Shown: piece after piece, positions 1 through 64,000 of the stretch | Layout of the letters: every line of letters begins with the position of its first letter | Numbering within the stretch: the stretch's first letter is position 1 | DNA from: a virus | Virus record (IMG/VR): IMGVR_UViG_3300022924_000016 | Span: 1-64,000 of that record | DNA length: 64,000 nt | Direction: 5' to 3' (one strand) | The notes under the pieces: model-generated | Databases searched by the model: none | Told to the model about the DNA's origin: nothing | What the model saw: the letters and a program-made list of their open reading frames with translations, nothing else | Made by a program: the position numbers and the translations under genes

Positions 1-109
1 TTGGATTGTGATTTTTTTTAGGCTCTAAAGAATCACCTTGCATATTAACCTTTTCGCCTTTTTGGTTTGTCCAACCGCTATAACTTCCATCTGGTAAATA
101 ATCTCCCAT
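1..109 (-). CDS. hypothetical protein, N-terminal part only
   Basis: The ATG at 109 opens a frame that runs off the left edge of the window. Thirty-six residues are visible, hydrophilic and starting MGDYLPDGSYSGW. It starts one base after the stop of the gene at 111-596, in the tightly packed leftward array. The visible part shows no recognisable domain. Confidence 0.65.
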   Translation of the reverse strand, partial: MGDYLPDGSYSGWTNQKGEKVNMQGDSLEPKKNHNP

Positions 110-110
110 T

Positions 111-596
111 TTACTTTTGTTTTAAAATTATAAGTTTTCCTTTGATTAGTTTTGATTCGTAGGATTGCCATTCTTTGTACTGTTCAGAAGTCCAAGAGTT
201 TTCCGAATCTCTTAATATGTTTGGTGTCTTTCCCATAGGATTTTTAAAGTAAATTTCATTAAAACGCAATAGGCTTCGGAAACTTTGCTCACTAGATTCT
301 AATGAAAATGATTTTTCTTCATAATCCCAAAACATTTCTTTTGGATGAAGTTCGCCTCCATACTTATATTCAGGAATATCAATTGATTCTTCGCATTCAA
401 TAAAATCGCCTTTAAAAATGTTTGTCTCAGTATCTGTGACTTCTCTTAGAATTTCGAAATTACCCTCTAATTTAGTCCAAGCGAGCCATTTCCCATCTTG
501 GAATATACATAACCAGTTAGTATTTGATATTTTGAATTTATTGGCTTCTAAAGGCACTTCATTCGCAATAAGATTTGTTGGGGTTAGGGTTTTCAT
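111..596 (-). CDS. hypothetical protein, 161 aa
   Basis: The frame starts MKTLTPTN with an A-rich leader, as many genes here do. It is soluble, rich in Trp, Glu and Lys, with a conserved-looking stretch WLCIFQDGKWLAW near residue 28 and a basic C-terminus. No signal peptide or membrane segment is seen. I do not recognise the family. Confidence 0.8.
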   Translation of the reverse strand: MKTLTPTNLIANEVPLEANKFKISNTNWLCIFQDGKWLAWTKLEGNFEILREVTDTETNIFKGDFIECEESIDIPEYKYGGELHPKEMFWDYEEKSFSLESSEQSFRSLLRFNEIYFKNPMGKTPNILRDSENSWTSEQYKEWQSYESKLIKGKLIILKQK

Positions 597-608
597 AGTT
601 TAATTATT

Positions 609-956
609 TTAGTGAAATACTTTTGCTCTTTCTTCAATAATTTCATCATACCTTCCTTTATATTTCACATAATAAGAGCCTGTTCTTTTGTCGATATAAG
701 TTACTTCAGCTTGTACTGTTCTTGCCGAACTTGTACTGTCGTATTGATATGCAATTATATCTCCTACTTTCATTTCGTTACTATTATATTCTTTTTTTAC
801 AATAGGATTTTCTTTTTCTAAATTTGCATAATATTCTCCTTCCTGTTCTTTTTGATATTTGTAACTTTCACTTGTATGTCTTTCAGAACAAATATCACAC
901 ATTCCTGCAGTACAAGTGTCGCAAATTGATTCTTCCAATTCTTCGTTGTTTTCCAT
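609..956 (-). CDS. hypothetical protein with N-terminal Cys cluster, 115 aa
   Basis: Residues 12-23 hold CDTCTAGMCDIC, two CxxC pairs that could bind one zinc ion. The C-terminal half (KVGDIIAYQYD, VTYIDKRTGSYYVKYKG) reads as a small beta-barrel resembling SH3-type folds. The function is unknown; a nucleic-acid or protein adaptor is possible but is only inference. Confidence 0.8.
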   Translation of the reverse strand: MENNEELEESICDTCTAGMCDICSERHTSESYKYQKEQEGEYYANLEKENPIVKKEYNSNEMKVGDIIAYQYDSTSSARTVQAEVTYIDKRTGSYYVKYKGRYDEIIEERAKVFH

Positions 957-993
957 AATTAATTATTTGTTAGTTATTCTGTTGCTGATTTAA

Positions 994-1188
994 TTAACGA
1001 GAAAGTCCGTTACGTTTCATTACTTTATCAAAAGCCTTTATCCCTATTTCAGCTTCCGCATCAGCTGATAAATCACCCTCATTATCAACATCAGCACAAC
1101 CAACCATCGCTTCAGCTGTATCAATAATACTTATAATTGCCAAAAGTTCTTTTTCGGTAACTTTTAATTGATAATATTTTGTTGCCAT
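994..1188 (-). CDS. hypothetical protein, 64 aa
   Basis: A short helical protein starting MATKYYQLKVTEKELL, with an acidic centre (DVDNEGDLSADAEAE). It ends two bases before the next leftward gene's neighbour region and is part of the small-gene array. No family is recognised. Confidence 0.7.
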   Translation of the reverse strand: MATKYYQLKVTEKELLAIISIIDTAEAMVGCADVDNEGDLSADAEAEIGIKAFDKVMKRNGLSR

Positions 1189-1189
1189 T

Positions 1190-1438
1190 CTAAACTTCTT
1201 TAATAATAGTTACATTTTTATTTTCCAATTTCTCCAATTGATTCTTAAGCTGGATTAACTTCTTTTCTTTGCGTTGTTCAGCGTTTTTTATTGCTTCTGA
1301 TTCTGTTTCAAACCATTCGCCAACATGAAAATAATTATTCCATGATGTTGATTCACAAACTATATTTGTTCCAGTTTCTTTAACTTCCATCAACAAAATA
1401 CCTCTTGTCAATGCGTACTTGGTTACGTAGACTTTCAT
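1190..1438 (-). CDS. hypothetical protein, 82 aa
   Basis: The N-terminal half is probably beta (MKVYVTKYALTRGILLMEV). The C-terminal half is a charged helix (ESEAIKNAEQRKEKKLIQLKNQ) likely to form a coiled coil. This two-part design is common in small early phage proteins. The function is unknown. Confidence 0.75.
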   Translation of the reverse strand: MKVYVTKYALTRGILLMEVKETGTNIVCESTSWNNYFHVGEWFETESEAIKNAEQRKEKKLIQLKNQLEKLENKNVTIIKEV

Positions 1439-1441
1439 AAA

Positions 1442-1927
1442 TTAATCAGTATAGGCGATGAATTCAAACCTTCCTGTTTTAGTGTCAAGTCTTTGAAATC
1501 TTCCTCCAAATGTTCCATCAATTTCTTTTCTTAATTGAGAAATTTCCATTGAAATTGGAAAAACGCCATACTTAATCATAGAAAAATGCGTATGACTTTT
1601 AGAACGATAATCAAATTTTTCAACTAGGTGTTTACTTTGATATAGGTTTTCAAATTCTTTTGCCAAAATCTGAATTTTTTCGTTCTCTTTTCTATAAAAT
1701 TCAGCTTGACCAGAATTAACGAAATGCTCATTATCTATTCTAATTGATTCCTGTTGTTCCTCATTTCCATCCCAGTCACATTCTGGACAATATTCTCTTG
1801 ATGTTTCGCAATAAGAACATGGCGGATTTATGTAGCAACTGCAACAACCATCTGAATCATGTTCTTGAATAATTCCTTTGCAGTTATCTCTATTGCAAAT
1901 GTCTCCTTTTGAATATCCTTCTTCCAT
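1442..1927 (-). CDS. Cys-rich hypothetical protein, 161 aa
   Basis: The first 50 residues contain eleven cysteines (CNRDNCKG, CCSCYINPPCSYC, YCPECDW), enough for two or more zinc sites. The remainder is helical and charged, ending FGGRFQRLDTKTGRFEF. The zinc-binding head suggests binding to nucleic acid or protein; no family is recognised. Confidence 0.8.
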   Translation of the reverse strand: MEEGYSKGDICNRDNCKGIIQEHDSDGCCSCYINPPCSYCETSREYCPECDWDGNEEQQESIRIDNEHFVNSGQAEFYRKENEKIQILAKEFENLYQSKHLVEKFDYRSKSHTHFSMIKYGVFPISMEISQLRKEIDGTFGGRFQRLDTKTGRFEFIAYTD

Positions 1928-1939
1928 AAATACTATTTT

Positions 1940-2350
1940 TTAGATTTTAAAGACTCCCCTATCTTTAGCCCAAAATCCTGAATAAAGCTTTGGATCAAAA
2001 TCATTAGATTTAAGGTAATCTCTATATTGTTTTTCTAGTTTTAAATTTTCTTTTAGCTCTTCAAAGTATAAATCTACTTTTTCTTCTTTTGTTCTTACTG
2101 TTTCTTTTATTTCAATTTCTTTTTCGGGCTTATATCCTACGATTTGATACTCCGTGTCTTTGAACAGTTCTCTATAGTTCCACACTTCTTGGATTATATA
2201 ACAGTAGTAATCTTCTGTTGATTCTTTTAGGTCTGTTCCTTCTATTGTATAATTGTTTCCTGCTTCTAGAGATTTTATCTTTAATCCTTTTGTCAGTTTT
2301 TCTTTTAGGTATATTCTGTTGTTAAATCTTGATGGTTGTACTGTTTTCAT
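1940..2350 (-). CDS. hypothetical protein, 136 aa
   Basis: The protein starts MKTVQPSRFNNRIY. An N-terminal beta-rich part (YTIEGTDLKEST) is followed by a highly charged Glu/Lys helix (KETVRTKEEKVDLYFEELKENLKLEKQYR). Its start overlaps the last 29 bases of the upstream gene at 2322-2501. It is soluble and of unknown function. Confidence 0.8.
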   Translation of the reverse strand: MKTVQPSRFNNRIYLKEKLTKGLKIKSLEAGNNYTIEGTDLKESTEDYYCYIIQEVWNYRELFKDTEYQIVGYKPEKEIEIKETVRTKEEKVDLYFEELKENLKLEKQYRDYLKSNDFDPKLYSGFWAKDRGVFKI

Positions 2351-2501
2351 TTAGAAAGTTTAATAATGTTTGTTTTAATCCTCTTTTTCTTTTAGCTATT
2401 ATGATAAGCTGTTCTATGTTTAACTTTTCTAGCTGTTTTTTTGTAGGCGGATTTTGAAGCCATCCTGTTGAAATACCTTCACCGTTTGTAAAATTTATCA
2501 T
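2322..2501 (-). CDS. hypothetical protein, 59 aa
   Basis: I chose the ATG at 2501 (MINFTNGEGISTGW), which follows the previous stop at 2503 directly; the frame stays open upstream but would overlap that gene. It carries a basic helix (IIIAKRKRGLKQTLL). The C-terminus overlaps the next gene by 29 bases in another frame. Function unknown. Confidence 0.6.
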   Translation of the reverse strand: MINFTNGEGISTGWLQNPPTKKQLEKLNIEQLIIIAKRKRGLKQTLLNFLNENSTTIKI

Positions 2502-2502
2502 T

Positions 2503-2871
2503 TTAATTATTCTTTTTACGGCGATTTTTAAATAAGTTGTAGATAATAACAGGGATTCCACAAAATAAAGCTATCAATCCCATTTCTATTAAGCCTCTTC
2601 TTGCTAATTGGTAGTGGGGGATATAGAAGTCTGAACCTTTAGCTCGTCTTGCAAAGTTCCCTCCGCAGAAACCATTTTCTATTCTTTTTACCAAGAAAGC
2701 TTCCTCTGCCAAACTTTCAGTCAAAGGATTAGTTCCTAAAAAGATATTTCTTGAAGAATACTCAGGAAATTGGTACACATCAAAACCTAAAATTGGGAAC
2801 ATATAAACTTCTCCAACTTTTATATCTCTCCTTAAGAACCACTGTTTTTGACTATCTGTGAATAATTTCAT
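2503..2871 (-). CDS. hypothetical membrane-anchored protein, 122 aa
   Basis: A soluble N-terminal domain of about 95 residues (MKLFTDSQKQWFLRRDIKVG) is followed by one hydrophobic segment near residues 95-113 (GLIALFCGIPVIIYNLF) and a basic tail (KNRRKKNN). A tail-anchored inner-membrane topology with the N-terminal domain in the cytoplasm fits. It is the first gene after a terminator and promoter. Confidence 0.8.
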   Translation of the reverse strand: MKLFTDSQKQWFLRRDIKVGEVYMFPILGFDVYQFPEYSSRNIFLGTNPLTESLAEEAFLVKRIENGFCGGNFARRAKGSDFYIPHYQLARRGLIEMGLIALFCGIPVIIYNLFKNRRKKNN

Positions 2872-2888
2872 ATCTTATTTTGTTTCTA

Positions 2889-2896
2889 CAAATATA
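2889..2896 (-). promoter_or_regulatory. Bacteroidetes-type promoter, -7 box TATATTTG
   Basis: On the minus strand TATATTTG matches the TAnnTTTG box. TTT sits at the -33 position with a 19-base spacer (consensus TTG). It lies 18 bases upstream of the gene at 2503-2871 and just downstream of a terminator hairpin, so it marks an operon boundary. Confidence 0.6.
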
Positions 2897-2933
2897 CTAA
2901 TGTTTATCTGATATTAAAGTTAAGACTTAGTTA

Positions 2934-2962
2934 AAATAAAAAAGACAGCTATTATACTGTCT
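2934..2962 (-). terminator. rho-independent terminator at operon boundary
   Basis: In minus orientation a perfect 6-bp stem AGACAG/CTGTCT (2943-2948 with 2957-2962) with an 8-base loop is followed by TTTTTATTTT. The stem touches the stop codon of the gene at 2962-3156. The same arm sequence recurs in a larger element at 11493-11560. Confidence 0.75.
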
Positions 2963-3156
2963 CATTTTGATAATTTCGCCGATAAAAAGATTAGAAACAG
3001 TAGAATAACAACAGCTAAAACACTAAACAATCCTAAAACTAAAGGAATCCAAATAGGACTAAATACCCAAAGCCAAGTAATTTCAGTCCCTGTTAGTTTT
3101 AACAAAATAAATACGATGAACAAAGTCACAATAAATTCTAGGAACTTTCTTAACAT
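2962..3156 (-). CDS. small membrane protein with two helices, 64 aa
   Basis: Almost the whole protein is hydrophobic: residues 5-22 (FLEFIVTLFIVFILLKL) and 33-60 (WIPLVLGLFSVLAVVILLFLIFL), separated by a short loop. It resembles small phage inner-membrane proteins. It is the last gene before the terminator and overlaps the upstream stop by a few bases. Confidence 0.8.
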   Translation of the reverse strand: MLRKFLEFIVTLFIVFILLKLTGTEITWLWVFSPIWIPLVLGLFSVLAVVILLFLIFLSAKLSK

Positions 3157-3374
3157 CTTCTAAATAATTTAAGTTTCTTTTTTATACTCTTTTTCCCGCC
3201 CGAAATCTCTGAAATCCTTTCTTCACATTGCTCCCTCGAACCAAATACTTCTATCTTGCCTGTGAAAGGTTCAGTTAAAACTTCTGATAAGATATGAATT
3301 CCAAACCAATACTCATCTATCCTGATAAAATAATTCAAGCCTTGTTCTACTATTGTGTGTTTAGTCTTTTTCAT
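3150..3374 (-). CDS. hypothetical protein, 74 aa
   Basis: I chose the ATG at 3374 (MKKTKHTIVEQG) because it overlaps the upstream stop as ATGA; the frame is open further upstream inside that gene. A beta-rich body (YFIRIDEYWFGIHIL, GKIEVFGSREQCEERI) ends in a very basic tail (KKSIKKKLKLFRRC). Function unknown. Confidence 0.75.
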   Translation of the reverse strand: MKKTKHTIVEQGLNYFIRIDEYWFGIHILSEVLTEPFTGKIEVFGSREQCEERISEISGGKKSIKKKLKLFRRC

Positions 3375-3532
3375 ACCAGTCCAATTAATAAACAGCTCAT
3401 CCCTATAAGGAACATGCCACAAAAACATCTACCCCAAATACCCTCCTCTGTATATTTATTCCAAGTCACTAAAACATAACCCCAATATAAAGCATTTAAA
3501 AGTATCAGTAAAATTATAATAAAGTCTTTCAT
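3371..3532 (-). CDS. small membrane protein, 53 aa
   Basis: Starts MKDFIIILLILLNALYWGY, one transmembrane helix, then a short polar loop (TWNKYTEEGIWGR) and a second helix (CGMFLIGMSCLLIGLV). Start and stop both overlap their neighbours as ATGA, which supports translational coupling. No known family. Confidence 0.75.
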   Translation of the reverse strand: MKDFIIILLILLNALYWGYVLVTWNKYTEEGIWGRCFCGMFLIGMSCLLIGLV

Positions 3533-3699
3533 TCTTCTATATGATTTCCAATTAATTTACAAACCCACACATTTTCCAATTCATACATCCCGCAAGTTAT
3601 AAAGGCATCGTTTTGTGTTTCAAACAGTTTTATCTCATCTTCGTCATTTCTAAAATAACCCATATCTCTTAGGTCTATGATTACATATTTATTTTTCAT
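3529..3699 (-). CDS. hypothetical protein, 56 aa
   Basis: A small acidic protein, MKNKYVIIDLRDMG, with two Cys (ITCGMYE, VWVCKL). It overlaps the upstream and downstream genes by 4 bases as ATGA. Soluble, no recognised motif. Confidence 0.75.
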   Translation of the reverse strand: MKNKYVIIDLRDMGYFRNDEDEIKLFETQNDAFITCGMYELENVWVCKLIGNHIEE

Positions 3700-4010
3700 A
3701 CTTCCAAAGCTTTTAATATTACTGCTTCTAGAGCGTCTTCATAAGTACTATATTTACCGTTTTCTCCCGCCTCAGATAACTCAGGAATTTCCGCACACCT
3801 CTTTGCTGTTAAATCGTACCCTGAAAAGTTCCACTCCCTTAAAATGTTTATGTCTATAACAAAGTGAATACTGCAATACTCTCTAATAAACTTTTGGATA
3901 TAAGCCAGCTGTATAAACTTAGGAATGTCCCAAAACATTGCTGTGTAAGGAGCTAACTCTTGTTCTGCCAGCCACTTTTCAAATCCTAACTTAATTAATT
4001 TTTCTTTCAT
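3696..4010 (-). CDS. hypothetical protein, 104 aa
   Basis: Starts MKEKLIKLGFEKWLAEQ. It is rich in aromatic residues and mostly helical (YTAMFWDIPKFIQLAYIQKFIREY). The pattern of a wing-like N-terminus and an acidic C-terminus (YSTYEDALEAVILKALEV) is common in small phage proteins. No function can be assigned. Confidence 0.8.
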   Translation of the reverse strand: MKEKLIKLGFEKWLAEQELAPYTAMFWDIPKFIQLAYIQKFIREYCSIHFVIDINILREWNFSGYDLTAKRCAEIPELSEAGENGKYSTYEDALEAVILKALEV

Positions 4011-4180
4011 AGTAATTCCCCATTAATTACATCATCCACGGAATCTTCTACAGATTCAATAACATTATCTATAACTTTTCCTGTATTCTCAAAATCCCCT
4101 TTTAAAGTGTCAGTTACTACGACAATAGGAGATATAGCCACGTTTAAAGCCCCTTTTAAAATGTTTCCAAATAGTCTCAT
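4007..4180 (-). CDS. small conserved-looking phage protein, 57 aa
   Basis: Starts MRLFGNILKGALNVAISP, an amphipathic or weakly hydrophobic N-terminus, followed by an acidic helix (VIDNVIESVEDSVDDVINGE). The same architecture occurs in small proteins of many Bacteroidetes phages; that is recollection, not a search. The start overlaps the upstream stop as TAATG and the end overlaps the next start as ATGA. Confidence 0.75.
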   Translation of the reverse strand: MRLFGNILKGALNVAISPIVVVTDTLKGDFENTGKVIDNVIESVEDSVDDVINGELL

Positions 4181-4416
4181 TAGTTTTTTAGTTTTAAAGA
4201 TTCAAAAGTATTAAAAGTTGAAATTATCACACTGAAAATTAAAAGTATTACTAAAGTCAAATCGTTTTTTAGGAGAGCTAAAACTGTTGCTATTGATATA
4301 AGTAGGCTACAAACAGCTAAAATTCTTGAGTTGTATATTTCATTACGTACTTTGAAATTTAAGTAGAACAGTAATATATGCAATCCTATAAAAATAGTTT
4401 CCAGAATTATAATCAT
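4180..4416 (-). CDS. membrane protein with three helices, 78 aa
   Basis: Three hydrophobic segments are visible: residues 2-22 (IIILETIFIGLHILLFYLNF), 30-46 (SRILAVCSLLISIATVLALL) and 52-68 (LTLVILLIFSVIIST). A short polar tail follows. Function unknown; location in the host inner membrane is inferred. Confidence 0.8.
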   Translation of the reverse strand: MIIILETIFIGLHILLFYLNFKVRNEIYNSRILAVCSLLISIATVLALLKNDLTLVILLIFSVIISTFNTFESLKLKN

Positions 4417-4444
4417 TTTTTCTTGTTTTTAATTTTGTTATAAT

Positions 4445-5158
4445 CTATTTGTTTTTACTGCCGAAATATTTTAAGTAAATTTTATAATCCTCTGAGATTT
4501 TTTCAGCTACCTCTCTTAAGTCTTTTAAAGCCTTTTCTGCACGTTCTTTAGAGTAAGGTGTAGGAATCACTTTTACTTCTCCTGACAGTCTCATTTTGAA
4601 GTTTCCTGTGCCGCTTAAACTACTTCCCTTACGACCCAAACCAAAAACCTCTGATTTTGTAACTGTAAAACCTTTCTGCTCTCTTTCATGACAGTATAAT
4701 GTTGTCTGATTATAGTCCTCTGACTCGTATTTTTCAGGTTTTGATAAATTTAAGGATTTATAATCTCTGATTTCAACATTTTTACCATCATAGCAAGCCC
4801 TATCTATAAATCCTTGTGCACAAAAATCTCCACAATCGATAATGACTTCTTCTTCATATACGCAGTTATTAGGATAATCTACCTTACTTAAGAGTATTTC
4901 GCAATCTTCTAATGATAGGCAACCTCTATCAGGAGTTTTATTTTTTTCTCCTATGTGCTGGATATACTCACCGCAACTAGATCCAAATTCCGCAAATTCG
5001 CCACTTGGTAATTTTATGCCTGAAAAATACTGCACATAATAGTCATTTTGATACTCTAAGTCTTTATAAGAACTGTATTGACTATAGCTAATCTTAGGCT
5101 TTCCTTTTAAATGTGGATACAGGCCTTTATCATCTTCAAAAATTCTTGGTAGTTGCAT
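4445..5158 (-). CDS. PD-(D/E)XK nuclease, Cas4/RecB-like
   Basis: The 237-residue protein carries a clear PD-(D/E)XK nuclease core: G-F-I-D at residues 116-119, the strand EIRDYK at 129-134 (catalytic E129, D132, K134), and an upstream helix FAEFGSSCGEYIQ near 55-67 like the motif preceding the core in Cas4/RecB exonucleases. A downstream Tyr-rich helix (YNQTTLYCHE) matches the QxxxY region loosely. It ends one base before the DEDD exonuclease gene and is probably co-translated with it, so the two likely process DNA ends together. No four-cysteine iron-sulphur cluster is evident. The nuclease class is well supported; the exact role (recombination end-resection or host DNA degradation) is inference. 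Confidence 0.8.
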   Translation of the reverse strand: MQLPRIFEDDKGLYPHLKGKPKISYSQYSSYKDLEYQNDYYVQYFSGIKLPSGEFAEFGSSCGEYIQHIGEKNKTPDRGCLSLEDCEILLSKVDYPNNCVYEEEVIIDCGDFCAQGFIDRACYDGKNVEIRDYKSLNLSKPEKYESEDYNQTTLYCHEREQKGFTVTKSEVFGLGRKGSSLSGTGNFKMRLSGEVKVIPTPYSKERAEKALKDLREVAEKISEDYKIYLKYFGSKNK

Positions 5159-6118
5159 TTATAGTGTTTTAAAAAATTCTGTTACTTCTTCTGTCCTAGC
5201 CTCGTTAATTTCTTTTAATTCTTTTTTATTTTGTGCCATCACATCCACCTTTTCAAGATAATGAGCTAAAACTAATTTCAAGACTGTTGGTTTGTCTTTT
5301 TTCAGTATTTTCAAAGCTTTCAATTCTTTTTTAACTTCTTCTGTGAACGATTTACTTTGATAAAGTTTTGTCAGTAGTGGCACTTCCTCTACAAAATCTT
5401 CCGTTTTATCTACTACATCTGTAATGAAACCTCTTTTGCCTTGTAGGGCGCAAAAAAGTTCGGCTACTGCTTTTACGTCTTTCTTACAATAATCTGAGAT
5501 TCTTTGAATACCTCCTTCATAATAAACTCTGCTTACATCGGCTCCTGAAATATCATCTTTTGGCGTATCTACACCACTGAGCATGCACATTGCATCTAAA
5601 GATAGATTATAGTAATAAGTTCCCTTAGTAATTGTCATAGTATCGTACATGCCCTCTGCAATTACCCACGGTTTAGCTTCTGAATCATTGAACCTGTCAG
5701 AAATTATTGTCAAATCAATATTTTCCTCTAAAGATTTTAGACGTATCGTTGGAATATCGAATGAAATAATGTTGTGTCCACAAGGGATAAATCCCGTGGA
5801 ATTTAAAATATTATAAAACTGTTCTATAACTTCTTTCTGCGAACCCGTCAAAGATTTTAAATAAAGTGTAGTATCCTTGATATAACCTACTGTTATACAT
5901 ACAATCTTGTTAAAAACAGGGTCTAATGCACCATTTAAAATATAATGCTCTTGAACATCATTTGAAGGAGGCAATTTAGAATTTTCTTTATCTCTTAATT
6001 TCCACGCATATAAATCATACTCCTTAGAGTTAATGTCCAGGCTGTTATTTCTTCTGACTGTTTCACAATCTAGGAAAAGTAATTTTTCTAAATCTTGTTT
6101 TCTTACTCTACTATTCAT
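5159..6118 (-). CDS. 3'-5' exonuclease, DEDD (PolB exonuclease-like)
   Basis: All three exonuclease motifs are visible in this 319-residue protein: Exo I FLDCET (D17, E19), Exo II GHNIISFDIP (N116, D121) and Exo III YCKKDVKAV (Y210, D214; the YxxxD form). The order and spacing match stand-alone relatives of the family-B DNA polymerase exonuclease domain. No polymerase domain follows; the last 90 residues are a Lys-rich helical tail. It sits directly upstream of the Cas4/RecB-like nuclease gene with no gap. Proofreading in trans for a polymerase outside the window, or DNA end processing, are both possible. Confidence 0.85.
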   Translation of the reverse strand: MNSRVRKQDLEKLLFLDCETVRRNNSLDINSKEYDLYAWKLRDKENSKLPPSNDVQEHYILNGALDPVFNKIVCITVGYIKDTTLYLKSLTGSQKEVIEQFYNILNSTGFIPCGHNIISFDIPTIRLKSLEENIDLTIISDRFNDSEAKPWVIAEGMYDTMTITKGTYYYNLSLDAMCMLSGVDTPKDDISGADVSRVYYEGGIQRISDYCKKDVKAVAELFCALQGKRGFITDVVDKTEDFVEEVPLLTKLYQSKSFTEEVKKELKALKILKKDKPTVLKLVLAHYLEKVDVMAQNKKELKEINEARTEEVTEFFKTL

Positions 6119-6126
6119 TTATTTGA

Positions 6127-6540
6127 TTATTGATTAAACATTCTTGATTCCTTAAAAACTTCAAAGAATAGTTCAGAGGCTTCTAGAGCTTCTTTCTCTG
6201 ACTTAAATAAAAGGCGCGCAGAAGAACTAGAAAGACCATAGCCGTAATTCGCACAGTCCAGACGAAATTCATCTAAGTAGAGCCACAAGTAGTACTTTCT
6301 CTCATTTTTGTCTTTAAAATTTGGAATCCAACCCTTATTATAATAAGCTACAATCATACACTCTTTTTGATAAGCTTTTACGTGATTTGGAATACTTTGA
6401 TACAGCTTATTAAACTCTTCTTCTGTTGTACTGTGATACTCATATACCTTGTCCATAGGACTAAGTTTCTTGGCATCTTCTAAAATTTTACTCAGTTCTT
6501 CTACAGTGTAATCAGAACCATTAATGTTAATTGTTTTCAT
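6127..6540 (-). CDS. hypothetical protein, 137 aa
   Basis: Starts MKTININGSDYTVEELSKIL. The central part is aromatic (YYNKGWIPNFKDKNERKYYLWLYLDEFRLD), and the C-terminus ends in a helix ASELFFEVFKESRMF. This looks like a common phage protein in which a substrate-like WIPNxxD segment is followed by an aromatic helix, but I cannot name the family. Confidence 0.8.
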   Translation of the reverse strand: MKTININGSDYTVEELSKILEDAKKLSPMDKVYEYHSTTEEEFNKLYQSIPNHVKAYQKECMIVAYYNKGWIPNFKDKNERKYYLWLYLDEFRLDCANYGYGLSSSSARLLFKSEKEALEASELFFEVFKESRMFNQ

Positions 6541-6552
6541 AATAGTTATAAT

Positions 6553-6843
6553 TTATAGTTTTTCTTCGTTACCTTGCCAAGCTTCTCTTTTCTTGCCTTT
6601 TTTATTATCGGAACCATCTTTGTTAAGTTCCACACCAAAATAAACACAGCTTGGATATTTTTCTCCAAACCCGACCTTAGATTTAATTGTTTCTACTCTG
6701 ATTCTTCCAATACGGTCTTGAAATATGTCTCCTACTTTATAAGGGTTGTTTGATAGAGCGTAATCTTTAACCAAAAGTTTTTTCTTATTTTCAAAGTCGG
6801 CTTGCAACTCTTGCATTGCTTTGTCATATTCTAATTTTTCCAT
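6553..6843 (-). CDS. hypothetical protein, 96 aa
   Basis: An N-terminal helix (MEKLEYDKAMQELQADFENKKKLL) leads into a beta-rich part (YKVGDIFQDRIGRIRVETIKS) that looks like a small barrel. Its start codon lies 5 bases downstream of a TATATTTG promoter box. Function unknown. Confidence 0.8.
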   Translation of the reverse strand: MEKLEYDKAMQELQADFENKKKLLVKDYALSNNPYKVGDIFQDRIGRIRVETIKSKVGFGEKYPSCVYFGVELNKDGSDNKKGKKREAWQGNEEKL

Positions 6844-6847
6844 TTGA

Positions 6848-6855
6848 CAAATATA
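6848..6855 (-). promoter_or_regulatory. probable -7 promoter box TATATTTG
   Basis: TATATTTG on the minus strand matches TAnnTTTG exactly, but no TTG is present at the expected -33 position. It is so close to the ATG at 6843 that a transcript would be almost leaderless. The weak upstream element lowers confidence. Confidence 0.4.
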
Positions 6856-6895
6856 AAGATTATTTATTTACTAGTTGTTAATAGTTTGCTAAATT

Positions 6896-7222
6896 TTACA
6901 AACAGTCTTTTAATTGATTAATTCTACTTTGTTCTATTATTTTCATCTTTTGCGCCATTTCTACAGTCTTTAAGTGAATTAAATCTAAAATTTCTTTCTT
7001 GATTTTTGATATTTCCGCCGATTTTAAAGATTTATTCAAGAATATCTCTCCACAAGAAGCTACTATGGCGTTATCTAAAATCAAAACTGTTCCTCCTGTT
7101 TGAGTTTCGATGTAAATATTATCAGTATTCACATAAATTTCTTTGCGGTTTTGATAAGCCTTTAAACAGACCTCTAAAACTGTCTTTGATTCTTCTGTTA
7201 GTTTAGTTTTTAAAAACTCCAT
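6896..7222 (-). CDS. hypothetical protein, 108 aa
   Basis: Starts MEFLKTKLTEESKTV. A beta-hairpin core (YVNTDNIYIETQTGGTVLILDN) is flanked by helices, ending MAQKMKIIEQSRINQLKDCL. Its start overlaps the end of the upstream gene by 20 bases. Unknown function. Confidence 0.75.
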   Translation of the reverse strand: MEFLKTKLTEESKTVLEVCLKAYQNRKEIYVNTDNIYIETQTGGTVLILDNAIVASCGEIFLNKSLKSAEISKIKKEILDLIHLKTVEMAQKMKIIEQSRINQLKDCL

Positions 7223-7526
7223 TTTGTATCTTTAATTTTAATTTCTTCCATATTTCTTTTCTGTCATCCTTTGAATAAATGTTTTTAATAATCTTTTTTG
7301 TTAGTAATTTTAGCGCAAATTCCGTATTATGTAAATCATTATCACATTTTACAATTTTATCATTACCTATAAGAAGTCCATTTTTGAATACAAGGCATTG
7401 TGTTACTAATGGGAAAGTTTTATTTCTTGCTCGTCCATAGATTCGTCTACCTCTTAAATAGAGTAGTTTGTATCTGACACTTTGGTCATCTACTGTATGC
7501 TCTAATTCAAATAGAATATTTTCCAT
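7203..7526 (-). CDS. hypothetical protein, 107 aa
   Basis: Starts MENILFELEHTVDDQSVRYKLL and is basic, with a strongly positive centre (YLRGRRIYGRARNKTF) and tail. This suggests contact with nucleic acid, but no domain is recognised. Confidence 0.75.
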   Translation of the reverse strand: MENILFELEHTVDDQSVRYKLLYLRGRRIYGRARNKTFPLVTQCLVFKNGLLIGNDKIVKCDNDLHNTEFALKLLTKKIIKNIYSKDDRKEIWKKLKLKIQNGVFKN

Positions 7527-7531
7527 AAATG

Positions 7532-7717
7532 TTATACTTTATCTCTTTTAATTAATATTTCCGCTTGTTCTTGCGTATTTCTATTATAAAAATAGCCCCC
7601 GCCTGTAATAATCCATTCTTCCGTAGAGTCTACGCTAATTGAATTCAAACAAGTGCGCCCTGTCTTTAGGCACTTAAAGGCTATTAATTTTGTCTTAGAG
7701 TAGATGTCTTTATCCAA
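7532..7717 (-). CDS. hypothetical protein, 61 aa, TTG start
   Basis: The frame opens with TTG GAT AAA at 7717 inside the last codons of the upstream gene; no ATG precedes the conserved-looking part. The protein holds KLIAFKCLKTGRTC and WIITGGGYFYNRNTQEQAEIL. Unknown function; the TTG start is inference from the tight coupling. Confidence 0.6.
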   Translation of the reverse strand: MDKDIYSKTKLIAFKCLKTGRTCLNSISVDSTEEWIITGGGYFYNRNTQEQAEILIKRDKV

Positions 7718-7889
7718 TTTTTATTACTTCAAAGGGTTGTCCTGAGTAGAAGATCTTTAGAGAGTTTGCTTTAGCTTGTGCCACTTGTCGGTCTTGAAAC
7801 TTAAAAGCTTCTGATTCTTCTAATACAAAAACTGTCTGCTTATCTTGCCTTGCGTAGTATTGACTGTTTCTTTTTATGATAAAACTCAT
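7710..7889 (-). CDS. hypothetical protein, 59 aa
   Basis: MSFIIKRNSQYYARQDKQT begins a small basic protein with a beta N-terminus and a helical middle (DRQVAQAKANSLKIF). Its start overlaps the upstream membrane-protein stop as ATGA and its end overlaps the next gene. The layout supports a real, coupled gene. Confidence 0.7.
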   Translation of the reverse strand: MSFIIKRNSQYYARQDKQTVFVLEESEAFKFQDRQVAQAKANSLKIFYSGQPFEVIKIG

Positions 7890-8044
7890 CTTTCTATTGT
7901 TTTTATTATTGCCGCGGATAAAGGAAAAACTAACAAAATACAGATTATCAGATTTAAAAATTGCAAAGTAACTAAAAAGCAGATTGCAAAAACCAAGTTT
8001 ATCAAAAATAAAACTGCTAGAAATCTTAATACTAAGTCTTTCAT
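7886..8044 (-). CDS. small membrane protein, 52 aa
   Basis: Two hydrophobic helices fill the protein: LRFLAVLFLINLVFAICFLV and FLNLIICILLVFPLSAAII. It starts MKDLV like another small membrane protein in this array (3371-3532). The opposite strand has a longer open frame here, which I treat as a shadow. Confidence 0.7.
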   Translation of the reverse strand: MKDLVLRFLAVLFLINLVFAICFLVTLQFLNLIICILLVFPLSAAIIKTIER

Positions 8045-8066
8045 GTTCCTAAATTTAAATTGTTAA

Positions 8067-8276
8067 TTACCAATCCCAAGTAATATAAGTTTTGTTATTT
8101 GAATGAGAAATTAAATACCCCTGTTCCTGTAATTGTTTAACTTTAGGGTCATTTTCATTTAATTTATCAATTGACATTCCTGCAAAACCATTATTAGCCT
8201 GAACTCTTATTTTTTCCTCTAAAGAAAGTGTTCTATTTCTTTCTCTGTAAATACTTCTTGCTTCCTTTGCATCCAT
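8067..8276 (-). CDS. hypothetical protein, 69 aa
   Basis: A soluble, charged protein: an N-terminal helical part (KEARSIYRERNRTLSLEEKI), then NDPKVKQLQEQGYLISHSN and a beta end (KTYITWDW). The last part resembles a winged or small alpha-beta fold. Unknown function. Confidence 0.75.
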   Translation of the reverse strand: MDAKEARSIYRERNRTLSLEEKIRVQANNGFAGMSIDKLNENDPKVKQLQEQGYLISHSNNKTYITWDW

Positions 8277-8280
8277 ACCC

Positions 8281-8541
8281 TTAAATTATTTTTGGCGTTT
8301 TTAACTGTTGGACTATTTTTTGGTTTACTTTTTCAGGATGTTCCTGCCCAATTTCAAATCGCGGAAAAGATTTAGAACAAAACTCTTTAACTTCCGTCAA
8401 ACAATCCTCTGTAAGAGATAAACTAACACCACCTACTGTGATATTTGCATAATCATCTGTACCTTTGTCTAAAACAAAATCTATTACTTTACAAGCCTCC
8501 CCGTAAGTTAATAACCTGATGTAGTATTGTAGTCTAATCAT
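8281..8541 (-). CDS. hypothetical protein, 86 aa
   Basis: Starts MIRLQYYIRLLTYGEAC. The alternation of short strands and helices (DYANITVGGVSLSLTEDCLTEV) suggests a compact alpha-beta fold. It overlaps the upstream gene by 8 bases. Not recognised. Confidence 0.75.
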   Translation of the reverse strand: MIRLQYYIRLLTYGEACKVIDFVLDKGTDDYANITVGGVSLSLTEDCLTEVKEFCSKSFPRFEIGQEHPEKVNQKIVQQLKTPKII

Positions 8542-8686
8542 TTTCTAAATATTTTATGGTTATACCTTTATTCGTGTATTCTAACTCAACTGTATCTTCG
8601 TAAGGAATTAAAAGCAGTTCTTGTGTTAAGATGTCTTTTATGTTTTCTAAGCTCAATTCTATTCTAACTCTTTTTTCCGTGCCCAT
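8534..8686 (-). CDS. hypothetical protein, 50 aa
   Basis: I chose the ATG at 8686 (MGTEKRVRIELSLEN), which follows the upstream TGA by one base; a further ATG lies inside that upstream gene. Ends ELEYTNKGITIKYLEND. Small alpha-beta protein of unknown function. Confidence 0.65.
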   Translation of the reverse strand: MGTEKRVRIELSLENIKDILTQELLLIPYEDTVELEYTNKGITIKYLEND

Positions 8687-8687
8687 A

Positions 8688-8840
8688 TCAGTTTGGGTTA
8701 AAATTAAGTAAATCAAATTCTAGCTTGTAAATACTTCTCAATTGTTCTAAAACGGCGGTTAGAGAAAAACAATACAAATTAATGTCTTTATCGATATACT
8801 GCCAATAATTGAAACCGTTTATTTCTATGTTTTGGATCAT
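8688..8840 (-). CDS. hypothetical protein, 50 aa
   Basis: MIQNIEINGFNYWQYIDKD leads into a helical C-terminal half (SLTAVLEQLRSIYKLEFDLL). The start overlaps the upstream stop as ATGA and the stop lies next to the following start. Unknown function. Confidence 0.7.
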   Translation of the reverse strand: MIQNIEINGFNYWQYIDKDINLYCFSLTAVLEQLRSIYKLEFDLLNFNPN

Positions 8841-9046
8841 TTTTGATTTCTTTTGTTGTTAAACTCTATGTGCAATACTCCTTTTGAATCATAGTAGCCT
8901 TTTAAAGTGTCAGTTGCCTTTACTTGATTTATTTCTTCGGGCAGATTTATTTTGCCTTTGCCCATATTCCCTATATAAAGACCGCCACAGTAACAAAGGA
9001 TAATTATAAACAAAATTTTAAAAGTTTCTATGTGTTCGTCTTTCAT
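8837..9046 (-). CDS. membrane-anchored small protein, 69 aa
   Basis: I chose the ATG at 9046 (MKDEHIETFKILF), just after the upstream stop; an earlier in-frame ATG would overlap that gene. One hydrophobic segment (ILFIIILCYCGGLYIGNM) is followed by a soluble tail that ends in a beta-hairpin (YYDSKGVLHIEFNNK). Inner-membrane anchoring is inferred. Confidence 0.7.
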   Translation of the reverse strand: MKDEHIETFKILFIIILCYCGGLYIGNMGKGKINLPEEINQVKATDTLKGYYDSKGVLHIEFNNKRNQK

Positions 9047-9048
9047 AT

Positions 9049-9198
9049 TTAGGATATTTGTGCCAACCATTCCCACCAATTACCTACGAAGTATTGGTAT
9101 TTTCTTTTGGTTGCAAATTTATAGATAGATGCGTTCTTACCTTCCTTTAAAAGGGTGTTTTTAACTGTAATTGCTTGTGATTTAGTTTCAGTTTTCAT
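9049..9198 (-). CDS. hypothetical protein, 49 aa
   Basis: Starts MKTETKSQAITVKN; basic, with an aromatic end (KRKYQYFVGNWWEWLAQ). It fits exactly between the neighbouring genes. No domain recognised. Confidence 0.65.
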   Translation of the reverse strand: MKTETKSQAITVKNTLLKEGKNASIYKFATKRKYQYFVGNWWEWLAQIS

Positions 9199-9200
9199 AA

Positions 9201-9443
9201 TTAAAATTGTTTTTGGTTACTGAAAAAACTGTTATTCCTTAACTTCGGGCGATAATTTTCTGTCAAGCCAAACACTAAACTAAATTCAGGACAGTCTTTA
9301 ACAATCTTTTTGACCGTTTCTTCTCGGTTCATGCCTTGCAAGATTACTAATTCGTTATCTCCTTTTAGAGTCCCACCGACTAATAAAGTTGCTATGCAAG
9401 AATTTCCTGCAAATATGCTGTATTTTGTTGCTGTGTAATTCAT
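9201..9443 (-). CDS. hypothetical protein, 80 aa
   Basis: MNYTATKYSIFAGNSCIAT begins an alpha-beta protein with a Gly-rich turn (LLVGGTLKGDNELVILQ) and a helix carrying basic and acidic residues. Unknown function. It overlaps the upstream gene as ATGA. Confidence 0.75.
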   Translation of the reverse strand: MNYTATKYSIFAGNSCIATLLVGGTLKGDNELVILQGMNREETVKKIVKDCPEFSLVFGLTENYRPKLRNNSFFSNQKQF

Positions 9444-9703
9444 AATAAACTGTCTTTTAACTGTTTCTCTTTTAATTCTAATAGTCTCGCCAATTTTATA
9501 GCGGTTGTTTCTAGTTCTAAATCTATAAACTCAAATTCTTCTTTGCTGTCCTGTAAAAGATAAAACTCACAATCCGACTCTTCGGTGCCAAACGCCTCGC
9601 AATAGATAACCTTATCAAATAAGTCTGTCAAGGGCTTTTTAAATCTCTGCAATCTTTCCAAATTGTTTAGAGCTGATTTAAATTCTTGATTAGTTAGTTT
9701 CAT
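9440..9703 (-). CDS. hypothetical protein, 87 aa
   Basis: A helical protein: MKLTNQEFKSALNNLERLQ, then an acidic beta part (ESDCEFYLLQDSKEEFEFIDL), then a C-terminal helix (ATAIKLARLLELKEKQ by register). Coupled to both neighbours by ATGA overlaps. Unknown function. Confidence 0.75.
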   Translation of the reverse strand: MKLTNQEFKSALNNLERLQRFKKPLTDLFDKVIYCEAFGTEESDCEFYLLQDSKEEFEFIDLELETTAIKLARLLELKEKQLKDSLL

Positions 9704-9882
9704 CTTTTAAAGTCAGGTACTTCAATAATTAAGAACTCTTCTTTATTTTTGAAGAGTTGAGATGCTGTTTCATAAGCGTTTTCCGCCGTAGAAAAAACTA
9801 AAGATTTTCCTCCATAACCGTAAAGAGCTTTCTTTGTTTTTAAATCTACGATAAAATAATTTTTAATTTCTTTCATTTTCAA
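9700..9882 (-). CDS. hypothetical protein, 60 aa
   Basis: MKMKEIKNYFIVDLKTKKA starts a small alpha-beta protein with a GYGGKSLVFSTAENAYETA segment. That strand, turn and helix arrangement recurs in several small genes of this array. Its function is unknown. Confidence 0.75.
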   Translation of the reverse strand: MKMKEIKNYFIVDLKTKKALYGYGGKSLVFSTAENAYETASQLFKNKEEFLIIEVPDFKR

Positions 9883-9944
9883 GAGGTTTTATTTTTGTTA
9901 AGTGATACAGAATACCAAAATTAGTTTTAAGTGTCTGTAATCTA

Positions 9945-10121
9945 TTATAATTGGCTTTCTGAGAAGATTATGATCTCCAAGTCTTCTTTGGAATAGCATT
10001 CTTTTGTTTCTACTCTGTTTTCAATTTCTTCTTGTTTTAGTTTTTCGCCGAAAAGAAAACCTAAATAACAACCTAAATAAAAAACTGCTACGAAGCCTAA
10101 AACTGTCAATACATTTTTCAT
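9945..10121 (-). CDS. single-pass membrane protein, 58 aa
   Basis: One hydrophobic helix (VLTVLGFVAVFYLGCYLGFLFG) at the N-terminus is followed by a charged tail (EKLKQEEIENRVETKECYSKED). Start at 10121, two bases after the upstream stop. Probably an inner-membrane protein with its tail in the cytoplasm. Confidence 0.7.
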   Translation of the reverse strand: MKNVLTVLGFVAVFYLGCYLGFLFGEKLKQEEIENRVETKECYSKEDLEIIIFSESQL

Positions 10122-10123
10122 AA

Positions 10124-10273
10124 CTAGTAAGTTTGTTTGTAGCCATCCTTAACTAGGAAAGCCAAAGTGTTAACAAATAATCTTTTCTTTTTAAACTGTC
10201 TTGTCTCTCCGTTATTTAGGTTAATGACGTAGCAGTCTTTATTCTTGCCGTGTGATGTTGTGTATGTTTTCAT
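10124..10273 (-). CDS. hypothetical protein, 49 aa
   Basis: MKTYTTSHGKNKDCYVINL starts a basic beta-rich protein (NGETRQFKKKRLFVNTLAF). It occupies the space between two genes exactly. Unknown function. Confidence 0.7.
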   Translation of the reverse strand: MKTYTTSHGKNKDCYVINLNNGETRQFKKKRLFVNTLAFLVKDGYKQTY

Positions 10274-10274
10274 C

Positions 10275-10490
10275 TTATGAAGATTTAATCTCTTTTATTA
10301 ATATTTGCTTGATAACAGCTTGTTGGTGGCAATATTCCTTGAAATTATTGCAAAGCTGTTGTAACTCTTTTATTGAGTGTTCGCCATCGCCTTTATAGTA
10401 AGGCATTTCTATCGGAGTATATTGTTCGGGTAATAAAAAGCTGTCTGATTTTATATTCATCCCTAGTTGTGGAAAATCTTTTAGTTTCAT
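10275..10490 (-). CDS. hypothetical protein, 71 aa
   Basis: Starts MKLKDFPQLGMNIKSDSF, Pro-rich centre (PEQYTPIEMPYYKGDGEH), then a helix (IKELQQLCNNFKEYCHQQA). Unknown function. Confidence 0.75.
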   Translation of the reverse strand: MKLKDFPQLGMNIKSDSFLLPEQYTPIEMPYYKGDGEHSIKELQQLCNNFKEYCHQQAVIKQILIKEIKSS

Positions 10491-10514
10491 AATTTTTCGA
10501 AATAAGTGTTAAAC

Positions 10515-10706
10515 TTAAATAATTCTAATATAGCTTTCATCTAATAGTAACTCCTGATAGTTGACAGCAATTTGAAAACCTTGTAAACTATAAACTGTAC
10601 CTTGTGATTCTGCTTCTGTCATAAATTCTTCATCTGTAAACTCTCTAGCATCCACATCTTCTTTTAGAAAATTTATGTCAACTATATACACTCTTAATTC
10701 TTTCAT
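10515..10706 (-). CDS. hypothetical acidic protein, 63 aa
   Basis: MKELRVYIVDINFLKEDVD begins a small alpha-beta protein with a strongly acidic surface (DAREFTDEEFMTEAESQ). Small acidic early phage proteins sometimes mimic DNA, but nothing here proves that. Unknown family. Confidence 0.75.
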   Translation of the reverse strand: MKELRVYIVDINFLKEDVDAREFTDEEFMTEAESQGTVYSLQGFQIAVNYQELLLDESYIRII

Positions 10707-10710
10707 AATC

Positions 10711-10776
10711 TTATCTTTTTATGGCGTAACTTGCGCCGATTGCTAATTCTTTTAAAATTCTCTTTATTGCTTTCAT
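10711..10776 (-). CDS. possible 21-aa peptide
   Basis: The frame MKAIKRILKELAIGASYAIKR fits exactly between its neighbours with an A-rich leader after a GC run. It would form one basic amphipathic helix. The small size keeps confidence low. Confidence 0.35.
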   Translation of the reverse strand: MKAIKRILKELAIGASYAIKR

Positions 10777-10795
10777 TATTTTCGCGGGATAAAAA

Positions 10796-10969
10796 TTAAG
10801 AAGAAAGTAAAATAGCTTTCAACTGTTTTAAAATATCTAAAGTATTATTATATCTCAATACTTCATTTTTATAAGTCTCAGATAAAGTATTTGAATCTTC
10901 TAATAACTTACTACGTTCCTGGTTTTCCTTCTCTAATTTCAAGATAAGGTTTCTAAGCTGTTCTTTCAT
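10796..10969 (-). CDS. coiled-coil hypothetical protein, 57 aa
   Basis: MKEQLRNLILKLEKENQER and the rest (ETYKNEVLRYNNTLDIL) show heptad-like leucine spacing over nearly the whole length, so a coiled-coil oligomer is likely. It starts 3 bases after the upstream stop at 10973. Function unknown. Confidence 0.7.
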   Translation of the reverse strand: MKEQLRNLILKLEKENQERSKLLEDSNTLSETYKNEVLRYNNTLDILKQLKAILLSS

Positions 10970-10972
10970 AAC

Positions 10973-11374
10973 TTAGATAAATTTGATTACTTCAACACAC
11001 TTCTTTTTTCTGTCTGTGGGGTGGTTTTTTATCAAGTGTACTGTATTATTATGCATTTCAAAAATATTCCCCGAATCAATTAAAAAAGCTCTATACTCAG
11101 AGTAACCAAATTCATCCTCTGAATTATACTTTTTATTATGAATTCTCAAGAAACCCCTTCCGCTCATGAAATCCTTATCAATATCAAAACTATTAAAGAT
11201 ACTAACCTGACTTCTCTCAATCTTATTAGCTTTTAGTCCTAAGCCTTTGAGAAGTTGGTTTTCTTTTTTAGATGTTGGATAAAAAGTCTGACTTTGCAGA
11301 ATTTTATCTTTCCCAATTTTATTTAGTACCCCTCTTATTTGGGATAAATTAGATGCGTTTACAACTGCTTTCAT
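10973..11374 (-). CDS. hypothetical protein, 133 aa
   Basis: Starts MKAVVNASNLSQIRGVLNK. The body alternates strands and charged loops (FLRIHNKKYNSEDEFGYSEYRAFLI) and ends in a basic strand (RKKKCVEVIKFI). No motif is recognised. Confidence 0.8.
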   Translation of the reverse strand: MKAVVNASNLSQIRGVLNKIGKDKILQSQTFYPTSKKENQLLKGLGLKANKIERSQVSIFNSFDIDKDFMSGRGFLRIHNKKYNSEDEFGYSEYRAFLIDSGNIFEMHNNTVHLIKNHPTDRKKKCVEVIKFI

Positions 11375-11408
11375 AGTTTTTATGTTTTTAGTTTGGCAAA
11401 ATTATTAA

Positions 11409-11465
11409 CTATTTGCCGAAGTTTAACTCTTTATACTGATCTCTTAATCTGTCAATCGGTTTCAT
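11409..11465 (-). CDS. possible 18-aa peptide
   Basis: The frame MKPIDRLRDQYKELNFGK opens after an A-rich leader and closes before the next gene. Its composition is protein-like, but 18 codons can arise by chance. The preceding DNA is the structured element at 11493-11560. Confidence 0.3.
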   Translation of the reverse strand: MKPIDRLRDQYKELNFGK

Positions 11466-11492
11466 AATTTTAAATTCTTTTTGTTATTTAAA

Positions 11493-11560
11493 AAGACAGG
11501 CTACTATTATTACAGATAAAGCTGTTGTTTAAAGCTCTATTCTGTGGCTTCAGCTGTCTT
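11493..11560 (-). ncRNA. structured intergenic element, possible small RNA or attenuator
   Basis: Seven-base arms AAGACAG/CTGTCTT enclose 54 bases. On the minus strand an inner GAAGC/GCTTT stem and an ACAG/CTGT stem give a three-way, cloverleaf-like layout, followed by a TTTTT tract. It lies between two genes and has no convincing open frame. No tRNA anticodon or T-arm can be placed. It may be a terminator with a large loop. Confidence 0.4.
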
Positions 11561-11580
11561 ATATTTTTGCGCGAAAAGGA

Positions 11581-11739
11581 CTAAACAGAAAATTGACAAA
11601 TTCTATCATCACTCAAAAGATTATCATAATAGTAGACTGTTATCATAGTTCTACCAACTTCTACTTTATTAACCACATAACGAGGTTTCAAAAATCCATC
11701 GTTTAGAGCTATTTCAATTACTTCTTTAATGTTTGTCAT
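11581..11739 (-). CDS. hypothetical protein, 52 aa
   Basis: MTNIKEVIEIALNDGFLKP begins a helix, followed by a beta-hairpin (RYVVNKVEVGRTMITVYYYD). Compact alpha-beta protein. Unknown function. Confidence 0.7.
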   Translation of the reverse strand: MTNIKEVIEIALNDGFLKPRYVVNKVEVGRTMITVYYYDNLLSDDRICQFSV

Positions 11740-11831
11740 AACTTTATTATTTTAGTGCCTTAAAACGGCTGTTAGTAGTCTTAATTTAAGTTTTTGGCTA
11801 ATGCTTGTGAATAAATCGGCGGGAAAAAGAG

Positions 11832-12065
11832 TTAAACAACAATAACATTCGTATAATCAAAAGAACAGTTTCTATCATAGAGTAAAGAAGCCAAATCTTT
11901 AAAGGTAATATAAACAAAACTGTCAGAACCTTCCTTAAATCTAGTATAGCTGTCTAATACCAGTTCAAATTCATAATCCGTATAGCTATCATAATCCGAA
12001 AACTTACAACAGCCCTTATTAATAAGCTCCAAGACTTTTTCTTTTGGTATTTTTATTGTGTCCAT
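11832..12065 (-). CDS. hypothetical protein, 77 aa
   Basis: MDTIKIPKEKVLELINKGCC starts a helix, then acidic-aromatic strands (DSYTDYEFELVLDSYTRF). Its downstream spacer contains a 7-base GC run (11817-11823). Unknown function. Confidence 0.75.
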   Translation of the reverse strand: MDTIKIPKEKVLELINKGCCKFSDYDSYTDYEFELVLDSYTRFKEGSDSFVYITFKDLASLLYDRNCSFDYTNVIVV

Positions 12066-12193
12066 ATATTACAAGTTTTTAAATGTGTTTATTGGGTATT
12101 TATGTCCTTTTTATACAACCCTATGTATACTTTTACTAATTTAATATATCTATATCGTGCTAACTTGGTATAGGTTTGATTTTTAAATTTTTT

Positions 12194-12240
12194 GCGGTTT
12201 TGGTGGTTGGTTGGTGGGGTTTAGGGGGTTGGGTGGGTTT
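12194..12240 (+). promoter_or_regulatory. G/T-rich tract with G-quadruplex motif
   Basis: The plus strand reads almost only G and T for 47 bases. Within it, GGGG (12216-12219), GGGGG (12224-12228), GGG (12231-12233) and GGG (12235-12237) are separated by loops of 4, 2 and 1 bases, which meets the usual rule for an intramolecular G-quadruplex. The surrounding 230-base spacer is otherwise AT-rich and without a gene. An origin, a regulatory site or an RNA-level structure are all possible. Confidence 0.7.
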
Positions 12241-12295
12241 CTCCTCCACTCTTACTTTGTATTTCAAAGTACTTTTATACAATTAAAGAAGCCTT

Positions 12296-12523
12296 TTAAC
12301 TCGTTAAATCCGACAAATTGTCTTTTATGTCATTACCTCTATCCTTATTGGGGATTGTTTTGGCTTTTGCAAATACAAATCCGTTGTAAATCTTCTCTGT
12401 GAAGGTGTGTTTTGCATTACGTTGCATAGTCTTTTCGCTTATTCCTATCATATTTGACAGTTTTGATGCTCCTTTAGAGTAGAATAGTTCTTTTGTTTGT
12501 ACGTTTTGCACGATGTAATTCAT
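12296..12523 (-). CDS. small helix-turn-helix protein, 75 aa
   Basis: The segment FYSKGASKLSNMIGISEKTMQRN (residues 14-36) reads as a helix-turn-helix like NUMOD1-type DNA-binding units, followed by a strand (KIYNGFVFAKA). It is the first gene downstream of a promoter box at 12555-12562. A small transcription factor or a remnant of a homing-endonuclease DNA-binding part are the two likely readings. Confidence 0.65.
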   Translation of the reverse strand: MNYIVQNVQTKELFYSKGASKLSNMIGISEKTMQRNAKHTFTEKIYNGFVFAKAKTIPNKDRGNDIKDNLSDLTS

Positions 12524-12554
12524 AATTATAGTCTTTTTTATTCGTTAGATACGA

Positions 12555-12562
12555 CAAAAGTA
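12555..12562 (-). promoter_or_regulatory. probable -7 promoter box TACTTTTG
   Basis: TACTTTTG matches TAnnTTTG and lies 32 bases upstream of the ATG at 12523. The -33 triplet at 20 bases spacing is TAG rather than TTG, so the match is partial. Confidence 0.5.
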
Positions 12563-12592
12563 CTAAATCTATTTGATTCTACCTAATTAAAG

Positions 12593-12829
12593 TTAATTCT
12601 TTAAGACTCTTTTAATTCTCTGTAGTGTTACGAGGGTATCTAGTGGTGTATTAATCTTTGTTATTTCTATACTACCTTTTACTACTTCCAATGCTTCTTT
12701 TAAAACTGTTTCTAACTCTTCTTCGCGGAAAATACTCTTTTGCAGTTCTGTATGTAGCCTGTCTCTTTCAAATCGTACCGTATCTACTTGATTCTGTAAT
12801 ATGCTTACTATTGATGTTGTATTGTTCAT
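12593..12829 (-). CDS. coiled-coil hypothetical protein, 78 aa
   Basis: MNNTTSIVSILQNQVDTVR is followed by long charged helices (RFERDRLHTELQKSIFREEELETVLKEAL by register) with heptad periodicity. This indicates a coiled coil. Function unknown. Confidence 0.75.
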   Translation of the reverse strand: MNNTTSIVSILQNQVDTVRFERDRLHTELQKSIFREEELETVLKEALEVVKGSIEITKINTPLDTLVTLQRIKRVLKN

Positions 12830-12850
12830 AGCTGTTTTTATTTACTTTGT

Positions 12851-13021
12851 TTAGTTTTCTTTTTGCGCCCAATTATAAAACTCTAAAACTGCCTCTTTGA
12901 AATCTTCTTCGTCCATTAGGTAGGCATAATGTCCTTCACTTAAGGCTGTATTGTTTGAATACTTTTTGAATAGTTCAGCTATTAGAGTGTTAGCCTTATT
13001 ATTGTTTTCTGTTGTGTTCAT
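12851..13021 (-). CDS. hypothetical protein, 56 aa
   Basis: MNTTENNNKANTLIAELFKK begins a helical acidic protein (GHYAYLMDEEDFKEAVLEF) that ends NWAQKEN. The last four residues match the end of the frameshifted gene at 18117-18264, which may reflect common descent of the two C-termini or chance. Confidence 0.7.
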   Translation of the reverse strand: MNTTENNNKANTLIAELFKKYSNNTALSEGHYAYLMDEEDFKEAVLEFYNWAQKEN

Positions 13022-13036
13022 GATTTTTTACTGTTT

Positions 13037-13183
13037 TTATTTTCTCCCCTGAAAATAGATAAACTTTTTTACATGGTAATAAGTTTTACAAATCTCTTTT
13101 GCTTCTTTTAGTGTGTCAGCTGTTATTACTTCTATCGTAACTTCTCCCTCTGAACCTATAAATGTTAATTCGTAATCGTTCAT
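13037..13183 (-). CDS. hypothetical protein, 48 aa
   Basis: MNDYELTFIGSEGEVTIEV forms a beta-hairpin, then a helix (TADTLKEAKEICKTYYHVKK). A small alpha-beta protein. Unknown family. Confidence 0.7.
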   Translation of the reverse strand: MNDYELTFIGSEGEVTIEVITADTLKEAKEICKTYYHVKKFIYFQGRK

Positions 13184-13216
13184 ACTGTTTTTGTTTTAAG
13201 GTTTTTCTTCCGCCGA

Positions 13217-13534
13217 TTACAAATCCCAAAATCTTTGGCTATTTTCTGTCACCTGTCTGTTCCTTCTTATTGCTTCGGTCAAATCTTTATTAACATTTAT
13301 CTCGCTAAATAGAACTCTTATGGTGTCACCCATATAAAGGACATTTATAAACTCATGCTCTCTTTTACCTGAATATAAACTATCTATATCCTCTTTATAG
13401 GGTTCTGAAACTATTAGCACTTCTTTCGGATCATCTCCTAACATATTACCTGCCAGACAATAATCTTCTAGCCCTGTTAAATTCTTAGCATAGCTATTGT
13501 CGTTAGGAACGTATTTTTTATTTAAGTAACTCAT
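13217..13534 (-). CDS. hypothetical protein, 105 aa
   Basis: MSYLNKKYVPNDNSYAKNL starts a protein with a strand VLIVSEPYKED and a basic-acidic C-terminal helix (TEAIRRNRQVTENSQRFW). No motif recognised. Confidence 0.75.
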   Translation of the reverse strand: MSYLNKKYVPNDNSYAKNLTGLEDYCLAGNMLGDDPKEVLIVSEPYKEDIDSLYSGKREHEFINVLYMGDTIRVLFSEINVNKDLTEAIRRNRQVTENSQRFWDL

Positions 13535-13539
13535 AGCCT

Positions 13540-13726
13540 TTATATTTTAGGGCAGTTATCCCAATTGATTAAATATTTGTTACAGTTTATTGTGATTGTT
13601 TTTAAGCCTTTTCTTGGCTGTCTTAATCTTGAATCACATATGAGTTTTACCTTTCCTTCTAACTTAAATACTGTTGTTACATAGTTAGAACTGTTTCTTG
13701 TTCTTGATGCTGTTAATGTTTTTCAT
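13540..13726 (-). pseudogene. frameshifted small gene, about 61 aa if repaired
   Basis: The ATG at 13726 is followed by AAAAAC. In the ATG frame translation stops after 13 codons. If one A of the five is skipped, the frame reads MKTLTASRTRNSSNYVTT and stays open for about 61 residues to 13540, with protein-like content (VFKLEGKVKLICDSRL, TITINCNKYLINWDN). No other start codon exists in that frame. This is either a true frameshift mutation or a slippage-dependent gene. The same arrangement occurs at 18117-18264. Confidence 0.7.
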
Positions 13727-13750
13727 TTTTTAATTCTTTTTTCGCGCGAT

Positions 13751-14098
13751 TTAAAGATTATCTTTTAAAGTGAAAAACGCTTCGGCTAAATTGTTCCAAT
13801 AGTCTTGGCAGAATTGTTCTTCGTCTTTTATTTTTATGCCCGCGTCTTGAGCATTCTCAATGATTTCATTGTAATAAAATGGCACGCTTAAAACACTTGG
13901 CAAACCTTTCAACCACTCCGCAAAAACCTCTTTCAACGGCTGATTACAGTTATTAGCGTGGACGTATTCCGACTTAAAAATATTGAAGCAAGTTTTGATC
14001 TTATCATAAAGATAACATTCATTTGAATAGCCGTAAACATCAAAGTCAATATTATCAATGATTGTTTTTTCAAAGTGAGTATAAACTGAAGTTTGCAT
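13751..14098 (-). CDS. hypothetical protein, 115 aa
   Basis: I chose the ATG at 14098 (MQTSVYTHFEKTIIDNIDF), which follows the upstream stop; a TTG lies further up. It has an aromatic N-terminal half (YGYSNECYLYDKIKTCFNIF) and a helical acidic tail. Unknown function. Confidence 0.7.
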   Translation of the reverse strand: MQTSVYTHFEKTIIDNIDFDVYGYSNECYLYDKIKTCFNIFKSEYVHANNCNQPLKEVFAEWLKGLPSVLSVPFYYNEIIENAQDAGIKIKDEEQFCQDYWNNLAEAFFTLKDNL

Positions 14099-14102
14099 AA
14101 TA

Positions 14103-14249
14103 TTATATTTTATCAATTAACATTTCTAAAGTGTTTAAAACTGCAATAAGAGCTAGGATTATTAAAGCTATTATTGATATGATTTCTCTGTTTAGCCAAA
14201 ACCAATTGTTACGTATTTTTTTGGCAAAGCCTTTATAGATTGTTTTCAT
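14103..14249 (-). CDS. single-pass membrane protein, 48 aa
   Basis: A basic N-terminus (MKTIYKGFAKKIRNNW) precedes one hydrophobic helix (IISIIALIILALIAVL). A small inner-membrane protein is likely. It ends 4 bases before the following start. Confidence 0.7.
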   Translation of the reverse strand: MKTIYKGFAKKIRNNWFWLNREIISIIALIILALIAVLNTLEMLIDKI

Positions 14250-14286
14250 TTTTAAACTGTTTTTAAATTCTTTTCTCCCGCGAAAT

Positions 14287-14502
14287 TTACAACCAATATA
14301 AAGTTGTTTCTAATGAATCAGTAATGCACCACTCATTAGCATAGTCTTCACTAATCAAACCATCCTTTTGGTAGCGATCTACTTTGTTGTTATACGCTTC
14401 ACGCCTTGCTGGTCTGTCTGGTACTCCATCACGTTCGTATTGTTTTGCTATTTCGTGTAAATCGTTTAGCTTAAATTCCTGGTCAAATTGTTGCTTTGTC
14501 AT
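14287..14502 (-). CDS. hypothetical protein, 71 aa
   Basis: I chose the ATG at 14502 (MTKQQFDQEFKLNDLHEI); the frame is open upstream only inside the preceding gene. Charged and helical (ARREAYNNKVDRYQKDGLIS) with an aromatic end. Unknown function. Confidence 0.7.
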   Translation of the reverse strand: MTKQQFDQEFKLNDLHEIAKQYERDGVPDRPARREAYNNKVDRYQKDGLISEDYANEWCITDSLETTLYWL

Positions 14503-14506
14503 GATA

Positions 14507-14650
14507 TTAGATTTTAGGTTGTTTCTTTGCCTCTGAATACTCTTTAAAAAATTTAACTCCAAAATATTGCAAGTTTTCATCTTTGCTTAATTTGTCGTAA
14601 CTTCCTGAATAAACTTTGTTATCAACTGGACTTTTATAATAAACTAGCAT
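14507..14650 (-). CDS. hypothetical protein, 47 aa
   Basis: MLVYYKSPVDNKVYSGSYDK leads into a helix (LQYFGVKFFKEYSEAKK). It ends 4 bases before the start of the next gene. Unknown function. Confidence 0.7.
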   Translation of the reverse strand: MLVYYKSPVDNKVYSGSYDKLSKDENLQYFGVKFFKEYSEAKKQPKI

Positions 14651-14655
14651 AGCTT

Positions 14656-14928
14656 TTACTTTTTAAATTTATATTCTCTTACGGTTTTACTTTGTTTGTC
14701 GGGCGAAGTTGAAACAAGCTTAACCACAACATAACCCGCATAAGTATAGGCACGTGTAACAGTTTCAGAACCTCCTAAACGTCTGAACCACTTAACGGTG
14801 TCTTCATTTGTAGTTAATCGGTGTTGCTCTTCTGTTACCTCTTCAACTTCTTTGCTTATTTCTTTGTAGGCGTTTTTTGTGCCTGCTTTTTTCTCTAACT
14901 TTGTTTTAGTTTCTATGATTGTGTACAT
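14656..14928 (-). CDS. hypothetical protein, 90 aa
   Basis: MYTIIETKTKLEKKAGTKN starts a beta-rich basic protein: WFRRLGGSETVTRAYTYAGYVVVKLVSTSP, by strands, with a basic end (SKTVREYKFKK). A small beta-barrel is possible. Unknown function. Confidence 0.75.
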   Translation of the reverse strand: MYTIIETKTKLEKKAGTKNAYKEISKEVEEVTEEQHRLTTNEDTVKWFRRLGGSETVTRAYTYAGYVVVKLVSTSPDKQSKTVREYKFKK

Positions 14929-14932
14929 AATA

Positions 14933-15259
14933 CTATTTTTTTGTAATTAATTTAATAGCTTTTTTAATTGCAGTTTCTATGTGGGAATCATTGCATCCGT
15001 CTGGATAGCTTTTAAAATCGTAATCGAAATTTAAAATATTTTCGCCTGGATTTTCTACTAACTCGCCATCAACTAAGGAAAATTTTCTTTTTAAAATTCC
15101 TTCAGAAATTACTAAACGATTATGTTTTTGTCCTTCTGAAAATTCATTATAAACCATACTATGTAAACGCAAAACGCCTACAGAATCAAGGTCAAAATAT
15201 TTATGAAAAATAGTTAATACTTTAACTAATACTTCAAATTGGTTAACTGGATATTTCAT
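14933..15259 (-). CDS. hypothetical protein, 108 aa
   Basis: MKYPVNQFEVLVKVLTIF begins a helix, then a strand and loop region (VLRLHSMVYNEFSEGQKHNRLVI) and a C-terminal basic helix. Mixed alpha-beta; unknown function. Confidence 0.75.
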   Translation of the reverse strand: MKYPVNQFEVLVKVLTIFHKYFDLDSVGVLRLHSMVYNEFSEGQKHNRLVISEGILKRKFSLVDGELVENPGENILNFDYDFKSYPDGCNDSHIETAIKKAIKLITKK

Positions 15260-15347
15260 AATAATAAGTTTTAAATTGTTTAGTGCCGTTTGCTAATTGA
15301 ATAGCCACAACTATATTGAACGGCTTTTTGTTTTTCTTTTCCCGCAT
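15243..15347 (-). CDS. possible small basic protein, 34 aa
   Basis: ATG at 15347 opens MREKKNKKPFNIVVAIQL and closes inside the start of the next gene (overlap 17 bases). The composition is protein-like with a basic N-terminus. It follows the terminator at 15378-15399 closely. Confidence 0.4.
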   Translation of the reverse strand: MREKKNKKPFNIVVAIQLANGTKQFKTYYYEISS

Positions 15348-15377
15348 TTCGCCAACAAAAAAGAATTAATAATATAT

Positions 15378-15399
15378 AAAAAATCCCTACTAAATAGGG
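15378..15399 (-). terminator. terminator of the noncoding unit, distal
   Basis: On the minus strand CCCTA/TAGGG (15385-15389 with 15395-15399) forms a 5-bp stem with a 5-base loop, followed by ATTTTTTAT. The stem is short but GC-rich for this genome and the T tract is clear. Confidence 0.55.
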
Positions 15400-15757
15400 C
15401 GTGATAATTTTCGATAAATTTAATAATAGTTTTTAATTAGAACCTTAACTAACTATGACTTTTCTCGCACCCTGCAATCGCTCGGCTAAATTAATAGTGA
15501 GTTTTATATGGTACTTTCATAGCTCCCAATTTCCGCAAAAAAGATAAAACAACCGTTTATATCATCTTAATCACTTATTGTTAAAACCCAGGCAAAGTCT
15601 TAGAGAGTTGGTTTAAAGCCTGTCAGTATTTCAAAGGACTGTAATATAATTCTTTTGTAAAGGTAAGCAACTTAAATCTAATAACCTAATTTATTTTGTT
15701 AAATTTTTCGGGCGAAAAAAGAAACTAAACAAAGGATAAAAAGAACTGCTTAACTAA
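15400..15757 (-). ncRNA. candidate noncoding transcript, 220-370 nt
   Basis: A canonical promoter at 15765-15794 fires leftward into sequence with no open frame longer than about 10 codons. Two hairpins followed by T tracts lie downstream (15537-15563 and 15378-15399), so the RNA would be about 220 or 370 nt. Several inverted repeats occur inside. I cannot match it to a known RNA family. Confidence 0.45.
15537..15563 (-). terminator. proximal terminator of the noncoding unit
   Basis: On the minus strand GATATAAAC and GTTTTATC pair over 8 bp with one bulged base and a GGTT loop (15543-15563), followed by TTTTTT (15537-15542). Confidence 0.55.
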
Positions 15758-15764
15758 TACATTA

Positions 15765-15794
15765 CAAAGATAAGGAAGTTAATTGAATAAACAA
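15765..15794 (-). promoter_or_regulatory. promoter TTG-N19-TATCTTTG
   Basis: Exact match to the Bacteroidetes consensus: -33 TTG at 15792-15794, spacer of 19 bases, -7 TATCTTTG at 15765-15772. It directs leftward transcription into the gene-free interval. Confidence 0.75.
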
Positions 15795-16061
15795 TAACTA
15801 AAAGTGTTAAAGTTTATAATTAATTTCAATACCTCAAAAAGAACTTTGTTGACTAACAACATTACAAAGGTCAGCATAAAATAATTAAAATAAAAATAGG
15901 ATATGAATTATTATTTTTGTATTACGTGCGGGCGCGATCATATTATTAGAAAAGCATTTGATTTGATTTGTTATTTATTAAATCCTGAGCAAAAAGAAAA
16001 CTAAAAACAGGAGCAACAACTGCTAATAACATAACTAAATAAGAGTAGTAAAACAGTAGCA

Positions 16062-16091
16062 CAAAAGTAACTAAGATAGTAACCAAGGCAA
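16062..16091 (-). promoter_or_regulatory. promoter TTG-N19-TACTTTTG
   Basis: -33 TTG at 16089-16091, spacer of 19 bases, -7 TACTTTTG at 16062-16069. It points into the same gene-free interval about 300 bases upstream of the 15765 promoter. Confidence 0.7.
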
Positions 16092-16142
16092 GCACTTTTT
16101 TCCAGGTTCAAACTTTTTGGCTTCTAAGGCTCGAAAATAGTT

Positions 16143-16230
16143 TTGAGATAGCAAGGTAGGGAGTACCAAACAAACAGCCCGTCTTGAACCAGTGGAACCC
16201 TAAGGTGGACAGGTGCAATACCACTCTCAA
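16143..16230. ncRNA. GC-richer structured block beside HNH gene
   Basis: A 6-bp closing stem TTGAGA/TCTCAA (16143-16148 with 16225-16230) encloses small hairpins: GGTA/TACC (16155-16167), ACC/GGT (16198-16207) and GGT/ACC (16212-16222). It starts 8 bases beyond the stop of the HNH gene. The strand is uncertain; a plus-strand reading is followed by TAAATTTTTT. Neither a tRNA nor group I intron core elements could be placed with confidence. Confidence 0.35.
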
Positions 16231-16238
16231 TAAATTTT

Positions 16239-17330
16239 TTATATTAGATACTTGTCTACATCTTCCTGCTCAAATATCCAAGTCTTATTTTTTATTATTG
16301 AGTCTATTATGCTTTCACTTACTTCACAAATTTCAGAGAGTTCTGCTATTGTGTGTTTACTTATATTATCCCTTATAAAAGTTGCTTTGTCAAAGTCAGC
16401 TTTTGTATGTCTATTCATTTTACAGTTCATACTTAAGGGAATCCATCTACAATTTTCTGGATTGTATCCTTGGTCGTTATCTCTTCTGTCAATGGATAGA
16501 TGTTCTTTATATCCGTTCTTTAGAGCCCACTTATAAAACTCTTGTGAGTCGTCTAACCACTCTTTATAAATATCTATACCTCTAGATCCGTAATTTTTAT
16601 AATCCTTGCAGTTTTGATTATAACATCTATTCTTCATGGCATGGAAAATTCTTTTGAGCCTTGAGTTTTTTATATTATTATTTTTCTTTTTACCCGCGGA
16701 TTTAGCACAACAGCTCGAATAGAATTCCGCATTTTCTATGGAATAAGTCTTTACTCCTCTACAAATCCTACATAATAAGTCTATAGAATTATTTTTATAA
16801 TCTATATGTTTTATTAGTTTCTTCGCCCCGTTTTTAAGGTAATGCCAATTTCTCTCTTTAATGGGCTTTCTACATCTTTCTTTAGTACAACTACAAGCCT
16901 CTTGCCTAACTGTCGTTATAGTTCTATTGTATGTTTTAGAACAGCTTACACACTCAATTTCAAAAATTCTATGAGATGCTTGTTCATAGTCCTCATTTAA
17001 AATTTTAAATCCATTAATTATACTTCCAATCTCTATTGGTTCTGGCTTCCTCACTTTGTATCCGTCAGGTTTGTAAACCCAAAGTAAATTATCCGCCTTT
17101 ACATTCATATTATTACCATCCTTATATCCCACATAACTGAAATTTTCAGGGTTAGGTATAAATAATCTAGCAACTGTAATTGCAACTAGGAGTTTAGTTT
17201 CTTTACCATCGAAACTAAGTTTAACTACCCTTTGTTTATTCATCTTAAGAATGTTTCCCGTCTTCTTGTTTTTTACCTCTCCATTTTCATTTACTTCAAA
17301 CTGTGGGTATTTTTCTATTGTCTTAAACAT
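16239..17330 (-). CDS. NUMOD4 / HNH-type homing endonuclease
   Basis: The 363-residue protein begins with a NUMOD4-like unit (KYPQFEVNENGEVKNKK, residues 7-23). The middle holds Cys pairs typical of zinc ribbons (CVSCSKTY, CSCTKERC, LCRICRGV). A C-terminal block carries MKNRCYN, YKNYGSRGI, LSIDRRDND and NPENCRW, the pattern of phage homing-type endonucleases with NCRW motifs. The last 45 residues look like a helix-turn-helix (IAELSEICEVSESIIDSII). It stands alone between ordinary genes, so it is a free-standing mobile endonuclease. Its cleavage site cannot be read from the sequence. Confidence 0.8.
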   Translation of the reverse strand: MFKTIEKYPQFEVNENGEVKNKKTGNILKMNKQRVVKLSFDGKETKLLVAITVARLFIPNPENFSYVGYKDGNNMNVKADNLLWVYKPDGYKVRKPEPIEIGSIINGFKILNEDYEQASHRIFEIECVSCSKTYNRTITTVRQEACSCTKERCRKPIKERNWHYLKNGAKKLIKHIDYKNNSIDLLCRICRGVKTYSIENAEFYSSCCAKSAGKKKNNNIKNSRLKRIFHAMKNRCYNQNCKDYKNYGSRGIDIYKEWLDDSQEFYKWALKNGYKEHLSIDRRDNDQGYNPENCRWIPLSMNCKMNRHTKADFDKATFIRDNISKHTIAELSEICEVSESIIDSIIKNKTWIFEQEDVDKYLI

Positions 17331-17399
17331 ATTTCTGTTTGGTTTTTATTTTTCGGCAATTCTCAATAAATTTTTGTATCCTCTCAAAAGAACCATCTT

Positions 17400-17714
17400 C
17401 TAATAATTATATTCTAACCAATAGTCAGGGTTCTCCTGTAATATTTTAAGTAGTCTTTCAACGTAAGCTCTATCCCCTCCATTCAGAGTTTCAGTCCACT
17501 TAAAAGCTTTTTTATCAAAGTTCAGAGGCCTGTAATACTCTTCCCAATCTAATTCTTTACCACTACTTAAGGTTTCTAATTCTATATTTCTAGAGATTTC
17601 ATATCTTATGCTATACCTTGTAGAATCCCAATCTTCTATTTCTGGTGATACAGTATTTAGATAGCCGTTGTCTTTTATTCCTATGTGTTTTATTATGTTT
17701 AAATCTAATCCCAT
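17400..17714 (-). CDS. hypothetical protein, 104 aa
   Basis: MGLDLNIIKHIGIKDNGYL starts a protein of the GLDL-beginning type seen in many phages. A central stretch of charged residues and a Trp-rich end (KAFKWTETLNGGDRAYVERLL) follow. Function unknown. Confidence 0.75.
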   Translation of the reverse strand: MGLDLNIIKHIGIKDNGYLNTVSPEIEDWDSTRYSIRYEISRNIELETLSSGKELDWEEYYRPLNFDKKAFKWTETLNGGDRAYVERLLKILQENPDYWLEYNY

Positions 17715-17838
17715 TTTTAATTTTCTTTTTTCGGCGGTTTTATTATACTCTCTATGAGTTTTTATGTACTCACAACTTATTTAAACCCTTTTCTCAAACT
17801 ATTGATAGCAATATACCACTTGTAAAATTATCGTCTCT

Positions 17839-18114
17839 CTAATCAGTTAAAATCAAATGTCTTCTTTTTCTATTATATTCTCTATACTTATCAGACATAT
17901 AGTTTTCTACTCTTATAATGTAATCGAAGTGTACTAACCACATAGAATCTTCTTCTAAGTTTAATACGTGTGCCATTTGCGCATCTCCATCAATTAAGCT
18001 TACCTTGCATACATCTACTGTTCTATTCTTATATATCCAAATAATTGAATTTTCTTGTATTTGGTTTTCTACTGTTGGTATTACTTTATTATCTTTTTGT
18101 TCTAGTTGTTCCAT
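17839..18114 (-). CDS. hypothetical protein, 91 aa
   Basis: I chose the ATG at 18114 (MEQLEQKDNKVIPTVENQ), 3 bases after the frameshifted upstream gene; the open frame further up overlaps that gene. A strand-rich core (IIWIYKNRTVDVCKVSLIDG) suggests a small beta-barrel, and the tail is basic (YREYNRKRRHLI). Confidence 0.75.
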   Translation of the reverse strand: MEQLEQKDNKVIPTVENQIQENSIIWIYKNRTVDVCKVSLIDGDAQMAHVLNLEEDSMWLVHFDYIIRVENYMSDKYREYNRKRRHLILTD

Positions 18115-18116
18115 TT

Positions 18117-18264
18117 TTAGTTTTCTTTTTGCGTGATTAATTCGGGAGCCTCTTCTCGCCATGCCGTAAAGCAATTAGCATCGTCGTTCTCTGCTTTTTC
18201 AAATCCCTTGTAAAAACATTTTTTACCAAAGGCTATTAAATCTTCTTTTTGTATAGTTTTTCAT
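18117..18264 (-). pseudogene. frameshifted small gene, 48 aa if repaired
   Basis: The ATG at 18264 is followed by AAAAAC, and its own frame stops after 13 codons. Skipping one A gives MKTIQKEDLIAFGKKCFYKG and an open frame to the stop at 18117-18119, with convincing content (FEKAENDDANCFTAWREE, ITQKEN). No ATG, GTG or TTG exists in that frame. This mirrors the gene at 13540-13726. Confidence 0.75.
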
Positions 18265-18296
18265 TTGTTTTATTTTTTATCCGCCAATTTTTAAAA

Positions 18297-18530
18297 TTAA
18301 AGATATTTTACAGTCCTTACTATGTCATTGACAACATCTCCAAAGCATATTACTGTTGGTTGTGAGTATCTTTGTTCTAATGTTTTAAACTCAGGAGTTT
18401 CTTTCAACCCTTCTCTTACCATTTTAGCCATATCCTGTAATCCTTGAGTATGTTGTTTTTGCAAGTCATTTAATTTTGACAATTCTTTGCAATGGGTTAT
18501 CAGTTTTTGTATTACGTCTTGTTTATTCAT
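18297..18530 (-). CDS. hypothetical protein, 77 aa
   Basis: MNKQDVIQKLITHCKELSK begins a long charged helix (LNDLQKQHTQGLQDMAKMVREGL), then CFGDVVNDIVRTVKYL. Mostly alpha-helical, unknown function. Confidence 0.75.
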   Translation of the reverse strand: MNKQDVIQKLITHCKELSKLNDLQKQHTQGLQDMAKMVREGLKETPEFKTLEQRYSQPTVICFGDVVNDIVRTVKYL

Positions 18531-18538
18531 TTTTATTT

Positions 18539-18883
18539 TTAAATTAATTCTTTCCCCGCCAAACTAAAATATAGATTCTGAAGTTGGTGTACGTACTCGC
18601 AGTTTAAGCTAAAAGAGTGGTCTGCGATATTTATAACCTCTCTTAATTCCGCTTTGCCTTCTATACTTAAAACTAGATAACAATATTCTTGAATTTGAAT
18701 TGAAAAATTTCCATAAGTGTCATCTCTAAATCCGTTGTTAATAAGAAACTCTTTTGTTAGGGGAATTCCTTGATATTCAGAAGCTATGTTTTTATTTATC
18801 CTAGTAGTACTTAGTCTACTTACTGTTTCTGTCCAGCCGTTTCTTAGTAGTAGGTTGCCTAGTCTTAATTCTTTTATTTTCAT
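18539..18883 (-). CDS. hypothetical protein, 114 aa
   Basis: The protein opens KIKELRLGNLLLRNGWTETVS and continues with a beta-rich sequence (FSIQIQEYCYLVLSIEGKAEL) and a final His/Leu helix (EYVHQLQNLYFSLAGKEL). The LRLGNLL...EYVHQLQNLYFALTGKEL signature is common in phages and genomic islands of Bacteroidetes (recollection). Function unknown. Confidence 0.8.
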   Translation of the reverse strand: MKIKELRLGNLLLRNGWTETVSRLSTTRINKNIASEYQGIPLTKEFLINNGFRDDTYGNFSIQIQEYCYLVLSIEGKAELREVINIADHSFSLNCEYVHQLQNLYFSLAGKELI

Positions 18884-18898
18884 CTTTTTTCCGCGATT

Positions 18899-19288
18899 TT
18901 AATATTTATCTAAAGTTTGTTTTAAGTACTTCCAGATTTTAGGGGCTTTATTAGGCAAATCAGCCAGTCCTACACCAATTTGAGGTATAACTAAAGCTCT
19001 GTATTTCTCGCTTTTTAGAGCCAAATCTACTTTTTCAATATCACTGTTAAATTCTAATAACCAACTGTCAAAATCTGAGTCCTTGTAAAAACTGCTATAT
19101 TGATTGCTAGGGTATTTCTTTGAGAGTATTCCTATGGCATTTTCTTCCCCTCTCATTTCTTTAGCCTGCCCGCCTAGTCCTTTTCTTAAAAGATTATCGC
19201 CAAATAAATAAAGTACATCTAGATTTTGTTTTAACTTCTCCCTCTTTATTATTTTTTCAGTTCTATAAACTGTTATATTGTTTTTCAT
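18899..19288 (-). CDS. macro-like GGQAKEMRGE family protein
   Basis: The 129-residue protein carries LYLFGDN at 28-34, GGQAKEMRGEENAIGI near 39-54, DSDF near 71 and LVIPQIGVGLADLP near 104-117. This ordered set marks a conserved phage family related in appearance to macro-type nucleotide-binding folds (I recall it as DUF7831). A role in binding or editing ADP-ribose-like or nucleotide ligands is plausible and would matter in phage-host conflict, but that is inference. Confidence 0.65.
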   Translation of the reverse strand: MKNNITVYRTEKIIKREKLKQNLDVLYLFGDNLLRKGLGGQAKEMRGEENAIGILSKKYPSNQYSSFYKDSDFDSWLLEFNSDIEKVDLALKSEKYRALVIPQIGVGLADLPNKAPKIWKYLKQTLDKY

Positions 19289-19289
19289 T

Positions 19290-19616
19290 TTAAAAACTTA
19301 TTCTTAAAGCTCTAAACCAATTCAATAATTTTAGATATTTCTTTTCAAAACTGTACCCCCAATTACCCGTGAACAAGAAATTAATAGGAAGTAGGAGAAA
19401 CATCAAAATCATAGTCAATATAGCAAAAGGTAATGTCAATCTAGTCCAAAAACTTACAGGCACTTTCTCTTCAGAATAGAAATCCATTTTCATAGCTATA
19501 AACCTGTCACATAGTTCTTCACTGCTTACTTTATTTAATTCTGGAAACAACTCCTTGAATCTTGGGATGTAATTTAGGTCGCTATGAGACCATGTTCTTT
19601 TAAGTTTTCTGTACAT
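19290..19616 (-). CDS. membrane protein, 108 aa
   Basis: A basic N-terminal half (YRKLKRTWSHSDLNYIPRF) precedes two close hydrophobic segments around residues 62-90 (LTLPFAILTMILMFLLLPINFLF). An aromatic-basic tail follows. The function is unknown. Confidence 0.75.
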   Translation of the reverse strand: MYRKLKRTWSHSDLNYIPRFKELFPELNKVSSEELCDRFIAMKMDFYSEEKVPVSFWTRLTLPFAILTMILMFLLLPINFLFTGNWGYSFEKKYLKLLNWFRALRISF

Positions 19617-19681
19617 TTTTATTCGTGTATAATATATTAGTTATTTTAGTTATAATTTACTTTAATTGGATAATATGTTAT

Positions 19682-19873
19682 CTATTCTAAGTTTTTAACA
19701 AGGATATTATAGTAGTTAAATCCGCTTTCTAATATTTCAAAATCAGTTTTAGAAGCTTTCTCTTTAAAACCTATCAGTTTTATGGGATGCCCCTCATAAT
19801 AATCAATTATTATCTCTGCATTCTGATTGTTTCTAACTACTTCACTATCTGTAATAAACTTTGATAAATTCAT
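19682..19873 (-). CDS. hypothetical protein, 63 aa
   Basis: MNLSKFITDSEVVRNNQNA leads to AEIIIDYYEGHPIKLIGFKEK and an aromatic end. Compact alpha-beta; its end overlaps no neighbour and its start overlaps the upstream stop. Unknown function. Confidence 0.7.
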   Translation of the reverse strand: MNLSKFITDSEVVRNNQNAEIIIDYYEGHPIKLIGFKEKASKTDFEILESGFNYYNILVKNLE

Positions 19874-20052
19874 ATTAAATATATTAAAATTTCACTTCCT
19901 ATGTGATTTCCATCTCGAAATCTATGAGATTTTATTTCTTCTTCTATTTGAAACCTTTCTTTTAAGGATTTATCAGAGCAATTTCCCCAACTGTCAGTTT
20001 TTTCTTTTGTAAGTAGTATTTCTTTACTACTGAGTCTTTCTATTTTTATCAT
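19870..20052 (-). CDS. hypothetical protein, 60 aa
   Basis: MIKIERLSSKEILLTKEKT begins a basic, beta-rich protein (SLKERFQIEEEIKSHRFRDG). Coupled to both neighbours by ATGA overlaps. Unknown function. Confidence 0.7.
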   Translation of the reverse strand: MIKIERLSSKEILLTKEKTDSWGNCSDKSLKERFQIEEEIKSHRFRDGNHIGSEILIYLI

Positions 20053-20291
20053 CTTTTAAAAATTAATTCTGAACTTACATCACTACCATTAGACAAACGA
20101 AATTGACCTAGAAAAATACTGTAGTTGGTTATTATCAGAGTATCTTTTCCTAATACTACAGTTTTGCCTAAATTCTCTTGATATTTTTCTCTTTCTGCGC
20201 GATTTTGGCTATCAAATTCTGTAGCTATTGCTAAAAGAATTGTTATTGACACTATAGCTAGAATTGAAAACAGTAAAATTAATTTTTTCAT
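20049..20291 (-). CDS. N-terminally anchored membrane protein, 80 aa
   Basis: The N-terminus MKKLILLFSILAIVSITILL is a signal-anchor helix. There is no lipobox cysteine and no clear cleavage site. The remaining 55 residues are beta-rich (KTVVLGKDTLIITNYSIFLG) and would lie in the periplasm. Function unknown. Confidence 0.75.
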   Translation of the reverse strand: MKKLILLFSILAIVSITILLAIATEFDSQNRAEREKYQENLGKTVVLGKDTLIITNYSIFLGQFRLSNGSDVSSELIFKR

Positions 20292-20303
20292 ATAATCACT
20301 TTA

Positions 20304-20513
20304 TTATTTTATAAACTCGGTTCCTCTTGAAAGACTTTGTGGATCATACCACTCTTTGCAAATCAAAACTGTTTCTCTAGATTTTAATTCTTTTAATATT
20401 TCTGATCCTTGCTTCTCACCAAAACGTTTTAAAATATAATCCTCGTCTTCATAAGGACTTAGAGAGTACTCTTTTAGATTTTCTGGCGGATCATAAGTTT
20501 TTATTATTTTCAT
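20304..20513 (-). CDS. hypothetical protein, 69 aa
   Basis: MKIIKTYDPPENLKEYSLS, acidic middle (PYEDEDYILKRFGEKQG), then a strand ETVLICKEWYDP. Small soluble protein, unknown. Confidence 0.7.
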   Translation of the reverse strand: MKIIKTYDPPENLKEYSLSPYEDEDYILKRFGEKQGSEILKELKSRETVLICKEWYDPQSLSRGTEFIK

Positions 20514-21220
20514 AGACCTAAAGAGGCTTTAACTTTTTTATGCGCCAATTCTTTTATGACATCATCTGTCAACATTTCTTTAGCTTTATCTACAATGAGC
20601 TGTTTTAAATCCATATCTTCCATAGCAACTTTCAAGCCCTCTCTAAAACAGTTCTCTAAAGCCCAGTCAAACGCATCTTCAAATTTATTAGCTTTATTGC
20701 TAACCCAAGATTTTTTAAAGTACTCATCTAAACTGTTATTTATATTTTCTCGGTTTTTGTCAACTGCCTTCAAAACCATTTGCTTCATTGATTCTAAAGC
20801 CATCTCTTTTAATTCTGCTACTGTAAATTCTATCTTATCCATTTTTAAAGTGTTTCTGTAATTGTTTTTTTTAAATTCTTTCTCCACCATTTCTAAGTTC
20901 TCCTTAGACTTTTTTAAACTAAGTCTCTGCTGTTCTTTTAATTCCTCAGGCTTTAATATAAAATTCGCCAAAGACAGTTGAAAAGAAGAGTCGGATAGGC
21001 AAGCTTCATACCAATTAAATAGATTATCTTTTGATATGCTATATCTAAAACAGTCTAATACATTCTGAAAATCAAAAAAATAATCTGCAAATTCAAAAAC
21101 TGTTCCTATATCTCCCGCAACCCAATAATAATCCAAATCCTCATCCAAGCTTAGATTAAAATACTTCTTAATCCACTCTTGAGTAATTTTTTCTGTTAAT
21201 TTATTCCAATCTTCTATCAT
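20510..21220 (-). CDS. hypothetical helical protein, 236 aa
   Basis: I chose the ATG at 21220 (MIEDWNKLTEKITQEW), which overlaps the upstream stop as ATGA; a GTG lies 4 codons earlier. The protein is almost entirely helical and charged, with long Lys/Glu helices (LKEQQRLSLKKSKENLEMVEK by register) and an internal FDWALENCFREGLKVAMEDM segment. It is the largest unrecognised gene of the array. Confidence 0.8.
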   Translation of the reverse strand: MIEDWNKLTEKITQEWIKKYFNLSLDEDLDYYWVAGDIGTVFEFADYFFDFQNVLDCFRYSISKDNLFNWYEACLSDSSFQLSLANFILKPEELKEQQRLSLKKSKENLEMVEKEFKKNNYRNTLKMDKIEFTVAELKEMALESMKQMVLKAVDKNRENINNSLDEYFKKSWVSNKANKFEDAFDWALENCFREGLKVAMEDMDLKQLIVDKAKEMLTDDVIKELAHKKVKASLGL

Positions 21221-21522
21221 ACTTTTAACCACTCTTTTAAGTCTTCTATTAAAGTTTTTTCTGCGCCCGTTTCTGATATATGCGTCAATTTACCTTTATG
21301 GTAAGCAAAGTAACCACAATCTTTACCGCCTATTTCCAAAGAAAATTCATTATCCGAATCTATTTTCCAATCTACAATCAATGTTCCAATTTTTGATTTA
21401 TAAATATCTGTTATTTTAGAGTGGTGTTCACTAACAAGAGCAATTATTTTCAGACTACTTATATAAACAGATTCGCTTACATCCGCTTCTACTATTTCTT
21501 TAAGTATTTCTAGTTTCGTCAT
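21217..21522 (-). CDS. hypothetical protein, 101 aa
   Basis: MTKLEILKEIVEADVSESV is a helical start followed by a beta part (IGTLIVDWKIDSDNEFSLEIG) and a helix. Unknown function. Confidence 0.75.
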   Translation of the reverse strand: MTKLEILKEIVEADVSESVYISSLKIIALVSEHHSKITDIYKSKIGTLIVDWKIDSDNEFSLEIGGKDCGYFAYHKGKLTHISETGAEKTLIEDLKEWLKV

Positions 21523-21701
21523 CCTTTTATTTTATCTGAAATATCTTCTAAAACTATTTCCATTGCTCTGTCTAAACTGTTTACTTTTGCGGGGATATGC
21601 CAAACAGTTTCTTTTTGATCGGGCGTTGTAGCTATAATCCAAAAAGGTTTTCCATCATCACCTATGTCAAACTGTATATAAAAACCTTTATATCGTTTCA
21701 T
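21519..21701 (-). CDS. hypothetical protein, 60 aa
   Basis: MKRYKGFYIQFDIGDDGKP, then WIIATTPDQKETVWHIPA and a helix (LDRAMEIVLEDISDKI). A strand-strand-helix arrangement. Coupled to the next gene by ATGA. Unknown function. Confidence 0.75.
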   Translation of the reverse strand: MKRYKGFYIQFDIGDDGKPFWIIATTPDQKETVWHIPAKVNSLDRAMEIVLEDISDKIKG

Positions 21702-22005
21702 TTCTTAGGTACTCTTTAATTTCCTCAATACTCATTTCATCAATATCTTCTAAAGCCATCTCACAGAACATACTTGTTTCCCTTTGTTTATAGTCGGCTA
21801 TAATGCTCTGTAAACTTTCTAAAGTATAATTTGTCTTACTTAAACCACTACATTCTCGCATAAACAATTCTACTCTTGATTCCATATTTATAGCATCTAT
21901 AACCTCTAAATAGAGCTGGTTCAAAAGTTGGGACTTACTCATCTTTTCAAATAATTTTACTAAGTCTGGTCTCTGTTCTTTTAATTTTTTAATTGTTTCT
22001 ATCAT
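21688..22005 (-). CDS. hypothetical helical protein, 105 aa
   Basis: MIETIKKLKEQRPDLVKLF starts an all-helical, acidic protein (NYTLESLQSIIADYKQRE, EMALEDIDEMSIEEIKEYL). Overlaps both neighbours by a few bases. Unknown function. Confidence 0.75.
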   Translation of the reverse strand: MIETIKKLKEQRPDLVKLFEKMSKSQLLNQLYLEVIDAINMESRVELFMRECSGLSKTNYTLESLQSIIADYKQRETSMFCEMALEDIDEMSIEEIKEYLRNETI

Positions 22006-22352
22006 AATAATTGTTTTACTTTTTCTTTCACGGCGAGAAATTCTTCTTCTGTAATTGTTTTTATACTTTCTTCGTCGTTCAAGTTCTCACCTTTAAAATA
22101 AAGTTCAGCAATTGTTGGCAAACTGTCTCGATAATCTTTGCGGAAAAGAACTAAATAATCCTCATAGCTATCTCTTACTTTTGTAAAACCTACTTCAGGA
22201 TAAACATCTGAATTACCAGAAGTCTCTATCTCAATTTTGTAGTATTCATAAGGCTCCCCTCCAAAATAACCCAAAGAGAAGTAATAAATTCCATCTCCAA
22301 CAGTTATTTCTTCTGTTACAGTTTCTATTGTTTTATTCTTTATTAATTTCAT
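22002..22352 (-). CDS. hypothetical protein, 116 aa
   Basis: A beta-rich protein (TVTEEITVGDGIYYFSLGYFGG, YYKIEIETSGNSDVYPE) with a helical end (TITEEEFLAVKEKVKQLL). It overlaps the upstream zinc-ribbon gene by 20 bases. Unknown function. Confidence 0.75.
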   Translation of the reverse strand: MKLIKNKTIETVTEEITVGDGIYYFSLGYFGGEPYEYYKIEIETSGNSDVYPEVGFTKVRDSYEDYLVLFRKDYRDSLPTIAELYFKGENLNDEESIKTITEEEFLAVKEKVKQLL

Positions 22353-22512
22353 CCTCTAGTTTTACGTATAAAAATATATTATCTTTCTTCTTGCCTGTCT
22401 CTGTGTCAACTTCATAAGCTATAGAGCCACAACAAGGTGTACTACCAAACCAATTCTCATACCAGTTTCCACATACATTACAAGCTACTGTAAAATTCTC
22501 TTCGTTCGCCAT
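22333..22512 (-). CDS. small zinc-ribbon-like protein, 59 aa
   Basis: MANEENFTVACNVCGNWYEN with a second pair at TPCCGS gives CxxC and CC, enough for one zinc site. An acidic beta end follows. It is too short to be obvious but fits the gap between its neighbours. Unknown function. Confidence 0.7.
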   Translation of the reverse strand: MANEENFTVACNVCGNWYENWFGSTPCCGSIAYEVDTETGKKKDNIFLYVKLEDEINKE

Positions 22513-22519
22513 AGTTTTC

Positions 22520-22900
22520 TCATCTGTTAAAATACCAAATTATTATTGAAGTGTTTATTAAAATGTGGAATATATTGTCCACAATTATCATTAGCCAAGT
22601 GCTAAGCCATACAGGTGTTTCTTTTTCAAATCCCCAATTATCACTTTTGAAATTCCAATTTACTAATTTTATCCAATATTGAGCAAGCCTATATCTGTCA
22701 ATAAAATAATGTGTGATTAAGATAGGGAGCCAAAAATAAAAATTAACTAGATATAAAAACAGTAGGCTATAAGTTATAGCATGTATGAAAGCAGGTAAAA
22801 AACGTTTAGTTTTATTTTGTGCCACCCAATTGTTCTGAATCAAGTAGTCACCTATAAAATGGAACAGTATTCCTAGCATTACCGCTTTAGATTCTTCCAT
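22520..22900 (-). CDS. DUF3307-like membrane protein, 126 aa
   Basis: The N-terminal signature FHFIGDYLIQNNWVAQNK (residues 13-30) followed by a His/Tyr helix (FIHAITYSLLFLYLV) and THYFIDRYRLAQYW match the DUF3307 pattern HFxxDxxxQxxWxAxxK...H...HxxID. Four hydrophobic segments are visible. DUF3307 proteins are polytopic membrane proteins of unknown function found in bacteria and phages. Confidence 0.7.
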   Translation of the reverse strand: MEESKAVMLGILFHFIGDYLIQNNWVAQNKTKRFLPAFIHAITYSLLFLYLVNFYFWLPILITHYFIDRYRLAQYWIKLVNWNFKSDNWGFEKETPVWLSTWLMIIVDNIFHILINTSIIIWYFNR

Positions 22901-22909
22901 AATTTTTAT

Positions 22910-23434
22910 TTAAGGTTGCCAATATATATCTTTATGGATACTTTTAAATTTATTTTCATATTTTATAAAATTCCAAATGAAGCCGTAGTCATGGCAAACG
23001 AACTTATTCTTTATCCAACCGAAATTACTAACTTTCAAGTCAGACATAAACTTAGGAACTGTTTTTGGTCTTTCTTTTCCTGGTTTTTCTTGTGTCCGCT
23101 CCATTATTAAAATTTTACCATTAGGACTTATCCATTTAACAGGTGCAAACCAGTCCTTGACCCACTCTAAATGATTTTTAAGACCTTTGACTTCTTCCCA
23201 AAGTAAGTATTCTGCCATATTACAGCTCCCGTTATGAGGCTCTACTTTAATTACGTATCTAGGATCCAAATTGTACTCGTATACTGAACGATAACAACCT
23301 TCTCCAAGTTTTTGCCCACAAAGCATAGTTACAAAATCTGTTGCAACATCTTGATAAGACAATAAAGCATGTACTTCATTTAAATTGTTTAGATTATTCT
23401 TTAATCTATTAGGTTCGTAAGGGTCACTAATCAT
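22910..23434 (-). CDS. minimal protein-kinase-like protein, 174 aa
   Basis: Kinase landmarks occur in order: glycine loop GEGCYRSVY (44-52), VIKV with the ATP-anchoring Lys (K63), an alpha-C Glu (AEYLLWEE, around 75), hinge ILIMERTQE (109-117), a catalytic-loop-like DLKVSNFGW (D132, K134, N137) and HDYG (148-151) in place of DFG. The C-terminal lobe stops there, so this is about 100 residues shorter than a full kinase. The DxKxxN plus DYG set suggests catalytic competence, though the HRD His/Arg is absent. Targets are unknown. It is the second gene after a promoter, co-transcribed with the DUF3307-like gene. Confidence 0.7.
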   Translation of the reverse strand: MISDPYEPNRLKNNLNNLNEVHALLSYQDVATDFVTMLCGQKLGEGCYRSVYEYNLDPRYVIKVEPHNGSCNMAEYLLWEEVKGLKNHLEWVKDWFAPVKWISPNGKILIMERTQEKPGKERPKTVPKFMSDLKVSNFGWIKNKFVCHDYGFIWNFIKYENKFKSIHKDIYWQP

Positions 23435-23625
23435 AATAAATATTTATCAATTGTTCTCCAACGTGTGACTTCAATCCCTTCAAAACCGCTTGAAGTATAT
23501 GATTCTTTTAATACTTTATAGGTTTCAAGCCACACTGTAACTTTACCTACTTTCTTTGGCAACCAAGCATATTTTAGAAATACTTGTTTAGTTCCATCTT
23601 CTATGTTTGCTGATAGTATTCTCAT
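23431..23625 (-). CDS. hypothetical protein, 64 aa
   Basis: MRILSANIEDGTKQVFLKY starts a beta-rich protein (VGKVTVWLETYKVLKESY). First gene after the promoter at 23657 and coupled by ATGA to the kinase-like gene. Unknown function. Confidence 0.75.
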   Translation of the reverse strand: MRILSANIEDGTKQVFLKYAWLPKKVGKVTVWLETYKVLKESYTSSGFEGIEVTRWRTIDKYLL

Positions 23626-23656
23626 AGTGTAAAAGTAATCTATTTTAAATGTAAAT

Positions 23657-23664
23657 CAAATATA
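23657..23664 (-). promoter_or_regulatory. promoter box TATATTTG, operon start
   Basis: TATATTTG matches TAnnTTTG; the -33 triplet at 19-base spacing is TTT. It lies directly downstream of a strong terminator and 31 bases before the ATG at 23625. Confidence 0.6.
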
Positions 23665-23681
23665 TTTAACTTTATTATAAC

Positions 23682-23709
23682 AAAAAACCGAAGTGTTTTA
23701 GGCTTCGGT
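23682..23709 (-). terminator. strong rho-independent terminator
   Basis: On the minus strand a perfect 7-bp GC-rich stem ACCGAAG/CTTCGGT (23687-23693 with 23703-23709), 9-base loop, then TTTTT. It closes the chaperonin/SSB operon. Confidence 0.9.
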
Positions 23710-23740
23710 CTAACTTAATTTTCACGTCGAATGAAAATCT

Positions 23741-23941
23741 CTATGATGTTGCAAGCTTTACTGCCCACATGCAAGCTTCTTCAAATTTTGTGATTGCTAT
23801 TGAAGCAAGTCTCGGATCTAATTCTTTTGCATCTTCTATCGCATTAATAATTCTAGCCGTTTGTTCTTTGAAAAAGTTCACATTTCCAACTCCGCTTGGA
23901 TTAAATTCTGCTCTTACTATTTGTTCTCCTTTTGTTTTCAT
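23741..23941 (-). CDS. Acb2/Tad1-like small protein, candidate anti-defence
   Basis: The 66-residue protein has FNPSGVGNVNFFKEQTARI followed by DPRLASIAITKFEEACMW and AVKLATS. The pattern (D-x-R-x-x-x-x-A-x-T-x-x-E-x-A-x-M-W-x-V-K) is that of the two-helix hairpin shared by phage Acb2 and related proteins, which bind cyclic-nucleotide signals of CBASS or Thoeris defence. That assignment is from memory of the family and not from a search. It is the last gene before the terminator, in the operon with GroEL and the SSB-like gene. Confidence 0.55.
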   Translation of the reverse strand: MKTKGEQIVRAEFNPSGVGNVNFFKEQTARIINAIEDAKELDPRLASIAITKFEEACMWAVKLATS

Positions 23942-23942
23942 C

Positions 23943-24221
23943 TTAAATAAATTCTTCTATTTTTGTTGTAAGGTCTGACATATCTTCGATAACATCTTCC
24001 AACCAATTCAATTTGTACTTCAAAATATCAACAGTAGGTATAAATACAGGCTCTCCACTTTCAACTCCTTTTGTGGGAGCTTGGAGTCCTGCGCCGTACA
24101 CTTTATTTACTTTTGATTCTAGCCTTTCTCTGACTTCAACTAATCTTTGAAGTTTATAGTCCAACTGTTGTAAAAAATTATCTAAGTCTGGCTGTTTTTG
24201 TACTACGTTTAAATCACTCAT
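23943..24221 (-). CDS. coiled-coil hypothetical protein, 92 aa
   Basis: Two helices with heptad spacing (NFLQQLDYKLQRLVEVRERLE and ILKYKLNWLEDVIEDMSDLT, by register) flank a Gly/Pro-rich loop. A helical hairpin or coiled coil is likely. Unknown function. Confidence 0.75.
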   Translation of the reverse strand: MSDLNVVQKQPDLDNFLQQLDYKLQRLVEVRERLESKVNKVYGAGLQAPTKGVESGEPVFIPTVDILKYKLNWLEDVIEDMSDLTTKIEEFI

Positions 24222-24501
24222 TTTTGTTTGAATTTAATATTTTGACATTACCAAAACCTCCTATATAATAATTTGAAAACTCTTTTGTAGTAGAACATTC
24301 GGTAGCTTCTGTCTTTTTTAACATTTGTGCTATTGTTTTATGATCCTCGTCGGTTACGGGATAAAATATATACGGAGGCTCTTTTATAAAAAAATCAGGT
24401 TCTTCACTAGCTAAATGGTATAAAGAATCTAGGACTTTTCTAAGGTTTGAGTTGCTAAAATCATAAATGTCAGAGTAGTGATTATTTAATGATACTTTCA
24501 T
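24214..24501 (-). CDS. hypothetical protein, 95 aa
   Basis: MKVSLNNHYSDIYDFSNSN starts a helical protein (LRKVLDSLYHLASEEPDFF) with a Pro/Tyr strand (PPYIFYPVTDEDHKT) and a Gly-rich end. It lies directly downstream of the chaperonin gene. Unknown. Confidence 0.75.
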   Translation of the reverse strand: MKVSLNNHYSDIYDFSNSNLRKVLDSLYHLASEEPDFFIKEPPYIFYPVTDEDHKTIAQMLKKTEATECSTTKEFSNYYIGGFGNVKILNSNKNE

Positions 24502-24515
24502 TTTGTTTGTTTTAA

Positions 24516-26054
24516 TTATTCTCTAGGAGAAATTATACTGATTACGTCTATGTTTAATAATAAAATCGCTGTTGCTTTCGCATTCTTTAAAGCTACTGAA
24601 ATACCTTTCTTAGAATCGATGATAGAGTCTTTCAAAAGATTTGAAGTTTCATCTGTTGAGCCGTTATAACCCCATCCATAAATTTCAAATGCTTTTTTAA
24701 GGTGTTCTTCGGGACTTCTTCTTGCATTTTGGCAAATCTGCTTTAGAGGTGATAGTAAAGCTCTCTTGAAAGCATCATAACCATATTGCATATCTGAATT
24801 TTCAAAGGTTTTGTTCATCAAATTAGAAATATGTGCCAAAGCTGAACCTCCTCCTGCTAGAGAACCCTCCAATAAGACTGATTTTACCGCTTTTATGGCG
24901 TCATCTACCCTGTCAAACACTTCTGATGCTCCAACTTCAATATCCCCCCCTACAACAACTGTAACGGATTTCCCTTCTAGAGTTTTTATGCGGTGATTTA
25001 AAAAGTCTGTGTCAATTTCAGCATCCTGACTCTGCAAGTTCCTAAGTTCTTGCAATTTCAAATCAACTTCTTGCTTTCTAGGATTCGTTATGTTGGTTGA
25101 ATTCAAGTTTACGGTTACTTTTTCTGCAAAACCTGCTTCCAAAGGTTCTTGCTGTCCTTGCCTATAGACTTTTCCGCCCGTATACAAAGCGATGTCTCTC
25201 ATTGTCTGCATCCTACTGTCATCATCTCTATACATGGGAGCTTCAATAAGCATTACGCTTGCTCCTGAAGCGACCACTTTAGCTAATTTCTCACTTGCGA
25301 AAGTGGGATCGCCCAAACGTTCAACAACTAATAAAACTGATTCTCCTTTGTTCTTCTTTGAATTGATATAGGATTTTACTTCTTCTGAATCATGCACTTC
25401 ATACCCTTCAAATACCAAGACGTTGCAATTATCAGCCTCAAATACCCCTTTGGCTTCGTTATTGATAAGGCTTGGCGTGAACCATCCTCTATCTAATTTC
25501 ATTCCCGTGGAAACTCTCAAAGAAACTGATTTTTCCTTTATGGATTGTATTGAATCTATGATTCCTTCTCCATTATTGGATTCTTCATAGGCTCTTGCAA
25601 TAATTTCTCCAATGTTTTTATCGTTATTGGCTGAAACTGTTGCAATGTCCCTTACTGTTTTCTTTGTAGTTTTCTTGGCGAATTTATTGAGGTACCTTTG
25701 AGCATCTTTATGTGCCTCTTCCATACCGAACTCCATTTTCTTGTTAAAGTTTTCTCCAATTTCTTCTACTAGGGATTGAGCTAGGACTAGAGTTGTTGTG
25801 GTATTATCCCCAATCTCTGTCAAAGTTTTAACGGCCGCCTGTTTAGCCAGAAGAACGCCCTGATATTTCACAGGGTCATTCTCTAGGATATGTCGGGCAA
25901 CAGAAACACCGTCTTTGGTAACTTTAGGTACTCCCATTTGGGTATTCTCTAAAACAGCGAGTTTTCCCTCTGCCCCTAAAGTTCTTTTTACGGCGTTGCA
26001 AACTATATTAAAACCTTCCAATAAATCTTTTTTATCTCCTACTAATGTTGCCAT
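24516..26054 (-). CDS. GroEL-like chaperonin, 512 aa
   Basis: Group I chaperonin signatures appear in order: TKDGVSVARHI (ATP site), GDNTTTTLVLAQ (the GDGTT nucleotide loop with its Asp), an apical-domain region GMKLDRGWFTPSLINN, a VGGDIEV turn, and RVDDAIKAVKSVLLEGSLAGGGSAL, in which the ATP-hydrolysis Asp and the GGG turn are kept. It is slightly shorter than bacterial GroEL (about 545) and lacks the C-terminal GGM tail. Key catalytic residues look intact, so it is probably an active folding machine. Phage GroELs are known in a few large phages. It starts 3 bases from the end of the preceding gene. A GroES-like gene occurs at 41427 on the other arm. Confidence 0.9.
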   Translation of the reverse strand: MATLVGDKKDLLEGFNIVCNAVKRTLGAEGKLAVLENTQMGVPKVTKDGVSVARHILENDPVKYQGVLLAKQAAVKTLTEIGDNTTTTLVLAQSLVEEIGENFNKKMEFGMEEAHKDAQRYLNKFAKKTTKKTVRDIATVSANNDKNIGEIIARAYEESNNGEGIIDSIQSIKEKSVSLRVSTGMKLDRGWFTPSLINNEAKGVFEADNCNVLVFEGYEVHDSEEVKSYINSKKNKGESVLLVVERLGDPTFASEKLAKVVASGASVMLIEAPMYRDDDSRMQTMRDIALYTGGKVYRQGQQEPLEAGFAEKVTVNLNSTNITNPRKQEVDLKLQELRNLQSQDAEIDTDFLNHRIKTLEGKSVTVVVGGDIEVGASEVFDRVDDAIKAVKSVLLEGSLAGGGSALAHISNLMNKTFENSDMQYGYDAFKRALLSPLKQICQNARRSPEEHLKKAFEIYGWGYNGSTDETSNLLKDSIIDSKKGISVALKNAKATAILLLNIDVISIISPRE

Positions 26055-26056
26055 TC

Positions 26057-26431
26057 TTATAAGTCCTCCGTTTGTTTTTTAGCTGTTCCGTCTTCTACTA
26101 AAGCCTTGTGTACGTTCTTAAATACATTGACTAAATCTAATGCGTGGGCACCCAGAGTAGTCATTCCTGATACAGGTCTTTGACTGAAAAATGAATTCGC
26201 ATTTGGATATCCCGCCCATTCAATGTCAACCGTATCTAGATTCTTATCCTCTGTGAAATTAGGATTTACTAATTGCGGGTAGACATCTAAAAACACATCA
26301 TCTACTCTGTTATCGGCAACTACCAAATTCAATAATTCGATTAGATTATAAATTTGATACCCTTTAACGTCAATAGTAACCACTTGATCGGGGGAGTAAG
26401 TATACTCCATTAAATTAATTTTTTCTTCCAT
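26057..26431 (-). CDS. hypothetical protein, 124 aa
   Basis: An acidic protein, MEEKINLMEYTYSPDQVVT, with a beta region (VTIDVKGYQIYNLIELLN) and helices in the second half. It lies between the SSB-like and GroEL-like genes with 2-3 base gaps, so it is co-translated with both. It is not a GroES by sequence. Unknown function. Confidence 0.8.
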   Translation of the reverse strand: MEEKINLMEYTYSPDQVVTIDVKGYQIYNLIELLNLVVADNRVDDVFLDVYPQLVNPNFTEDKNLDTVDIEWAGYPNANSFFSQRPVSGMTTLGAHALDLVNVFKNVHKALVEDGTAKKQTEDL

Positions 26432-26432
26432 A

Positions 26433-27110
26433 TTAAAAAGGGAGTCCTGAATTATCTACTGTTTCCTGTTTCTTAGTTTCTGCTTTTGGCACAGGTTGTT
26501 CATTACTTTCTCCCGAAACCCATTTCAATCTTTCTGTCTGTGCTTTTAGGACTTCTAAAAGATATTCATTCTTAGCTTCTAAACTTACCGCACTTGGCTT
26601 ATTTTTACCTAAAGCATCTTTTTTCCAAACGATTGCAGGAATATCTCCTTTTACTGATGTGCCGTCTTTATAGTAAGCGTTTGTCAAAGTTCCTTTTAAT
26701 TTCTCACCATCAATTTGGATAGAAATTCCAATTTTAGAATACTTATCTCCTTCTGGAATAAAGTTATATGCTTTAATAGTAATATTATCACCTTTGTTTA
26801 GCTTAGGTAAGAACTTAATTAAACTTTCTGCGTAAGTATCTACATTTCCTTTTTGATCGGCTATAGACACTGGTACATAATGAACAGTATCCCCATCTTT
26901 AATATTTAGAGATATATCATCTCCAAATTTGCCAGAATAAATAGAAACAGATTCTAAAATTCCACTAACCCCATCTTTATAGTACTTTCTATAGGAGATG
27001 TTACCCTTTGTAGACTCGTGTCTGACATAATTCGCTTTTTCTTCTTTTGAATATTCAAACCATTGACCTGATCCAAATTCAAGCTGAAGAAACCTTTTTT
27101 CAATTGCCAT
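26433..27110 (-). CDS. SSB-like ssDNA-binding protein, 225 aa
   Basis: The first 130 residues are beta-rich and OB-fold-like (FLQLEFGSGQWFEY, GILESVSIYSG, NITIKAYNFIPEG). The end is a disordered, acidic tail of about 30 residues closing with DNSGLPF. That resembles the DDDIPF-type C-terminal tip by which bacterial SSBs recruit partner proteins. Length and tail fit a phage ssDNA-binding protein for replication and recombination. The OB fold itself is inferred. Confidence 0.6.
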   Translation of the reverse strand: MAIEKRFLQLEFGSGQWFEYSKEEKANYVRHESTKGNISYRKYYKDGVSGILESVSIYSGKFGDDISLNIKDGDTVHYVPVSIADQKGNVDTYAESLIKFLPKLNKGDNITIKAYNFIPEGDKYSKIGISIQIDGEKLKGTLTNAYYKDGTSVKGDIPAIVWKKDALGKNKPSAVSLEAKNEYLLEVLKAQTERLKWVSGESNEQPVPKAETKKQETVDNSGLPF

Positions 27111-27121
27111 TCTTATTTAAT

Positions 27122-27421
27122 TTAGTTATTTAATTTTTCTGTTATGCGGAAGTATTCTCCCAAATTCTTTTGCAATTCTAAATACTCCTCAAATTCATCA
27201 GCTAGAACTGCTCTCTTTTCAGCTTCTTCTCTGATTAAATCTGCTGTTGATTTTTCCACCGCTTTATATGAGTCTGTAAAATTTAGGGTAGCAAAACTAT
27301 CAGTAATACCACTACTTCCAATATAGCCCACATTACTTTGTGGATAATTTCCCAAAACTTCACTTTTTGTCTTTGTAAATCTTAGTGATAATTCTAAGAA
27401 TCTTTTGAACTTTTCTTCCAT
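27122..27421 (-). CDS. hypothetical helical protein, 99 aa
   Basis: MEEKFKRFLELSLRFTKTK begins a helix, a Gly/Ser loop (YIGSSGITDSFATLN) and a second long helix (DLIREEAEKRAVLADEFEEYLE). Possibly a dimeric coiled coil. Unknown function. Confidence 0.75.
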   Translation of the reverse strand: MEEKFKRFLELSLRFTKTKSEVLGNYPQSNVGYIGSSGITDSFATLNFTDSYKAVEKSTADLIREEAEKRAVLADEFEEYLELQKNLGEYFRITEKLNN

Positions 27422-27422
27422 T

Positions 27423-27566
27423 TTATTGTGTTCTTGATAATATTAATGATTCTGCTATGAGATTGGACGCATCTTTTTCATCACCCTCTATCATTTCAAA
27501 TGTAATTTTTGCGTGAACTCTTTTACCTTTATAGTCCGATTTAATTTCTAATTTGTTTTCTTCCAT
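27423..27566 (-). CDS. hypothetical protein, 47 aa
   Basis: I chose the ATG at 27566 (MEENKLEIKSDYKGKRVHA), which overlaps the end of the upstream gene by 19 bases. The KGKRVHAKITFEMIEGD stretch resembles the SQGKKIETTITVKVLEGD of the gene at 31573, suggesting a paralogous pair. Confidence 0.65.
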   Translation of the reverse strand: MEENKLEIKSDYKGKRVHAKITFEMIEGDEKDASNLIAESLILSRTQ

Positions 27567-28000
27567 TTTATTTCTTTTACCCAATCTGTTAATTTTTGAT
27601 ACCAAGGTCTTGAAATCATGTGAATCATATAGTAAATCATCTCAGGGGTTTCTTCAATTTCATAAATATCTCCTGATTTGGTTGTCAATATGCTTGAAAT
27701 CATTGAAGTTTCCACACAAGACTGAAATTCTTCTAAGTCTATAATTAAATCATTGAATTCATATTCAACCTCATCTTCTGGAAGTAGCATATAACCATTT
27801 TCGTCGATTTCTTCTGTTTCATCTTCCTCTAAATCAGAGGGAGGTGTGATATTCATAGACTTAAACCAAGCAGATGTCCCAGGCTTTGCAAAATCTTCAT
27901 CCCCATCAGAATTTCTATTTTTCTTGACGGCTTTTTGAATTCTTTTTTGACCTTCTTCTGTCGGTATGGTTGTTACTGCGGTTAAAAAAAGTAATTTCAT
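27548..28000 (-). CDS. hypothetical protein, 150 aa
   Basis: Starts MKLLFLTAVTTIPTEEGQK, then a basic stretch (RIQKAVKKNRNSDGDEDF), a very acidic middle (PPSDLEEDETEEIDENGYMLL) and a Trp-rich end. The acidic region is probably disordered. Unknown function. Confidence 0.75.
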   Translation of the reverse strand: MKLLFLTAVTTIPTEEGQKRIQKAVKKNRNSDGDEDFAKPGTSAWFKSMNITPPSDLEEDETEEIDENGYMLLPEDEVEYEFNDLIIDLEEFQSCVETSMISSILTTKSGDIYEIEETPEMIYYMIHMISRPWYQKLTDWVKEIKWKKTN

Positions 28001-28660
28001 CTATTTTTTAATTTCTAGTTGGTCAAGTAAGATTGAACAGTTTGTTAAACACGCCGCTAAATGGTCTTTAAAATTTTCTTCATCTCCTTCAATAGGTTGA
28101 ACCATTTTCTTTACATGTCTGAATAATGCCCATAAAATCTGCTGTTTGTCTAGAGGTTTTTTACTGTTACCGTGTTCATATTTACCTTTATTCGCCGAAA
28201 ATCTGTCAGCCATCAAATCTAAAATACCTAAATTAATTTCGGAGTAGTCTGCTTTATTGACTGTTTCTTTTTTACCTTCTGTTGTTTGAAAGGCAGGTTG
28301 TTGCCACTTACTTTCCCACTGTTTAATAACTTTCTGTTCGGCTAGACCTTTATTAAGCTCTTTTTGCCTTTCTTGATTTGCTTCTGAAAGTTTATCTTCT
28401 CTGAATAGTCTATTAAACTTTGCATCTTCCGCTCTATTTAGAATATTTCCCACACTCTTTAACAAAACATCAGATTGAGCCCTATTTAATTGTACTTTTC
28501 TAGCTTGGTCAATAAGCTCTTTACCCTTATCTGTCATTGAACCTGCCCCAATATCTTGTAGTTCTGTACTTGGTTTGGCGGGCGAACAATAAAAAATAAC
28601 ATCAATATCTTTTGAAGTGGTATTCACATTTGTAGTTTTTCCGTTTTCAACTTTAATCAT
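28001..28660 (-). CDS. possible MazG/DUF5664-like phosphohydrolase, 219 aa
   Basis: An N-terminal charged helical part precedes a C-terminal block (about 145-219) with DLMADRFSANKGKYEHGNS and LWALFRHVKKMV, EGDEENFKDHLAACL. The arrangement RF...KY...AL.RH...E...HLA is that of the all-alpha MazG-type fold in dATP/dGTP diphosphohydrolases (DUF5664). The assignment is tentative. The region between resid 60 and 130 is a coiled coil. Confidence 0.45.
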   Translation of the reverse strand: MIKVENGKTTNVNTTSKDIDVIFYCSPAKPSTELQDIGAGSMTDKGKELIDQARKVQLNRAQSDVLLKSVGNILNRAEDAKFNRLFREDKLSEANQERQKELNKGLAEQKVIKQWESKWQQPAFQTTEGKKETVNKADYSEINLGILDLMADRFSANKGKYEHGNSKKPLDKQQILWALFRHVKKMVQPIEGDEENFKDHLAACLTNCSILLDQLEIKK

Positions 28661-28834
28661 CTAGACTTGAATTAATTTTTGATTTACTTGATAAGATTCT
28701 CCCCAAAATTTAAAAGTTTGTGCACCTTGTAAATAGGCTTTCAGCATTCTTTGGTGAAAAGCTTGGTCTTGCTTTGAATTGAAATTTTCAGTCTTACCTA
28801 AAAATCTTCTTGTGTGAGTTGGTTTTTTTAGCAT
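28661..28834 (-). CDS. hypothetical protein, 57 aa
   Basis: MLKKPTHTRRFLGKTENFN starts a basic protein with a Gln/His helix (DQAFHQRMLKAYLQGAQT). It starts as TAATG on the upstream stop. Unknown function. Confidence 0.7.
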   Translation of the reverse strand: MLKKPTHTRRFLGKTENFNSKQDQAFHQRMLKAYLQGAQTFKFWGESYQVNQKLIQV

Positions 28835-28947
28835 TATTGAATAGTTTGAAGTAATTCATTATAGTTTTTTATCACGTCTTCTATACAGTATGTGGCATTT
28901 AAGTTTGATGCGATTCTCAATAAGTCTAGTTTTTGTTCTGTTGTCAT
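28834..28947 (-). CDS. hypothetical small protein, 37 aa
   Basis: MTTEQKLDLLRIASNLNAT begins a short helical protein. The ATG at 28947 has an A-rich leader and the stop overlaps the next start as TAATG. First gene after the tRNA locus. Confidence 0.6.
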   Translation of the reverse strand: MTTEQKLDLLRIASNLNATYCIEDVIKNYNELLQTIQ

Positions 28948-29004
28948 TTTTTTTGTTTTAGCTATTAAAATAATCCTTTTTATTTAACCTCCGCCAAAAA
29001 GAAT

Positions 29005-29050
29005 CAAAAAATGTGTTAGTCACTACGATACTAAAGAGCTTCCACGACAC
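29005..29050 (-). terminator. terminator-like hairpin after the tRNA locus
   Basis: On the minus strand GTGT (29047-29050) pairs with ACAC (29013-29016) and TAGT (29030-29033) with ACTA (29017-29020), giving 8 bp with a bulge, followed by ATTTTTTG. It could end the RNA that starts at 29366. Confidence 0.5.
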
Positions 29051-29054
29051 TATA

Positions 29055-29087
29055 ATAAGGAAATCCGAAGATACTCCTAAGCTGTAA
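29055..29087 (-). ncRNA. UUCG-capped hairpin in the tRNA leader
   Basis: Within the RNA downstream of the tRNA, GGAGTATC-TTCG-GATTTCC on the minus strand (about 29055-29073) pairs over 7 bp with one bulge and carries a stable UUCG tetraloop. A second small hairpin CCTC/GAGG (29101-29114 region) lies between it and the tRNA. Positions are approximate. Confidence 0.4.
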
Positions 29088-29124
29088 TCTCTGTCTACGT
29101 TCCTCACGTCTGAGGATAATCTTG

Positions 29125-29197
29125 TGGTTTTGGAGAATTACGATATCCCGACCCTTGAATTATGAGTTCAACGCTCTTACCTCTGAGCTACAAAACC
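29125..29197 (-). tRNA. tRNA-Met, anticodon CAT
   Basis: A 73-base cloverleaf: acceptor GGTTTTG/CAAAACC (7 bp), D-arm GCTC/GAGC with GG in the loop, anticodon stem TTGAA/TTCAA with loop CTCATAA, variable GGGTC, T-stem of 4-5 bp. CCA is not encoded; the 3' end is A. The T-loop reads ATCGTAA and lacks the usual TTC, so function is not certain. CAT could also be an Ile tRNA after lysidine modification. Confidence 0.8.
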
Positions 29198-29205
29198 TTT
29201 AAAAA

Positions 29206-29271
29206 TAAACCTATAAATATTGATGCTGGTTTCATCTACATCCTGAGCTTGCGGAAATACTTATAGGTTTA
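29206..29271 (-). ncRNA. 66-nt hairpin with a 16-bp stem
   Basis: Arms TAAACCTATAAGTATT (29271-29256 on the minus strand) and AATATTTATAGGTTTA (29221-29206) pair over 16 bp with one G-U pair, enclosing 34 bases. It lies directly before the tRNA. It may guide processing or be an independent RNA. No known ribozyme core was found. Confidence 0.5.
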
Positions 29272-29365
29272 ATAATTTAATTAGAACTATACTCTCATTT
29301 CTGATTCGTGCGCCTATACCTAGAGGTAAAGTATAATTTTTAGGCAACTAATTAAATTTCTTATG

Positions 29366-29396
29366 CAAATATACAACCATTATTCCAATAAAACAA
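29366..29396 (-). promoter_or_regulatory. promoter TTG-N20-TATATTTG before tRNA locus
   Basis: -33 TTG at 29394-29396, spacer of 20 bases, -7 TATATTTG at 29366-29373. It starts transcription of the structured RNA locus and perhaps the operon at 28947-23741. Confidence 0.75.
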
Positions 29397-29412
29397 ATCG
29401 ATTAACCTAAAA

Positions 29413-29736
29413 TTAACAATATTTTGAATAAGAACTGCATTGTCTTTCATAAGTTGGAATTTTCGCGGAAGAAAGAGTTAAAGAATCAGTAATAAGTTCA
29501 TACTTCTTATCTAAAATATACTGTCTAGAAATCTCTCCATTAATATCATAGAAACTGTCTTCAAACTCCAAAATCCAATGACCATCTATTTGAGAATACC
29601 AAGGCTTAATTTCGGGTAGGAGGCAAACTAAAATAGAATATAATCTAAAACAGCTACCCTCAGTATAAATCATTTCATTGAGGTGGTAGGAGGCTTTTAA
29701 TTCTTGTAGAAAAAGAAGTATTTGTTTTTTACTCAC
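29413..29736 (-). CDS. hypothetical protein, 107 aa, GTG start
   Basis: The frame starts with GTG at 29736, overlapping the upstream stop. SCFRLYSILVCLLPEIKPWY and WILEFEDSFYDINGEIS read as a mixed alpha-beta fold. The C-terminus carries a Cys/Ser-rich tail. This pattern is common in phages (recollection); no function known. Confidence 0.75.
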   Translation of the reverse strand: MSKKQILLFLQELKASYHLNEMIYTEGSCFRLYSILVCLLPEIKPWYSQIDGHWILEFEDSFYDINGEISRQYILDKKYELITDSLTLSSAKIPTYERQCSSYSKYC

Positions 29737-29872
29737 TGCTAGAATTATTTTTATATTTTTTAATAAGTGTTTTTATTAATTCTTCGACTATTTTAAAATC
29801 ATCTTCCTTAAGACTGTATACACCTTTTAATAAAACTCCTTTTCTTAATTCTATAATATTAGAATCTAACAT
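29729..29872 (-). CDS. hypothetical protein, 47 aa
   Basis: MLDSNIIELRKGVLLKGVY begins a small basic protein with a final Lys-rich helix (EELIKTLIKKYKNNSSSE). It overlaps the next gene's GTG start. Unknown function. Confidence 0.7.
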   Translation of the reverse strand: MLDSNIIELRKGVLLKGVYSLKEDDFKIVEELIKTLIKKYKNNSSSE

Positions 29873-29897
29873 ATTTATTTCTATTTAGTTAATTTTT

Positions 29898-30662
29898 CTA
29901 TAATTCTACAAATTCAAATCTAGTCTTGTCTAGTTCAAAAACCTTACCTCTTCTTTTTTGTATTTGTAAGTAATTCTTGGTGATTTCTATAATTTCTTTT
30001 CGGCGCATCTGATGTTTTTCAGGATCTAATATAGCAATAGCACAATTACTAACACCACTTATCGATTCTAAAAAATCATTTAAGCCTGACTTCATACCTA
30101 TATCACTCTGAACAGCATCCGCATTTAAAAACATTTTAGAACTTTGTGGGAGTCTTGTTATGTAAGTATGAGCTTCAGAGGCAGTTAGATTTTGTAATTC
30201 TGAGACTATAACGCAACTGAATTCGGGAAATGTGTTACCGCGCTGAAAACCCACGTGTTCAAATTGAACTTTTGATTTTATAGAATTTGAATTTTCCTTG
30301 CCAACTATTTTATCAATAGAATCATAAAAGCTTTTCAAGTACATGTCAGTTTTTTCTGACAGAGTTCCTGGCATAAAACCTATGGATTTAGATGCCTCAA
30401 TTATTGGCTTACAGATAATTACTCTTTCAAACTCTTTATTCTTTAAGGCCTCTATAGCTCTATACATTTGAACAAAATCTTTAGCACACCCAGCATCACC
30501 TATAACAACAGAAATATCTTGCTCTCTTAAAAAATTTGCTACTGCTTTTTGATGTGGTTTTAATTCAGAAGTCTTTACCTGCTTGTTGCTTGTAAGGGTA
30601 TGTTCTACGACTTTTGGTTTTTTGATCTCTTTCTTTGAACTTGGTTTTTTCTCTCCTGTCAT
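29898..30662 (-). CDS. PhoH-like P-loop protein with degenerate motifs
   Basis: The 254-residue protein follows the PhoH layout: LKPHQKAVANFL at 35-46, nucleotide loop at 55-62, ICKPIIEASKSIGFMPG, RGNTFPEFSCVIVSELQN near 148-165, a NADAVQSDIG segment and a final LDPEKHQMRRKEI. The nucleotide loop reads GDAGCAKD where PhoH has GPAGTGKT, and VSELQN replaces LDEAQN. The Lys is kept, but the Thr and Walker B Asp are lost, so ATPase activity is doubtful. PhoH proteins bind RNA and ATP and are very common in phages. The N-terminal 30 residues are a basic disordered extension. Confidence 0.85.
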   Translation of the reverse strand: MTGEKKPSSKKEIKKPKVVEHTLTSNKQVKTSELKPHQKAVANFLREQDISVVIGDAGCAKDFVQMYRAIEALKNKEFERVIICKPIIEASKSIGFMPGTLSEKTDMYLKSFYDSIDKIVGKENSNSIKSKVQFEHVGFQRGNTFPEFSCVIVSELQNLTASEAHTYITRLPQSSKMFLNADAVQSDIGMKSGLNDFLESISGVSNCAIAILDPEKHQMRRKEIIEITKNYLQIQKRRGKVFELDKTRFEFVEL

Positions 30663-30712
30663 TTACTTGATTGTTATTAGACTTCTAAAGTACTTATTTT
30701 ATTTGGTATTTC

Positions 30713-30958
30713 CTACTGTTTTAACAGAAATTTATTCAGTTGTTGTTGCTTATCTTCAAGGTATTTTCTAACTTCTTCTTTCGCCGAATTTAAATCATAT
30801 TCTGTTAAAAGCCAAGTATCTTCCAATTGAACATCGTAGCTAGGATTTTCCTTATAACCTTTCCATTCAATTCTAAATTTACCTAAAGGGGTTTCTAAAT
30901 CGCAGTGGTTATAGTAACTCTCGTTTTCTATTGGCGGTTTATTTTCTGTCCAATTCAT
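30713..30958 (-). CDS. hypothetical protein, 81 aa
   Basis: MNWTENKPPIENESYYNHC starts a Trp/Tyr-rich acidic protein with a beta core (GKFRIEWKGYKENPSYDV) and a helical tail. Its neighbour 30960-31160 has a similar GKF/WxxIxPE style. Unknown function. Confidence 0.75.
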   Translation of the reverse strand: MNWTENKPPIENESYYNHCDLETPLGKFRIEWKGYKENPSYDVQLEDTWLLTEYDLNSAKEEVRKYLEDKQQQLNKFLLKQ

Positions 30959-30959
30959 T

Positions 30960-31160
30960 TTATTTTTCAGGTTTTATCTCTTTCCAAAACTCTTCATTTC
31001 TTTCCACTTCCCTTTCGGAGATTGTTGCAAATCTTGTTGAACCTTTTAAAGAAGGGTGTAATTCATACTTTAAGTTGTCTCTTTCTACAACTACTATAAA
31101 AGAATTGTACCACTCTGTTGGTAAAGACGGATACCATTTCCTTAATAAGTACTCTTTCAT
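30960..31160 (-). CDS. hypothetical protein, 66 aa
   Basis: MKEYLLRKWYPSLPTEWYN starts a small protein with a beta part (NSFIVVVERDNLKYELH) and a Glu-rich helix (EREVERNEEFWKEIKPEK). Coupled to the GIY-YIG gene by ATGA. Unknown function. Confidence 0.75.
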   Translation of the reverse strand: MKEYLLRKWYPSLPTEWYNSFIVVVERDNLKYELHPSLKGSTRFATISEREVERNEEFWKEIKPEK

Positions 31161-31582
31161 TTTTTATTTGGGTTTAAATGCTTAGCATAAACTGTTGATT
31201 TACACCAAAAATTGTAATAATCTTCACTTAGTAAACTGTCCGAACAATATATAGCCTGACTTTCATAATATGTCAATTCAGCTTTTGTAAAGCACCACCT
31301 TAAAATTTCTTTTTTATAAATGTCGCCGTTTTTAATATCTTCTAGTAGCATCTTCGAAGAACCACAATACGAAGACCAAGAATAAGCTCCTTTAGAAATT
31401 CCTTTATTTACTCCGCTTTTATGTTTAGGTTTTAACATAGTTTTTCTACCCAAATACTTTTTATTTTTAGTAATGTTGGTTATTTCGTAAATAAATCCCA
31501 AAGCATTTGGTTCACAATCAGCTAGATTTTTTATTTCTTTGCCGTTGTAAGTCCAATTTACTGTTTGTTTTTTTATAGCCAT
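31157..31582 (-). CDS. GIY-YIG-type endonuclease-like protein, 141 aa
   Basis: FIYEITNITKNKKYLGRK at residues 30-47 matches the GIY...YIG core (F30-I31-Y32 and Y43-L44-G45-R46). A WSSYCGSSK segment and a Glu at 107 in YYESQA provide the conserved downstream positions. It resembles small phage-encoded relatives of the Seg/homing type. The third position of the first motif is Y, as expected. Target DNA is unknown. Confidence 0.7.
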   Translation of the reverse strand: MAIKKQTVNWTYNGKEIKNLADCEPNALGFIYEITNITKNKKYLGRKTMLKPKHKSGVNKGISKGAYSWSSYCGSSKMLLEDIKNGDIYKKEILRWCFTKAELTYYESQAIYCSDSLLSEDYYNFWCKSTVYAKHLNPNKK

Positions 31583-31758
31583 TTTCTATTTTTATTACCA
31601 TAGGTAAATCCGCCCATTACTATTGCATTAAACATTCGCTCAAAAAATAGATTATTAACATCCCCTTCGAGGACTTTAACTGTTATTGTAGTTTCTATTT
31701 TTTTACCCTGGGATTCTCCTGTAAAAACTCGGGTCTCGGTATTATGTAAAGTTTCCAT
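31573..31758 (-). CDS. hypothetical protein, 61 aa
   Basis: I chose the ATG at 31758 (METLHNTETRVFTGES); a TTG lies 2 codons upstream. GESQGKKIETTITVKVLEGD resembles the gene at 27423-27566. It ends FTYGNKNRKWL and overlaps the GIY-YIG gene by 10 bases. Confidence 0.65.
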   Translation of the reverse strand: METLHNTETRVFTGESQGKKIETTITVKVLEGDVNNLFFERMFNAIVMGGFTYGNKNRKWL

Positions 31759-31942
31759 ATTCAATTCTGTTTAGTTCTTTTCTAACTGTTTCTATCCCTT
31801 CTTGGGTTCTAATTAAATCTGAAGGTTTTGCATTTAGATATTTATTTTCTTCTTCCAGCCATTTTTTAAATTTTTCTGATTCATTATTAAAAACTTCTAA
31901 GCCATATTCAAGCAGTTCATAATTTTCCAAACATTGTTTCAT
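31742..31942 (-). CDS. hypothetical helical protein, 66 aa
   Basis: MKQCLENYELLEYGLEVFN starts a mostly helical, acidic protein (KFKKWLEEENKYLNAKPSDL). Overlaps both neighbours by about 20 bases. Unknown function. Confidence 0.7.
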   Translation of the reverse strand: MKQCLENYELLEYGLEVFNNESEKFKKWLEEENKYLNAKPSDLIRTQEGIETVRKELNRIEYGNFT

Positions 31943-32222
31943 ATTCTTCTTTTGGGTATATTTTAAAACTTAAATCGTTTATTTTATATTCTTTTTCGCC
32001 GAATAATGGTATACTTGTATTGGCAACAGAATTTATAAAATCAAATGTTTCTTGTGATAATTCAAGAGTAGTAAACTGTTTTAAGTTGTTTGATTGCTTG
32101 TCGAAATTTATAGGTATAAACTTTAGCTTACTTAATTCTTTTTTAAGTTCCTCTACGTTAAATTTTTCTGGTTCAATATAAACCTCTCTATCTAACACTT
32201 CTGTTATTGCTATGTATTTCAT
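31917..32222 (-). CDS. hypothetical protein, 101 aa
   Basis: MKYIAITEVLDREVYIEPE starts an alpha-beta protein (NVEELKKELSKLKFIPINFD, YKINDLSFKIYPKEEYE). Ends one base before the next gene's stop. Unknown function. Confidence 0.75.
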   Translation of the reverse strand: MKYIAITEVLDREVYIEPEKFNVEELKKELSKLKFIPINFDKQSNNLKQFTTLELSQETFDFINSVANTSIPLFGEKEYKINDLSFKIYPKEEYETMFGKL

Positions 32223-32891
32223 TTATATCTCATTTTTTTGGCTATGTAAAACACTTAATTCTTTCTGTTTTATTTTTATTAATTTTTCTATATCTGAAAT
32301 TTTCTTTTGGCGCGATTTTTCTTTTTGAATTTCTTCTTTTGTGGCGAATTTAAACTGAGTCAAATTTTCTTCTGATATAGAATTTTCAAACTCATTTACA
32401 AATGGATCGGAAACAAAGCCATAAGATTTCTCTTCGCTTGATAATTTAAAAGTTTTCAAACCTCCTGAGGAGTTTATAAAATACTCACAAAATCTAGTAC
32501 CTTTTACTGGATATTCATTTCTAAACAATGTTACCCAAACTTCTCCTTCTTTCACCTTTTCTCTTAGATACTCAAAACTATGTATATGATTGTCTAAAGT
32601 CCAATACTCGTCATATATTTCTTTGGCTTGGGAATAATCTATGATTTTATAATCTCTTATCTGTTTTAAGATTGAAGCTATTAAATTTCTTGTACTACAT
32701 CCTTTTCTTTTGGGTGTGAAGTGTCTATATCTATTTAAGAAATTAGATTTGTTCTTTATTTTACTTACGTCTTTATTCCACTTATATAGAGTCCAAAGAT
32801 TTTTTATTTGTGTTAGCATATTAAAATTTTTATAAATACTTTCTAGCAAAAACCAAACTATAATGACTATAATACTAATTTTTAGATTCAT
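32223..32891 (-). CDS. membrane-anchored protein, 222 aa
   Basis: An N-terminal hydrophobic helix (MNLKISIIVIIVWFLLESIY) is followed by a basic segment (KNKSNFLNRYRHFTPKRKG), an alpha-beta middle (IHSFEYLREKVKEGEVWVTLF) and a C-terminal coiled coil (EIQKEKSRQKKISDIEKLIK). Probably anchored in the inner membrane and facing the cytoplasm. Unknown function. Confidence 0.75.
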   Translation of the reverse strand: MNLKISIIVIIVWFLLESIYKNFNMLTQIKNLWTLYKWNKDVSKIKNKSNFLNRYRHFTPKRKGCSTRNLIASILKQIRDYKIIDYSQAKEIYDEYWTLDNHIHSFEYLREKVKEGEVWVTLFRNEYPVKGTRFCEYFINSSGGLKTFKLSSEEKSYGFVSDPFVNEFENSISEENLTQFKFATKEEIQKEKSRQKKISDIEKLIKIKQKELSVLHSQKNEI

Positions 32892-33030
32892 CCTTTTTAT
32901 TCATCTCATCTATTATGTAAGAAGTACAGAAAAATATGGAAGCGCAGATAATACAAGTACTCCAATTAGAAAATAAAGAGGTTATTAAAAATACCCAACC
33001 CGTTATTCTAGCACATAATTTATTTGTCAT
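32875..33030 (-). CDS. small membrane protein, 51 aa
   Basis: MTNKLCARITGWVFLITSLF forms one helix, then TCIICASIFFCTSYII a second. A short polar tail follows. The end overlaps the next gene by 17 bases. It is too short to have been obvious, but the content is convincing. Confidence 0.65.
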   Translation of the reverse strand: MTNKLCARITGWVFLITSLFSNWSTCIICASIFFCTSYIIDEMNKKDESKN

Positions 33031-33248
33031 AATTCTTCTATTTTTAGATTATTCAACCACTCTTTAAAATCTCCTTCTGGATTATCTTCTTTAACTCTTT
33101 GTTCAATAACTGATACTAAACTTTTCTTGGCGAGTTCTAAAGAAGTTATTACTTCCATTAAATAAGTAGCCCCTGTTGAATTAAGAGCTACTTTATTATT
33201 TTCACCATCATTTGTTACTTCTATTATAATTGTGTTGTTTAGTAGCAT
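33027..33248 (-). CDS. hypothetical protein, 73 aa
   Basis: MLLNNTIIIEVTNDGENNK starts a strand-rich part followed by helices (LELAKKSLVSVIEQRVKED). Overlaps the small membrane gene by 4 bases. Unknown function. Confidence 0.7.
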   Translation of the reverse strand: MLLNNTIIIEVTNDGENNKVALNSTGATYLMEVITSLELAKKSLVSVIEQRVKEDNPEGDFKEWLNNLKIEEL

Positions 33249-33249
33249 A

Positions 33250-33699
33250 TTATTTCATTCTATCTTTTGTCTCATTGATGTACATATTAAGATCATCCCT
33301 TAAATCAGAAATATTAGTTAATGATTCCCTGAAAAAACCTCTTTGGTCAATAAACTCTTTATATTTTTTACTTCCTGATGCCAATTTTTCTGCCGCATTT
33401 AAAGAGCACTTTTCATAAATTGTTTCATCTTCTGGATCGGAGTATCTTCCTTCACTTATTGCCACACAAATTCTATACTTAATTGAAGTTGCTGACTTGT
33501 CATCACGTCTGATCCATTCTTTTGTAAAATAAGTATGGAATTCTCTTAGAGAAGCTTTAATGTCTATAAAACGCCCTTGGAACTCCAAAAGCGTATTTTT
33601 ATTAGCATCACCTGTGTTTATAAAGTCTCTATAAGATTGTCTATCGTTATCGAATTTCTCAATAAGAACCTGCAACCTATCTCCGAAATTATCTTGCAT
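33250..33699 (-). CDS. helical protein next to recombinase, UvsY-like candidate
   Basis: A 149-residue, all-helical charged protein (MQDNFGDRLQVLIEKFDND) with a KYKEFIDQRGFFRESLTNISDL segment after a Leu-rich helix. It overlaps the end of the recA/uvsX-like gene by 11 bases, so the two are translationally coupled. In T4-like systems a similar-sized helical protein, UvsY, loads UvsX on SSB-coated DNA. The functional link is inference from position, length and helical character. Confidence 0.6.
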   Translation of the reverse strand: MQDNFGDRLQVLIEKFDNDRQSYRDFINTGDANKNTLLEFQGRFIDIKASLREFHTYFTKEWIRRDDKSATSIKYRICVAISEGRYSDPEDETIYEKCSLNAAEKLASGSKKYKEFIDQRGFFRESLTNISDLRDDLNMYINETKDRMK

Positions 33700-34684
33700 C
33701 TTTTAGTTGTTTTTTTAGGAACTCAAAGTCTTCGAGATTGGCTCTCAGATAAACTGCGAATTTATCCGTGCCTTGCACTTTTTTCTCTTCTCCAAATCTG
33801 TCAGGGAATGTAATCCACCCTGTTGCACCTGCATTTACTAATTTAGTCTCACAAAAAATTTGAGCATATTCATCTATTTCTTGAAAACCTCCATCATAAT
33901 AAAAATTTAAAGTAATAACTTCTTTTTTGTCAAATGCTCCTGCCTTACTTTTCTTAATCCTTACGTCTAATTTATGCCCTATTACATTTTTTTCTTCATC
34001 TCTGATTAAATCTTTTTTTGTAAAATCTAAATGGGTAAAAGGCATGTATTTGTTAAACTGACCACCTGGAAGGGTTTTATTATCCCCGTGCATAACTCCT
34101 GGATTCTCCCTCCATTGATTTAAAACAATTAATCCTGTTCCTCTTCTTGCACAATTGGCGTTGATTATTGGTAATCTCGTGCCCAGTTTCTTGGCCTCGA
34201 CACCTATAGAAAAATCTTCGGCAGACTTAGCTTCAATGGCCACGGAATAGAAAGCTTTGATAGAGTCAATAATAATTCCACAAATATCTTCTGATTGCGA
34301 AAATACTTCTGCTGTATCTAGCATATTTTCCAATACCGAATCTTTATAGACAATAAGACGATTTTTATCTAAACCAAATCTTTCCACATGGCTGTCGGTA
34401 ATGGTCTGTTCTCCGTCTAATACCGCAACAGTTTTTGTAGGATACTTTATTTGAAGCTCTCTTGCAACTATTAATGCAATACTTGATTTACCACTCCCTT
34501 CCCAACCTGTTAGCATTGTCATAGCACCTAAAGGAATAACTTTACCTTCCATATGGTAATCTAAATATGCACTACCCGACGAAGAGAAATCTAAATTAAG
34601 CGTCTCGATGTCTGAGACTTTTTTAACTTGATCTTCTACTGCTTTTCCCTTATTTAATTTCTTTAATGTTTCCTCTAATGTCAT
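33689..34684 (-). CDS. RecA/UvsX-like recombinase, 331 aa
   Basis: Walker A GWEGSGKSS at 60-68, the catalytic Glu in VLDGEQT (E92), a Walker B-like CGIIIDSI near 133-140 and a DNA-binding loop NQWRENPGVMHGDNK near 194-208 place it in the RecA family. It is closer in size to phage UvsX than to bacterial RecA. It catalyses strand pairing and exchange during phage recombination-dependent replication. Its 5' end overlaps a free-standing HNH gene by 35 bases, and the gene downstream is a possible mediator. Confidence 0.9.
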   Translation of the reverse strand: MTLEETLKKLNKGKAVEDQVKKVSDIETLNLDFSSSGSAYLDYHMEGKVIPLGAMTMLTGWEGSGKSSIALIVARELQIKYPTKTVAVLDGEQTITDSHVERFGLDKNRLIVYKDSVLENMLDTAEVFSQSEDICGIIIDSIKAFYSVAIEAKSAEDFSIGVEAKKLGTRLPIINANCARRGTGLIVLNQWRENPGVMHGDNKTLPGGQFNKYMPFTHLDFTKKDLIRDEEKNVIGHKLDVRIKKSKAGAFDKKEVITLNFYYDGGFQEIDEYAQIFCETKLVNAGATGWITFPDRFGEEKKVQGTDKFAVYLRANLEDFEFLKKQLKDAR

Positions 34685-35369
34685 TATTTTGTTTTTTATT
34701 ATCTCTTATTATTTTTCTATAATGGTATCTGCAATAACCTTTAGGGAAGTAAATGTGACCTAATCTATGCTTTTCTCCCTCTTTTTCGCACTTACTTATT
34801 TTGCAACATTTTGGCTTCTCTTCGTCGGATTTTCTTTCTGGCACACATCCGTATACTTCATATGTGTAGAGAGCTTTATCATAAAGTCTTGCTACTTCTT
34901 CCTCATATTCTGAATACCCTAAGTAATAGGAAACTTTATTTATATGTATAGTTCCTCCCCATACGTTATCTCTTAACTTATGTACCCCTACATATTTAGA
35001 TGTATTATTTTTATTTGGACTTTCAAAGCTTACATTTTCTCTGACAGTGCAATATCTTAGATTTTCTAATCTATTGTCTTTTATATTACTATTAATATGA
35101 TCTACTACTAATTCAGAACATCCTTTGAAAGCCATCATAACTAATCTGTGAACTCTGAATGTAAACTTTTTTCCATTTTTAGCTAAATTCAACTTTAAAT
35201 AGCCGTCTTTACCCTCAACATGCGATATTATAGTTCCTTTTATATCTTTACTTCTACCTAGAGAATTTATTATAACCCTATCTAATCCTCGGATTCTACC
35301 TAAATCCGAAGCTTGATAATAACCTTCAAAATTAGGAATATCTTTCCAAATTTCATTCGTATCTGTCAT
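34650..35369 (-). CDS. NUMOD4-HNH-AP2 endonuclease, 239 aa
   Basis: Three domains are in order: NUMOD4 (IWKDIPNFEGYYQASDLG, about 5-25), HNH (RLVMMAFKGCSELVVDHIN then LENLRYCTVREN, about 75-112) and AP2-type DNA binding (TSKYVGVHKLRDNVW, about 120-170). A Cys-rich tail (CCKISKCEKEG) follows. Its C-terminus overlaps the start of the RecA-like gene by 35 bases. Such genes spread as mobile endonucleases that cut near their own site. Confidence 0.85.
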   Translation of the reverse strand: MTDTNEIWKDIPNFEGYYQASDLGRIRGLDRVIINSLGRSKDIKGTIISHVEGKDGYLKLNLAKNGKKFTFRVHRLVMMAFKGCSELVVDHINSNIKDNRLENLRYCTVRENVSFESPNKNNTSKYVGVHKLRDNVWGGTIHINKVSYYLGYSEYEEEVARLYDKALYTYEVYGCVPERKSDEEKPKCCKISKCEKEGEKHRLGHIYFPKGYCRYHYRKIIRDNKKQNNDIRGNIKEIK

Positions 35370-35733
35370 ATACTTTATAATTAATTTTTTCTGTAATATT
35401 TTGTTCTAACTGTTTGAATACTTCTTGTACTTTTGGATAAATATTCATTTGTTTTACTTTTTCTGCGGGAAAATTGTCATAATTTGAGTGACAGTTATTT
35501 TTAGAAAAAATTCCACACAAATAAAGAATGTTACTATCTTCGGTTGCTACCGACTTAAAATATGACTTAGGTAAAACGTGTGCTATCTCAGATGCATTTC
35601 CTTTTAGTTTTTCCCCGCATTCTTCGCAATATTTTGTTTTTGCAATTCCTATGTGCTTTTGGAAAAATTCTGGAAAGTCTTTTCGTTCTTCTTTTCTTTT
35701 TTCTAATCCTTTTTTACTATATTTTCTAATCAC
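35353..35733 (-). CDS. HNH-like nuclease, 126 aa
   Basis: A basic N-terminus (RKYSKKGLEKRKEERKDF) is followed by a zinc-binding HNH core: YCEECGEKL, EIAHVLPKS (the H), ILYLCGIF, NNCHSNYDN. This C-C...H...C-H layout resembles phage recombination nucleases of the Holliday/NinG and HNH type. It lies upstream of the NUMOD4-HNH gene. The position in the recombination cluster supports a role in DNA processing. Confidence 0.65.
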   Translation of the reverse strand: MIRKYSKKGLEKRKEERKDFPEFFQKHIGIAKTKYCEECGEKLKGNASEIAHVLPKSYFKSVATEDSNILYLCGIFSKNNCHSNYDNFPAEKVKQMNIYPKVQEVFKQLEQNITEKINYKVYDRYE

Positions 35734-35933
35734 AATAATTCCTCTAAATCTTGAATTACTAAAGTAAAAATCTCATATTCTTTTTCTAAAACCGCCAAAG
35801 AAATATTAAAGTCGTTAATTTCTTTTTCAGACATTCCTTGTAATTGAACTTTGTTAAGCTCTTGAATCTCCATAAGAATTTCTAACTTCGTCAACTTTCT
35901 TATTTCAATTAATTCTTTTATTTTATCTATCAT
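35730..35933 (-). CDS. coiled-coil protein, 67 aa
   Basis: MIDKIKELIEIRKLTKLEIL begins a highly helical acidic protein with leucine heptads (EKEINDFNISLAVLEKEYEI). Both ends overlap neighbours by ATGA. Unknown function. Confidence 0.75.
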   Translation of the reverse strand: MIDKIKELIEIRKLTKLEILMEIQELNKVQLQGMSEKEINDFNISLAVLEKEYEIFTLVIQDLEELL

Positions 35934-36094
35934 TTTAAACTGTCTTTAAATTCTTTTTTCGCAATTTTTTCTTTAAGTTCTTTCCTATCAATACCCAAGC
36001 AATGAAAACATCGGCACTCATAACCAGTTGTCTTATCTTTCAACCCTTCTTTATGTACTTTATCGTATTTATCTTTTCTTAACGTATTAGCCAT
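35930..36094 (-). CDS. small Cys-containing protein, 54 aa
   Basis: MANTLRKDKYDKVHKEGLK, then GYECRCFHCLGIDRKELK. The CRCFHC cluster could bind one zinc. A basic coil follows. It fits between the coiled-coil and zinc-ribbon genes by ATGA overlap. Confidence 0.7.
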   Translation of the reverse strand: MANTLRKDKYDKVHKEGLKDKTTGYECRCFHCLGIDRKELKEKIAKKEFKDSLK

Positions 36095-36404
36095 TGTCAA
36101 TCTTTATAAACTTAATACCTTTATGCAAATTAATCATCCAATTCTCCATTTTTGACTTCTCTTCATCTGATAAACCATCAATGATACTGTTCGCTTCTTC
36201 CTCAGTAAAGCTGTTTACACTTTTTACGGCGTTTTCCAAAACCAAAACATTATTGTAATCTTCTAAAGTCAACAGGTTTTCTCCGCATTCAGGACAGGCT
36301 CTGTTAATCATTGATTCATATTGGTATCTCTCAACTGTATCATCTCTATAATCGCAGTGGTCACACTTCAGTCCTTTGTGATTTAAAATTACTTTATCTT
36401 CCAT
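36087..36404 (-). CDS. zinc-ribbon protein, 105 aa
   Basis: Two CxxC pairs frame a ribbon: CDHCDYRD (14-21) and CPECGENL (37-44). The C-terminal half is an acidic helical hairpin (TEEEANSIIDGLSDEEKSK). Such ribbons mediate contact with nucleic acid or polymerases. Function unknown. Confidence 0.75.
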   Translation of the reverse strand: MEDKVILNHKGLKCDHCDYRDDTVERYQYESMINRACPECGENLLTLEDYNNVLVLENAVKSVNSFTEEEANSIIDGLSDEEKSKMENWMINLHKGIKFIKIDNG

Positions 36405-36640
36405 TTAAAATCTCTCTTTATTAAATTATTACAGACTAGAGTTCCAACTAAATACATTAGATTCAAGCTTTCAGTTGACATCCAATTGTTTTTCCATTCG
36501 ATTATATAGTATTCTTCTTCTAAGTCTACTGTTACTGTGCAATGATTGTTTTTGAATTTATTTTTATGCGCGTAAAAATCATTTTCAAGAAAGAATGGAG
36601 CTATTAATTCCATAATTCTTTGGTCTTCTACTTCTTCCAT
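36389..36640 (-). CDS. hypothetical protein, 83 aa
   Basis: MEEVEDQRIMELIAPFFLE starts a protein with a beta part (HCTVTVDLEEEYYIIEWKNNW) and a hydrophobic helical end (LNLMYLVGTLVCNNLI). Unknown function. First gene of a small leftward group, coupled to the ribbon gene. Confidence 0.75.
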   Translation of the reverse strand: MEEVEDQRIMELIAPFFLENDFYAHKNKFKNNHCTVTVDLEEEYYIIEWKNNWMSTESLNLMYLVGTLVCNNLIKRDFKWKIK

Positions 36641-36697
36641 TTTCTGTTTATTATTGTATGGTAAAAGTAATTAAATAAAGTTAGATTAGCTAAGATT

Positions 36698-38089
36698 TTA
36701 ACCAAACATTAACTTCAAAGTTTCTTCAATTTTTTTATTCGGCGAAGTATATCCACTTTCATAAAGATATTTCAAATACCATCTGTTTCTGAAATAAAGT
36801 TGCTTTAGACTTCTCCCTTGGAATTTCCCATTTAATAGTTTATCCGAACCATTATGTTCTTCTGTAAATTCAAATTGGGTACTCTTAGGCTTTCCGTGTT
36901 TAAGAAGATACTCTTTTGTTGTTATTTCTTTTGAGCCCGCGGGGACGTCTGTAAGTAGCTTATCACCGCTGAATAAACCCCAACCATAACCTTTAATATT
37001 TTCAAAATTAAATTTAGAAGCTGATCCGAATTTTCTATAATTCCCTGAAAAACAAATCACTCTTCCGAATTCTTTATCAGGATGTGTTCTTAAAATTCTA
37101 CCGTATCTTTGCATTATTACTCTTACTGAATTTGTAGGCGAACAATCGACCAGTGAAAAAAGTCTTGGAAAATCAAAACCCACATTCAATGCGGACACCG
37201 ATATCATGGTCTTATACTTTCCACTTAAAAAGCCTTTTGTGTTTTCATCTCTTAAAGTGTCATTCATTTTAGAGTGTACAGAAACAGCTTCGGGTAATAA
37301 TTTTTGTAATTCTTCCAAGCAAGCTATTGAGGGAACAAATACTAAAGCGTTTTCATTTTCAGGCATCCTAAGAAGAAAATCTCTTACCTGTTCAGATAGA
37401 CTCATTTCTTGGTAAAACAGTTCTTTACTCTCATCCGTAAAATCTGATTGATTTGTATTAAGTTCAAGAAACTTTGCCCCATCTTCTTTATAAACATCGT
37501 AGTATTTTATAGGACTCCAATGTCCATCTTTTATCATTTTTTCGGGAGGAACAACATAACAAATATCAGTGAAGAAGGCTCCTTTAATTCTTGTCATAAC
37601 TTTCGCCATAGAACCATCTTGGCCTGTTGCATCAATATGTATGGGACTAGCTGTTAAACCGAGACAAGATTTAATTCCCAACTGTTTAAGCATTTTAATG
37701 ATGTGGGAATCCTCCTTACTTCCGTGGTCACATTCGTCTACGATTACATACTTTATATTTTGGTCTTTTAGTATTTCATAAGAGACAGATTTTGGTGTGG
37801 CGTATATCAAGTTTTCAGAAAGTTCTCGTCTTTTCATACTTGCACTATAAACAGATGGGAAAATACCGAATGATTCTACCTTACTTAAATTTTGCTCTAA
37901 AATATTCTTATCTGGCTGCAAGCAAAGTATCTTACCTTCTACCAATTCTTTAGCTATTCCTGCTATTATCAAGCTCTTACCAGATGCTGTGACTGCGAGA
38001 ATAATCTCTCTTCTTCCTTTTGGGTCTCTTAAAACTTCTAATCCTTTCTTAACAGCCTCTTCTTGGTAATCTCTGAATTTAAACTCCAT
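36698..38089 (-). CDS. SF2 DNA helicase, UvsW-like, 463 aa
   Basis: Superfamily 2 motifs are clear: FRDYQEEA (Q-like), AVTASGKS (motif I, 32-39), YATPKSV (Ib), VIVDECDHGS (motif II, D118-E119), LTASPI (III) and MQRYGRILR (VI). Architecture and length match UvsW-type and T5 D10-like phage helicases that process replication forks and recombination intermediates. It follows the Dam-like gene with one base of overlap. Confidence 0.9.
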   Translation of the reverse strand: MEFKFRDYQEEAVKKGLEVLRDPKGRREIILAVTASGKSLIIAGIAKELVEGKILCLQPDKNILEQNLSKVESFGIFPSVYSASMKRRELSENLIYATPKSVSYEILKDQNIKYVIVDECDHGSKEDSHIIKMLKQLGIKSCLGLTASPIHIDATGQDGSMAKVMTRIKGAFFTDICYVVPPEKMIKDGHWSPIKYYDVYKEDGAKFLELNTNQSDFTDESKELFYQEMSLSEQVRDFLLRMPENENALVFVPSIACLEELQKLLPEAVSVHSKMNDTLRDENTKGFLSGKYKTMISVSALNVGFDFPRLFSLVDCSPTNSVRVIMQRYGRILRTHPDKEFGRVICFSGNYRKFGSASKFNFENIKGYGWGLFSGDKLLTDVPAGSKEITTKEYLLKHGKPKSTQFEFTEEHNGSDKLLNGKFQGRSLKQLYFRNRWYLKYLYESGYTSPNKKIEETLKLMFG

Positions 38090-38829
38090 TAAAGTGTGAA
38101 TAGTTTTTCAGTTGAAAGTTTATTTCCACCAGATTTCCCATTAGCACTTAAAGAAGATTTCAATTCTTTTTGCCAAACACATTTAAAATTTTCAGGCATT
38201 TCATATTCTGAGACATAGACATAATGCCCTTCTTTTTTCATTTCTTCACACCATTTATAAAATGCATCATAATCGAAATTTTTAGATGTGGAATAATGTT
38301 TAGTATTTTTATAAGGGATATCGCAATAAATTATAGCTTCTTTTTTGGGACTTATGGTTAAGATATCTTTGCAAGAAAATATTACTGATTTTAATAAAGG
38401 CATTTGCTTTTCAATACCTCTAATGCTTTCTGAAATATAATTCCTATCTGTTCCTATTTTAGTTTTTGAAATTCCAGAATAACCTCCCTCAAAAAATCTA
38501 CCGTTTGCTGAAGCCATATAACCAATCCATCCTATTTCAAAATCAGACATATCCGTTAAAATGTTATTATTGTAGATATTTCTTGCTTTTGAATAAAGTT
38601 CTTTACTTATTTCTAACGGTCTTTCTAGATTATTTTGAAGTCCTTTATATAAAGCAATAAGGTATCTATTATTATCTAAAGCATACCTTGGAATATAACT
38701 AGGTACTTTATCAATCAGATTAGCTCCTCCAACACAGGCATCAATAAATATCATTCCACCTTGATAATGCTCTAAAATAATCGGCAGAATTTCTTTTGCT
38801 ATTCTTGCCTTGCTTCCCATGTATTTCAT
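38089..38829 (-). CDS. Dam-like N6-adenine DNA methylase, 246 aa
   Basis: I chose the ATG at 38829 (MKYMGSKARIAKEIL), directly after the preceding stop, because this N-terminus is typical of the family; an upstream ATG overlaps that gene. The SAM motif FIDACVGGAN lies at 28-37 and the catalytic motif CDIPYKNTKHY at about 169-179 (DIPY in place of the usual DPPY). The product methylates adenine in DNA, probably to protect phage DNA. No partner restriction enzyme is present, so it is an orphan methylase. Confidence 0.85.
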   Translation of the reverse strand: MKYMGSKARIAKEILPIILEHYQGGMIFIDACVGGANLIDKVPSYIPRYALDNNRYLIALYKGLQNNLERPLEISKELYSKARNIYNNNILTDMSDFEIGWIGYMASANGRFFEGGYSGISKTKIGTDRNYISESIRGIEKQMPLLKSVIFSCKDILTISPKKEAIIYCDIPYKNTKHYSTSKNFDYDAFYKWCEEMKKEGHYVYVSEYEMPENFKCVWQKELKSSLSANGKSGGNKLSTEKLFTL

Positions 38830-38830
38830 A

Positions 38831-39088
38831 CTAAAATAATATTTCAAATCTCTCAACTATTATCTGTGGAGATTTTGTTAAGTTTTGATTTTCTTTTATT
38901 CCATCGTGAATCCTAAAGTAGTGATTTTTAATATCATCTTCAAAATAGTTTTCACTCACCCTCACTTCAACTTCGGTTTCATCTGAAAACTGAAAATATT
39001 GTGCTTTATGTGTTAGGGGTACTTGATTACAAAAGTAAACTAAATCACCTTTTATTTTTACCAAGTATAAAAATTCTTTCTTTTCCAT
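38831..39088 (-). CDS. hypothetical protein, 85 aa
   Basis: MEKKEFLYLVKIKGDLVYF starts a beta-rich protein (YFQFSDETEVEVRVSENYF) and a final strand (LTKSPQIIVERFEILF). It ends one base before the Dam start. Unknown function. Confidence 0.75.
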   Translation of the reverse strand: MEKKEFLYLVKIKGDLVYFCNQVPLTHKAQYFQFSDETEVEVRVSENYFEDDIKNHYFRIHDGIKENQNLTKSPQIIVERFEILF

Positions 39089-39089
39089 T

Positions 39090-39338
39090 TTAATATTTTT
39101 CTAAGTCTTCAATTACAGTGAACCAAAACTCTAAATCGTCTATTTCATAACCTTTTACTAAATATATTTGTTCATTTCTATTAATCATAGATATTTGAGA
39201 TTGCACCAACATTATTGCATTATTTACAGCCTCTTCCTTATGCTCATTAATATCTATTATAGGAGTATTGTGCAATTTAAAATAGTATATTGAATAGCTG
39301 TTTATCAATCTATTAACTATTTTTTTAATTTTGTCCAT
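39090..39338 (-). CDS. hypothetical protein, 82 aa
   Basis: MDKIKKIVNRLINSYSIYY begins a basic helix, then an acidic body with a strand YLVKGYEIDDLEFWFTVIEDL. Unknown function; co-transcribed with primase and methylase. Confidence 0.7.
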   Translation of the reverse strand: MDKIKKIVNRLINSYSIYYFKLHNTPIIDINEHKEEAVNNAIMLVQSQISMINRNEQIYLVKGYEIDDLEFWFTVIEDLEKY

Positions 39339-39371
39339 AATTCTTATTTAGAAAGTAAAGGTAAGCTTTAA

Positions 39372-40583
39372 TTATTTATTATCCAAATTTTTATAATCTA
39401 AATTTAAAATTTTAACAGAATCTTTTATATACCTGTACCACCTTTTTACTGTTCCCATTGACATATCTGAATTATTTACAATGGATATTTGGTCTATTTT
39501 CCCAAAGTTTTCAAAGTCCCAATCGTTTATAATCTTAAACATTTTTGATATTGTATTCTCCCTTCTTATTTTTGCTATTTGATTTACACTTAATGAGCGT
39601 CTTTCCTTAACACTAAAGTTATAGTCAGGGTTAAAAAGAATTCGCTTGGTCTTGTTAAGTATTATTTTTGGAGCATCTTGATTAAATACATTCTTAACAA
39701 TATTTAAAAGTTCTGATTTTTCTAAAGGTGGCTTAAATCTATCTTCGTTAACCACTTGTGCCCAACTTGTAAGTTGTGAGATATTAATCCAATTATTCAG
39801 TCCATAAAATTGACTCAAAACTGAAAACATTACCGTATTTCTATTTCCCAAAGTTACTATTGGTATGTAAACTTCTGAATAACATATTTTGTTATCTCCT
39901 AAATCTATGAAAGGTTCTCCGTTAAAATCTATGTCAGAAATTTTGTCTTGTAAATTTGTATACCTATATTTTGTATCCTCAAAAAGATTCGTTCTCTCGC
40001 ATCCTATAATATTATTAGTTTTAATGTTACTGAACGAAACTTTATCCTTTATAACCTTTAAGCATTCCTTATATTCATAAGTAGAGTAGAACTCATTGTA
40101 GTAAATATCTTTATCATAAGATAATACGCATAACCTATCTATTGATATAGCCCTTGTATCAATCTCTATTCCTAATTCATCTCCTAATTTTTTAGTAACT
40201 TCCTTATAGTTTGTAACTGTTAAACCTTTAACTGATAATAAAATCCCAAAACCCTTGTTTGATAAACTTTTCCAAAAAGAAACCACGTAAGGTATTTCAG
40301 ATAGATTTATACTTTCTACATTATCTATATCCAAATAGAGAAATCCTGTAGGATTTACAACAGTACTTCCGCTTACATAACTGTCGTGTGAAAAATTAAA
40401 AACTATTGACGGCAAGCCACACTTTAAAACAGAATATTTTTCAGATTTTCTGTCAAGGGTTCTTGCAAAATCAACTTGTGACTTTCTAATATGGTCAGGA
40501 TTTCTAATAGATTCTACAAAATCTGGTAATGTAAGTAGACCTATAATATCTCTCTTCTTAATATTCGCGACTAAATCAAACAT
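39372..40583 (-). CDS. primase of BT4734/VirE-N (AEP-like) type, 403 aa
   Basis: The N-terminal half carries GFLYLDIDNVE (D85, D87), GFGILLSVKG and SIDRLCVLSYDKDI, the pattern of the BT4734-like/VirE N-terminal domain, an archaeo-eukaryotic primase-type fold. A helical PriCT-like part follows (TVMFSVLSQFYGLNNW to EKSELLNIVKNVFN), and the end reads as a winged helix (MGTVKRWYRYIKDSV). No helicase domain is fused; the helicase gene lies two genes downstream. It probably primes phage DNA synthesis. It follows a structured leader RNA. Confidence 0.75.
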   Translation of the reverse strand: MFDLVANIKKRDIIGLLTLPDFVESIRNPDHIRKSQVDFARTLDRKSEKYSVLKCGLPSIVFNFSHDSYVSGSTVVNPTGFLYLDIDNVESINLSEIPYVVSFWKSLSNKGFGILLSVKGLTVTNYKEVTKKLGDELGIEIDTRAISIDRLCVLSYDKDIYYNEFYSTYEYKECLKVIKDKVSFSNIKTNNIIGCERTNLFEDTKYRYTNLQDKISDIDFNGEPFIDLGDNKICYSEVYIPIVTLGNRNTVMFSVLSQFYGLNNWINISQLTSWAQVVNEDRFKPPLEKSELLNIVKNVFNQDAPKIILNKTKRILFNPDYNFSVKERRSLSVNQIAKIRRENTISKMFKIINDWDFENFGKIDQISIVNNSDMSMGTVKRWYRYIKDSVKILNLDYKNLDNK

Positions 40584-40622
40584 ATATAAAATTAAAAATC
40601 CCCGAATAATAAAAACCTTAAA

Positions 40623-40696
40623 GTGGAAAGGAGGCTTCTATTAAACAGGGAAATCTTAAATTCTGTTATAATTGTATTTTTTGCTACCCTTTCCAC
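40623..40696 (-). promoter_or_regulatory. structured 5' leader of the primase operon
   Basis: GTGGAAAGG (40696-40688 on the minus strand) pairs with CCTTTCCAC (40631-40623) over 9 bp, with an inner AACAG/CTGTT stem, inside the 140-base leader between promoter and primase. This could be a cis-regulatory RNA; no known riboswitch pattern was recognised. Confidence 0.5.
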
Positions 40697-40730
40697 AGAA
40701 TCACAAAAACCTATATTTTAATTTTGTATG

Positions 40731-40761
40731 CAAATGTAGCTATTATATTCTTAATAACCAA
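40731..40761 (-). promoter_or_regulatory. promoter TTG-N20-TACATTTG for the primase operon
   Basis: -33 TTG at 40759-40761, spacer of 20 bases, -7 TACATTTG at 40731-40738. Transcription would start near 40725 and read through the leader into 39372-40583 and the genes below. Confidence 0.75.
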
Positions 40762-40766
40762 ACAGT

Positions 40767-40979
40767 TTAACCTTTCACTAAGAAAAATAAAGCCGTTTCT
40801 AAGACCTGAGCATCTCTTTTTATTGATATTTCCTGAACTTCGCTGGTATAATAACTGTTCCAAAGCGAATAAAGGATTTCTTCTCTTTTTTCCTCTTGAA
40901 AGGAATTTATTATAAGTTCATTCAAGAAACCGTAGATCACTTCTTTATATTCGAAGAATCCGAGTTTGTCTTTTTGCAT
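40767..40979 (-). CDS. hypothetical protein, 70 aa
   Basis: MQKDKLGFFEYKEVIYGFL starts a helical, acidic protein (SFQEEKREEILYSLWNSYY). First gene left of the divergent promoters, so it is likely transcribed early. Unknown function. Confidence 0.75.
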   Translation of the reverse strand: MQKDKLGFFEYKEVIYGFLNELIINSFQEEKREEILYSLWNSYYTSEVQEISIKRDAQVLETALFFLVKG

Positions 40980-41001
40980 TTTAATTTCTTTTTTCTCCCG
41001 A

Positions 41002-41032
41002 CAAAGATAATAAATTTAATTCTTTTAAGCAA
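41002..41032 (-). promoter_or_regulatory. leftward divergent promoter TTG-N20-TATCTTTG
   Basis: -33 TTG at 41030-41032, spacer of 20 bases, -7 TATCTTTG at 41002-41009, pointing at the gene 40767-40979. Back to back with the rightward promoter at 41079. Confidence 0.75.
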
Positions 41033-41078
41033 ATCAGTAAATAGAATATTTATCGCTGTTAAACTTTAGTTAAAGTTC

Positions 41079-41109
41079 TTGTGTATTAAATTATATATTA
41101 ATATCTTTG
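41079..41109 (+). promoter_or_regulatory. rightward divergent promoter TTG-N20-TATCTTTG
   Basis: -33 TTG at 41079-41081, spacer of 20 bases, -7 TATCTTTG at 41102-41109. It starts the whole rightward (structural) arm. The expected transcription start is at about 41,115, at or inside the first start codon. Confidence 0.75.
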
Positions 41110-41113
41110 TATA

Positions 41114-41542
41114 GTGAAGCGTAAATACAATGTAAAGCAAAAATATTATACGAGGTTCATTCTTTTGATAGAAGCGGAATTATTAAGCCAAGACTTTATT
41201 TTAGACAAGAAGAATTTAGATATGAAATACTACCTCAAAGGAGATTATGGAGTTTTCATACCTAAAAAATTAGTTGAAGATTTAGGTCTTGTGATAATCA
41301 CTTACAAAGACTTATCAATCGGATACATAAAATTTGATGATTTCCCCTTTGGTCAAAAACCCGCATTCATTCAAAGAAGAAAAGATTTTTTGCAATCAAT
41401 AAATTCAATAATAGAAACACATAAATATGAACTTGACATTCCCTGGAAAAAAATTAATCGTATCAAACATAAGCTCAGAACCTTTGGGGGGGACATCTTC
41501 CACAGTGCAAGTTTTATTTGCAGGAGAGGATTCCTTCTATAA
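41114..41542 (+). CDS. hypothetical protein, 142 aa, GTG start
   Basis: The frame opens with GTG at 41114, virtually at the predicted transcription start; a leaderless mRNA or a start further in (TTG 41165 or ATG 41222) is possible. Content: FILLIEAELLSQDF, DYGVFIPKKLVEDLG, then basic stretches. The last 116 bases overlap the GroES-like gene in another frame. Unknown function. Confidence 0.6.
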   Translation: MKRKYNVKQKYYTRFILLIEAELLSQDFILDKKNLDMKYYLKGDYGVFIPKKLVEDLGLVIITYKDLSIGYIKFDDFPFGQKPAFIQRRKDFLQSINSIIETHKYELDIPWKKINRIKHKLRTFGGDIFHSASFICRRGFLL

Positions 41543-41669
41543 GAAAGGGGATAATGTCTTGATTTTTTCTAAGAACGAGCATCCCAAAATAAAATTTAAA
41601 GATATCGACGGACTTTGGATAAGAAACTCTGATTTGGAAGTCGTAGGAAGGGTGGAAGAGAATGAGTAG
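41427..41669 (+). CDS. GroES-like co-chaperonin, 80 aa
   Basis: The sequence runs GKKLIVSNI (first strand), a short Gly/Ser-rich loop at the mobile-loop position (SEPLGGTSS), QVLFAGEDSFYKKGDNVLIF (the V-x-x-G-x-x-x-x-K-x-G-D-x-V-L core) and LWIRNSDLEVV (the E/S-D-I-L end). These are the GroES landmarks in order. At 80 residues it is shorter than GroES (97) and T4 gp31 (111). It would cap the phage GroEL-like ring encoded at 24516-26054 or the host GroEL. It overlaps the upstream gene by 116 bases. Confidence 0.6.
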   Translation: MNLTFPGKKLIVSNISSEPLGGTSSTVQVLFAGEDSFYKKGDNVLIFSKNEHPKIKFKDIDGLWIRNSDLEVVGRVEENE

Positions 41670-42039
41670 TCCCGTAGCTTTAAAATTAGACTTTGAGTAC
41701 TCTAATGATTTCAGGTTCATGGACTGCTTGATTTATATGTTTTCAAGGTGCCAAAAAAATTATATCTTATCCAAGACAGAGTGTGAGATTTTAAGGGAGT
41801 ACCTTTTAAGGGGATATTCATCGGAGACTAAAAAGCACATAGTTAAATCTTTGAAGACCACTATAACAAGCGTAAATACTTTGAATTGCAACTTGCAGAA
41901 GAAAGGTTTTCTGATGCCCGATCCAAATAAGCAGATAAACAAAACTTTGAATCCTGAGCTTTTAAAATTAAAGCAGTTTTACGAAACAGACTCGCAAAGA
42001 AAAGTACTGCTTATAAATTTCATAGACGAAAATGTTTAA
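41662..42039 (+). CDS. DNA-binding-like hypothetical protein, 125 aa
   Basis: A helical protein: RGYSSETKKHIVKSLKTTITSV reads as a helix-turn-helix, followed by NCNLQKKGFLMPDPNKQ and a Leu-rich end. In this position a regulator or a small terminase subunit is possible. Not recognised with certainty. Confidence 0.7.
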   Translation: MSSPVALKLDFEYSNDFRFMDCLIYMFSRCQKNYILSKTECEILREYLLRGYSSETKKHIVKSLKTTITSVNTLNCNLQKKGFLMPDPNKQINKTLNPELLKLKQFYETDSQRKVLLINFIDENV

Positions 42040-42424
42040 GGTAAAAGACCCTCTGATAACAGAAGAGATGATTATCCAAAATTACCTGCAAAGAGGAAAT
42101 AAAAAGGATGAAAGGGCGGTGAGAGAAGTGTGGCGGGTCTTAAAGGAGTTCATAAAACAGTCGGGAAAGACTCATACCAAAATAAAAATAGGGAACAGGC
42201 TAGAAATATTCTCCGATTTATATCTGAAAGCTGAAACAAAAGAGTATGAGGGAGAACAGCTTCAATACCTGATGAACAGTTTATACTGCGACAAGCCAAG
42301 AAAGTATGATGAGAACTACCTAATGAATTCAAAGTACCGAGAAAATAACATAGAAGAAATAGTAGAAGATGTGGAAAACTTTTTTAAGAATCCTCCTTTC
42401 AAGAATAAGAAAACAAAAGAGTAA
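42032..42424 (+). CDS. hypothetical protein, 130 aa
   Basis: MFKVKDPLITEEMIIQNYL begins a helical basic protein (NKKDERAVREVWRVLKEFI, KTHTKIKIGNRLEIFSDLYL) with an acidic C-terminal helix. Overlaps both neighbours. A role in packaging is possible from position only. Confidence 0.7.
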   Translation: MFKVKDPLITEEMIIQNYLQRGNKKDERAVREVWRVLKEFIKQSGKTHTKIKIGNRLEIFSDLYLKAETKEYEGEQLQYLMNSLYCDKPRKYDENYLMNSKYRENNIEEIVEDVENFFKNPPFKNKKTKE

Positions 42425-42677
42425 CAGGAAAATCTCAGAGAGAATAGAAGAATGCCTCAACTGCCCCAAGAACAGCTTGAACATGAAAGAAAGTGAAATA
42501 CCAAAAAGCAAAAAACTTTTAATAAGACTTTCAAACTTCTATTCTCTGATTACAGGACAAAAACACAAAGACAAATTTGGCAATTGCACAGCTTGTCATT
42601 CTTGCTCGGTATATTATAAAGCAAGAGAAGGAGAATGGGAAAATTGCCCCGAAAACAAATGGAAACAATGGAAATAG
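42369..42677 (+). CDS. zinc-binding-like protein, 102 aa
   Basis: Cys motifs ECLNCPKNS, NCTACHSCSVYYK and NCPENKWKQW show a metal-binding core with the CP..KW ending of the DUF6171 type (recollection). The only ATG lies inside the upstream gene, giving a 56-base overlap, so the true start may differ. The N-terminal 25 residues are basic. Confidence 0.65.
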   Translation: MWKTFLRILLSRIRKQKSNRKISERIEECLNCPKNSLNMKESEIPKSKKLLIRLSNFYSLITGQKHKDKFGNCTACHSCSVYYKAREGEWENCPENKWKQWK

Positions 42678-42976
42678 AACTAATAAACAAAGAAATAGCC
42701 GAATTTACAAAAGACGGTAAAAACCATATTTTAAATTATGGTTATAGGCAAAGGAACAGTGATTTAAAAACCGACCTCAAAATAGAAACTAAAGAAATAA
42801 TCAGCATAGTAGCTACCTGTCCTTGCACAAAGATAACAAAGAACAAGACAGATTACGGATATGATGTTACTTTGGAGTATGATTCAAAAAGGCTGAATGC
42901 TTTTTCAAAAGTTTTGAAGGTAGTCGCGGATAAAAAAGTAATAGCAGAAATAACACTAAGAGGAACAATTTTATAA
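42668..42976 (+). CDS. DUF1573-like protein, 102 aa
   Basis: I chose the ATG at 42668 (MEIELINKEIAEF); two earlier ATGs lie further into the upstream gene. ISIVATCPCTKITKNKTDYG, VTLEYDSKR and KVVADKKVIAEITLRGTI follow the DUF1573 pattern, an Ig-like fold with a CxC turn common in Bacteroidetes. Function unknown. Confidence 0.6.
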   Translation: MEIELINKEIAEFTKDGKNHILNYGYRQRNSDLKTDLKIETKEIISIVATCPCTKITKNKTDYGYDVTLEYDSKRLNAFSKVLKVVADKKVIAEITLRGTIL

Positions 42977-43299
42977 TGGATAAAATAGGAATTGTAGATA
43001 AAATATTAATGTTGTATCAGCAAAGAGACAATTTCAGGTTAAGACATGAGTATGAAAATGAAGATTCTAATTTTAGAGAAAGTTATGTCGGTATAACGAA
43101 TGATGAAGATTTCTATAGTTGGAGAAAATCTCAAAAAATAAAAACAGAAAGGTTTTATGAAGACAGTCTTATATACGCCCATAATGAATTAGATAACCTT
43201 GTAATAGAAGAAACCTTAATAGAAAATATAAGTTTGAAGCATTTGAAAGAGTTAAAAGACAATTTACTAAATACCTACAAGAAAATTAATAAATTATAA
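42976..43299 (+). CDS. hypothetical protein, 107 aa
   Basis: MDKIGIVDKILMLYQQRDN begins a helical, charged protein (NFRLRHEYENEDSNFRESYVG, LKHLKELKDNLLNTYKKIN). Tightly packed with both neighbours. Unknown function. Confidence 0.75.
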   Translation: MDKIGIVDKILMLYQQRDNFRLRHEYENEDSNFRESYVGITNDEDFYSWRKSQKIKTERFYEDSLIYAHNELDNLVIEETLIENISLKHLKELKDNLLNTYKKINKL

Positions 43300-43763
43300 T
43301 GGGAGTAACAAAGGAAGATATTGAAGAATTATATCAAGATGCCAAGAAATTAGATATGATAATTGAGGACAAAACAAAGTTAGATGAATTTTTAAATATA
43401 TCTGAAAAAGAGAGAATTACAAGTAAAATATACAATTTAGAACAGGAAAAGAATTTGTTATTAGCAAAGTCATTTTTAATAATGGCTACAACTTGTGAAG
43501 CAATAGGTGTATACAAAGAAGAAGTTTGTCTTTATGGAGATAATATGGAGTTATTAGCTAGAGCCTCTATTAAAAACTATAAGGTTGAGGGCACAATTAA
43601 TAAAGTCCGTAGTTATAAAATAGGAGATGGTTATTTTTTTAAAATTTTAGATGAAAAATTAATTCAAGAGTTTGAGAATACTTTTATACACAAAGCAAAA
43701 TTAGACCAAGAACAAAAATTACTAGAAGAGGTAAAAGAACTGTATAACAAAATAAAAAAATAA
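43299..43763 (+). CDS. hypothetical protein, 154 aa
   Basis: MGVTKEDIEELYQDAKKLD starts a helical, acidic protein with a beta middle (YGDNMELLARASIKNYKVEG) and a C-terminal coiled coil (KLDQEQKLLEEVKELYNKI). Unknown function. Confidence 0.75.
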   Translation: MGVTKEDIEELYQDAKKLDMIIEDKTKLDEFLNISEKERITSKIYNLEQEKNLLLAKSFLIMATTCEAIGVYKEEVCLYGDNMELLARASIKNYKVEGTINKVRSYKIGDGYFFKILDEKLIQEFENTFIHKAKLDQEQKLLEEVKELYNKIKK

Positions 43764-44023
43764 TGGAAGAAACAAATTTCAAAGGAAACCTGCATACAGT
43801 TCTAGGAGATATATTTACAAAGTATCCCGAAGTACCCACAGCTCACGTATTATATTCAATCTTGCACAAAAGCAATTTCAAAGGCAGTCATTTTTTTGAT
43901 ATGAATGATGAAAGACTTTATGCTTCGGCGGAAAAATTTCTAAAATATGGAGATTTAGAAGATGAACAATATACGGACGAAGAATGGGAACAATGGAGAG
44001 CAAGTAAATTTCAAGGGGTATGA
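43763..44023 (+). CDS. hypothetical protein, 86 aa
   Basis: MEETNFKGNLHTVLGDIF starts an aromatic-acidic helical protein (TAHVLYSILHKSNFKGSHFFD) ending WEQWRASKFQGV. Unknown function. Confidence 0.75.
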   Translation: MEETNFKGNLHTVLGDIFTKYPEVPTAHVLYSILHKSNFKGSHFFDMNDERLYASAEKFLKYGDLEDEQYTDEEWEQWRASKFQGV

Positions 44024-44193
44024 TAAATAAACTTGACATTAATAGTAAAAATAGCCAAATAAAAGAAATCTACAATAACGAGGGGTTTGAAATGTTAAAT
44101 TATATTGAAGAAGGATTAAAAAACACGCATGATACGGAATTTGATGATGCAATAAAGTATATCTATGAATTAAGAAATAAGTATTCAAAATAA
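44020..44193 (+). CDS. hypothetical protein, 57 aa
   Basis: MINKLDINSKNSQIKEIYN begins a short helical protein ending in a basic stretch. Its ATG overlaps the upstream stop as ATGA and the next gene starts one base after its stop, so it is very likely real despite its size. Confidence 0.75.
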   Translation: MINKLDINSKNSQIKEIYNNEGFEMLNYIEEGLKNTHDTEFDDAIKYIYELRNKYSK

Positions 44194-44194
44194 T

Positions 44195-44614
44195 ATGACG
44201 GAACAATTAAAAAATAAATTTGAAGAAAAATACAAGTCTTGGAAAGCCTATACAAACTACATTGAATCAAACCAAGAACAGTTAAAAGAAAAACAGAAAG
44301 ACTTCTCTAAAAGAGTTGTAAACATCACCACAAAGGAACAGATGGAAGAACTCTTCAAACTTCAAGGAGAGCCAGGAAAACATCTTTCAGACCATACAAA
44401 TCTCTCAAATGACTTAGTTTTGCTTTATAGTTTGTTCACAGATAAGTCAGAATTCCCGCAAGAAGTAAAAGACGACATGGAAAAGCTAGGAACAAGAAAA
44501 TTATACTATATCGTAACAGACGGAAAGCTTGTCAAGATAAATGAAGAAATCCATGAAATCGCAAAAGAGCATTTCTACCAAACAATGCAAAACGTTTTGA
44601 CACTTGGAAAATAG
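44195..44614 (+). CDS. hypothetical helical protein before terminase, 139 aa
   Basis: MTEQLKNKFEEKYKSWKAY begins an almost fully helical, charged protein (QLKEKQKDFSKRVVNITTKE, DDMEKLGTRKLYYIVTDGK). It overlaps the terminase start by 11 bases, so a small terminase subunit is the natural guess, but no motif proves it. Confidence 0.7.
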   Translation: MTEQLKNKFEEKYKSWKAYTNYIESNQEQLKEKQKDFSKRVVNITTKEQMEELFKLQGEPGKHLSDHTNLSNDLVLLYSLFTDKSEFPQEVKDDMEKLGTRKLYYIVTDGKLVKINEEIHEIAKEHFYQTMQNVLTLGK

Positions 44615-47600
44615 TAGCAACGAGCAGATTGATGAGTTCATAAAAAGAAATAGTCCCCGATTCAAGAAGTGGAAACAGCATTTAGATGATTTCGATTGGA
44701 GCAAGGACGTTCACCTTTTATTTATAGAAGAAAAAGACATAGTTATGTTCGGAAAGACGGCGAACTATGAGCACGAATTTTATCAAAAAGATAATGAATT
44801 TAGAGTACAGGTCGGTTTAGTTAAGAAAATACTAGACCGACTTAAGTTTTTTATAGACAAGTCAAAAGGAGATTATAAAAATCCCAAGTTCAAGGCATTT
44901 TTCAAACTCGCCACAAACATAATAAGCATCCACCTAAAAAGATGTGACAAGTATTCCTTAGAAATTGACGAGACGGATATAAAAATCCACGATCTGAGAA
45001 GCAAGGAAGCAAAGTTCAATTCAGAAGTATTCGCAGAATATTCAAAAGTTGACAGCACTCTAAGTTCATACGGCTTCGTTGAAGAGGAAGATAAAGGCTC
45101 AGACTATATTGAGTTCTTTGATAACAAGAAAGCTTCTCTAGCAGTCTATAAAGAGGTTGTCAGAGATTTTCCCGCAGTAAAGGAGAAGATGAAAACAATG
45201 AAAATTGATTTTGACTCTTTAGCTCCCCAAAACTTACACATATTAAATGAAAACCCACCGATATGGAATCCAGAAAAACACTTCTGGGAGCAGGAAAAAG
45301 AAACAGTTCAATATTATGTGGATGAGTTAAAAAAGATAGAAGACGGAGTAGAGATTGACGGAGTTTACTTTGATGGATGGATATACTACCACATAAATCA
45401 TTTCAGAGTTAAGTATCCAACAACAGTAATGGTTAATGGGCATCCAAAATCTAAAGATGTTACAGGTAGACCCCCTTTAAGGGACAATGAGTGGATTATG
45501 TCTGAATATTTTATTAAGGCTAGTCGAGAACAGGGTTATGCACTTATCGCTGCCACAAGACGTGCCGCTAAGACAACTTTAAATGCGTCTCGTGTTGAGA
45601 GGGCTAAAGTTCTTGGTAGAATGGGTATATTATTAGCAGGCGGGTCTTCCTCAGATTTAGGTCAGATTATTGATAATTGTAAGGTCAATATGGATAATTG
45701 TGAACCAGCCTTTGCATTAGATTCTTTAGGGGAAACTAAAGAAGGTAAGGGAGAAGAATTTGGTATTAGAACGAAAGACAATAAACGTAAACGACATGCT
45801 GCTTTATATGTTAAAAATCTCGACGGAGGAACTAATAAGAAAAAAGGTGAATCCTTAGCAGGATTCACTATTGATGAATTTATTTTAGATGAGGCTTTCA
45901 AATTTCCTTTTATGAATCAACTACAAGGATTGGAACCAGCTTTGTTTGGAGAAGGTGTAATGAGAGCAACGCCATTACTAACAGCTTGTGTTTGTGCGGG
46001 AACTAAGGTTTGGAATAACGAAGGTAATTTAGTAAATATAGAAGATTTAAAACAAGATGATGGAATTGTAGGTTTTGATATAATTGAAGAAAAAATATCA
46101 AAAGAAAACATAACTTACTGGCAAAAACCTATTGAAAAAGAATGTTATAGATTGACAACAAATAAAGGAAGAATTCTTGAATGTAGTCATGATCATCCTA
46201 TATTAACTCGTACAAGAGATGCTTGGGATTTCAGAAAAGGTAGAGATAAACCTTTTAGAAAAATGTTTTTTGACAAGACTGAAAATTTAAAAGTAGGTCA
46301 AAATATAGGAACTGTTGAAAACATTCCAATCGAAGGTAATAATAGAATGTGGAATCCAAGACTGGTGGGACTTTTAATAGGAGATGGAAGTTATGGTAAA
46401 GATAAAACACCTATTTTATCCAACTGTGATGAAGAGGTAAATTCATATATCTCTAACAATTTTGATTGTATAGTAGAAAGGGAAAGGCTTACTTTAGATG
46501 GAAAACATTATAAAGAGACAAGAATAAAAGGAATAACTAAAGAATTAAGAAACTTAGGTATATATGGACAAACTAAAAATAATAAAAGATTGCCATTAAA
46601 CGTACATTCTTATAGAAACGAAGATATTTATGAATTGGTTGCAGGACTAATAGATTCCGATGGACACGTAAGCATATCAAAAAATAATGCTACTATTGGA
46701 GTAACTTTTTCAGGAATAGAATTAACAAGAGAATTACAGCTCTTGTTACAGAAAATAGGAATACATTCTAATATACAAAAAAAGATGCCGAGTAAAAGTA
46801 GCTATGGTACAAATCCATATTATACTCTACAAATATTAGACAGAGATAGTATATTAGTTTTTTGCGAAAAAATAAAATTATTAATTAAGTATAAGCAAAT
46901 TAATTTAGAGAGATTAATTGATATCTATAAACACAGGAAGAGTGGGGCAAAACAAAAAAATTTAAAGAATATAAGATTTGAAAATATAGTAAGTATAGAA
47001 AATATAGGTCTCAAACCTGTATATAATTTAACTGCTGAAAATACTAACACCTATATTGCAAATGGGATAATAACACATAATACAGGAGGCGATGACGAAT
47101 TAGCAGCAGACGGTATAAAAATGTTGAGCAATCCTGAAGCAAATAAGGTGATTTTAATGAATTGGGATGACTTGAATAGAGGTGTTCCTAGCGAGCACAA
47201 AACTTGGACTGAAAGACCTTTTGGACTATTTTTACCAGGTCAAATGTCGATTAGATTCGGCCAAAAGAATGCTATGACTATGAGTGACTATTTAGGCTTA
47301 AAAGCTGAAAATTGTCCTAGTCTCTCAAAACTTATAATAGGCGTTACTGATTGGAAAAAAACACTTGACAATATAAATATAGAGAGAGATAATAAAGTTA
47401 GCGATAAAAAAGCTTATGTTAAATTACTTGCTTATCATCCAATAGACCCCTCTGAAATATTTCTTTCGGGTAAAGTTAATCCCTTTCCTGTTGCAGAAGC
47501 AAAAGCTCACAGAAAATATTTATGGGAATCAGGATTGTGGGATAGACGTAGAGAACTCTACAAGGATTCAAATGGAAAGATACAAGTAGAACTTTCGCAG

Positions 47601-48404
47601 AGACCCTTGATTGAATACCCGTATAAAGGAGTGATGGATGCACCATTTATGATTTTTGAAAACCCTCCTGAAAACAAAGTACCGATAGGTACATACACTG
47701 CTGGATTTGATGATTATAAGCAAGAAGACTCAGACACTGATTCCGTTGCTACCTTTTATGTTTGGAAGAATGAAATATTAGGTGATCCATTCTCTAAAAA
47801 AATTGTAGCTTCTCTTTCCATAAGACCTCTAAAGCATAAAACAGTTTGGGAAAAATGGTTATTATTGATGGAAGCTTATCAGTTAGAGACAACTTGCTTC
47901 GGTGAGAATGAAGATTTTAAAATTAAAGACTTCTTAGACAATAGACAATTAACTGAAAAATATTTAGCCAATAGCTTAGACTTCACTTCAAGTTTCAATA
48001 GACCTAATAATGAAAAGCGTAAATTTGGGTGGACTCCTAGGGCAGTAAAGAGATTCATATTTGACTTTTTTGTTGAATACTGTAATGAAACTTTCGACAT
48101 AGAAGTTGAAGATAAACAGACAGGTGAGATTAAAATAGTCGAATTAAAAGGAGTACAAAGAATAGACGATATCTACCTTTTAGATGAAATCATTTCTTAT
48201 CAGGAAAATGCCAACGTCGATAGGATTATCGGGGCAATGGGTGGTTATGCTTATTTAGAATATTTGATAAAAGCTTTGCATTGGGTGCCCTCAAAATCCT
48301 TCGATAGGTTTAAGGGAAGAAAAGAAGAAGCCAGAAAAGAAATACAAAGAACAAAGTCTTTCTACCAAAAAAATCTAAAACCGACTTACCGATCAAGACG
48401 TTAA
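44604..48404 (+). CDS. terL: terminase large subunit with intein, 1266 aa
   Basis: Starts with TTG at 44604, overlapping the upstream gene. Extein: Walker A-like ATRRAAKTT (about 318-326), Walker B FILDEA (about 426-431), the coupling motif ...TPLLTA directly before the intein and TGGDDE after it, and a nuclease part with GFDDYKQEDSDTD (about 1035), FGENEDFK (about 1095) and DDIYLLDE (about 1188). Without the 365-residue intein the mature protein is 901 residues, large for a terminase, with a long N-terminal extension of about 300. It packages phage DNA into capsids. Confidence 0.9.
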   Translation: MENSSNEQIDEFIKRNSPRFKKWKQHLDDFDWSKDVHLLFIEEKDIVMFGKTANYEHEFYQKDNEFRVQVGLVKKILDRLKFFIDKSKGDYKNPKFKAFFKLATNIISIHLKRCDKYSLEIDETDIKIHDLRSKEAKFNSEVFAEYSKVDSTLSSYGFVEEEDKGSDYIEFFDNKKASLAVYKEVVRDFPAVKEKMKTMKIDFDSLAPQNLHILNENPPIWNPEKHFWEQEKETVQYYVDELKKIEDGVEIDGVYFDGWIYYHINHFRVKYPTTVMVNGHPKSKDVTGRPPLRDNEWIMSEYFIKASREQGYALIAATRRAAKTTLNASRVERAKVLGRMGILLAGGSSSDLGQIIDNCKVNMDNCEPAFALDSLGETKEGKGEEFGIRTKDNKRKRHAALYVKNLDGGTNKKKGESLAGFTIDEFILDEAFKFPFMNQLQGLEPALFGEGVMRATPLLTACVCAGTKVWNNEGNLVNIEDLKQDDGIVGFDIIEEKISKENITYWQKPIEKECYRLTTNKGRILECSHDHPILTRTRDAWDFRKGRDKPFRKMFFDKTENLKVGQNIGTVENIPIEGNNRMWNPRLVGLLIGDGSYGKDKTPILSNCDEEVNSYISNNFDCIVERERLTLDGKHYKETRIKGITKELRNLGIYGQTKNNKRLPLNVHSYRNEDIYELVAGLIDSDGHVSISKNNATIGVTFSGIELTRELQLLLQKIGIHSNIQKKMPSKSSYGTNPYYTLQILDRDSILVFCEKIKLLIKYKQINLERLIDIYKHRKSGAKQKNLKNIRFENIVSIENIGLKPVYNLTAENTNTYIANGIITHNTGGDDELAADGIKMLSNPEANKVILMNWDDLNRGVPSEHKTWTERPFGLFLPGQMSIRFGQKNAMTMSDYLGLKAENCPSLSKLIIGVTDWKKTLDNINIERDNKVSDKKAYVKLLAYHPIDPSEIFLSGKVNPFPVAEAKAHRKYLWESGLWDRRRELYKDSNGKIQVELSQRPLIEYPYKGVMDAPFMIFENPPENKVPIGTYTAGFDDYKQEDSDTDSVATFYVWKNEILGDPFSKKIVASLSIRPLKHKTVWEKWLLLMEAYQLETTCFGENEDFKIKDFLDNRQLTEKYLANSLDFTSSFNRPNNEKRKFGWTPRAVKRFIFDFFVEYCNETFDIEVEDKQTGEIKIVELKGVQRIDDIYLLDEIISYQENANVDRIIGAMGGYAYLEYLIKALHWVPSKSFDRFKGRKEEARKEIQRTKSFYQKNLKPTYRSRR
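45987..47081 (+). mobile_element. LAGLIDADG intein inside terminase
   Basis: The intein spans residues 462-826. It starts with the catalytic Cys in CVCAGTKV, has block B as LECSHDHPILTR, LAGLIDADG helices at LVGLLIGDG (about 590) and LVAGLIDSDG (about 695), and ends VYNLTAENTNTYIANGIITHN with HN followed by Thr as the +1 residue. All elements for splicing and homing are present, so it is likely active. Insertion is in the ATPase coupling motif, a favoured site because it is conserved. Confidence 0.95.
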
Positions 48405-48425
48405 GTTAATAGAAAATTTACACTT

Positions 48426-48456
48426 TTGGTAGATTCCTATTAAAGAGTTAAATTTG
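48426..48456 (+). promoter_or_regulatory. promoter TTG-N20-TAAATTTG before portal
   Basis: -33 TTG at 48426-48428, spacer of 20 bases, -7 TAAATTTG at 48449-48456. It lies 21 bases upstream of the portal ATG. Confidence 0.7.
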
Positions 48457-48476
48457 CAGATATTTTATATAACCCA

Positions 48477-51308
48477 ATGGCAAAATACGAAGGCGAGTTA
48501 GCCAATTTTAATATAATTGATGGCGGAATAGGAAACTCAATTCCTATCCAATACCTCCCAAAAAACAAGAAAACTACAGATTGGAAAAAAGCAACTGTGG
48601 ATTCTATTTGTAATTATGGGAACAGAATGCTTGCAAGAAATAGAAAGTTTGCTGAGTATAGGAAAATGAAAGATGGTGAGTACACAGGAATGGCTACCGA
48701 TTTCATAAGAGAGTTTCAAGATGAATTTGAAATATTTGGAGATGACGATTTCAATAAGAGCGGAGCACCTGAATGGGTAAGGCATTATGATTTTACAGCT
48801 ATTATTTTAAATGCGTTTGTATCTGTTTTCCAGGAACTTGACGATAAATACAGAATCGAAAGTGAAGATGAGTATTCAACAAATGAGTTTCTTAGATTCA
48901 AAAACGAACAGATAAGAAAAAATGCTGAACTTTTATTTGCTGAAGAATTAGAAAGAATGCTTCTTTTAAAAGGAGTAGATGTAAACAAGTCAGATTTCCA
49001 ATCAGAGGAAGAGCAAGCACAGTACCAAGAATATGTAGACCAAGAAGTAAAATCCCTAACACCTGATGAAATTGAGAAATTTGTTGCAAAAGGATTCAAA
49101 GTCTTGGCAGTTGAGTGGGCGCAGAATAAATTAACAGCAGACAAAAAAGACTTCAATTTCACAGAACTTGACAAAGAACAGTTCATGGATATGCTGTTAT
49201 CAGGCAGATATTTCAGACACTATAAAGTTAAATTCGATACTTATGACATAGAAAGATGGTCTCCTGAAGAAACTTATTTCTCCGCGGAAGTTGATACAAA
49301 ATTACCGCAGAAAGAAGAATTTATAGGAAGAAGACGATTTATGTCCAATTCTAGCATCATAAATACTTACGGTCATATAATGTCGCCAAAGATGATTAAG
49401 GACATAAGTGAGTATTGGGGGTCTGAAAAAACTTATAAAAATTACGGTTTTGGAAGCTATTCAGGAGAATTCTTTACCTCTGATTATAAAAAAGCTTTGA
49501 TACCTCAGCCAGTAGTTACTCCTTTTCATAATTATTTTGAACACAAATTCTTAGAGAAGCTAGAGGATGCTACAGGATTCCCCACAGGAATTACGACAAC
49601 AGTAGATGAAGAAGGAGAAGAACATTCTTTCAGAAGCTTCGTACCGAGAGAAGAATACGGATATTCAGCTAACCGACCAAAAGGCTATCTAAGGCACGAC
49701 ATAGAAGTCAGAAGAGATTCTATTCAAGTGGATGAAGGATATTGGAGAAGCTACAAGCAGATGGGTATCTTGATTTTTGAGAATCAGTATGGGCAGGTAG
49801 AATTGAGCATAGTAGATGAAGAACTTTTAAAAGGATTCCTAGAAAAAAACGAAATAAAAAAATTAACTACAAAAAGCATATCTGAAATAAAAAAAGCTTT
49901 TGAAAGCCAGGACTTTTCAGATTATATAAATACAATAACTTATTTCCCCCAACCAGAGTCTTGGAAATTCGTAAGAATAAAAGGTAACGGGTTTACTATC
50001 AAAGATGATTTATATTTAGACGTAGCACCAACAGATTTTCAGATAAAAGGCACAGACGGAAACTTATTTGACGTTCTATTGCCAGTATCAGGACTTATAT
50101 CGACAGGAGTAATTCCACACATCATAAATGAGCAGATTGGGTATAATATCCAAATGAACGGCATTACCGAACTTACAATGGATGAGTTAGGAGTTATCTT
50201 TGCTTTGGACGTTACGGGTATTCCTGATGAATATAAAGGGGAGAGTACTATGGAAGCTCTAAATGGTATGTGGGATGCCGCAAGAGCAACAAAACTTATG
50301 CCTTTGGATTTAAGCCGTCAAAATACGCAAGGCAACTCTCCAAACGTATTTCAAAGACAAGACTTGTCATTTACGGATATGATAACCGCTAAATGGAACT
50401 TTGCTAGAAATTATAAACAGGAAGCTTTTAATAAATTAGGCATTTCAGCAGAGATTCTAGGAGCTCCACAAGCCTACGCAACAGCAGAAGGAGTAAAACA
50501 GGGAGTTAATGGATCAATGGCTTTAATGTCACCGTATTTTGACAAATTCAATTATGGAAAGACAGAAGGCATAAACTTTCACTTGGCATTTTCACAATTC
50601 TGCGAGTACAAAGGAATACGAAAATCATCCATTTATAGAAATTCTGATGGAGACACTTACTATCTTGATATTATGAAAGAGGATGGTGAGATATTCCCCC
50701 TAAGAAAATTAGGAATAGTTGCCGAAACAGATAATAAAGACAGAAAAATTGTAGAGACAATCAGAAACGTGGTAATGAATAATAACACCATAGTAAATGA
50801 TTTGGATGATATGATTACTTTGTTCACCAATCCTGTGCTTGCTGAGTTAAAATCGGCCGCACAAGAAATGAAGAAAAGAAAAGAAGCTCAAGGACAATTA
50901 GATTTTGAAAGACAACAACAGCTTAACCAACAGAATATAGACGCACAATCTCAGGCAATAGATAAAGACTACGCTCACGAGAAAGAGATAACGGCAATGA
51001 AGATCCAAGGAGATAATGAAGAGAAATATATCGATGCAATGGGCAGAGCGGCCGATAAAACTTCAAATACCGATGGTTATGACAGGATTGAAAAAGCCTA
51101 TAACCAATCAATACAAGACGATTTCCAAAAAGCAAACCTCTTGATAAAGAATGATGACGTAAATAGAAAATTAATAGCCGATGATAACAATAAGGCGGCT
51201 AAAATGCAAGAATTGGGTCTTAAGGCTAGAGAAATCGCCCTAAAAGAAAGAGCCTTAGCTGTTAAGGAAAGAATAGCACTCACACCAAAAACAGTTAATG
51301 TAATTTAA
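48477..51308 (+). CDS. portal protein, 943 aa
   Basis: Gene order (terminase, then this, then capsid genes) and architecture indicate a portal. The C-terminal third has the SAEILGAPQAYATAEG, STEALNGMWDAA-like packing and a KKRKEAQGQLDFERQQQLNQQ coiled coil typical of portals. It is very large for a portal, with an extra N-terminal part. It forms the ring through which DNA enters. Motif-level support only. Confidence 0.75.
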   Translation: MAKYEGELANFNIIDGGIGNSIPIQYLPKNKKTTDWKKATVDSICNYGNRMLARNRKFAEYRKMKDGEYTGMATDFIREFQDEFEIFGDDDFNKSGAPEWVRHYDFTAIILNAFVSVFQELDDKYRIESEDEYSTNEFLRFKNEQIRKNAELLFAEELERMLLLKGVDVNKSDFQSEEEQAQYQEYVDQEVKSLTPDEIEKFVAKGFKVLAVEWAQNKLTADKKDFNFTELDKEQFMDMLLSGRYFRHYKVKFDTYDIERWSPEETYFSAEVDTKLPQKEEFIGRRRFMSNSSIINTYGHIMSPKMIKDISEYWGSEKTYKNYGFGSYSGEFFTSDYKKALIPQPVVTPFHNYFEHKFLEKLEDATGFPTGITTTVDEEGEEHSFRSFVPREEYGYSANRPKGYLRHDIEVRRDSIQVDEGYWRSYKQMGILIFENQYGQVELSIVDEELLKGFLEKNEIKKLTTKSISEIKKAFESQDFSDYINTITYFPQPESWKFVRIKGNGFTIKDDLYLDVAPTDFQIKGTDGNLFDVLLPVSGLISTGVIPHIINEQIGYNIQMNGITELTMDELGVIFALDVTGIPDEYKGESTMEALNGMWDAARATKLMPLDLSRQNTQGNSPNVFQRQDLSFTDMITAKWNFARNYKQEAFNKLGISAEILGAPQAYATAEGVKQGVNGSMALMSPYFDKFNYGKTEGINFHLAFSQFCEYKGIRKSSIYRNSDGDTYYLDIMKEDGEIFPLRKLGIVAETDNKDRKIVETIRNVVMNNNTIVNDLDDMITLFTNPVLAELKSAAQEMKKRKEAQGQLDFERQQQLNQQNIDAQSQAIDKDYAHEKEITAMKIQGDNEEKYIDAMGRAADKTSNTDGYDRIEKAYNQSIQDDFQKANLLIKNDDVNRKLIADDNNKAAKMQELGLKAREIALKERALAVKERIALTPKTVNVI

Positions 51309-51353
51309 ACACATAAAAAATAAATTAACTTATTATTAATCAATTTATACATT

Positions 51354-51383
51354 TTGCAAATTAAAACAACATACTTAACTTTG
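51354..51383 (+). promoter_or_regulatory. promoter TTG-N19-TAACTTTG before scaffold
   Basis: -33 TTG at 51354-51356, spacer of 19 bases, -7 TAACTTTG at 51376-51383, 16 bases upstream of the ATG at 51400. An internal promoter for capsid genes. Confidence 0.75.
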
Positions 51384-51399
51384 CAGAGCATTCAAGAAA

Positions 51400-52518
51400 A
51401 TGGAACAAGGAACGCAATTATTTGACACAAAAGGTTTAGCTGAATTCTTAGAGGTTAAAGAACCTGTAATAGTAGAACAGCCGAAAGTTGAAAATGAAAT
51501 AAAAACAGTTGAAGACTTATTTGACAAGAAAGAAGAGGAAACTCCTAAAGCAGATGAGCCTAAAATAGAACCAAAACAAGAACAAAGACAGGAGGAGATT
51601 CAAGCACCCAAAGGAAGTGACTATTCTGAACTCGTTAAGTCTTTGGTCGAAAAAGGGGATTGGGGAGACTACAAGATAACAATTGCCAACGAAAATGGCG
51701 AGGATGAAGAAGTAGATATCCTAGATTTAAAACATATTGACAAAGAACTGTTTTTTGAATTGAAAGAGGCGCAAGAAGCTGAAAAGAAATCAGAATTTGA
51801 TAAAAACTATATAAGTAAGGAAGGTATAAACGAATACACTGAAAAACTTATTGAGATTTCAAAAGAAGGCGGGGATATATCACAGCTTATCCAAACCCAA
51901 TCACAGCTAATTAATCCTGTATTACAGATCAAAGAAAACAGAGATGAAAAGTCCTTAATTGATTTGGTGGCATTTAAAATGCAAAGCCAAGGATATGAAT
52001 CTGACTATATCAACTTAAAGATATCTAAGTTTTTAAAAGATGGAACTTTAGATGAAGAAGCTGATAAAGTCATTAACGAGATAGAAACAAACTACAATAC
52101 ACATCTCGAAAATACCAAATTACAATTAAAACAGCAGAGAGAGCAGGTTGAAAAAGACAGAAAGGAATACAGGAAAACCCTTTCAGATAAAATCAACGTA
52201 TTCAATCTAAAAGAGCACGACAAAAGAAAGACTCTAGAAACAGCTTCAAAATATGATGAGAATGGAGTATCAGAAGCAGAGAAACTTTTTTATAAAATCA
52301 GGCAGGAAGACCCTGAAAGATTCTTAGAAGTGGTAATGCTCTTATCAGATAAAGAAATGTTTGAAAGCGTAAAATATACAAAAGCAAAAAATGAGGCAAC
52401 GATAGGTACATTTAAAAAAGTACTCCAAATCAAAGCTAAAACAAATACGGCAGAGAAAACTCCCGAAAAGAAAGAAGACGGTTTTGAAGCCCTCTTCAAG
52501 ACCAAGCAATCCTTATAA
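51400..52518 (+). CDS. scaffold-like protein, 372 aa
   Basis: A very acidic, Lys/Glu-rich protein, MEQGTQLFDTKGLAEFLEV. The first 120 residues look disordered (KADEPKIEPKQEQRQEE), followed by long helices (NTKLQLKQQREQVEKDRKEYRKTL by register). Position between portal and capsid and this composition fit a scaffolding protein. It ends EDGFEALFKTKQSL, a possible capsid-binding tail. Confidence 0.65.
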   Translation: MEQGTQLFDTKGLAEFLEVKEPVIVEQPKVENEIKTVEDLFDKKEEETPKADEPKIEPKQEQRQEEIQAPKGSDYSELVKSLVEKGDWGDYKITIANENGEDEEVDILDLKHIDKELFFELKEAQEAEKKSEFDKNYISKEGINEYTEKLIEISKEGGDISQLIQTQSQLINPVLQIKENRDEKSLIDLVAFKMQSQGYESDYINLKISKFLKDGTLDEEADKVINEIETNYNTHLENTKLQLKQQREQVEKDRKEYRKTLSDKINVFNLKEHDKRKTLETASKYDENGVSEAEKLFYKIRQEDPERFLEVVMLLSDKEMFESVKYTKAKNEATIGTFKKVLQIKAKTNTAEKTPEKKEDGFEALFKTKQSL

Positions 52519-52540
52519 ACATTAAAATTAAAAAAGACAA

Positions 52541-54238
52541 ATGAGTTTTTACACAAACCATGTAGCGAATAGAAATTCTGATATGGCTGTTGCATTTACA
52601 ACGGCAGACGCAGCGAGGTCATTAGTATCTCAACAAGGATATCAAGACTATTCAACATTACAAGACATTTATGAGGAAGATCCTCTAAAAAATCACTTAG
52701 GACTTATCAATCAATTTGGTGAGCAAGGAGACGTATCAGTAGTACCATTCTACCAAGACGCACTATCTTCAGGAGCAATTCTGGAAGTAAACGGATGGGA
52801 AGGAAAGTTCCACTATGACTTACCTATCGAAACAGATAACAGAACAAAGACTACAGGAGATACTTCTGACCAACCTTTGGCAGGTATCGATGGAACAACT
52901 TTCCAGATTATCTTGAACAAAGAGTTCGCTCCAAATACAACTTTGACAGCAAATGCCATCGATGATGAAGGTATGACTATTGTTGTTTCAGATGCAGAAC
53001 CAGTTCAGGCAGTATCAGGAGGATTCTTGCATACAGTTGTTTTAGGAACTAATGATTCTGAAAAAACTTATGACACATCTCTTTTAAAATCTGATGTTAC
53101 TTATATTGATTCAGGTCATGGAGTTGCAGAGTATGGAGAAAAACTAGCCTTGGCTCATTTAGAAGCAGGTTCAAACTATCAAACTTTTGAATTCCAAATT
53201 GGTTCTCCAATGGGAGCTGAAACTTTCTATACAGGAAAGGCCAACGAAGTAGATTTAGCTTGGGGTAAAACGAGTTCTAGAGATTTGATTTCAGATGTTG
53301 AGAATTATGCAGCACAAGGAATGGAAATTGCTTTCCTAAAACAAAACGTACCAGGAAGAGGAACAGTTAAATCTGTAGCTTCTATGATGCAAATCTTGAC
53401 TATCAGAAAATTTAATACTTTAATGTCTCGCTCATTAATGTGGCAGAGAGGTTTCACAATCAAAACTGAAAAAGGTATCGTAAGATATAATGAAGGATTG
53501 TGGCATCAGATGAGAAGAGGATTTATTTTGACATACGCAAAACGTATGGGAATGAAACCAAGCCATTTAGCAGTTTTAGCTGATTATGTATTCAAGCAAA
53601 ACCCTATGATGGATGTTATTGATAGAGTATTGAGATTCAAGACAGGTACAGAACTTGGAAAGAACTTCGAGATGATTTATCAAAATGAATTTAACGAACA
53701 GATTAACCGTATTGCACCTCTTTTAGGAGCAGACAGAGTAATGACTACAAGCCCTGTTTCGGGGCCTTGGGATGCCTTGATTCTTAAGCCTGTAAAAGTA
53801 AAATCAGTTTACTTGCCAGGAATTGGACAAGTTGAGCATACAGTCGACAAAGGGTTGGATTACGCAGCACAAGGGCTTCAAGACAGAAGATTCCAAGGAG
53901 CTAATGCTAATGGATTCTCAAGCACTACTTACTCAGGAATTATGTGGGATGTAACAGACCAAGCATACTCAAATAACGGTAGAATGCCAGCAGGAGTTAC
54001 AAACATCGGAGGAAATGACAAAGCTAATATCCACTTGGTTGTACCAAAAGGAGATAAAGTTTTCTGGGGTACTGAAAATGGACGTTACAGCTCTAAATCT
54101 GCAAAAGATATTGTAGCTTCAAGAAAAACAATGACAGAATCATTCTTCATTTACGGTTCTGCTTCAACTTGGATGAGAGACCCTTCTAAATTTGCAATGA
54201 TTGAATTGGCAAAAGAAGCACGTAGAGGTTACAACTAA
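52541..54238 (+). CDS. probable major capsid protein, 565 aa
   Basis: Follows the scaffold-like gene with an A-rich leader and is closed by a strong terminator, as expected for a highly expressed gene. The sequence has low Cys, even composition and Gly/Ala-rich strands (MGAETFYTGKANEVDLAWG), with a long helical region (TIRKFNTLMSRSLMWQRGF). HK97 fold is assumed, not shown. No protease gene is seen nearby. Confidence 0.75.
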   Translation: MSFYTNHVANRNSDMAVAFTTADAARSLVSQQGYQDYSTLQDIYEEDPLKNHLGLINQFGEQGDVSVVPFYQDALSSGAILEVNGWEGKFHYDLPIETDNRTKTTGDTSDQPLAGIDGTTFQIILNKEFAPNTTLTANAIDDEGMTIVVSDAEPVQAVSGGFLHTVVLGTNDSEKTYDTSLLKSDVTYIDSGHGVAEYGEKLALAHLEAGSNYQTFEFQIGSPMGAETFYTGKANEVDLAWGKTSSRDLISDVENYAAQGMEIAFLKQNVPGRGTVKSVASMMQILTIRKFNTLMSRSLMWQRGFTIKTEKGIVRYNEGLWHQMRRGFILTYAKRMGMKPSHLAVLADYVFKQNPMMDVIDRVLRFKTGTELGKNFEMIYQNEFNEQINRIAPLLGADRVMTTSPVSGPWDALILKPVKVKSVYLPGIGQVEHTVDKGLDYAAQGLQDRRFQGANANGFSSTTYSGIMWDVTDQAYSNNGRMPAGVTNIGGNDKANIHLVVPKGDKVFWGTENGRYSSKSAKDIVASRKTMTESFFIYGSASTWMRDPSKFAMIELAKEARRGYN

Positions 54239-54254
54239 AATAGAATAAGCATAT

Positions 54255-54289
54255 CCTCCCTTGACCTAAGAAAATCAGGGGAGGTTTTT
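54255..54289 (+). terminator. strong terminator after capsid gene
   Basis: CCTCCCTTGA (54255-54264) pairs with TCAGGGGAGG (54275-54284) over 10 bp with one G-U pair and a 10-base loop, followed by TTTTT. It separates the capsid gene from the next genes. Confidence 0.9.
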
Positions 54290-54317
54290 AAAAGAAAAAA
54301 GAGAAAAACAAAACAAA

Positions 54318-55280
54318 ATGAGTGAAGTAACACTAAAAGTGGGGAATACCGAAATTACAGTAGGTGGGAACCATAAATATACAATTATTGGAAAGCCTGA
54401 TTTGGATGCCCCAAAAGGTTTTGCTGAATATGATACTTCAAAATACCTGATGTCAGGAATTGGAGAAAAACATTCAGTGCCTTACGATTCACAATTAGAC
54501 TGCTATGATACATCTTTTGATAAAGATTCAGCTTCTAACGAAGGGGTTGAAGAAAGTATAATCAAAAACTATGTAACTCATATCCAAAAACCTTATGAAA
54601 CAAGATTCAAAAAGAAATTAGATTCTACTAATGATGAGTTTTGGGGAGAAGGCGGAGATAAAGGCTTTATGATGGATTTGTACATAGGTAAAGTTTTTGA
54701 TATGAATAACTTTAAGCACCGTTTGGAGTTGTTCCAAGCTTTGAAAAAAGGACACATCTGTGAAAAAGGCGAAAAAGACCACTTCTATCAAAAAGCTAAA
54801 TATTGCATCGTAGACAATAATAAAAAACAAAATGTAAAAGAGAAAAAAGCAAAAGACAAAGCAAAAGCATTCTTTACTTTTATGAATCTCTTGAACGAAA
54901 TTGAAGAGAACGATGACCTTTATTCAATCTTGGAATGGATTAATTTCCCAAATCCAAGAGGAACAGACAAGGATACTTTAATGACACAAGTTTCTATCTT
55001 CTTTGATAACCTTACCACAGGACAAAAGAACTGTGAGAAATTTATGGAAGCCTATGGTATGCTTGATGACAAGGACAAAAAAGTTGAAATGGAGTATTTC
55101 TCAGCCTTGAACAAGCTAAACCATAACAAGAAACTTACATACAGAAGAAGTCAATACTATCTTGGAGATCTTCTTTTAGGAAACAGCTTAAAAGCAGCCG
55201 CTAAAGTCGCAGTACAAAAAGACGAAAAAGCTTCCCAGCTTAAAAAAGCAATTCAAGACGAATTAGACAATATAGAATAA
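54318..55280 (+). CDS. virion-associated hypothetical protein, 320 aa
   Basis: Starts MSEVTLKVGNTEITVGGNH with a beta-rich N-terminus, then acidic and helical parts (KHRLELFQALKKGHICEKGEK, DKDTLMTQVSIFFDNLTT) and a Lys-rich tail. The position after the capsid gene suggests a head or head-tail component. Not recognised. Confidence 0.7.
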   Translation: MSEVTLKVGNTEITVGGNHKYTIIGKPDLDAPKGFAEYDTSKYLMSGIGEKHSVPYDSQLDCYDTSFDKDSASNEGVEESIIKNYVTHIQKPYETRFKKKLDSTNDEFWGEGGDKGFMMDLYIGKVFDMNNFKHRLELFQALKKGHICEKGEKDHFYQKAKYCIVDNNKKQNVKEKKAKDKAKAFFTFMNLLNEIEENDDLYSILEWINFPNPRGTDKDTLMTQVSIFFDNLTTGQKNCEKFMEAYGMLDDKDKKVEMEYFSALNKLNHNKKLTYRRSQYYLGDLLLGNSLKAAAKVAVQKDEKASQLKKAIQDELDNIE

Positions 55281-55281
55281 T

Positions 55282-55941
55282 ATGACACCCGAAGATATCT
55301 ATCTAATATATTTGACCAAGGCGGAAAAAAACCTTACAAATGATGCAAAATCAACAGATAGAGGAAGGTTTCAAATACTATGGAACAACCAGCAGATAGT
55401 CTATTACCGCAGGCTACTTGAAATGAAAGGGAGTGATAACATAAGAGAAGCTCAAATTTTTCTAGAAATATCAAAACCTTTGGAACTAGATTCCAGAACA
55501 ACCCAATCTTCAAGATTCAAACTACCCCAAAACTTTTTCGACTTAGGAGACATAGAGGCTTACGCCACAAAAGAAGAATGCAAAAACCAAAAGATTTTTC
55601 TCTATGAAACATCTCCTGAGAATTACACGGAATATTTAAGAAACTCAGACACAAAACCAGACTTCCTATGGAGAGAAAGCTTATACTCTCTCTCCTCGGA
55701 TACGGTTGAAATATTCCAAGACGACTTCACGATAGAAAAAGTTAAAATGTCCTACTACCAAAACCCAACGGAAATCAAATTGATGCAAGAAAATAATCCA
55801 GAGTCAGACTTTGACGATGACTTCATCATAGAGTGGGATGACAAATCAATTTACAAAATTATCGACCTATGTGTCCTAGAATTTGACACATCGGCTAACT
55901 CAAACAGGATAAATCCTGATTTAAACAGATTACAAAACTAA
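55282..55941 (+). CDS. possible head-tail connector, 219 aa
   Basis: MTPEDIYLIYLTKAEKNLT starts a helical protein with a middle (NFFDLGDIEAYATKEECKNQ) and an acidic end. Length and order after portal and capsid fit an adaptor, but no motif confirms it. It starts one base after the previous stop. Confidence 0.6.
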   Translation: MTPEDIYLIYLTKAEKNLTNDAKSTDRGRFQILWNNQQIVYYRRLLEMKGSDNIREAQIFLEISKPLELDSRTTQSSRFKLPQNFFDLGDIEAYATKEECKNQKIFLYETSPENYTEYLRNSDTKPDFLWRESLYSLSSDTVEIFQDDFTIEKVKMSYYQNPTEIKLMQENNPESDFDDDFIIEWDDKSIYKIIDLCVLEFDTSANSNRINPDLNRLQN

Positions 55942-55961
55942 CAAAAATTAAATAAGAAACG

Positions 55962-58106
55962 ATGCCAGGTATTCATTCAGCATTATCTCGCCACCTTTTT
56001 ACAATTGATGGCGCAGTAAAGACAGCAGGGGTAGGATCAAAATTAGCCCAGGGACAGTTTGCATTAGTGCAAAAAGACAAACCAGTTACAATTGGAACGC
56101 AATCAGGAGCGGCAGTATTGAGCGCAGGCTTGATTTCAGCACTTTCTCCTAATGCGCAATTGGAAATGAGAATGGGAAAATTCCAACTTCCTAATCCAAC
56201 AAACGTATATAATAACAAACCTAACTCTTCTGAGGTATTCAGATTAGGAGATATCAAGGCTATTAAAACAGTTGCACCTAAATATTCAGAACAGGAATTT
56301 GATTCTTGGATTATCGGCTATGACGGTATCAACCCTTCAACAGCTTTAACAATTCCAGAAGGAGGTTACTCGGTAGTAGATATTTCTTTCTGCGGAGATG
56401 CTTTGGAGTTTGTTACGGGTACTAAAAAACATTTGGCAAAATTCCACATTCAAAGAGAAGTGGGACAGTCAATGAAAGAAGTAATTGAAGAACTTTATAG
56501 AAATATTCAAAACTATACTATTCAAGGAAACATTCCTTTGACTTCACTAGCTTCTGTAAAACTAGTAGATTCTACGGGAGAAGCATTGACAGGAGACGAA
56601 TATGTATTCGCAACTTTGACAGTACAAGACCAAGGAGAGCCAGCAGATTTGGCAAGAATCCAAGCGCAGTATGATTACACAGTAGTTTTAAAAGAGCGTC
56701 AAGGAATTAATTCTGTTTATTCAGTAGTAAGACCAGAAGGAGTTGCTTTAGCAGATTACGTGAGAACCTTCGGAGGTTACGTTAAAGGTTGTGAGGACTG
56801 TCCAGCAGGATATACAGAACTTGCAGGCGGTGTAATTTATTCAGTGTCTCTAGAAGATGACGGAGGAAGTTCAGCAGCATTAGTACAAGCACTTCCAGGA
56901 GCAGTAGCAGCATCAGCAGTAAAAGTAGGAAACAGTGATGGTATGGGAACATACACAGTTGTTTTAGATAACGAACTTACTGTAGCTGAAATCAATACTT
57001 TCGTAGCGGCAGGGACAATACAAAAAACCGCAGAAATTCAATTAGTAGGACTTGTATCTGATTTGTGTAACAATACAACAGAAACAGAATTTGCATGGGT
57101 TGATGGAGAAAGCTGTTTCGCCTCTACTGAAACTTACCAAATCCAACTTCAAGATGACGATTGCGACGGTTCAAGACTAGCTGAATTGCAACTAGCTTAC
57201 CCACAATTGACAATTGCAGTAGTTAATACGGATTTTGCTACAAGAACAGTGACATTGACAGGAACATCAGGAACAGCTAACGTTTCAGTTAAAGGTACAA
57301 ACTACTTGGCAACTTTTGCAACGAGCCTTGCAGTTACGGCTACAAACTTCGTTACAACGCATTCTGCCGCTTTAGCAACAGCAGGAGTACAAGTTACAGC
57401 AAATGGAGCAGTTTTGACTTTCAGAGCCTTAAATGCAGATGTAACAGGTATTACAATCACAAATGCAACTACAAACTTAGCAGGAACTTTAGGAGCAGTT
57501 ACTCCAATCGCTTCACAAGGAGGATGCCAGACAGTTTATCAAACAACAGTAGCAACAGACCTAGTTTGTGAAGACTGCGACCCTATCTTCACAGAACTTT
57601 TCACTTCGGAAGCTCCTAACGCTTATGAAGGAATTGAATGGAGAAGATTAGATGTTGTAGAAGACGCAGAAGGATTAATGGGAATCAAGATTACAGGTAA
57701 GCCAATCATCCAAAGACCAGATGATATCGCAAAAGACCAAATCCCTTACTATGAAACTTCTGTAAGAATTATGGTTGCTGGCGGATACGCTGAAGAAATC
57801 AACTTATCAACTTATGTGAACATCGAACCTTTTGCTATAAAGCAATTGAGCTGGGCACAAGACAGAGATAATTTAGGATGGCATTTGTTAGGATGGGAAG
57901 AAGCATCAAGAGTGTATTTTGAAGGAACTTTCCGCCATAAAGACAATATGTATGCAAGACAAGTATTGGGAGAAGCTTCTAATTTGAATTTCTCAGCACA
58001 ATATGTAGGTTTTGAAATCACTATAATGGATAGAAAATTCTCTCAAGGAGTAGGGCACACTTCCAATATCGGAACAAGCTATACAATTTGGGCAGAAGTC
58101 GGATAA
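55962..58106 (+). CDS. large virion structural protein, 714 aa
   Basis: MPGIHSALSRHLFTIDGAV begins a Gly/Thr/Ala-rich beta protein with repeated Cys clusters (GCEDCPAGY, CEDCDPIF) and immunoglobulin-like segments (TVTLTGTSGTANVSVKG). A tail or sheath-type role is possible from size and position. The stop TAA at 58104 is followed in frame by 25 more sense codons (see findings). Confidence 0.7.
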   Translation: MPGIHSALSRHLFTIDGAVKTAGVGSKLAQGQFALVQKDKPVTIGTQSGAAVLSAGLISALSPNAQLEMRMGKFQLPNPTNVYNNKPNSSEVFRLGDIKAIKTVAPKYSEQEFDSWIIGYDGINPSTALTIPEGGYSVVDISFCGDALEFVTGTKKHLAKFHIQREVGQSMKEVIEELYRNIQNYTIQGNIPLTSLASVKLVDSTGEALTGDEYVFATLTVQDQGEPADLARIQAQYDYTVVLKERQGINSVYSVVRPEGVALADYVRTFGGYVKGCEDCPAGYTELAGGVIYSVSLEDDGGSSAALVQALPGAVAASAVKVGNSDGMGTYTVVLDNELTVAEINTFVAAGTIQKTAEIQLVGLVSDLCNNTTETEFAWVDGESCFASTETYQIQLQDDDCDGSRLAELQLAYPQLTIAVVNTDFATRTVTLTGTSGTANVSVKGTNYLATFATSLAVTATNFVTTHSAALATAGVQVTANGAVLTFRALNADVTGITITNATTNLAGTLGAVTPIASQGGCQTVYQTTVATDLVCEDCDPIFTELFTSEAPNAYEGIEWRRLDVVEDAEGLMGIKITGKPIIQRPDDIAKDQIPYYETSVRIMVAGGYAEEINLSTYVNIEPFAIKQLSWAQDRDNLGWHLLGWEEASRVYFEGTFRHKDNMYARQVLGEASNLNFSAQYVGFEITIMDRKFSQGVGHTSNIGTSYTIWAEVG

Positions 58107-58184
58107 CACCAAGACCTCCAAGTCTTAGTAAACCAACTGGCCGCTAAAGTTGGGATTCCAGTGGAGAAAGCTTTTGTAGCATAA
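58107..58184 (+). other. in-frame 25-codon extension after stop
   Basis: Directly after the TAA at 58104-58106 the same frame reads HQDLQVLVNQLAAKVGIPVE and continues KAFVA before TAA at 58182. Composition is protein-like. No ATG, GTG or TTG start precedes a useful length, so it is not an independent gene. Confidence 0.6.
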
Positions 58185-58196
58185 TAGATTAAAAAT

Positions 58197-58223
58197 AGAG
58201 GGAGGTGTAAAAAGCTTCCCTCT
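58197..58223 (+). terminator. hairpin after the 714-aa virion gene
   Basis: AGAGGGAG (58197-58204) pairs with TTCCCTCT (58216-58223) over 8 bp with one G-U pair. The T tract is interrupted (TATATTAAT), so termination is uncertain. Confidence 0.5.
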
Positions 58224-58252
58224 TATATTAATAACAATAAAATTATAATACT

Positions 58253-58747
58253 TTGAAGATTGATATAGATTTTTACGTCCTGCCTACTTCACCAAGAACG
58301 ATAGCAGTATATGATGACAGTGATTGGTCTTATGCTTCAAAGAAGACTGCTTATATACAGATAGTGCCACCAGGATCAAAGAAATGCACAACCCTGACTT
58401 TTCGCAAGAATAATATTAATATTATTAATGCGAAAGATTTAGGACTCGGATGCGGAGACTTGCCTGATGGGATTTACGAGATTAAAGTTCTGAGCAAGTT
58501 TGAAGATATCAGTGAAAGCAAATACTATCTCAAAACAGACTCTTTAGAATTCCAACTATCAAAAAAGATAATAAAAATAAATGAGCTTTCATATTTCGGC
58601 GAAAAAGAAATAAAAAGTGTGTTTCAACTAAAATGGCTATTAGAGGTTGCTAAATCTTACATAAAGGAAGGTAATTATCAAAAAGCTGTACAATCATATA
58701 ATTCTGCCAAAACTTTAGCAGAGTCAATAAACTGTGAATCATGTTAG
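58253..58747 (+). CDS. hypothetical protein with TPR-like end, 164 aa
   Basis: Starts with TTG (KIDIDFYVLPTSPRTIAVYDD). The first 110 residues are beta-rich; the last 45 (WLLEVAKSYIKEGNYQKAVQSYNSA by register) form a TPR-like helix pair. Virion-associated position. Unknown role. Confidence 0.7.
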   Translation: MKIDIDFYVLPTSPRTIAVYDDSDWSYASKKTAYIQIVPPGSKKCTTLTFRKNNINIINAKDLGLGCGDLPDGIYEIKVLSKFEDISESKYYLKTDSLEFQLSKKIIKINELSYFGEKEIKSVFQLKWLLEVAKSYIKEGNYQKAVQSYNSAKTLAESINCESC

Positions 58748-59070
58748 CAGGACAGATAAGTTTTAAAAAGTACTCTTATGATGACATTGAAAAAACAGCA
58801 CAAGAGAATTACCAAAAACATTATAAATATAAACATTTCAGGATAGGTTCGGACATAGACTTCTTAAAGGACTATTTTAAAATGGAAGCCTATAGAAATT
58901 TCTATGAGTGTCTGGAAGATGAAATAAAAGAAGAGATAAACAATCAAACTCAAAAGAAGTGTAAAAAACACGGATTAAAAGCACATTGCAATCACTATAA
59001 GGAACATAAATGTGATTGGTGTGAAGAATTCAAGATATTAAGAGAATGTGCGCCAAAAATAGAATGGTAA
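58741..59070 (+). CDS. His/Cys-rich hypothetical protein, 109 aa
   Basis: MLAGQISFKKYSYDDIEKT starts a helical protein, with a metal-binding-like end (CKKHGLKAHCNHYKEHKCDW by register). Overlaps the upstream gene by 7 bases. Unknown function. Confidence 0.7.
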   Translation: MLAGQISFKKYSYDDIEKTAQENYQKHYKYKHFRIGSDIDFLKDYFKMEAYRNFYECLEDEIKEEINNQTQKKCKKHGLKAHCNHYKEHKCDWCEEFKILRECAPKIEW

Positions 59071-59072
59071 CT

Positions 59073-61775
59073 ATGGAATGTGAAAAAGAAAAGTGCAAAG
59101 AAAACAGCATAAATTGGGTAAAGAATTTGCCTTCAAAACCATGTCCTAATTCCATATACTTTCTAAAGACTTCTGATGGAGTTTTGATGTATGTATCTTC
59201 TCTTACAGGAGTACTTACTCAAATAGGCGGTTCTAGTCAAGGAGGTGATATAACAATAACTTCACCTGATTCAAGCATCACAGTAACTGAGAACGGGCAA
59301 GATTTTCAAATTAAAGTTTCAGATATTCTTCAAAGTCTCATACAATCTGCATTACAACCAGGAAATAATGTATCAGAACTTGTAAATGACGCAGGGTACT
59401 TAACGGAATTAGGAGAACAGTTTCAAACAGTAGCTACAGATTCTTATGTAGGAGATAGGTTAGTTCCAGTAGATGCAAATATAAACGGCCTCCTGATAAA
59501 TAAAAACTCAAATACAAGAAACGGATTTGAAGCAGTAAACATAAATGCAGGAAATGGAGCAACTTCTTCAATAGTGGCTAGAGGTTCCGCAAATCTATAT
59601 GAAAAAAGCATTTCAATGCAATGGTTTGGATCAGGTTATTTTGTACCCTACTTAAGAGATAAGGGAGCTATAACTTCAACTAATGATATTGTAATTGCAC
59701 CAACAAATAATACAGGAGTAGATTTCAAGACAGGAAGTACAATTTCGACACTTACAACTAAGATGAAGTTGGACGGGGATGGAACTCTGAATATAATCAC
59801 ACAGCCCATAACAGATAACACAGTCACAAAAGGACTCGCAAGAAAATCAGATGGAAAGGTTGTTGAATTTGACATACAAGGAGAAACATTGCAAGACTTA
59901 CAATCTGTAACAGATGAAGGTCAAATTACTACAAATAGTATGGCTATTATTGGAGAATCTAAATCCTTTAATGTTAACAGTGATTCCTCTGGAGATAATT
60001 CTGCTGGAATGTATCTAGAGGGCACTACTCCTAAATTTCAAATTAGAAAAGGATTAGTTGACTATAATATATACGCTCAAAATATAAATTCTATTGTCAA
60101 CAGACAAGCTTCTAATCAATCAGGTTATGAAGTAGTTTCAGTGAATGGAAATCTAGCGGACTCTAATGGTAACGTATTAGTATCGGCAGGTGGTAATTTC
60201 ATCCCTCTTACAGGAACAACAGAAGGTAATCCTGTTACTGGGGATATTGAAATGTATAATCCTGCAAACGACGATTCTTATAAAATTAGTGCTTCAGATG
60301 ATTTTTCAGTATATAGAACTTCAGACGGAAAAGGATTCGGAATGAATTCTACAGGTATTAATTTTAATTTTGACGAAGACTCTAAAGGAATTCAAGGTTC
60401 TTTTTTATACGACAAGCAAGATGACCCAAATGCTTTTGCACAGATGGGAGATTTAAATATAAAAGTTTCAAAAGGATTAATCTCAGGAGATTCTACGATT
60501 GCAGCTTACCTAGGACAAAACGCAGTAGCCAGTTACATACTAACTTTTGCAGATATTTCCGCAGGAACAACTCTAACAGATATAGCAGTTCCAGGTCATA
60601 CAATTACACAACAAAAAGCTAATTGGTTAGCTCTCACTGACCAAAATACTTACGATTGGATTATTGTTGAGATTGGATTAAACGATACGGATGACGGAGA
60701 AACTGTTTCAGGAGCAATTTCTAAATATCAAGATTATATAGACACCATTAATCTTACTAGAAAAGCAAGTTCTAAATTAATAATTGGAACAATGACTCCT
60801 TGTAGAGCAGTTGCAGGTATTGATTATTCTGTATGGCTAGGACTTAATGAAGCCATTATGGGCGGTGGAGCTACACCTATTACAGGAGTAGATATTAGAG
60901 TAAACAATCACACTCTTTTGCTTTCAGACGTAAATGATAATTTATTACCAGCTTACGATATGGGAGACCATATCCACGAAAATAATTTAGCTAGAAATGT
61001 AATAGGCTGGTCTTACAGAAGAGTATTGAGAGATATAAATTATATTCCTCAATCAAGTATTAATACTACAGAAAAACTTACAAGTACTGCTGGAGGATAT
61101 GTTGATCTTATCAATAATCAAACTATTGCTGGAGAAAAGTCTTTTACAGATACTTTACTTTATAAAGTTGGTAGTCAATCTGTAGGATTTGGAAAAGATG
61201 GCACAGACCCTGTTTTACTATTTAACGGTGCATATAGAATGCTACACAGTGCAGGTTATGGAACAATATTTAATGTTTCACCAGGAGAAAATTATGCATG
61301 GAGAATAGGTAATAATTTAAATATTGAAATGCATTTACATCCTGATGGTAATTTAGCTAATGGTTTTGCTTATAATGTAAATACAGGAGAAAAGCTTCAG
61401 ATTAATGGAGATGGTAAATTTGTAGGTAAAGTTTCTGGATTAGATGCAGTATTACCTGAACATTTTGTACCACTTGGTCAATTGTCTAGTAATACGTTAT
61501 CATCGGCTAGCTCATTAGCATTATTACCTACAAGCAAAGTAATGTACTACAGCTATACAGGAGCAACAGCCACAACTTGGACATTACCGACAATAGCAAG
61601 TAATTCTAGAACAAGGTTTGTATTAATAAATACAGGGACAGGCACTATAACACTGAACAGTAGTTCTGGAGGAAACGATATATGGGATTCAGGAACTGTC
61701 ACAAACACTTACCCTATATCTCCAGGCTCTAGTATGGAGCTATTCAATAATGGAAATTCTTATATAATACTTTAA
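59073..61775 (+). CDS. tail fibre with SGNH esterase domain, 900 aa
   Basis: I chose the ATG at 59073 (MECEKEKCKENSINW), right after the upstream stop; an ATG at 59046 overlaps that gene. A Cys-rich N-terminus is followed by long repetitive beta regions rich in Thr, Asn and Gly, as in fibres. Residues about 470-640 hold the SGNH hydrolase blocks: GDSTIAAYLG (Ser), IGLNDT (Asn/Asp) and DMGDHIHENN (Asp-x-x-His). This would act as a carbohydrate esterase on host surface glycans. The C-terminus has Gly-rich coils typical of trimerising tips. Confidence 0.8.
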   Translation: MECEKEKCKENSINWVKNLPSKPCPNSIYFLKTSDGVLMYVSSLTGVLTQIGGSSQGGDITITSPDSSITVTENGQDFQIKVSDILQSLIQSALQPGNNVSELVNDAGYLTELGEQFQTVATDSYVGDRLVPVDANINGLLINKNSNTRNGFEAVNINAGNGATSSIVARGSANLYEKSISMQWFGSGYFVPYLRDKGAITSTNDIVIAPTNNTGVDFKTGSTISTLTTKMKLDGDGTLNIITQPITDNTVTKGLARKSDGKVVEFDIQGETLQDLQSVTDEGQITTNSMAIIGESKSFNVNSDSSGDNSAGMYLEGTTPKFQIRKGLVDYNIYAQNINSIVNRQASNQSGYEVVSVNGNLADSNGNVLVSAGGNFIPLTGTTEGNPVTGDIEMYNPANDDSYKISASDDFSVYRTSDGKGFGMNSTGINFNFDEDSKGIQGSFLYDKQDDPNAFAQMGDLNIKVSKGLISGDSTIAAYLGQNAVASYILTFADISAGTTLTDIAVPGHTITQQKANWLALTDQNTYDWIIVEIGLNDTDDGETVSGAISKYQDYIDTINLTRKASSKLIIGTMTPCRAVAGIDYSVWLGLNEAIMGGGATPITGVDIRVNNHTLLLSDVNDNLLPAYDMGDHIHENNLARNVIGWSYRRVLRDINYIPQSSINTTEKLTSTAGGYVDLINNQTIAGEKSFTDTLLYKVGSQSVGFGKDGTDPVLLFNGAYRMLHSAGYGTIFNVSPGENYAWRIGNNLNIEMHLHPDGNLANGFAYNVNTGEKLQINGDGKFVGKVSGLDAVLPEHFVPLGQLSSNTLSSASSLALLPTSKVMYYSYTGATATTWTLPTIASNSRTRFVLINTGTGTITLNSSSGGNDIWDSGTVTNTYPISPGSSMELFNNGNSYIIL

Positions 61776-61788
61776 ATTACAACGATTA

Positions 61789-62916
61789 ATGAAAAATCTT
61801 TTAGCACTAATTACAATTTTACTTTCTTCAACAATTTACTGCCAAACTCCCAGAGCGGGAGGAATTAATAACTTACAAGCAACAGTTTTAAATACAGTGC
61901 ATGATAATTTTGTAGGTGTTCAGACAACAAATTTAAACTCTTTCGCAGTTTACAGCTTTGGAAGTAATTTTGATTATAATCTAGGACTAAAATCTACAGA
62001 CAATATCTCTGAAGGAGTTACAAATAAATATTTCAGTAATACATTAGCTAGAAATGCTTTTAGTGCAGGGACAGGTTTAAATTATTCAGCAGGCATATAT
62101 AGCTTAGATAGTGCAACGCAAGGGACTCTAGCATCTATTAACAATAAATTCAATACCCCAACAGGTACTGTTGTGCAGTATTTAAGGGGAGATGGCTCCA
62201 TATCCAATTTTCCAACAATACCTTTAGCCCAAGTTAACAGTGATTGGAATTCAAATAGTGGTGTAAGTCAAATACTAAACAAACCAATATTATTTAGTGG
62301 TTCTTATACTGATTTATCTAATAAACCAACAATACCAGTTAATACAAATCAATTAATCAATGGTTCTGGATTTATTACTGGATATACTGAAATAGATCCT
62401 ACAGTTCCTTCTTATTCAAAAACACTAAGTTCTTTTAATATAATTAAAACTTCTACAGATGGGTTATATCAACCTTTAGGAAGCTATCTTACTAAAACTT
62501 TAGCTGATACATATTATTATCCATCGACAGGCAACCCTAGTGGATTCTTAACAAGTCTACCGACAAAAAGTTTTAATAATTCGGCGGTAAAAACGATAAA
62601 CGGAACAGGAGTTCAAATATCTACAACAAGAGATGCCTTTGTAACCTATACAGTAACTCACACTATAGCTTTGACATTGTTGTTAGCTTCAGGAAGTTCG
62701 CAAGTATTTTTAGAAGTAAGTCCAAATAATTCAACTTGGACTACAATAAGTCAAGCAGGGTATTCAGACGGAGTAGCAGTAGCCGTGGCACTCACAAAAA
62801 CAACTACGAACAACGTACAAGGAATGATTCCAGCAGGAAATTATGTCAGACTAAGAAGCGTGGTATCAGGTGGAGGGTCAACAACCTTCACAAACGGTCA
62901 AGAAGTACTTAATTAA
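61789..62916 (+). CDS. fibre-like protein with N-terminal signal peptide, 375 aa
   Basis: MKNLLALITILLSSTIYCQT is a Sec signal peptide (basic start, hydrophobic core, a Cys/Gln near residue 19-20). The body has fibre repeats: SEGVTNKYFSNTLARNAF, TNQLINGSGFITGY, DLSNKPTIP. The C-terminus is beta-rich and possibly trimeric. A signal peptide on a fibre is unusual. Confidence 0.7.
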   Translation: MKNLLALITILLSSTIYCQTPRAGGINNLQATVLNTVHDNFVGVQTTNLNSFAVYSFGSNFDYNLGLKSTDNISEGVTNKYFSNTLARNAFSAGTGLNYSAGIYSLDSATQGTLASINNKFNTPTGTVVQYLRGDGSISNFPTIPLAQVNSDWNSNSGVSQILNKPILFSGSYTDLSNKPTIPVNTNQLINGSGFITGYTEIDPTVPSYSKTLSSFNIIKTSTDGLYQPLGSYLTKTLADTYYYPSTGNPSGFLTSLPTKSFNNSAVKTINGTGVQISTTRDAFVTYTVTHTIALTLLLASGSSQVFLEVSPNNSTWTTISQAGYSDGVAVAVALTKTTTNNVQGMIPAGNYVRLRSVVSGGGSTTFTNGQEVLN

Positions 62917-62935
62917 AAACCAAATAAAAACAAAA

Positions 62936-63142
62936 ATGAAATTATTCCACGACAGTGCTTATTTTGTAAGCGGTTCAAATCCAAATGCAATTCCTGACGC
63001 TATTAATGCCCTTAGAGATTTAGGTATAACAGTGGATGAATACGATCCCTATGATTTTGAAGCTTTGGGCATATACCTTTCAGCTACTGAACAGCAAAGG
63101 TCGGGTTTGCCACTTCCCCAGAAACCTAAGAAAAGAATTTAA
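62936..63142 (+). CDS. hypothetical protein, 68 aa
   Basis: I chose the ATG at 62936 (MKLFHDSAYFVSGSNPN); a longer frame overlaps the fibre gene. An alpha-beta unit (DAINALRDLGITVDEYDPYD) and a basic end (PLPQKPKKRI). Unknown function. Confidence 0.7.
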   Translation: MKLFHDSAYFVSGSNPNAIPDAINALRDLGITVDEYDPYDFEALGIYLSATEQQRSGLPLPQKPKKRI

Positions 63143-63153
63143 CTACTAAAAAT

Positions 63154-63177
63154 CCTCCCAGAGTAAAATTTGGGAGG
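63154..63177. terminator. hairpin CCTCCCA/TGGGAGG
   Basis: A perfect 7-bp stem (63154-63160 with 63171-63177) shares its arms with the terminator at 54255. On the plus strand no T tract follows; on the minus strand ATTTTTAG follows. The direction of function is unclear. Confidence 0.55.
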
Positions 63178-63195
63178 TAATTAAAAATTAAAAAC

Positions 63196-63561
63196 ATGTG
63201 TAAAGATATAAATTCCTGTGGTGACGTTACTTTTGCGCAGTGCGTGAGATACGAAGAAGATTTACCAGAATTTTCAAAAATAACAAAAGATTGTGTTAAT
63301 ATAGAAGATACCAACAAGGATATTTATGAGCTTATTGGAGAAATAAAAGAAGGGATTCCTGCAAATTTAACAACAAGATTAGAAGAATTAGAATCGCAGG
63401 TTTCAGAACTTCAAGAACAAGTAACAGCTTTACAGAATCAAAATGTTTGTTTAAAAGATATAACAGAATGTATTAATGTATCAACAATAGAAGATCCATG
63501 CGGGGAAGAAGTAACAAATTTAGGACAAGTTTTGAATTACATATTAAGCAGACTTCCCTAA
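63196..63561 (+). CDS. coiled-coil protein with Cys ends, 121 aa
   Basis: MCKDINSCGDVTFAQCVRY starts a protein with a central coiled coil (ELESQVSELQEQVTALQNQ) between Cys-bearing ends. Such small coiled coils attach or trimerise tail proteins. Position near the fibres supports that. Confidence 0.7.
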   Translation: MCKDINSCGDVTFAQCVRYEEDLPEFSKITKDCVNIEDTNKDIYELIGEIKEGIPANLTTRLEELESQVSELQEQVTALQNQNVCLKDITECINVSTIEDPCGEEVTNLGQVLNYILSRLP

Positions 63562-63893
63562 TAAGTAAAATAGCATATTTACCCGTAATACTAGCATTCA
63601 CATATTTGACTATATACAATTTCATTGATTTTAATTATTATATAAATCTGTATTCCAAGCTTGTGATAATAGACAATATAATGGTATTTTTTGCTATAAT
63701 AGGCTTTATTTTAGGAGGTTATAAAAAATGGAAATTGGAAGTCATAAGGTGTTTTTCTTTTGTTATAATACTTAACATTTTAACTGAATATGCAAGATAC
63801 TATGATGATATAGATTACTTCAAGTGTTACTTTGCGATACTTATTCTTTTCATAGTCTCTTTCACCATAACAAGCACACAAACTAATGATTGA
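63498..63893 (+). CDS. four-helix membrane protein, holin-like candidate, 131 aa
   Basis: The only ATG lies at 63498, 64 bases inside the previous gene; the true start may be later. Four hydrophobic helices are visible (IAYLPVILAFTYLTIYNF, IIDNIMVFFAIIGFILGG, CFSFVIILNILTEYA, CYFAILILFIVSFTI). Position after fibres makes a holin or lysis protein plausible. Not proven. Confidence 0.65.
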   Translation: MRGRSNKFRTSFELHIKQTSLISKIAYLPVILAFTYLTIYNFIDFNYYINLYSKLVIIDNIMVFFAIIGFILGGYKKWKLEVIRCFSFVIILNILTEYARYYDDIDYFKCYFAILILFIVSFTITSTQTND

Positions 63894-64000
63894 TAAAGCA
63901 CTAGAATTTCTAAAGACGCTTGTTACCCTCACCAATAGACAAATAATAATTTTACTTTTTTCAATAGTGGTGGCAGGTTTAGGAGTAGTTATATGGAAAC
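63886..64000 (+). CDS. single-pass membrane protein, partial
   Basis: MIDKALEFLKTLVTLTNRQ then a hydrophobic helix (IIILLFSIVVAGLGVVIW) runs into the right edge of the window. It overlaps the upstream membrane gene by 8 bases. A spanin or holin-like role is possible from position; only 38 residues are visible. Confidence 0.6.
   Translation, partial: MIDKALEFLKTLVTLTNRQIIILLFSIVVAGLGVVIWK

Follow-up and report, generated by a model that had tools for sequence, protein, structure and literature searches.

GENOMIC SETTING AND GENOMES COMPARED

A promoter and a terminator that enclose no reading frame may specify a noncoding RNA or may serve the genes that follow them. This question is raised by an interval of phage DNA (15378 to 15794, minus strand) within a window of 64,000 nt, the whole stretch that was analysed, and the interval had been predicted from its letters to encode a noncoding RNA. 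The window was taken from a virus record of 141,323 bases (G000; ∼33% G+C), that of an uncultured phage distantly related to crAss-like and Cellulophaga phages. Large terminases related to its own occur in crAss-like phages and in Cellulophaga phages phi17:2 and phi4:1, and a member of the Bacteroidota is therefore the most likely host. The terminase gene (44604 to 48404; 1,266 aa) contains an intein bearing a LAGLIDADG domain, and a GroEL-like chaperonin of 512 aa is encoded at 24516 to 26054.

Genes point left as far as 40,979 and right from 41,222 on. The site is a 979-nt gap (15260 to 16238) inside the leftward module, bordered on one side by an HNH endonuclease gene (16239 to 17330) and on the other by a 108-aa ORF (14933 to 15259); it is among the two largest gaps of the genome and is also present in the relatives (889 and 898 nt). 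The close relatives compared were two IMG/VR genomes, G002 (144 kb) and G003 (147 kb), whose shared genes have a median nucleotide identity to G000 of 84% and 93%, respectively, and the comparison rests on these three related genomes. Third codon positions of equal-length orthologues of G000 and G002, which are 71% identical, served as the neutral yardstick, and P values assume independent sites and a single neutral rate genome-wide. Outside the tool list, genes were called not by a gene finder but by a simple script that kept the longest frames without overlap. The adjoining genes differ among the three genomes, the HNH gene being present in G000 only, with other genes in G002 and G003, and the 108-aa gene is likewise restricted to G000. 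When the region or its conserved blocks were searched as DNA against phages, plasmids, viral contigs and genome contigs, the noncoding stretch matched only G002 and G003, in viral contigs. The matches to phages were located in the HNH gene.

The features of the gap, from its upstream end, are as follows.

16131 to 16230, minus strand: 15-bp stem (arms 16131 to 16145 and 16216 to 16230) around a variable loop of ∼70 nt, far end of the gap
16062 to 16091, minus strand: P3, motif match TTG-N19-TACTTTTG, exact in G000 and G003
15859 to 15874, minus strand: P2, diverged upstream copy of the −7/start region of P1 (direct repeat D3, 100 bp from P1)
15640 to 15835, minus strand: conserved island I, which holds P1, the start region, the leader motif and P0
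15765 to 15794, minus strand: P1, promoter TTG-N19-TATCTTTG, exact motif, predicted RNA start at ∼15760
15699 to 15728, minus strand: leader motif around CTTTTTTCGCCCGAAAAATTTAACAAAATAAAT; the relatives read CTTTCCCGCCGATTAAAAGGCTTGAAAAA here
15658 to 15690, minus strand: P0, promoter-like ATTAGG-N20-TACCTTTA, inside the P1 transcript, predicted RNA start at ∼15653
15379 to 15760, minus strand: predicted terminated RNA, ∼382 nt from P1 to the terminator or ∼275 nt from P0
15400 to 15639, minus strand: unconserved RNA body with large indels
15537 to 15563, minus strand: AT-only hairpin and T run, G000 only
15379 to 15399, minus strand: intrinsic terminator CCCTATTTAGTAGGG-ATTTTTT (hairpin 15399 to 15385), called in all three genomes
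15243 to 15347, minus strand: short ORF of 34 aa, MREKKNKKPFNIVVAIQLANGTKQFKTYYYEISS, directly after the terminator and outside the predicted interval

PROMOTERS

Promoters of this phylum have a −33 element, TTTG, and a −7 element, TANNTTTG or TAHHTTTG (PMC2483708, PMC6847099). The exact TTG-N19 promoter that had been claimed was present at 15794 to 15765 on the minus strand. Like Bacteroidota primary-sigma promoters, P1 has an exact −7 element and the TTG of the −33 element; it is intergenic, is oriented towards a predicted transcript and has these elements within the 18- to 20-nt spacing required for TTG/TTTG and TANNTTTG, although its 19-nt spacer is unlike the 20-nt spacer of most promoters of this phage. 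The RNA start was placed by the spacing in F. johnsoniae, with the −7 element at −12 to −5 (PMC6847099). A relaxed motif, TTG-N18-20-TANNTTTG, was detected in 15 to 16 intergenic copies in the 141-kb record versus 1.3 ± 1.2 expected from a first-order Markov model (intergenic DNA is 8% of the genome), and nearly all of these copies were oriented towards the next gene. With a weight matrix trained on 43 promoter sites, from which the P1 locus was left out, P1 scored 17.3, and matches scoring above 16 were nearly all intergenic and in the sense orientation. The site is identical at 28 of 30 positions in G002 and at 30 of 30 in G003. Overall, motif, frequency above chance and conservation argue that P1 is a real, conserved and selected promoter. 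Its distance to the next gene is 406 to 506 nt; for the other exact-motif promoters this distance does not exceed 252 nt, with the exception of P3 and of a promoter that precedes a tRNA.

Unlike the Bacteroidota primary-sigma consensus, P0 has ATTAGG and TACCTTTA and is without the final G of the consensus. Its weight-matrix scores were 13.9, 13.9 and 15.4 in the three genomes, and a block (15698 to 15640) that begins with its −33 element and ends a few bases past its predicted start was identical to G002 at 58 of 59 positions. The ATTAGG/GTTAGG-N20 form was also found 29 to 32 nt before the gene at G000 12555, G002 44690 and G003 51564. P0 is likely but not certain to be a second promoter, because its score falls where matches inside genes begin to appear.

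P2 has the elements TTTGTAATG..TTAGT..AA..AGTTCTTTTT in common with P1, and its −7 box is degenerate, with a deletion in G003. P3 was considered doubtful as a strong promoter, having a low score outside the top weight-matrix matches and being lost in G002. A rightward promoter match at 16117 to 16145 was judged to be due to chance: about one wrong-way match per genome is expected, and this one has a G that the −7 consensus excludes (PMC6847099). The conservation at that position is better explained by the stem at 16131 to 16230.

Two further observations concern promoters of this phage. A promoter is followed at once by a terminator-like hairpin at G000 83109 to 83164 (in L033), G002 120326 to 120300 and G003 132770 to 132744; this second unit, TAAATTTG then TGCC..GGCATTTTT, is kept in all three genomes and lies 40 to 252 nt upstream of the next gene. 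A tRNA with the anticodon loop CTCATAA (anticodon CAT) was detected at 29125 to 29197 of the window (minus strand) by Rfam (53.9 bits) and was missed by ARAGORN, perhaps due to its odd T arm. A very strong promoter (29366) lies ∼170 nt ahead of it, and the orthologous promoter in G002 and G003 precedes tRNA-His.

TERMINATORS

Two terminator hairpins had been proposed for the unit, and one of them survived comparison. The element at 15399 to 15379 has a U run immediately after its GC-containing hairpin and was identical at all 21 positions in the three genomes; together with the following 31 nt, it was 96% identical (50/52) to G002. This conservation indicates that the terminator is real. The hairpin energy is −6.8 kcal/mol in G000 and −8.2 kcal/mol in the relatives, which makes it the weakest of four compared, the three other phage terminators ranging from −9.4 to −26.3 kcal/mol. 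The hairpin at 15563 to 15537, in contrast, was not called by the terminator scan and was absent from G002 and G003. An RNA of 220 nt had been predicted to end at this hairpin, and that prediction was not upheld.

CONSERVATION ALONG THE UNIT

The region from 15835 to 15640 was 94% identical to G002 (178/189), compared to 71% for third codon positions (P = 8 × 10−16). The body (15639 to 15400) was 53% identical to G002, below the level of third codon positions, and 55% identical to G003, and the DNA upstream of the unit (16061 to 15900) was 60% identical to G002. Selection is thereby seen, on this yardstick, at the ends of the unit, namely, the promoter and the terminator, and not in the body. 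The first 120 nt of the predicted RNA are conserved, which can for the most part be explained by their being promoter DNA (P1 and P0). The bodies of G002 and G003 have in common a nearly identical stretch of 65 nt (one-base indel), which has a chance probability of ∼2 × 10−10 at a neutral identity of 71% and has been replaced or lost in G000; part of the body may therefore be constrained or exchanged in the relatives.

An unconserved region between conserved flanking genes would have counted against the unit. The pattern was rather the reverse, with promoter and terminator kept while the neighbours were exchanged, and this persistence supports a real, selected promoter-to-terminator unit. An empty unit of this type can resemble an RNA gene while its ends, and not its body, are selected.

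CODING CAPACITY, FOLDING AND RNA FAMILIES

The claimed absence of an open frame was borne out. From start to terminator, the longest frame that the transcribed strand offers has 15 aa, and no longer ATG-started frame was present in the corresponding stretch of the relatives (read from their sequences). By itself, the lack of a frame over 374 nt is weak evidence, because 58% of random sequences of the same composition also lack a frame of 30 aa.

The P1 transcript folded no better than shuffled sequences did (z scores of +0.84 in G000 and of −1.44 and +0.30 in the relatives), and neither did the conserved 5′ domain alone (z scores of 0.08 to 0.45). A covariance search in related phages had been proposed as a check; in a comparison of three sequences, which has little power, the covariation term of the consensus fold was unfavourable and a single pair was changed on both sides. 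No Rfam family was detected at the locus at either gathering or permissive thresholds, the best below-threshold match having an E value of 3.3. Selection on the RNA body or its structure, by which a trans-acting sRNA would be recognized, was not detected, with bodies 53 to 55% identical. The unit is like the phage-encoded small RNAs that have been reviewed (PMC12197685) in having its own predicted promoter and terminator and no frame, and it is unlike them in that the body is not conserved and gives no structure signal.

DOWNSTREAM GENES

The interval originally marked ends at 15378, and the short ORF and then the next operon follow directly, the downstream genes beginning 38 nt past the terminator. 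The spacing from terminator to small ORF is held within a few bases in G002, in which the ORF (15347 to 15243 in G000) has length differences of 3 and 9 nt in its first part and keeps its frame. The G003 counterpart is weaker (23 aa, read from the alignment). No relative of this ORF was found in phages and none in Pfam. Between the terminator and 12555, there was no sense promoter-like site with a score of at least 9. At 2.9 kb, in the same module, the order of the elements is reversed, a terminator (2963) being followed by a promoter (2889) and then a gene, and the promoter-before-terminator order at 15794 to 15379 is therefore not just an operon boundary.

Distant phages with a 90-aa downstream gene (L017 to L032) often have large noncoding gaps near the operon head, and these gaps exhibited no sequence similarity to the 979-nt gap. 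Long noncoding stretches at an operon head were also observed at L003:4128-5254 and L026:5243-5628, in phages that share the 108-aa or the 90-aa gene; the L003 stretch folds better than chance (z score of −2.4) and has a tRNA-like arm inside. Matches to the Rfam family DUF805b RNA were detected at G002 59665 to 59699 (L039:19665-19699) and L027:7953-7985.

LEADER MOTIF AND GENE EXCHANGE

A motif similar to the leader motif (CTTTTTTCGCCCGA-like) was found 24 to 38 nt before start codons at G000 125301 (+) and 138532 (−), with orthologous sites in G002 (66499 and 78082) and G003 (75653 and 87446). The gene that follows each of these sites was different in each genome, and the motif may mark points at which cargo is swapped. 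At the exchange sites it takes the form CTTTTTYCGCC(C)GA..ATAAAT..ATG. Dispersed weak copies of 15690 to 15750 were rejected as a separate element, being partly a common C-terminal coding end (QKEN-stop) and partly the leader motif.

INTERPRETATION OF THE UNIT

The unit resembles a regulated untranslated leader more than it does a functional RNA in its own right. In the explanation that we favour, and to which we give an even chance, tandem promoters would produce an untranslated leader, most copies of which would end at a weak terminator, and read-through would supply the early operon that follows. P1, probably P0 and the decayed copy P2 would form a cluster of tandem promoters at the head of the leftward early operon; RNA polymerase of the host, carrying the primary sigma factor of the Bacteroidota, would start at ∼15760 (and 15653), giving a leader of ∼382 nt or ∼275 nt. 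The short and rather weak terminator at 15399 to 15379 would halt most transcripts before the small ORF at 15347, and a fraction would read through, or would pass under some condition, into the genes from 15347 down to ∼12.6 kb. The terminated leader would accumulate as an RNA of 275 to 382 nt, the body of which would matter little. We infer transcription, termination, read-through and any regulation from the motifs observed, their conservation, the lack of frames and the lack of a downstream promoter-like site.

The terminator is located between the promoter and the first gene, as in an attenuator leader, with no further promoter detected; standing 38 nt before genes that have no promoter-like site, it makes a terminated leader at least as good an explanation as a stand-alone RNA. 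Furthermore, an unconstrained body (53%) is more in keeping with a spacer-like leader than with the body of a functional RNA. The unit is like the attenuated leaders of bacterial and phage operons in the order and spacing of its parts, in the weak terminator directly before the first ORF and in the genes behind it that are without a promoter-like site of their own. It is unlike them in that no conserved antiterminator pairing, leader peptide or known ligand domain was found and the body is unconserved. A possible antiterminator pairing with the 5′ arm of the terminator (−8.7 kcal/mol in G002 and G003 and −6.3 kcal/mol in G000) could be due to chance and was not seen in predicted folds made without the 3′ arm. 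Three points count against the leader explanation: no conserved alternative pairing of the type that a regulated attenuator would need was found across the three genomes, transcripts of the upstream operon could feed the downstream genes, and the 65-nt stretch of G002 and G003 suggests some constraint in the body. If the unit is a terminated leader, it would show how the phage may control how strongly an early operon is expressed, with exact promoter and terminator coordinates.

A stand-alone functional noncoding RNA of ∼380 nt, acting in trans on host or phage targets through its conserved first 120 nt, is weakened, and we rank it second to the leader, as rather unlikely. The predicted promoter and terminator of its own, the lack of a frame in all three genomes, the long distance from promoter to gene and the conserved start are what such an RNA would have, and a selected promoter-to-terminator unit is the part of the original prediction that holds. 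The RNA part fares worse, as the body is unconserved, folding is not in excess in any of the three genomes, covariation and Rfam matches are lacking and the conserved start is explained by the DNA of P1 and P0. Were it nevertheless correct, this phage group would have a noncoding RNA, and the literature searched described none for the group. Another explanation is an emptied or cargo-swapping site, at which promoter, leader motif and terminator persist, the coding part has been lost or exchanged and the body is neutral. The similar leader motif before start codons elsewhere, followed by a different gene in each of the three genomes, is in keeping with such a site, as are the differing genes on both sides of the 979-nt gap and a G000 body that is unlike the one partly common to G002 and G003. 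However, no gene is present here in any of the three genomes, and strong selection on promoter and terminator is not expected of a dead unit; we rank this explanation third and think it improbable. A further possibility is a family of transcription units with fixed ends, in which promoter, leader motif and terminator are selected and phages exchange the untranslated body, much as genes are exchanged behind the similar leader motif elsewhere in these genomes; the body could then serve as a regulatory or decoy RNA that is open to change. We regard this possibility as decidedly improbable.

Two explanations of other types appear still less probable. The site is AT-rich, noncoding and promoter bearing, with both ends conserved, as might be seen for an element that acts as DNA, for example a replication origin with an RNA made from the promoter, but the cumulative GC skew has its minimum at 41034 and its maximum at 132958, near the switches in gene direction and not at the site, and we consider an origin very unlikely. 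Early lambdoid operons have the order promoter, 5′ leader, terminator and early genes, and HK022 put has a pair of neighbouring conserved hairpins where the early transcript begins. The order found here (promoter, conserved 5′ leader, unconserved spacer, terminator and early genes) resembles those operons, and, as with HK022 put RNAs and lambda nut leaders, a terminator lies between the promoter and the genes of an early operon. Processive antitermination of the put type, in which the 5′ leader RNA would modify RNA polymerase to pass the terminator, is nonetheless the explanation to which we give the least credence: no stable or conserved hairpin pair was present in 15758 to 15628, no box elements were seen in the leader, and the conserved part coincides with promoter DNA.

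OTHER FEATURES OF THE GAP

A 33-codon frame on the plus strand at 15903 to 16004 of the window is similar in G003 and apparently broken in G002. Its QKEN-stop ending is shared with a small gene family of these phages, and the frame is possibly a gene remnant in the gap.

The arms of the 15-bp stem, TTGAGAGTGGTTTTG and CAAAACTATTTTCGA, are paired in the minus-strand RNA of G002 and G003, with several G-U pairs; in G000 there is one mismatch, and the predicted fold is without the stem. Counterparts were observed at L039:870-999 and L047:8584-8710, with a loop that is different in each genome. The stem sits at the 3′ end of the upstream gene, which is itself different in each genome.

What the first reader, a model, noticed from the sequence alone, without database searches (positions are those of the whole stretch)
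29005..29396. Structured RNA locus around the phage tRNA
A clean promoter begins at 29396 and a terminator-like hairpin ends near 29005. Between them lie the tRNA, a 16-bp hairpin, an element with paired AATTATAC/GTATAGTT arms at about 29285-29338, a CCTC/GAGG hairpin and a UUCG-capped hairpin. No open frame exists. The set looks like a polycistronic RNA with unusual members.
Basis: partly seen in the sequence, partly recalled or inferred. Interest (0 to 1): 0.65.

Follow-up and report, generated by a model that had tools for sequence, protein, structure and literature searches.

The report
Swappable phage RNA cassette around tRNA
A bacterial virus related to crAss-like phages carries, next to its only tRNA gene, a row of small folded RNAs that match no catalogued family; sister phages swap whole units of this row like cartridges, and one unit also turns up in an apparently unrelated phage, which suggests working RNAs rather than filler.

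Summary
On the minus strand a Bacteroidetes-type promoter (29397-29366) is followed by module A (29358-29274), hairpin H (29271-29206), a CAU tRNA (29197-29125) and module D (29115-29006, ending in U6). Only the tRNA matches Rfam. Four related phage loci keep promoter and flanking genes but mix the contents: first unit A, B or C; second H or a predicted pseudoknot K; three different tRNAs; D present or absent. Breakpoints fall at unit borders. One sister has an identical major capsid protein yet a different first unit, second unit and tRNA. H also sits, with 25 identical core bases inside a different stem, in a 115-kb phage with no detectable capsid relative (CM E 5.6e-7), within a 212-nt folded RNA (z -3.4). 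Substitutions in A and D mostly keep predicted pairs, including double changes. So the 'polycistronic RNA with unusual members' reading is supported as genomic architecture; transcription is untested. My preferred mechanism, largely inferred: one promoter makes several compact RNAs plus one tRNA that act in trans against host factors (counter-defence); the main rival is exchangeable leader or processing elements. No host target was found. I rate it a new variant of the known kind 'phage tRNA-linked structured RNA'.

The parts
29366..29397 (-). Bacteroidetes-type promoter TTTG-N20-TATATTTG; start of RNA expected near 29360
   Evidence: sequence; both hexamers kept in window, L002, L003, L004, L005 while the spacer varies; motif known from Flavobacterium/Bacteroidetes (PMC6847099, PMC9723704 listed, not read)
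29274..29358 (-). Module A: outer stem AATTTAATTAG/CTAATTAAATT, inner stem AATTATAC/GTATAGTT, small hairpin TACC/GGTA, candidate pseudoknot GCCTA (29345-29341) with TAGGC (29316-29312), conserved single-stranded GCACGAATCAGAAATGAGA (29311-29293)
   Evidence: 93% identical cassette in L003; all four substitutions outside the small hairpin fall in pairs and keep them (chance 0.017), hairpin A-U to G-C double change
29206..29271 (-). Module H: 16-bp stem, TCC/GGA hairpin, GATG/CATC hairpin, invariant core CAGGATGTAGATGAAACCAGCATCA (29245-29221)
   Evidence: L003, L005 and, with a different outer stem, L014/L019; fold z -4.3
29125..29197 (-). tRNA with anticodon CAU (Met or Ile2), non-standard T-arm GGGAT-ATCGTAA-TTCTC; only tRNA found in the 141-kb record
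   Evidence: Rfam 53.9 bits; ARAGORN negative; tRNA count
29006..29115 (-). Module D: CCTCA/TGAGG hairpin (29115-29102), UUCG-capped hairpin (29078-29058), GTGT/ACAC plus TAGT/ACTA stem (29050-29013) followed by TTTTTT (29011-29006)
   Evidence: present in L003 and L002 (89% identical); 3 pairs with double changes, 98% of cells paired against 38-49% in slid controls

Best explanation
A phage accessory-RNA cassette. One host-type promoter drives a transcript holding several separately folding small RNAs (A, H, D here) and one tRNA. Each unit is closed by a stem and most end in a U-rich linker, so units can be exchanged by recombination in the linkers. The units probably accumulate as separate stable RNAs after processing and act in trans on host factors during infection, most likely as counter-defence or host-takeover RNAs: the tRNA replaces or evades a host tRNA attacked by a defence nuclease, and the compact RNAs act as decoys or mimics of host RNAs bound by toxins or defence proteins. 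Shown by comparison: common promoter sequence, unit boundaries, unit swapping, conserved folds and core. Inferred: transcription, processing, stability, action in trans, counter-defence role.
For: Unit swapping in five loci with constant promoter and flanking genes. The G001 record (L002) has an identical capsid protein (100% over 565 aa) but a non-homologous first unit, second unit and a tRNA-His in place of the tRNA-CAU. Breakpoints lie at unit ends: homology to the window stops at 29356-29357 in L002 and L004 and resumes at 29117 in L002. Units are not homologous to each other. Module H is shared with a phage with no detectable capsid relative, core identical and stem different. Base-pair-keeping changes in A and D. 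One tRNA per genome in G000 and G001, of different isotype, argues against codon supply as the sole reason, although AUA is used often (2.7% of codons). Precedents: phage pseudo-ToxI RNA mimics an RNA antitoxin and changes by repeat expansion and recombination (PMC3475682); phage tRNAs evade retron-Eco7 and PrrC (PMC11555353).
Against: No expression data. No host target: no Rfam, CRISPR-repeat or antitoxin match; the H model finds nothing convincing in about 800 Bacteroidota and Flavobacteriaceae genomes. Neighbouring small protein genes are also mosaic, so swapping is not unique to the RNAs. In L004 and L005 the cassette runs directly into a protein gene with no D unit, so the RNAs could also be a leader. 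Few sequences: A rests on two, D on three, H on four distinct copies.
Confidence: 0.42

Rival explanations
1. Leader and processing elements: the units are exchangeable 5' structures that protect, punctuate or attenuate the early-operon transcript and release the tRNA; they act in cis and have no trans target.
For: First units A, B and C begin within a few bases of the predicted start, as a stabilising 5' stem would; stems followed by U-runs look like attenuators; in L004 and L005 the tRNA is followed directly by a gene.
Against: A simple stem would suffice, yet H keeps 25 invariant bases and also occurs in another phage inside a separate 212-nt closed RNA with no tRNA beside it; A has a conserved 19-base single-stranded stretch.
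Confidence: 0.28
2. Known-type phage tRNA locus with neutral filler: only the tRNA matters and the other sequences are drifting recombination debris.
For: Whole stretch folds little better than shuffles (z -1.7); D and B alone have ordinary folding energy; the region is mosaic.
Against: H core identity across phages with unrelated capsid proteins, pair-keeping substitutions in A and D, precise unit borders.
Confidence: 0.12
3. The units encode small peptides (28-29 codons in A, 49 codons over D).
For: The A frame stays open in L003 with an in-frame 3-base insertion.
Against: Of the four substitutions outside the hairpin in A only one is synonymous, while all four keep base pairs; the D frame is broken in L002; no ATG start.
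Confidence: 0.05
4. H is a ribosomal RNA mimic of the 23S GTPase-associated centre.
For: The best local alignment of H in a Flavobacterium rRNA stretch is at that site under one scoring scheme.
Against: Score 14 against shuffled mean 12.6, maximum 15; a second scheme picks another site; the GGCU/AGCC stem of that centre is missing.
Confidence: 0.03

Closest known systems
GOLLD and ROOL RNAs (phage and prophage RNAs near tRNA islands)
   Same: Phage-encoded structured noncoding RNAs of unknown function beside tRNA genes (PMC12286853)
   Different: Those are large single RNAs (GOLLD often over 800 nt); here several units of about 65-110 nt are mixed and matched, with no Rfam match
Phage T4 stable RNAs C and D in the tRNA cluster (from memory; no paper found)
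   Same: Small stable RNAs of unknown function made with phage tRNAs
   Different: No sequence relation tested; unit swapping among sister phages is not known to me for T4
Pseudo-ToxI of phage PhiTE
   Same: Small phage RNA with a pseudoknot fold that changes by recombination and counters a host system (PMC3475682)
   Different: Pseudo-ToxI is a repeat resembling the host antitoxin; no tandem repeat and no host counterpart found here
Phage tRNAs that evade anticodon nucleases and retrons
   Same: Promoter-driven phage tRNA whose isotype can be the adaptive trait (PMC11555353; PMC10264068)
   Different: Here the tRNA is one exchangeable unit among several other folded RNAs

Membership tests
tRNA (RF00005) | Covariance model score above the family cut-off, cloverleaf | tested here: met
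   53.9 bits against 29
tRNA (RF00005) | Standard T-loop TTCRA with closing G53-C61 | tested here: not met
   sequence reads GGGAT-ATCGTAA-TTCTC, identical in L003; ARAGORN gives no gene. It is therefore called tRNA-like in function only with this reservation
GOLLD / ROOL | Match to the Rfam covariance model | tested here: not met
   no match at gathering score in window or relatives, none at E 5 in the cassette
GOLLD / ROOL | Phage location next to tRNA | tested here: met
Type III antitoxin RNA or its phage mimic | Tandem repeats of a short pseudoknot unit | tested here: not met
   units A, H, D are single and unrelated to each other
Type III antitoxin RNA or its phage mimic | Binding and inhibition of a toxin | not testable with these tools
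   needs experiment
Known self-cleaving ribozymes, riboswitches, CRISPR repeats | Match to any Rfam family | tested here: not met
   only chance-level matches below gathering scores
Phage anticodon-nuclease-evading tRNA | Rescue of infection in a host with a tRNA-targeting defence | not testable with these tools
   needs experiment

The most novel reading that the evidence does not exclude
Phages of Bacteroidetes carry cartridge-like loci in which interchangeable small structured RNAs of several new families, each acting on a different host defence or host RNA-binding factor, are expressed from one promoter with a tRNA and reassorted between phages: an RNA counterpart of anti-defence gene islands.
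Probability: 0.3. Interest if true: 0.85.

Novelty: new variant of a known kind. Interest (0 to 1): 0.6.

Why it matters
Phage tRNA regions have long held structured RNAs without known function. Here nature has done the swap experiment: near-identical phages differ in discrete RNA units behind one promoter, so a unit's effect on host range can be tested by exchanging it. Module H, with an invariant 25-base core in two apparently unrelated phages, is a concrete new RNA motif for structure and pull-down work.

Tried and rejected
PhoH protein as anchor in viral contigs: no relatives. E. coli-type promoter and terminator scan: blind to this promoter, no terminator. D-core pattern in viral contigs: apart from the known relatives L008 (contig of L003) and L023 (contig of L002), only chance hits. 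A-core and K-core patterns: only known relatives plus chance hits. H core in GTDB genomes: 23 matches without the surrounding stem, chance. A+H DNA in 400 Flavobacteriaceae genomes: nine weak matches, judged chance in AT-rich or coding DNA. H covariance model in about 800 genomes: best bacterial match lies inside a coding frame (QPQDVGET, probably a replication protein), judged chance. rRNA mimicry of H, A, D, B, K: not above shuffles; C resembles only an AT-rich rRNA spacer. Homology among units: none. Annotated phage records: only the tRNA half matches. Peptide coding of A and D: unlikely. The CAGGATGTAGATGAAAC pattern also matched a group of phages where it lies in what looks like a coding gene.

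Full report
WHERE IT IS. The window is part of a 141-kb virus record. Its major capsid protein is 33% identical to that of Cellulophaga phages phi4:1 and phi17:2 and 31% to csAssE-Sib, so it is a crAss-like phage, probably of a Flavobacteria-type host (inference). The finding lies on the minus strand between a YunG-like protein gene and small genes leading to one with a dGTP-diphosphohydrolase N-terminal domain.

ANATOMY. The promoter is TTTG-N20-TATATTTG at 29397-29366, which fits the Bacteroidetes consensus (own knowledge; papers holding the motif are listed). Then come A (29358-29274), H (29271-29206), a CAU tRNA (29197-29125) and D (29115-29006). Only the tRNA matches Rfam. ARAGORN rejects the tRNA, it seems because the T-arm is odd: GGGAT-ATCGTAA-TTCTC. 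The same sequence is in L003, so it is not a read error of one assembly.

RELATIVES SHOW SWAPPABLE UNITS. The protein at 28001-28660 finds four loci: L002 (146-kb contig), L003, L004 and L005 (144-kb contig). An anchor in the upstream gene finds the same four contigs. All have the same promoter. Behind it, the first unit is A (window, L003), B (L004, L005) or C (L002); the second is H (window, L003, L005) or a predicted pseudoknot K (L002, L004); the tRNA is CAU (window, L003), His (L002, L005) or an odd CAU-like one (L004); D is present in window, L003 and L002 and absent in L004 and L005. Homology to the window stops at 29356-29357 in L002 and L004, just behind the predicted RNA start, and resumes at 29117 in L002; L004 and L005 share B and diverge at its end; L002 and L004 share K; L002 and L005 share the tRNA-His. 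Borders of homology are therefore borders of units, and most lie in U-rich linkers. L002's phage has an identical capsid protein. Neighbouring protein genes are also mosaic, so the whole stretch is a variable region. Units are not similar to each other.

CONSERVATION OF STRUCTURE. H folds far better than shuffles (z -4.3). A model from window, L003 and L005 finds L014/L019 at E 5.6e-7; the 25-base core is identical while the outer stem is different but still paired. That phage (115-kb contig) has no detectable relative of this capsid protein. Its H copy lies in a 212-nt noncoding stretch closed by a long stem and followed by a U-run (z -3.4, no shuffle as good). In D, three pairs have changes on both sides among three sequences, 98.4% of cells are paired, and slid controls reach 38-49% with no double changes; 35 of 500 shuffles do as well, as expected with so few sequences. 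In A, the four substitutions outside the small hairpin all fall in predicted pairs and keep them (chance 0.017; the structure was drawn with both sequences in view), and the hairpin has an A-U to G-C double change. Two of the four lie in the proposed pseudoknot. A's pseudoknot and the K fold (drawn by eye on two sequences) are proposals.

HOW IT PROBABLY WORKS. The pattern - constant promoter, exchangeable compact RNAs, one tRNA of changing isotype - fits RNAs made in quantity during infection and selected by a changing partner. G000 and G001 have a single tRNA each, of different isotype; G002 has two. Frequent AUA codons (2.7%) could justify a tRNA-Ile2, but not the His exchange. Phage tRNAs that evade retrons and anticodon nucleases (PMC11555353; PMC10264068) and a phage RNA that mimics an RNA antitoxin and changes by recombination (PMC3475682) are precedents for each half. 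I therefore prefer counter-defence or host-takeover RNAs acting in trans, at 0.42, with leader or processing elements next at 0.28. Nothing computed here identifies a target: no Rfam match, no CRISPR-repeat match, no convincing host copy of H in about 800 genomes.

NOVELTY. Noncoding RNAs near phage tRNAs are known (GOLLD, ROOL: PMC12286853; T4 RNAs C and D from memory). New here are RNA units without Rfam relatives and their cartridge-like exchange. I file it as a new variant of a known kind. The limits are small numbers of sequences, partial contigs for L003 and L004, no expression data, and closed metagenome scans.

Noticed in passing
L004:4215-4290: CAU tRNA-like gene without a normal D-arm; a D-arm-like stretch (GCGTAGTTGGTTACACG) follows the anticodon arm. 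Neither ARAGORN nor Rfam reports it.
   Followed up: partly
L079:1501-1608 and L081:1501-1604 (G003): Two Leu-like tRNAs of 104-107 nt with oversized variable regions in the phage that shares module H. In front of one is a long-stem RNA with a U-run (AAAGCATGTGA...TCACATGCTTTTTTT); in front of the other a TTTG-N20-TATATTTG promoter.
   Followed up: partly
L079:2133-2357: Group I intron (Rfam 95.3 bits) about 0.5 kb downstream of a phage tRNA.
   Followed up: no
window 44604-48404 (+): Terminase large subunit appears interrupted by an intein-like insert at about residues 510-780.
   Followed up: no
window 24516-26054 (-): Phage-encoded GroEL-type chaperonin (Cpn60_TCP1, E 3.8e-42).
   Followed up: no
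L067:1495-1536: A 42-nt stretch of a Flavobacteriaceae genome matches the middle of module A (89%, E 5.6e-6 for one genome), in what looks like coding DNA; judged chance after 400 genomes.
   Followed up: partly
L004/L005 module B and L002 module C: Otherwise unrelated first units share TATTGTAAGCTA.
   Followed up: no
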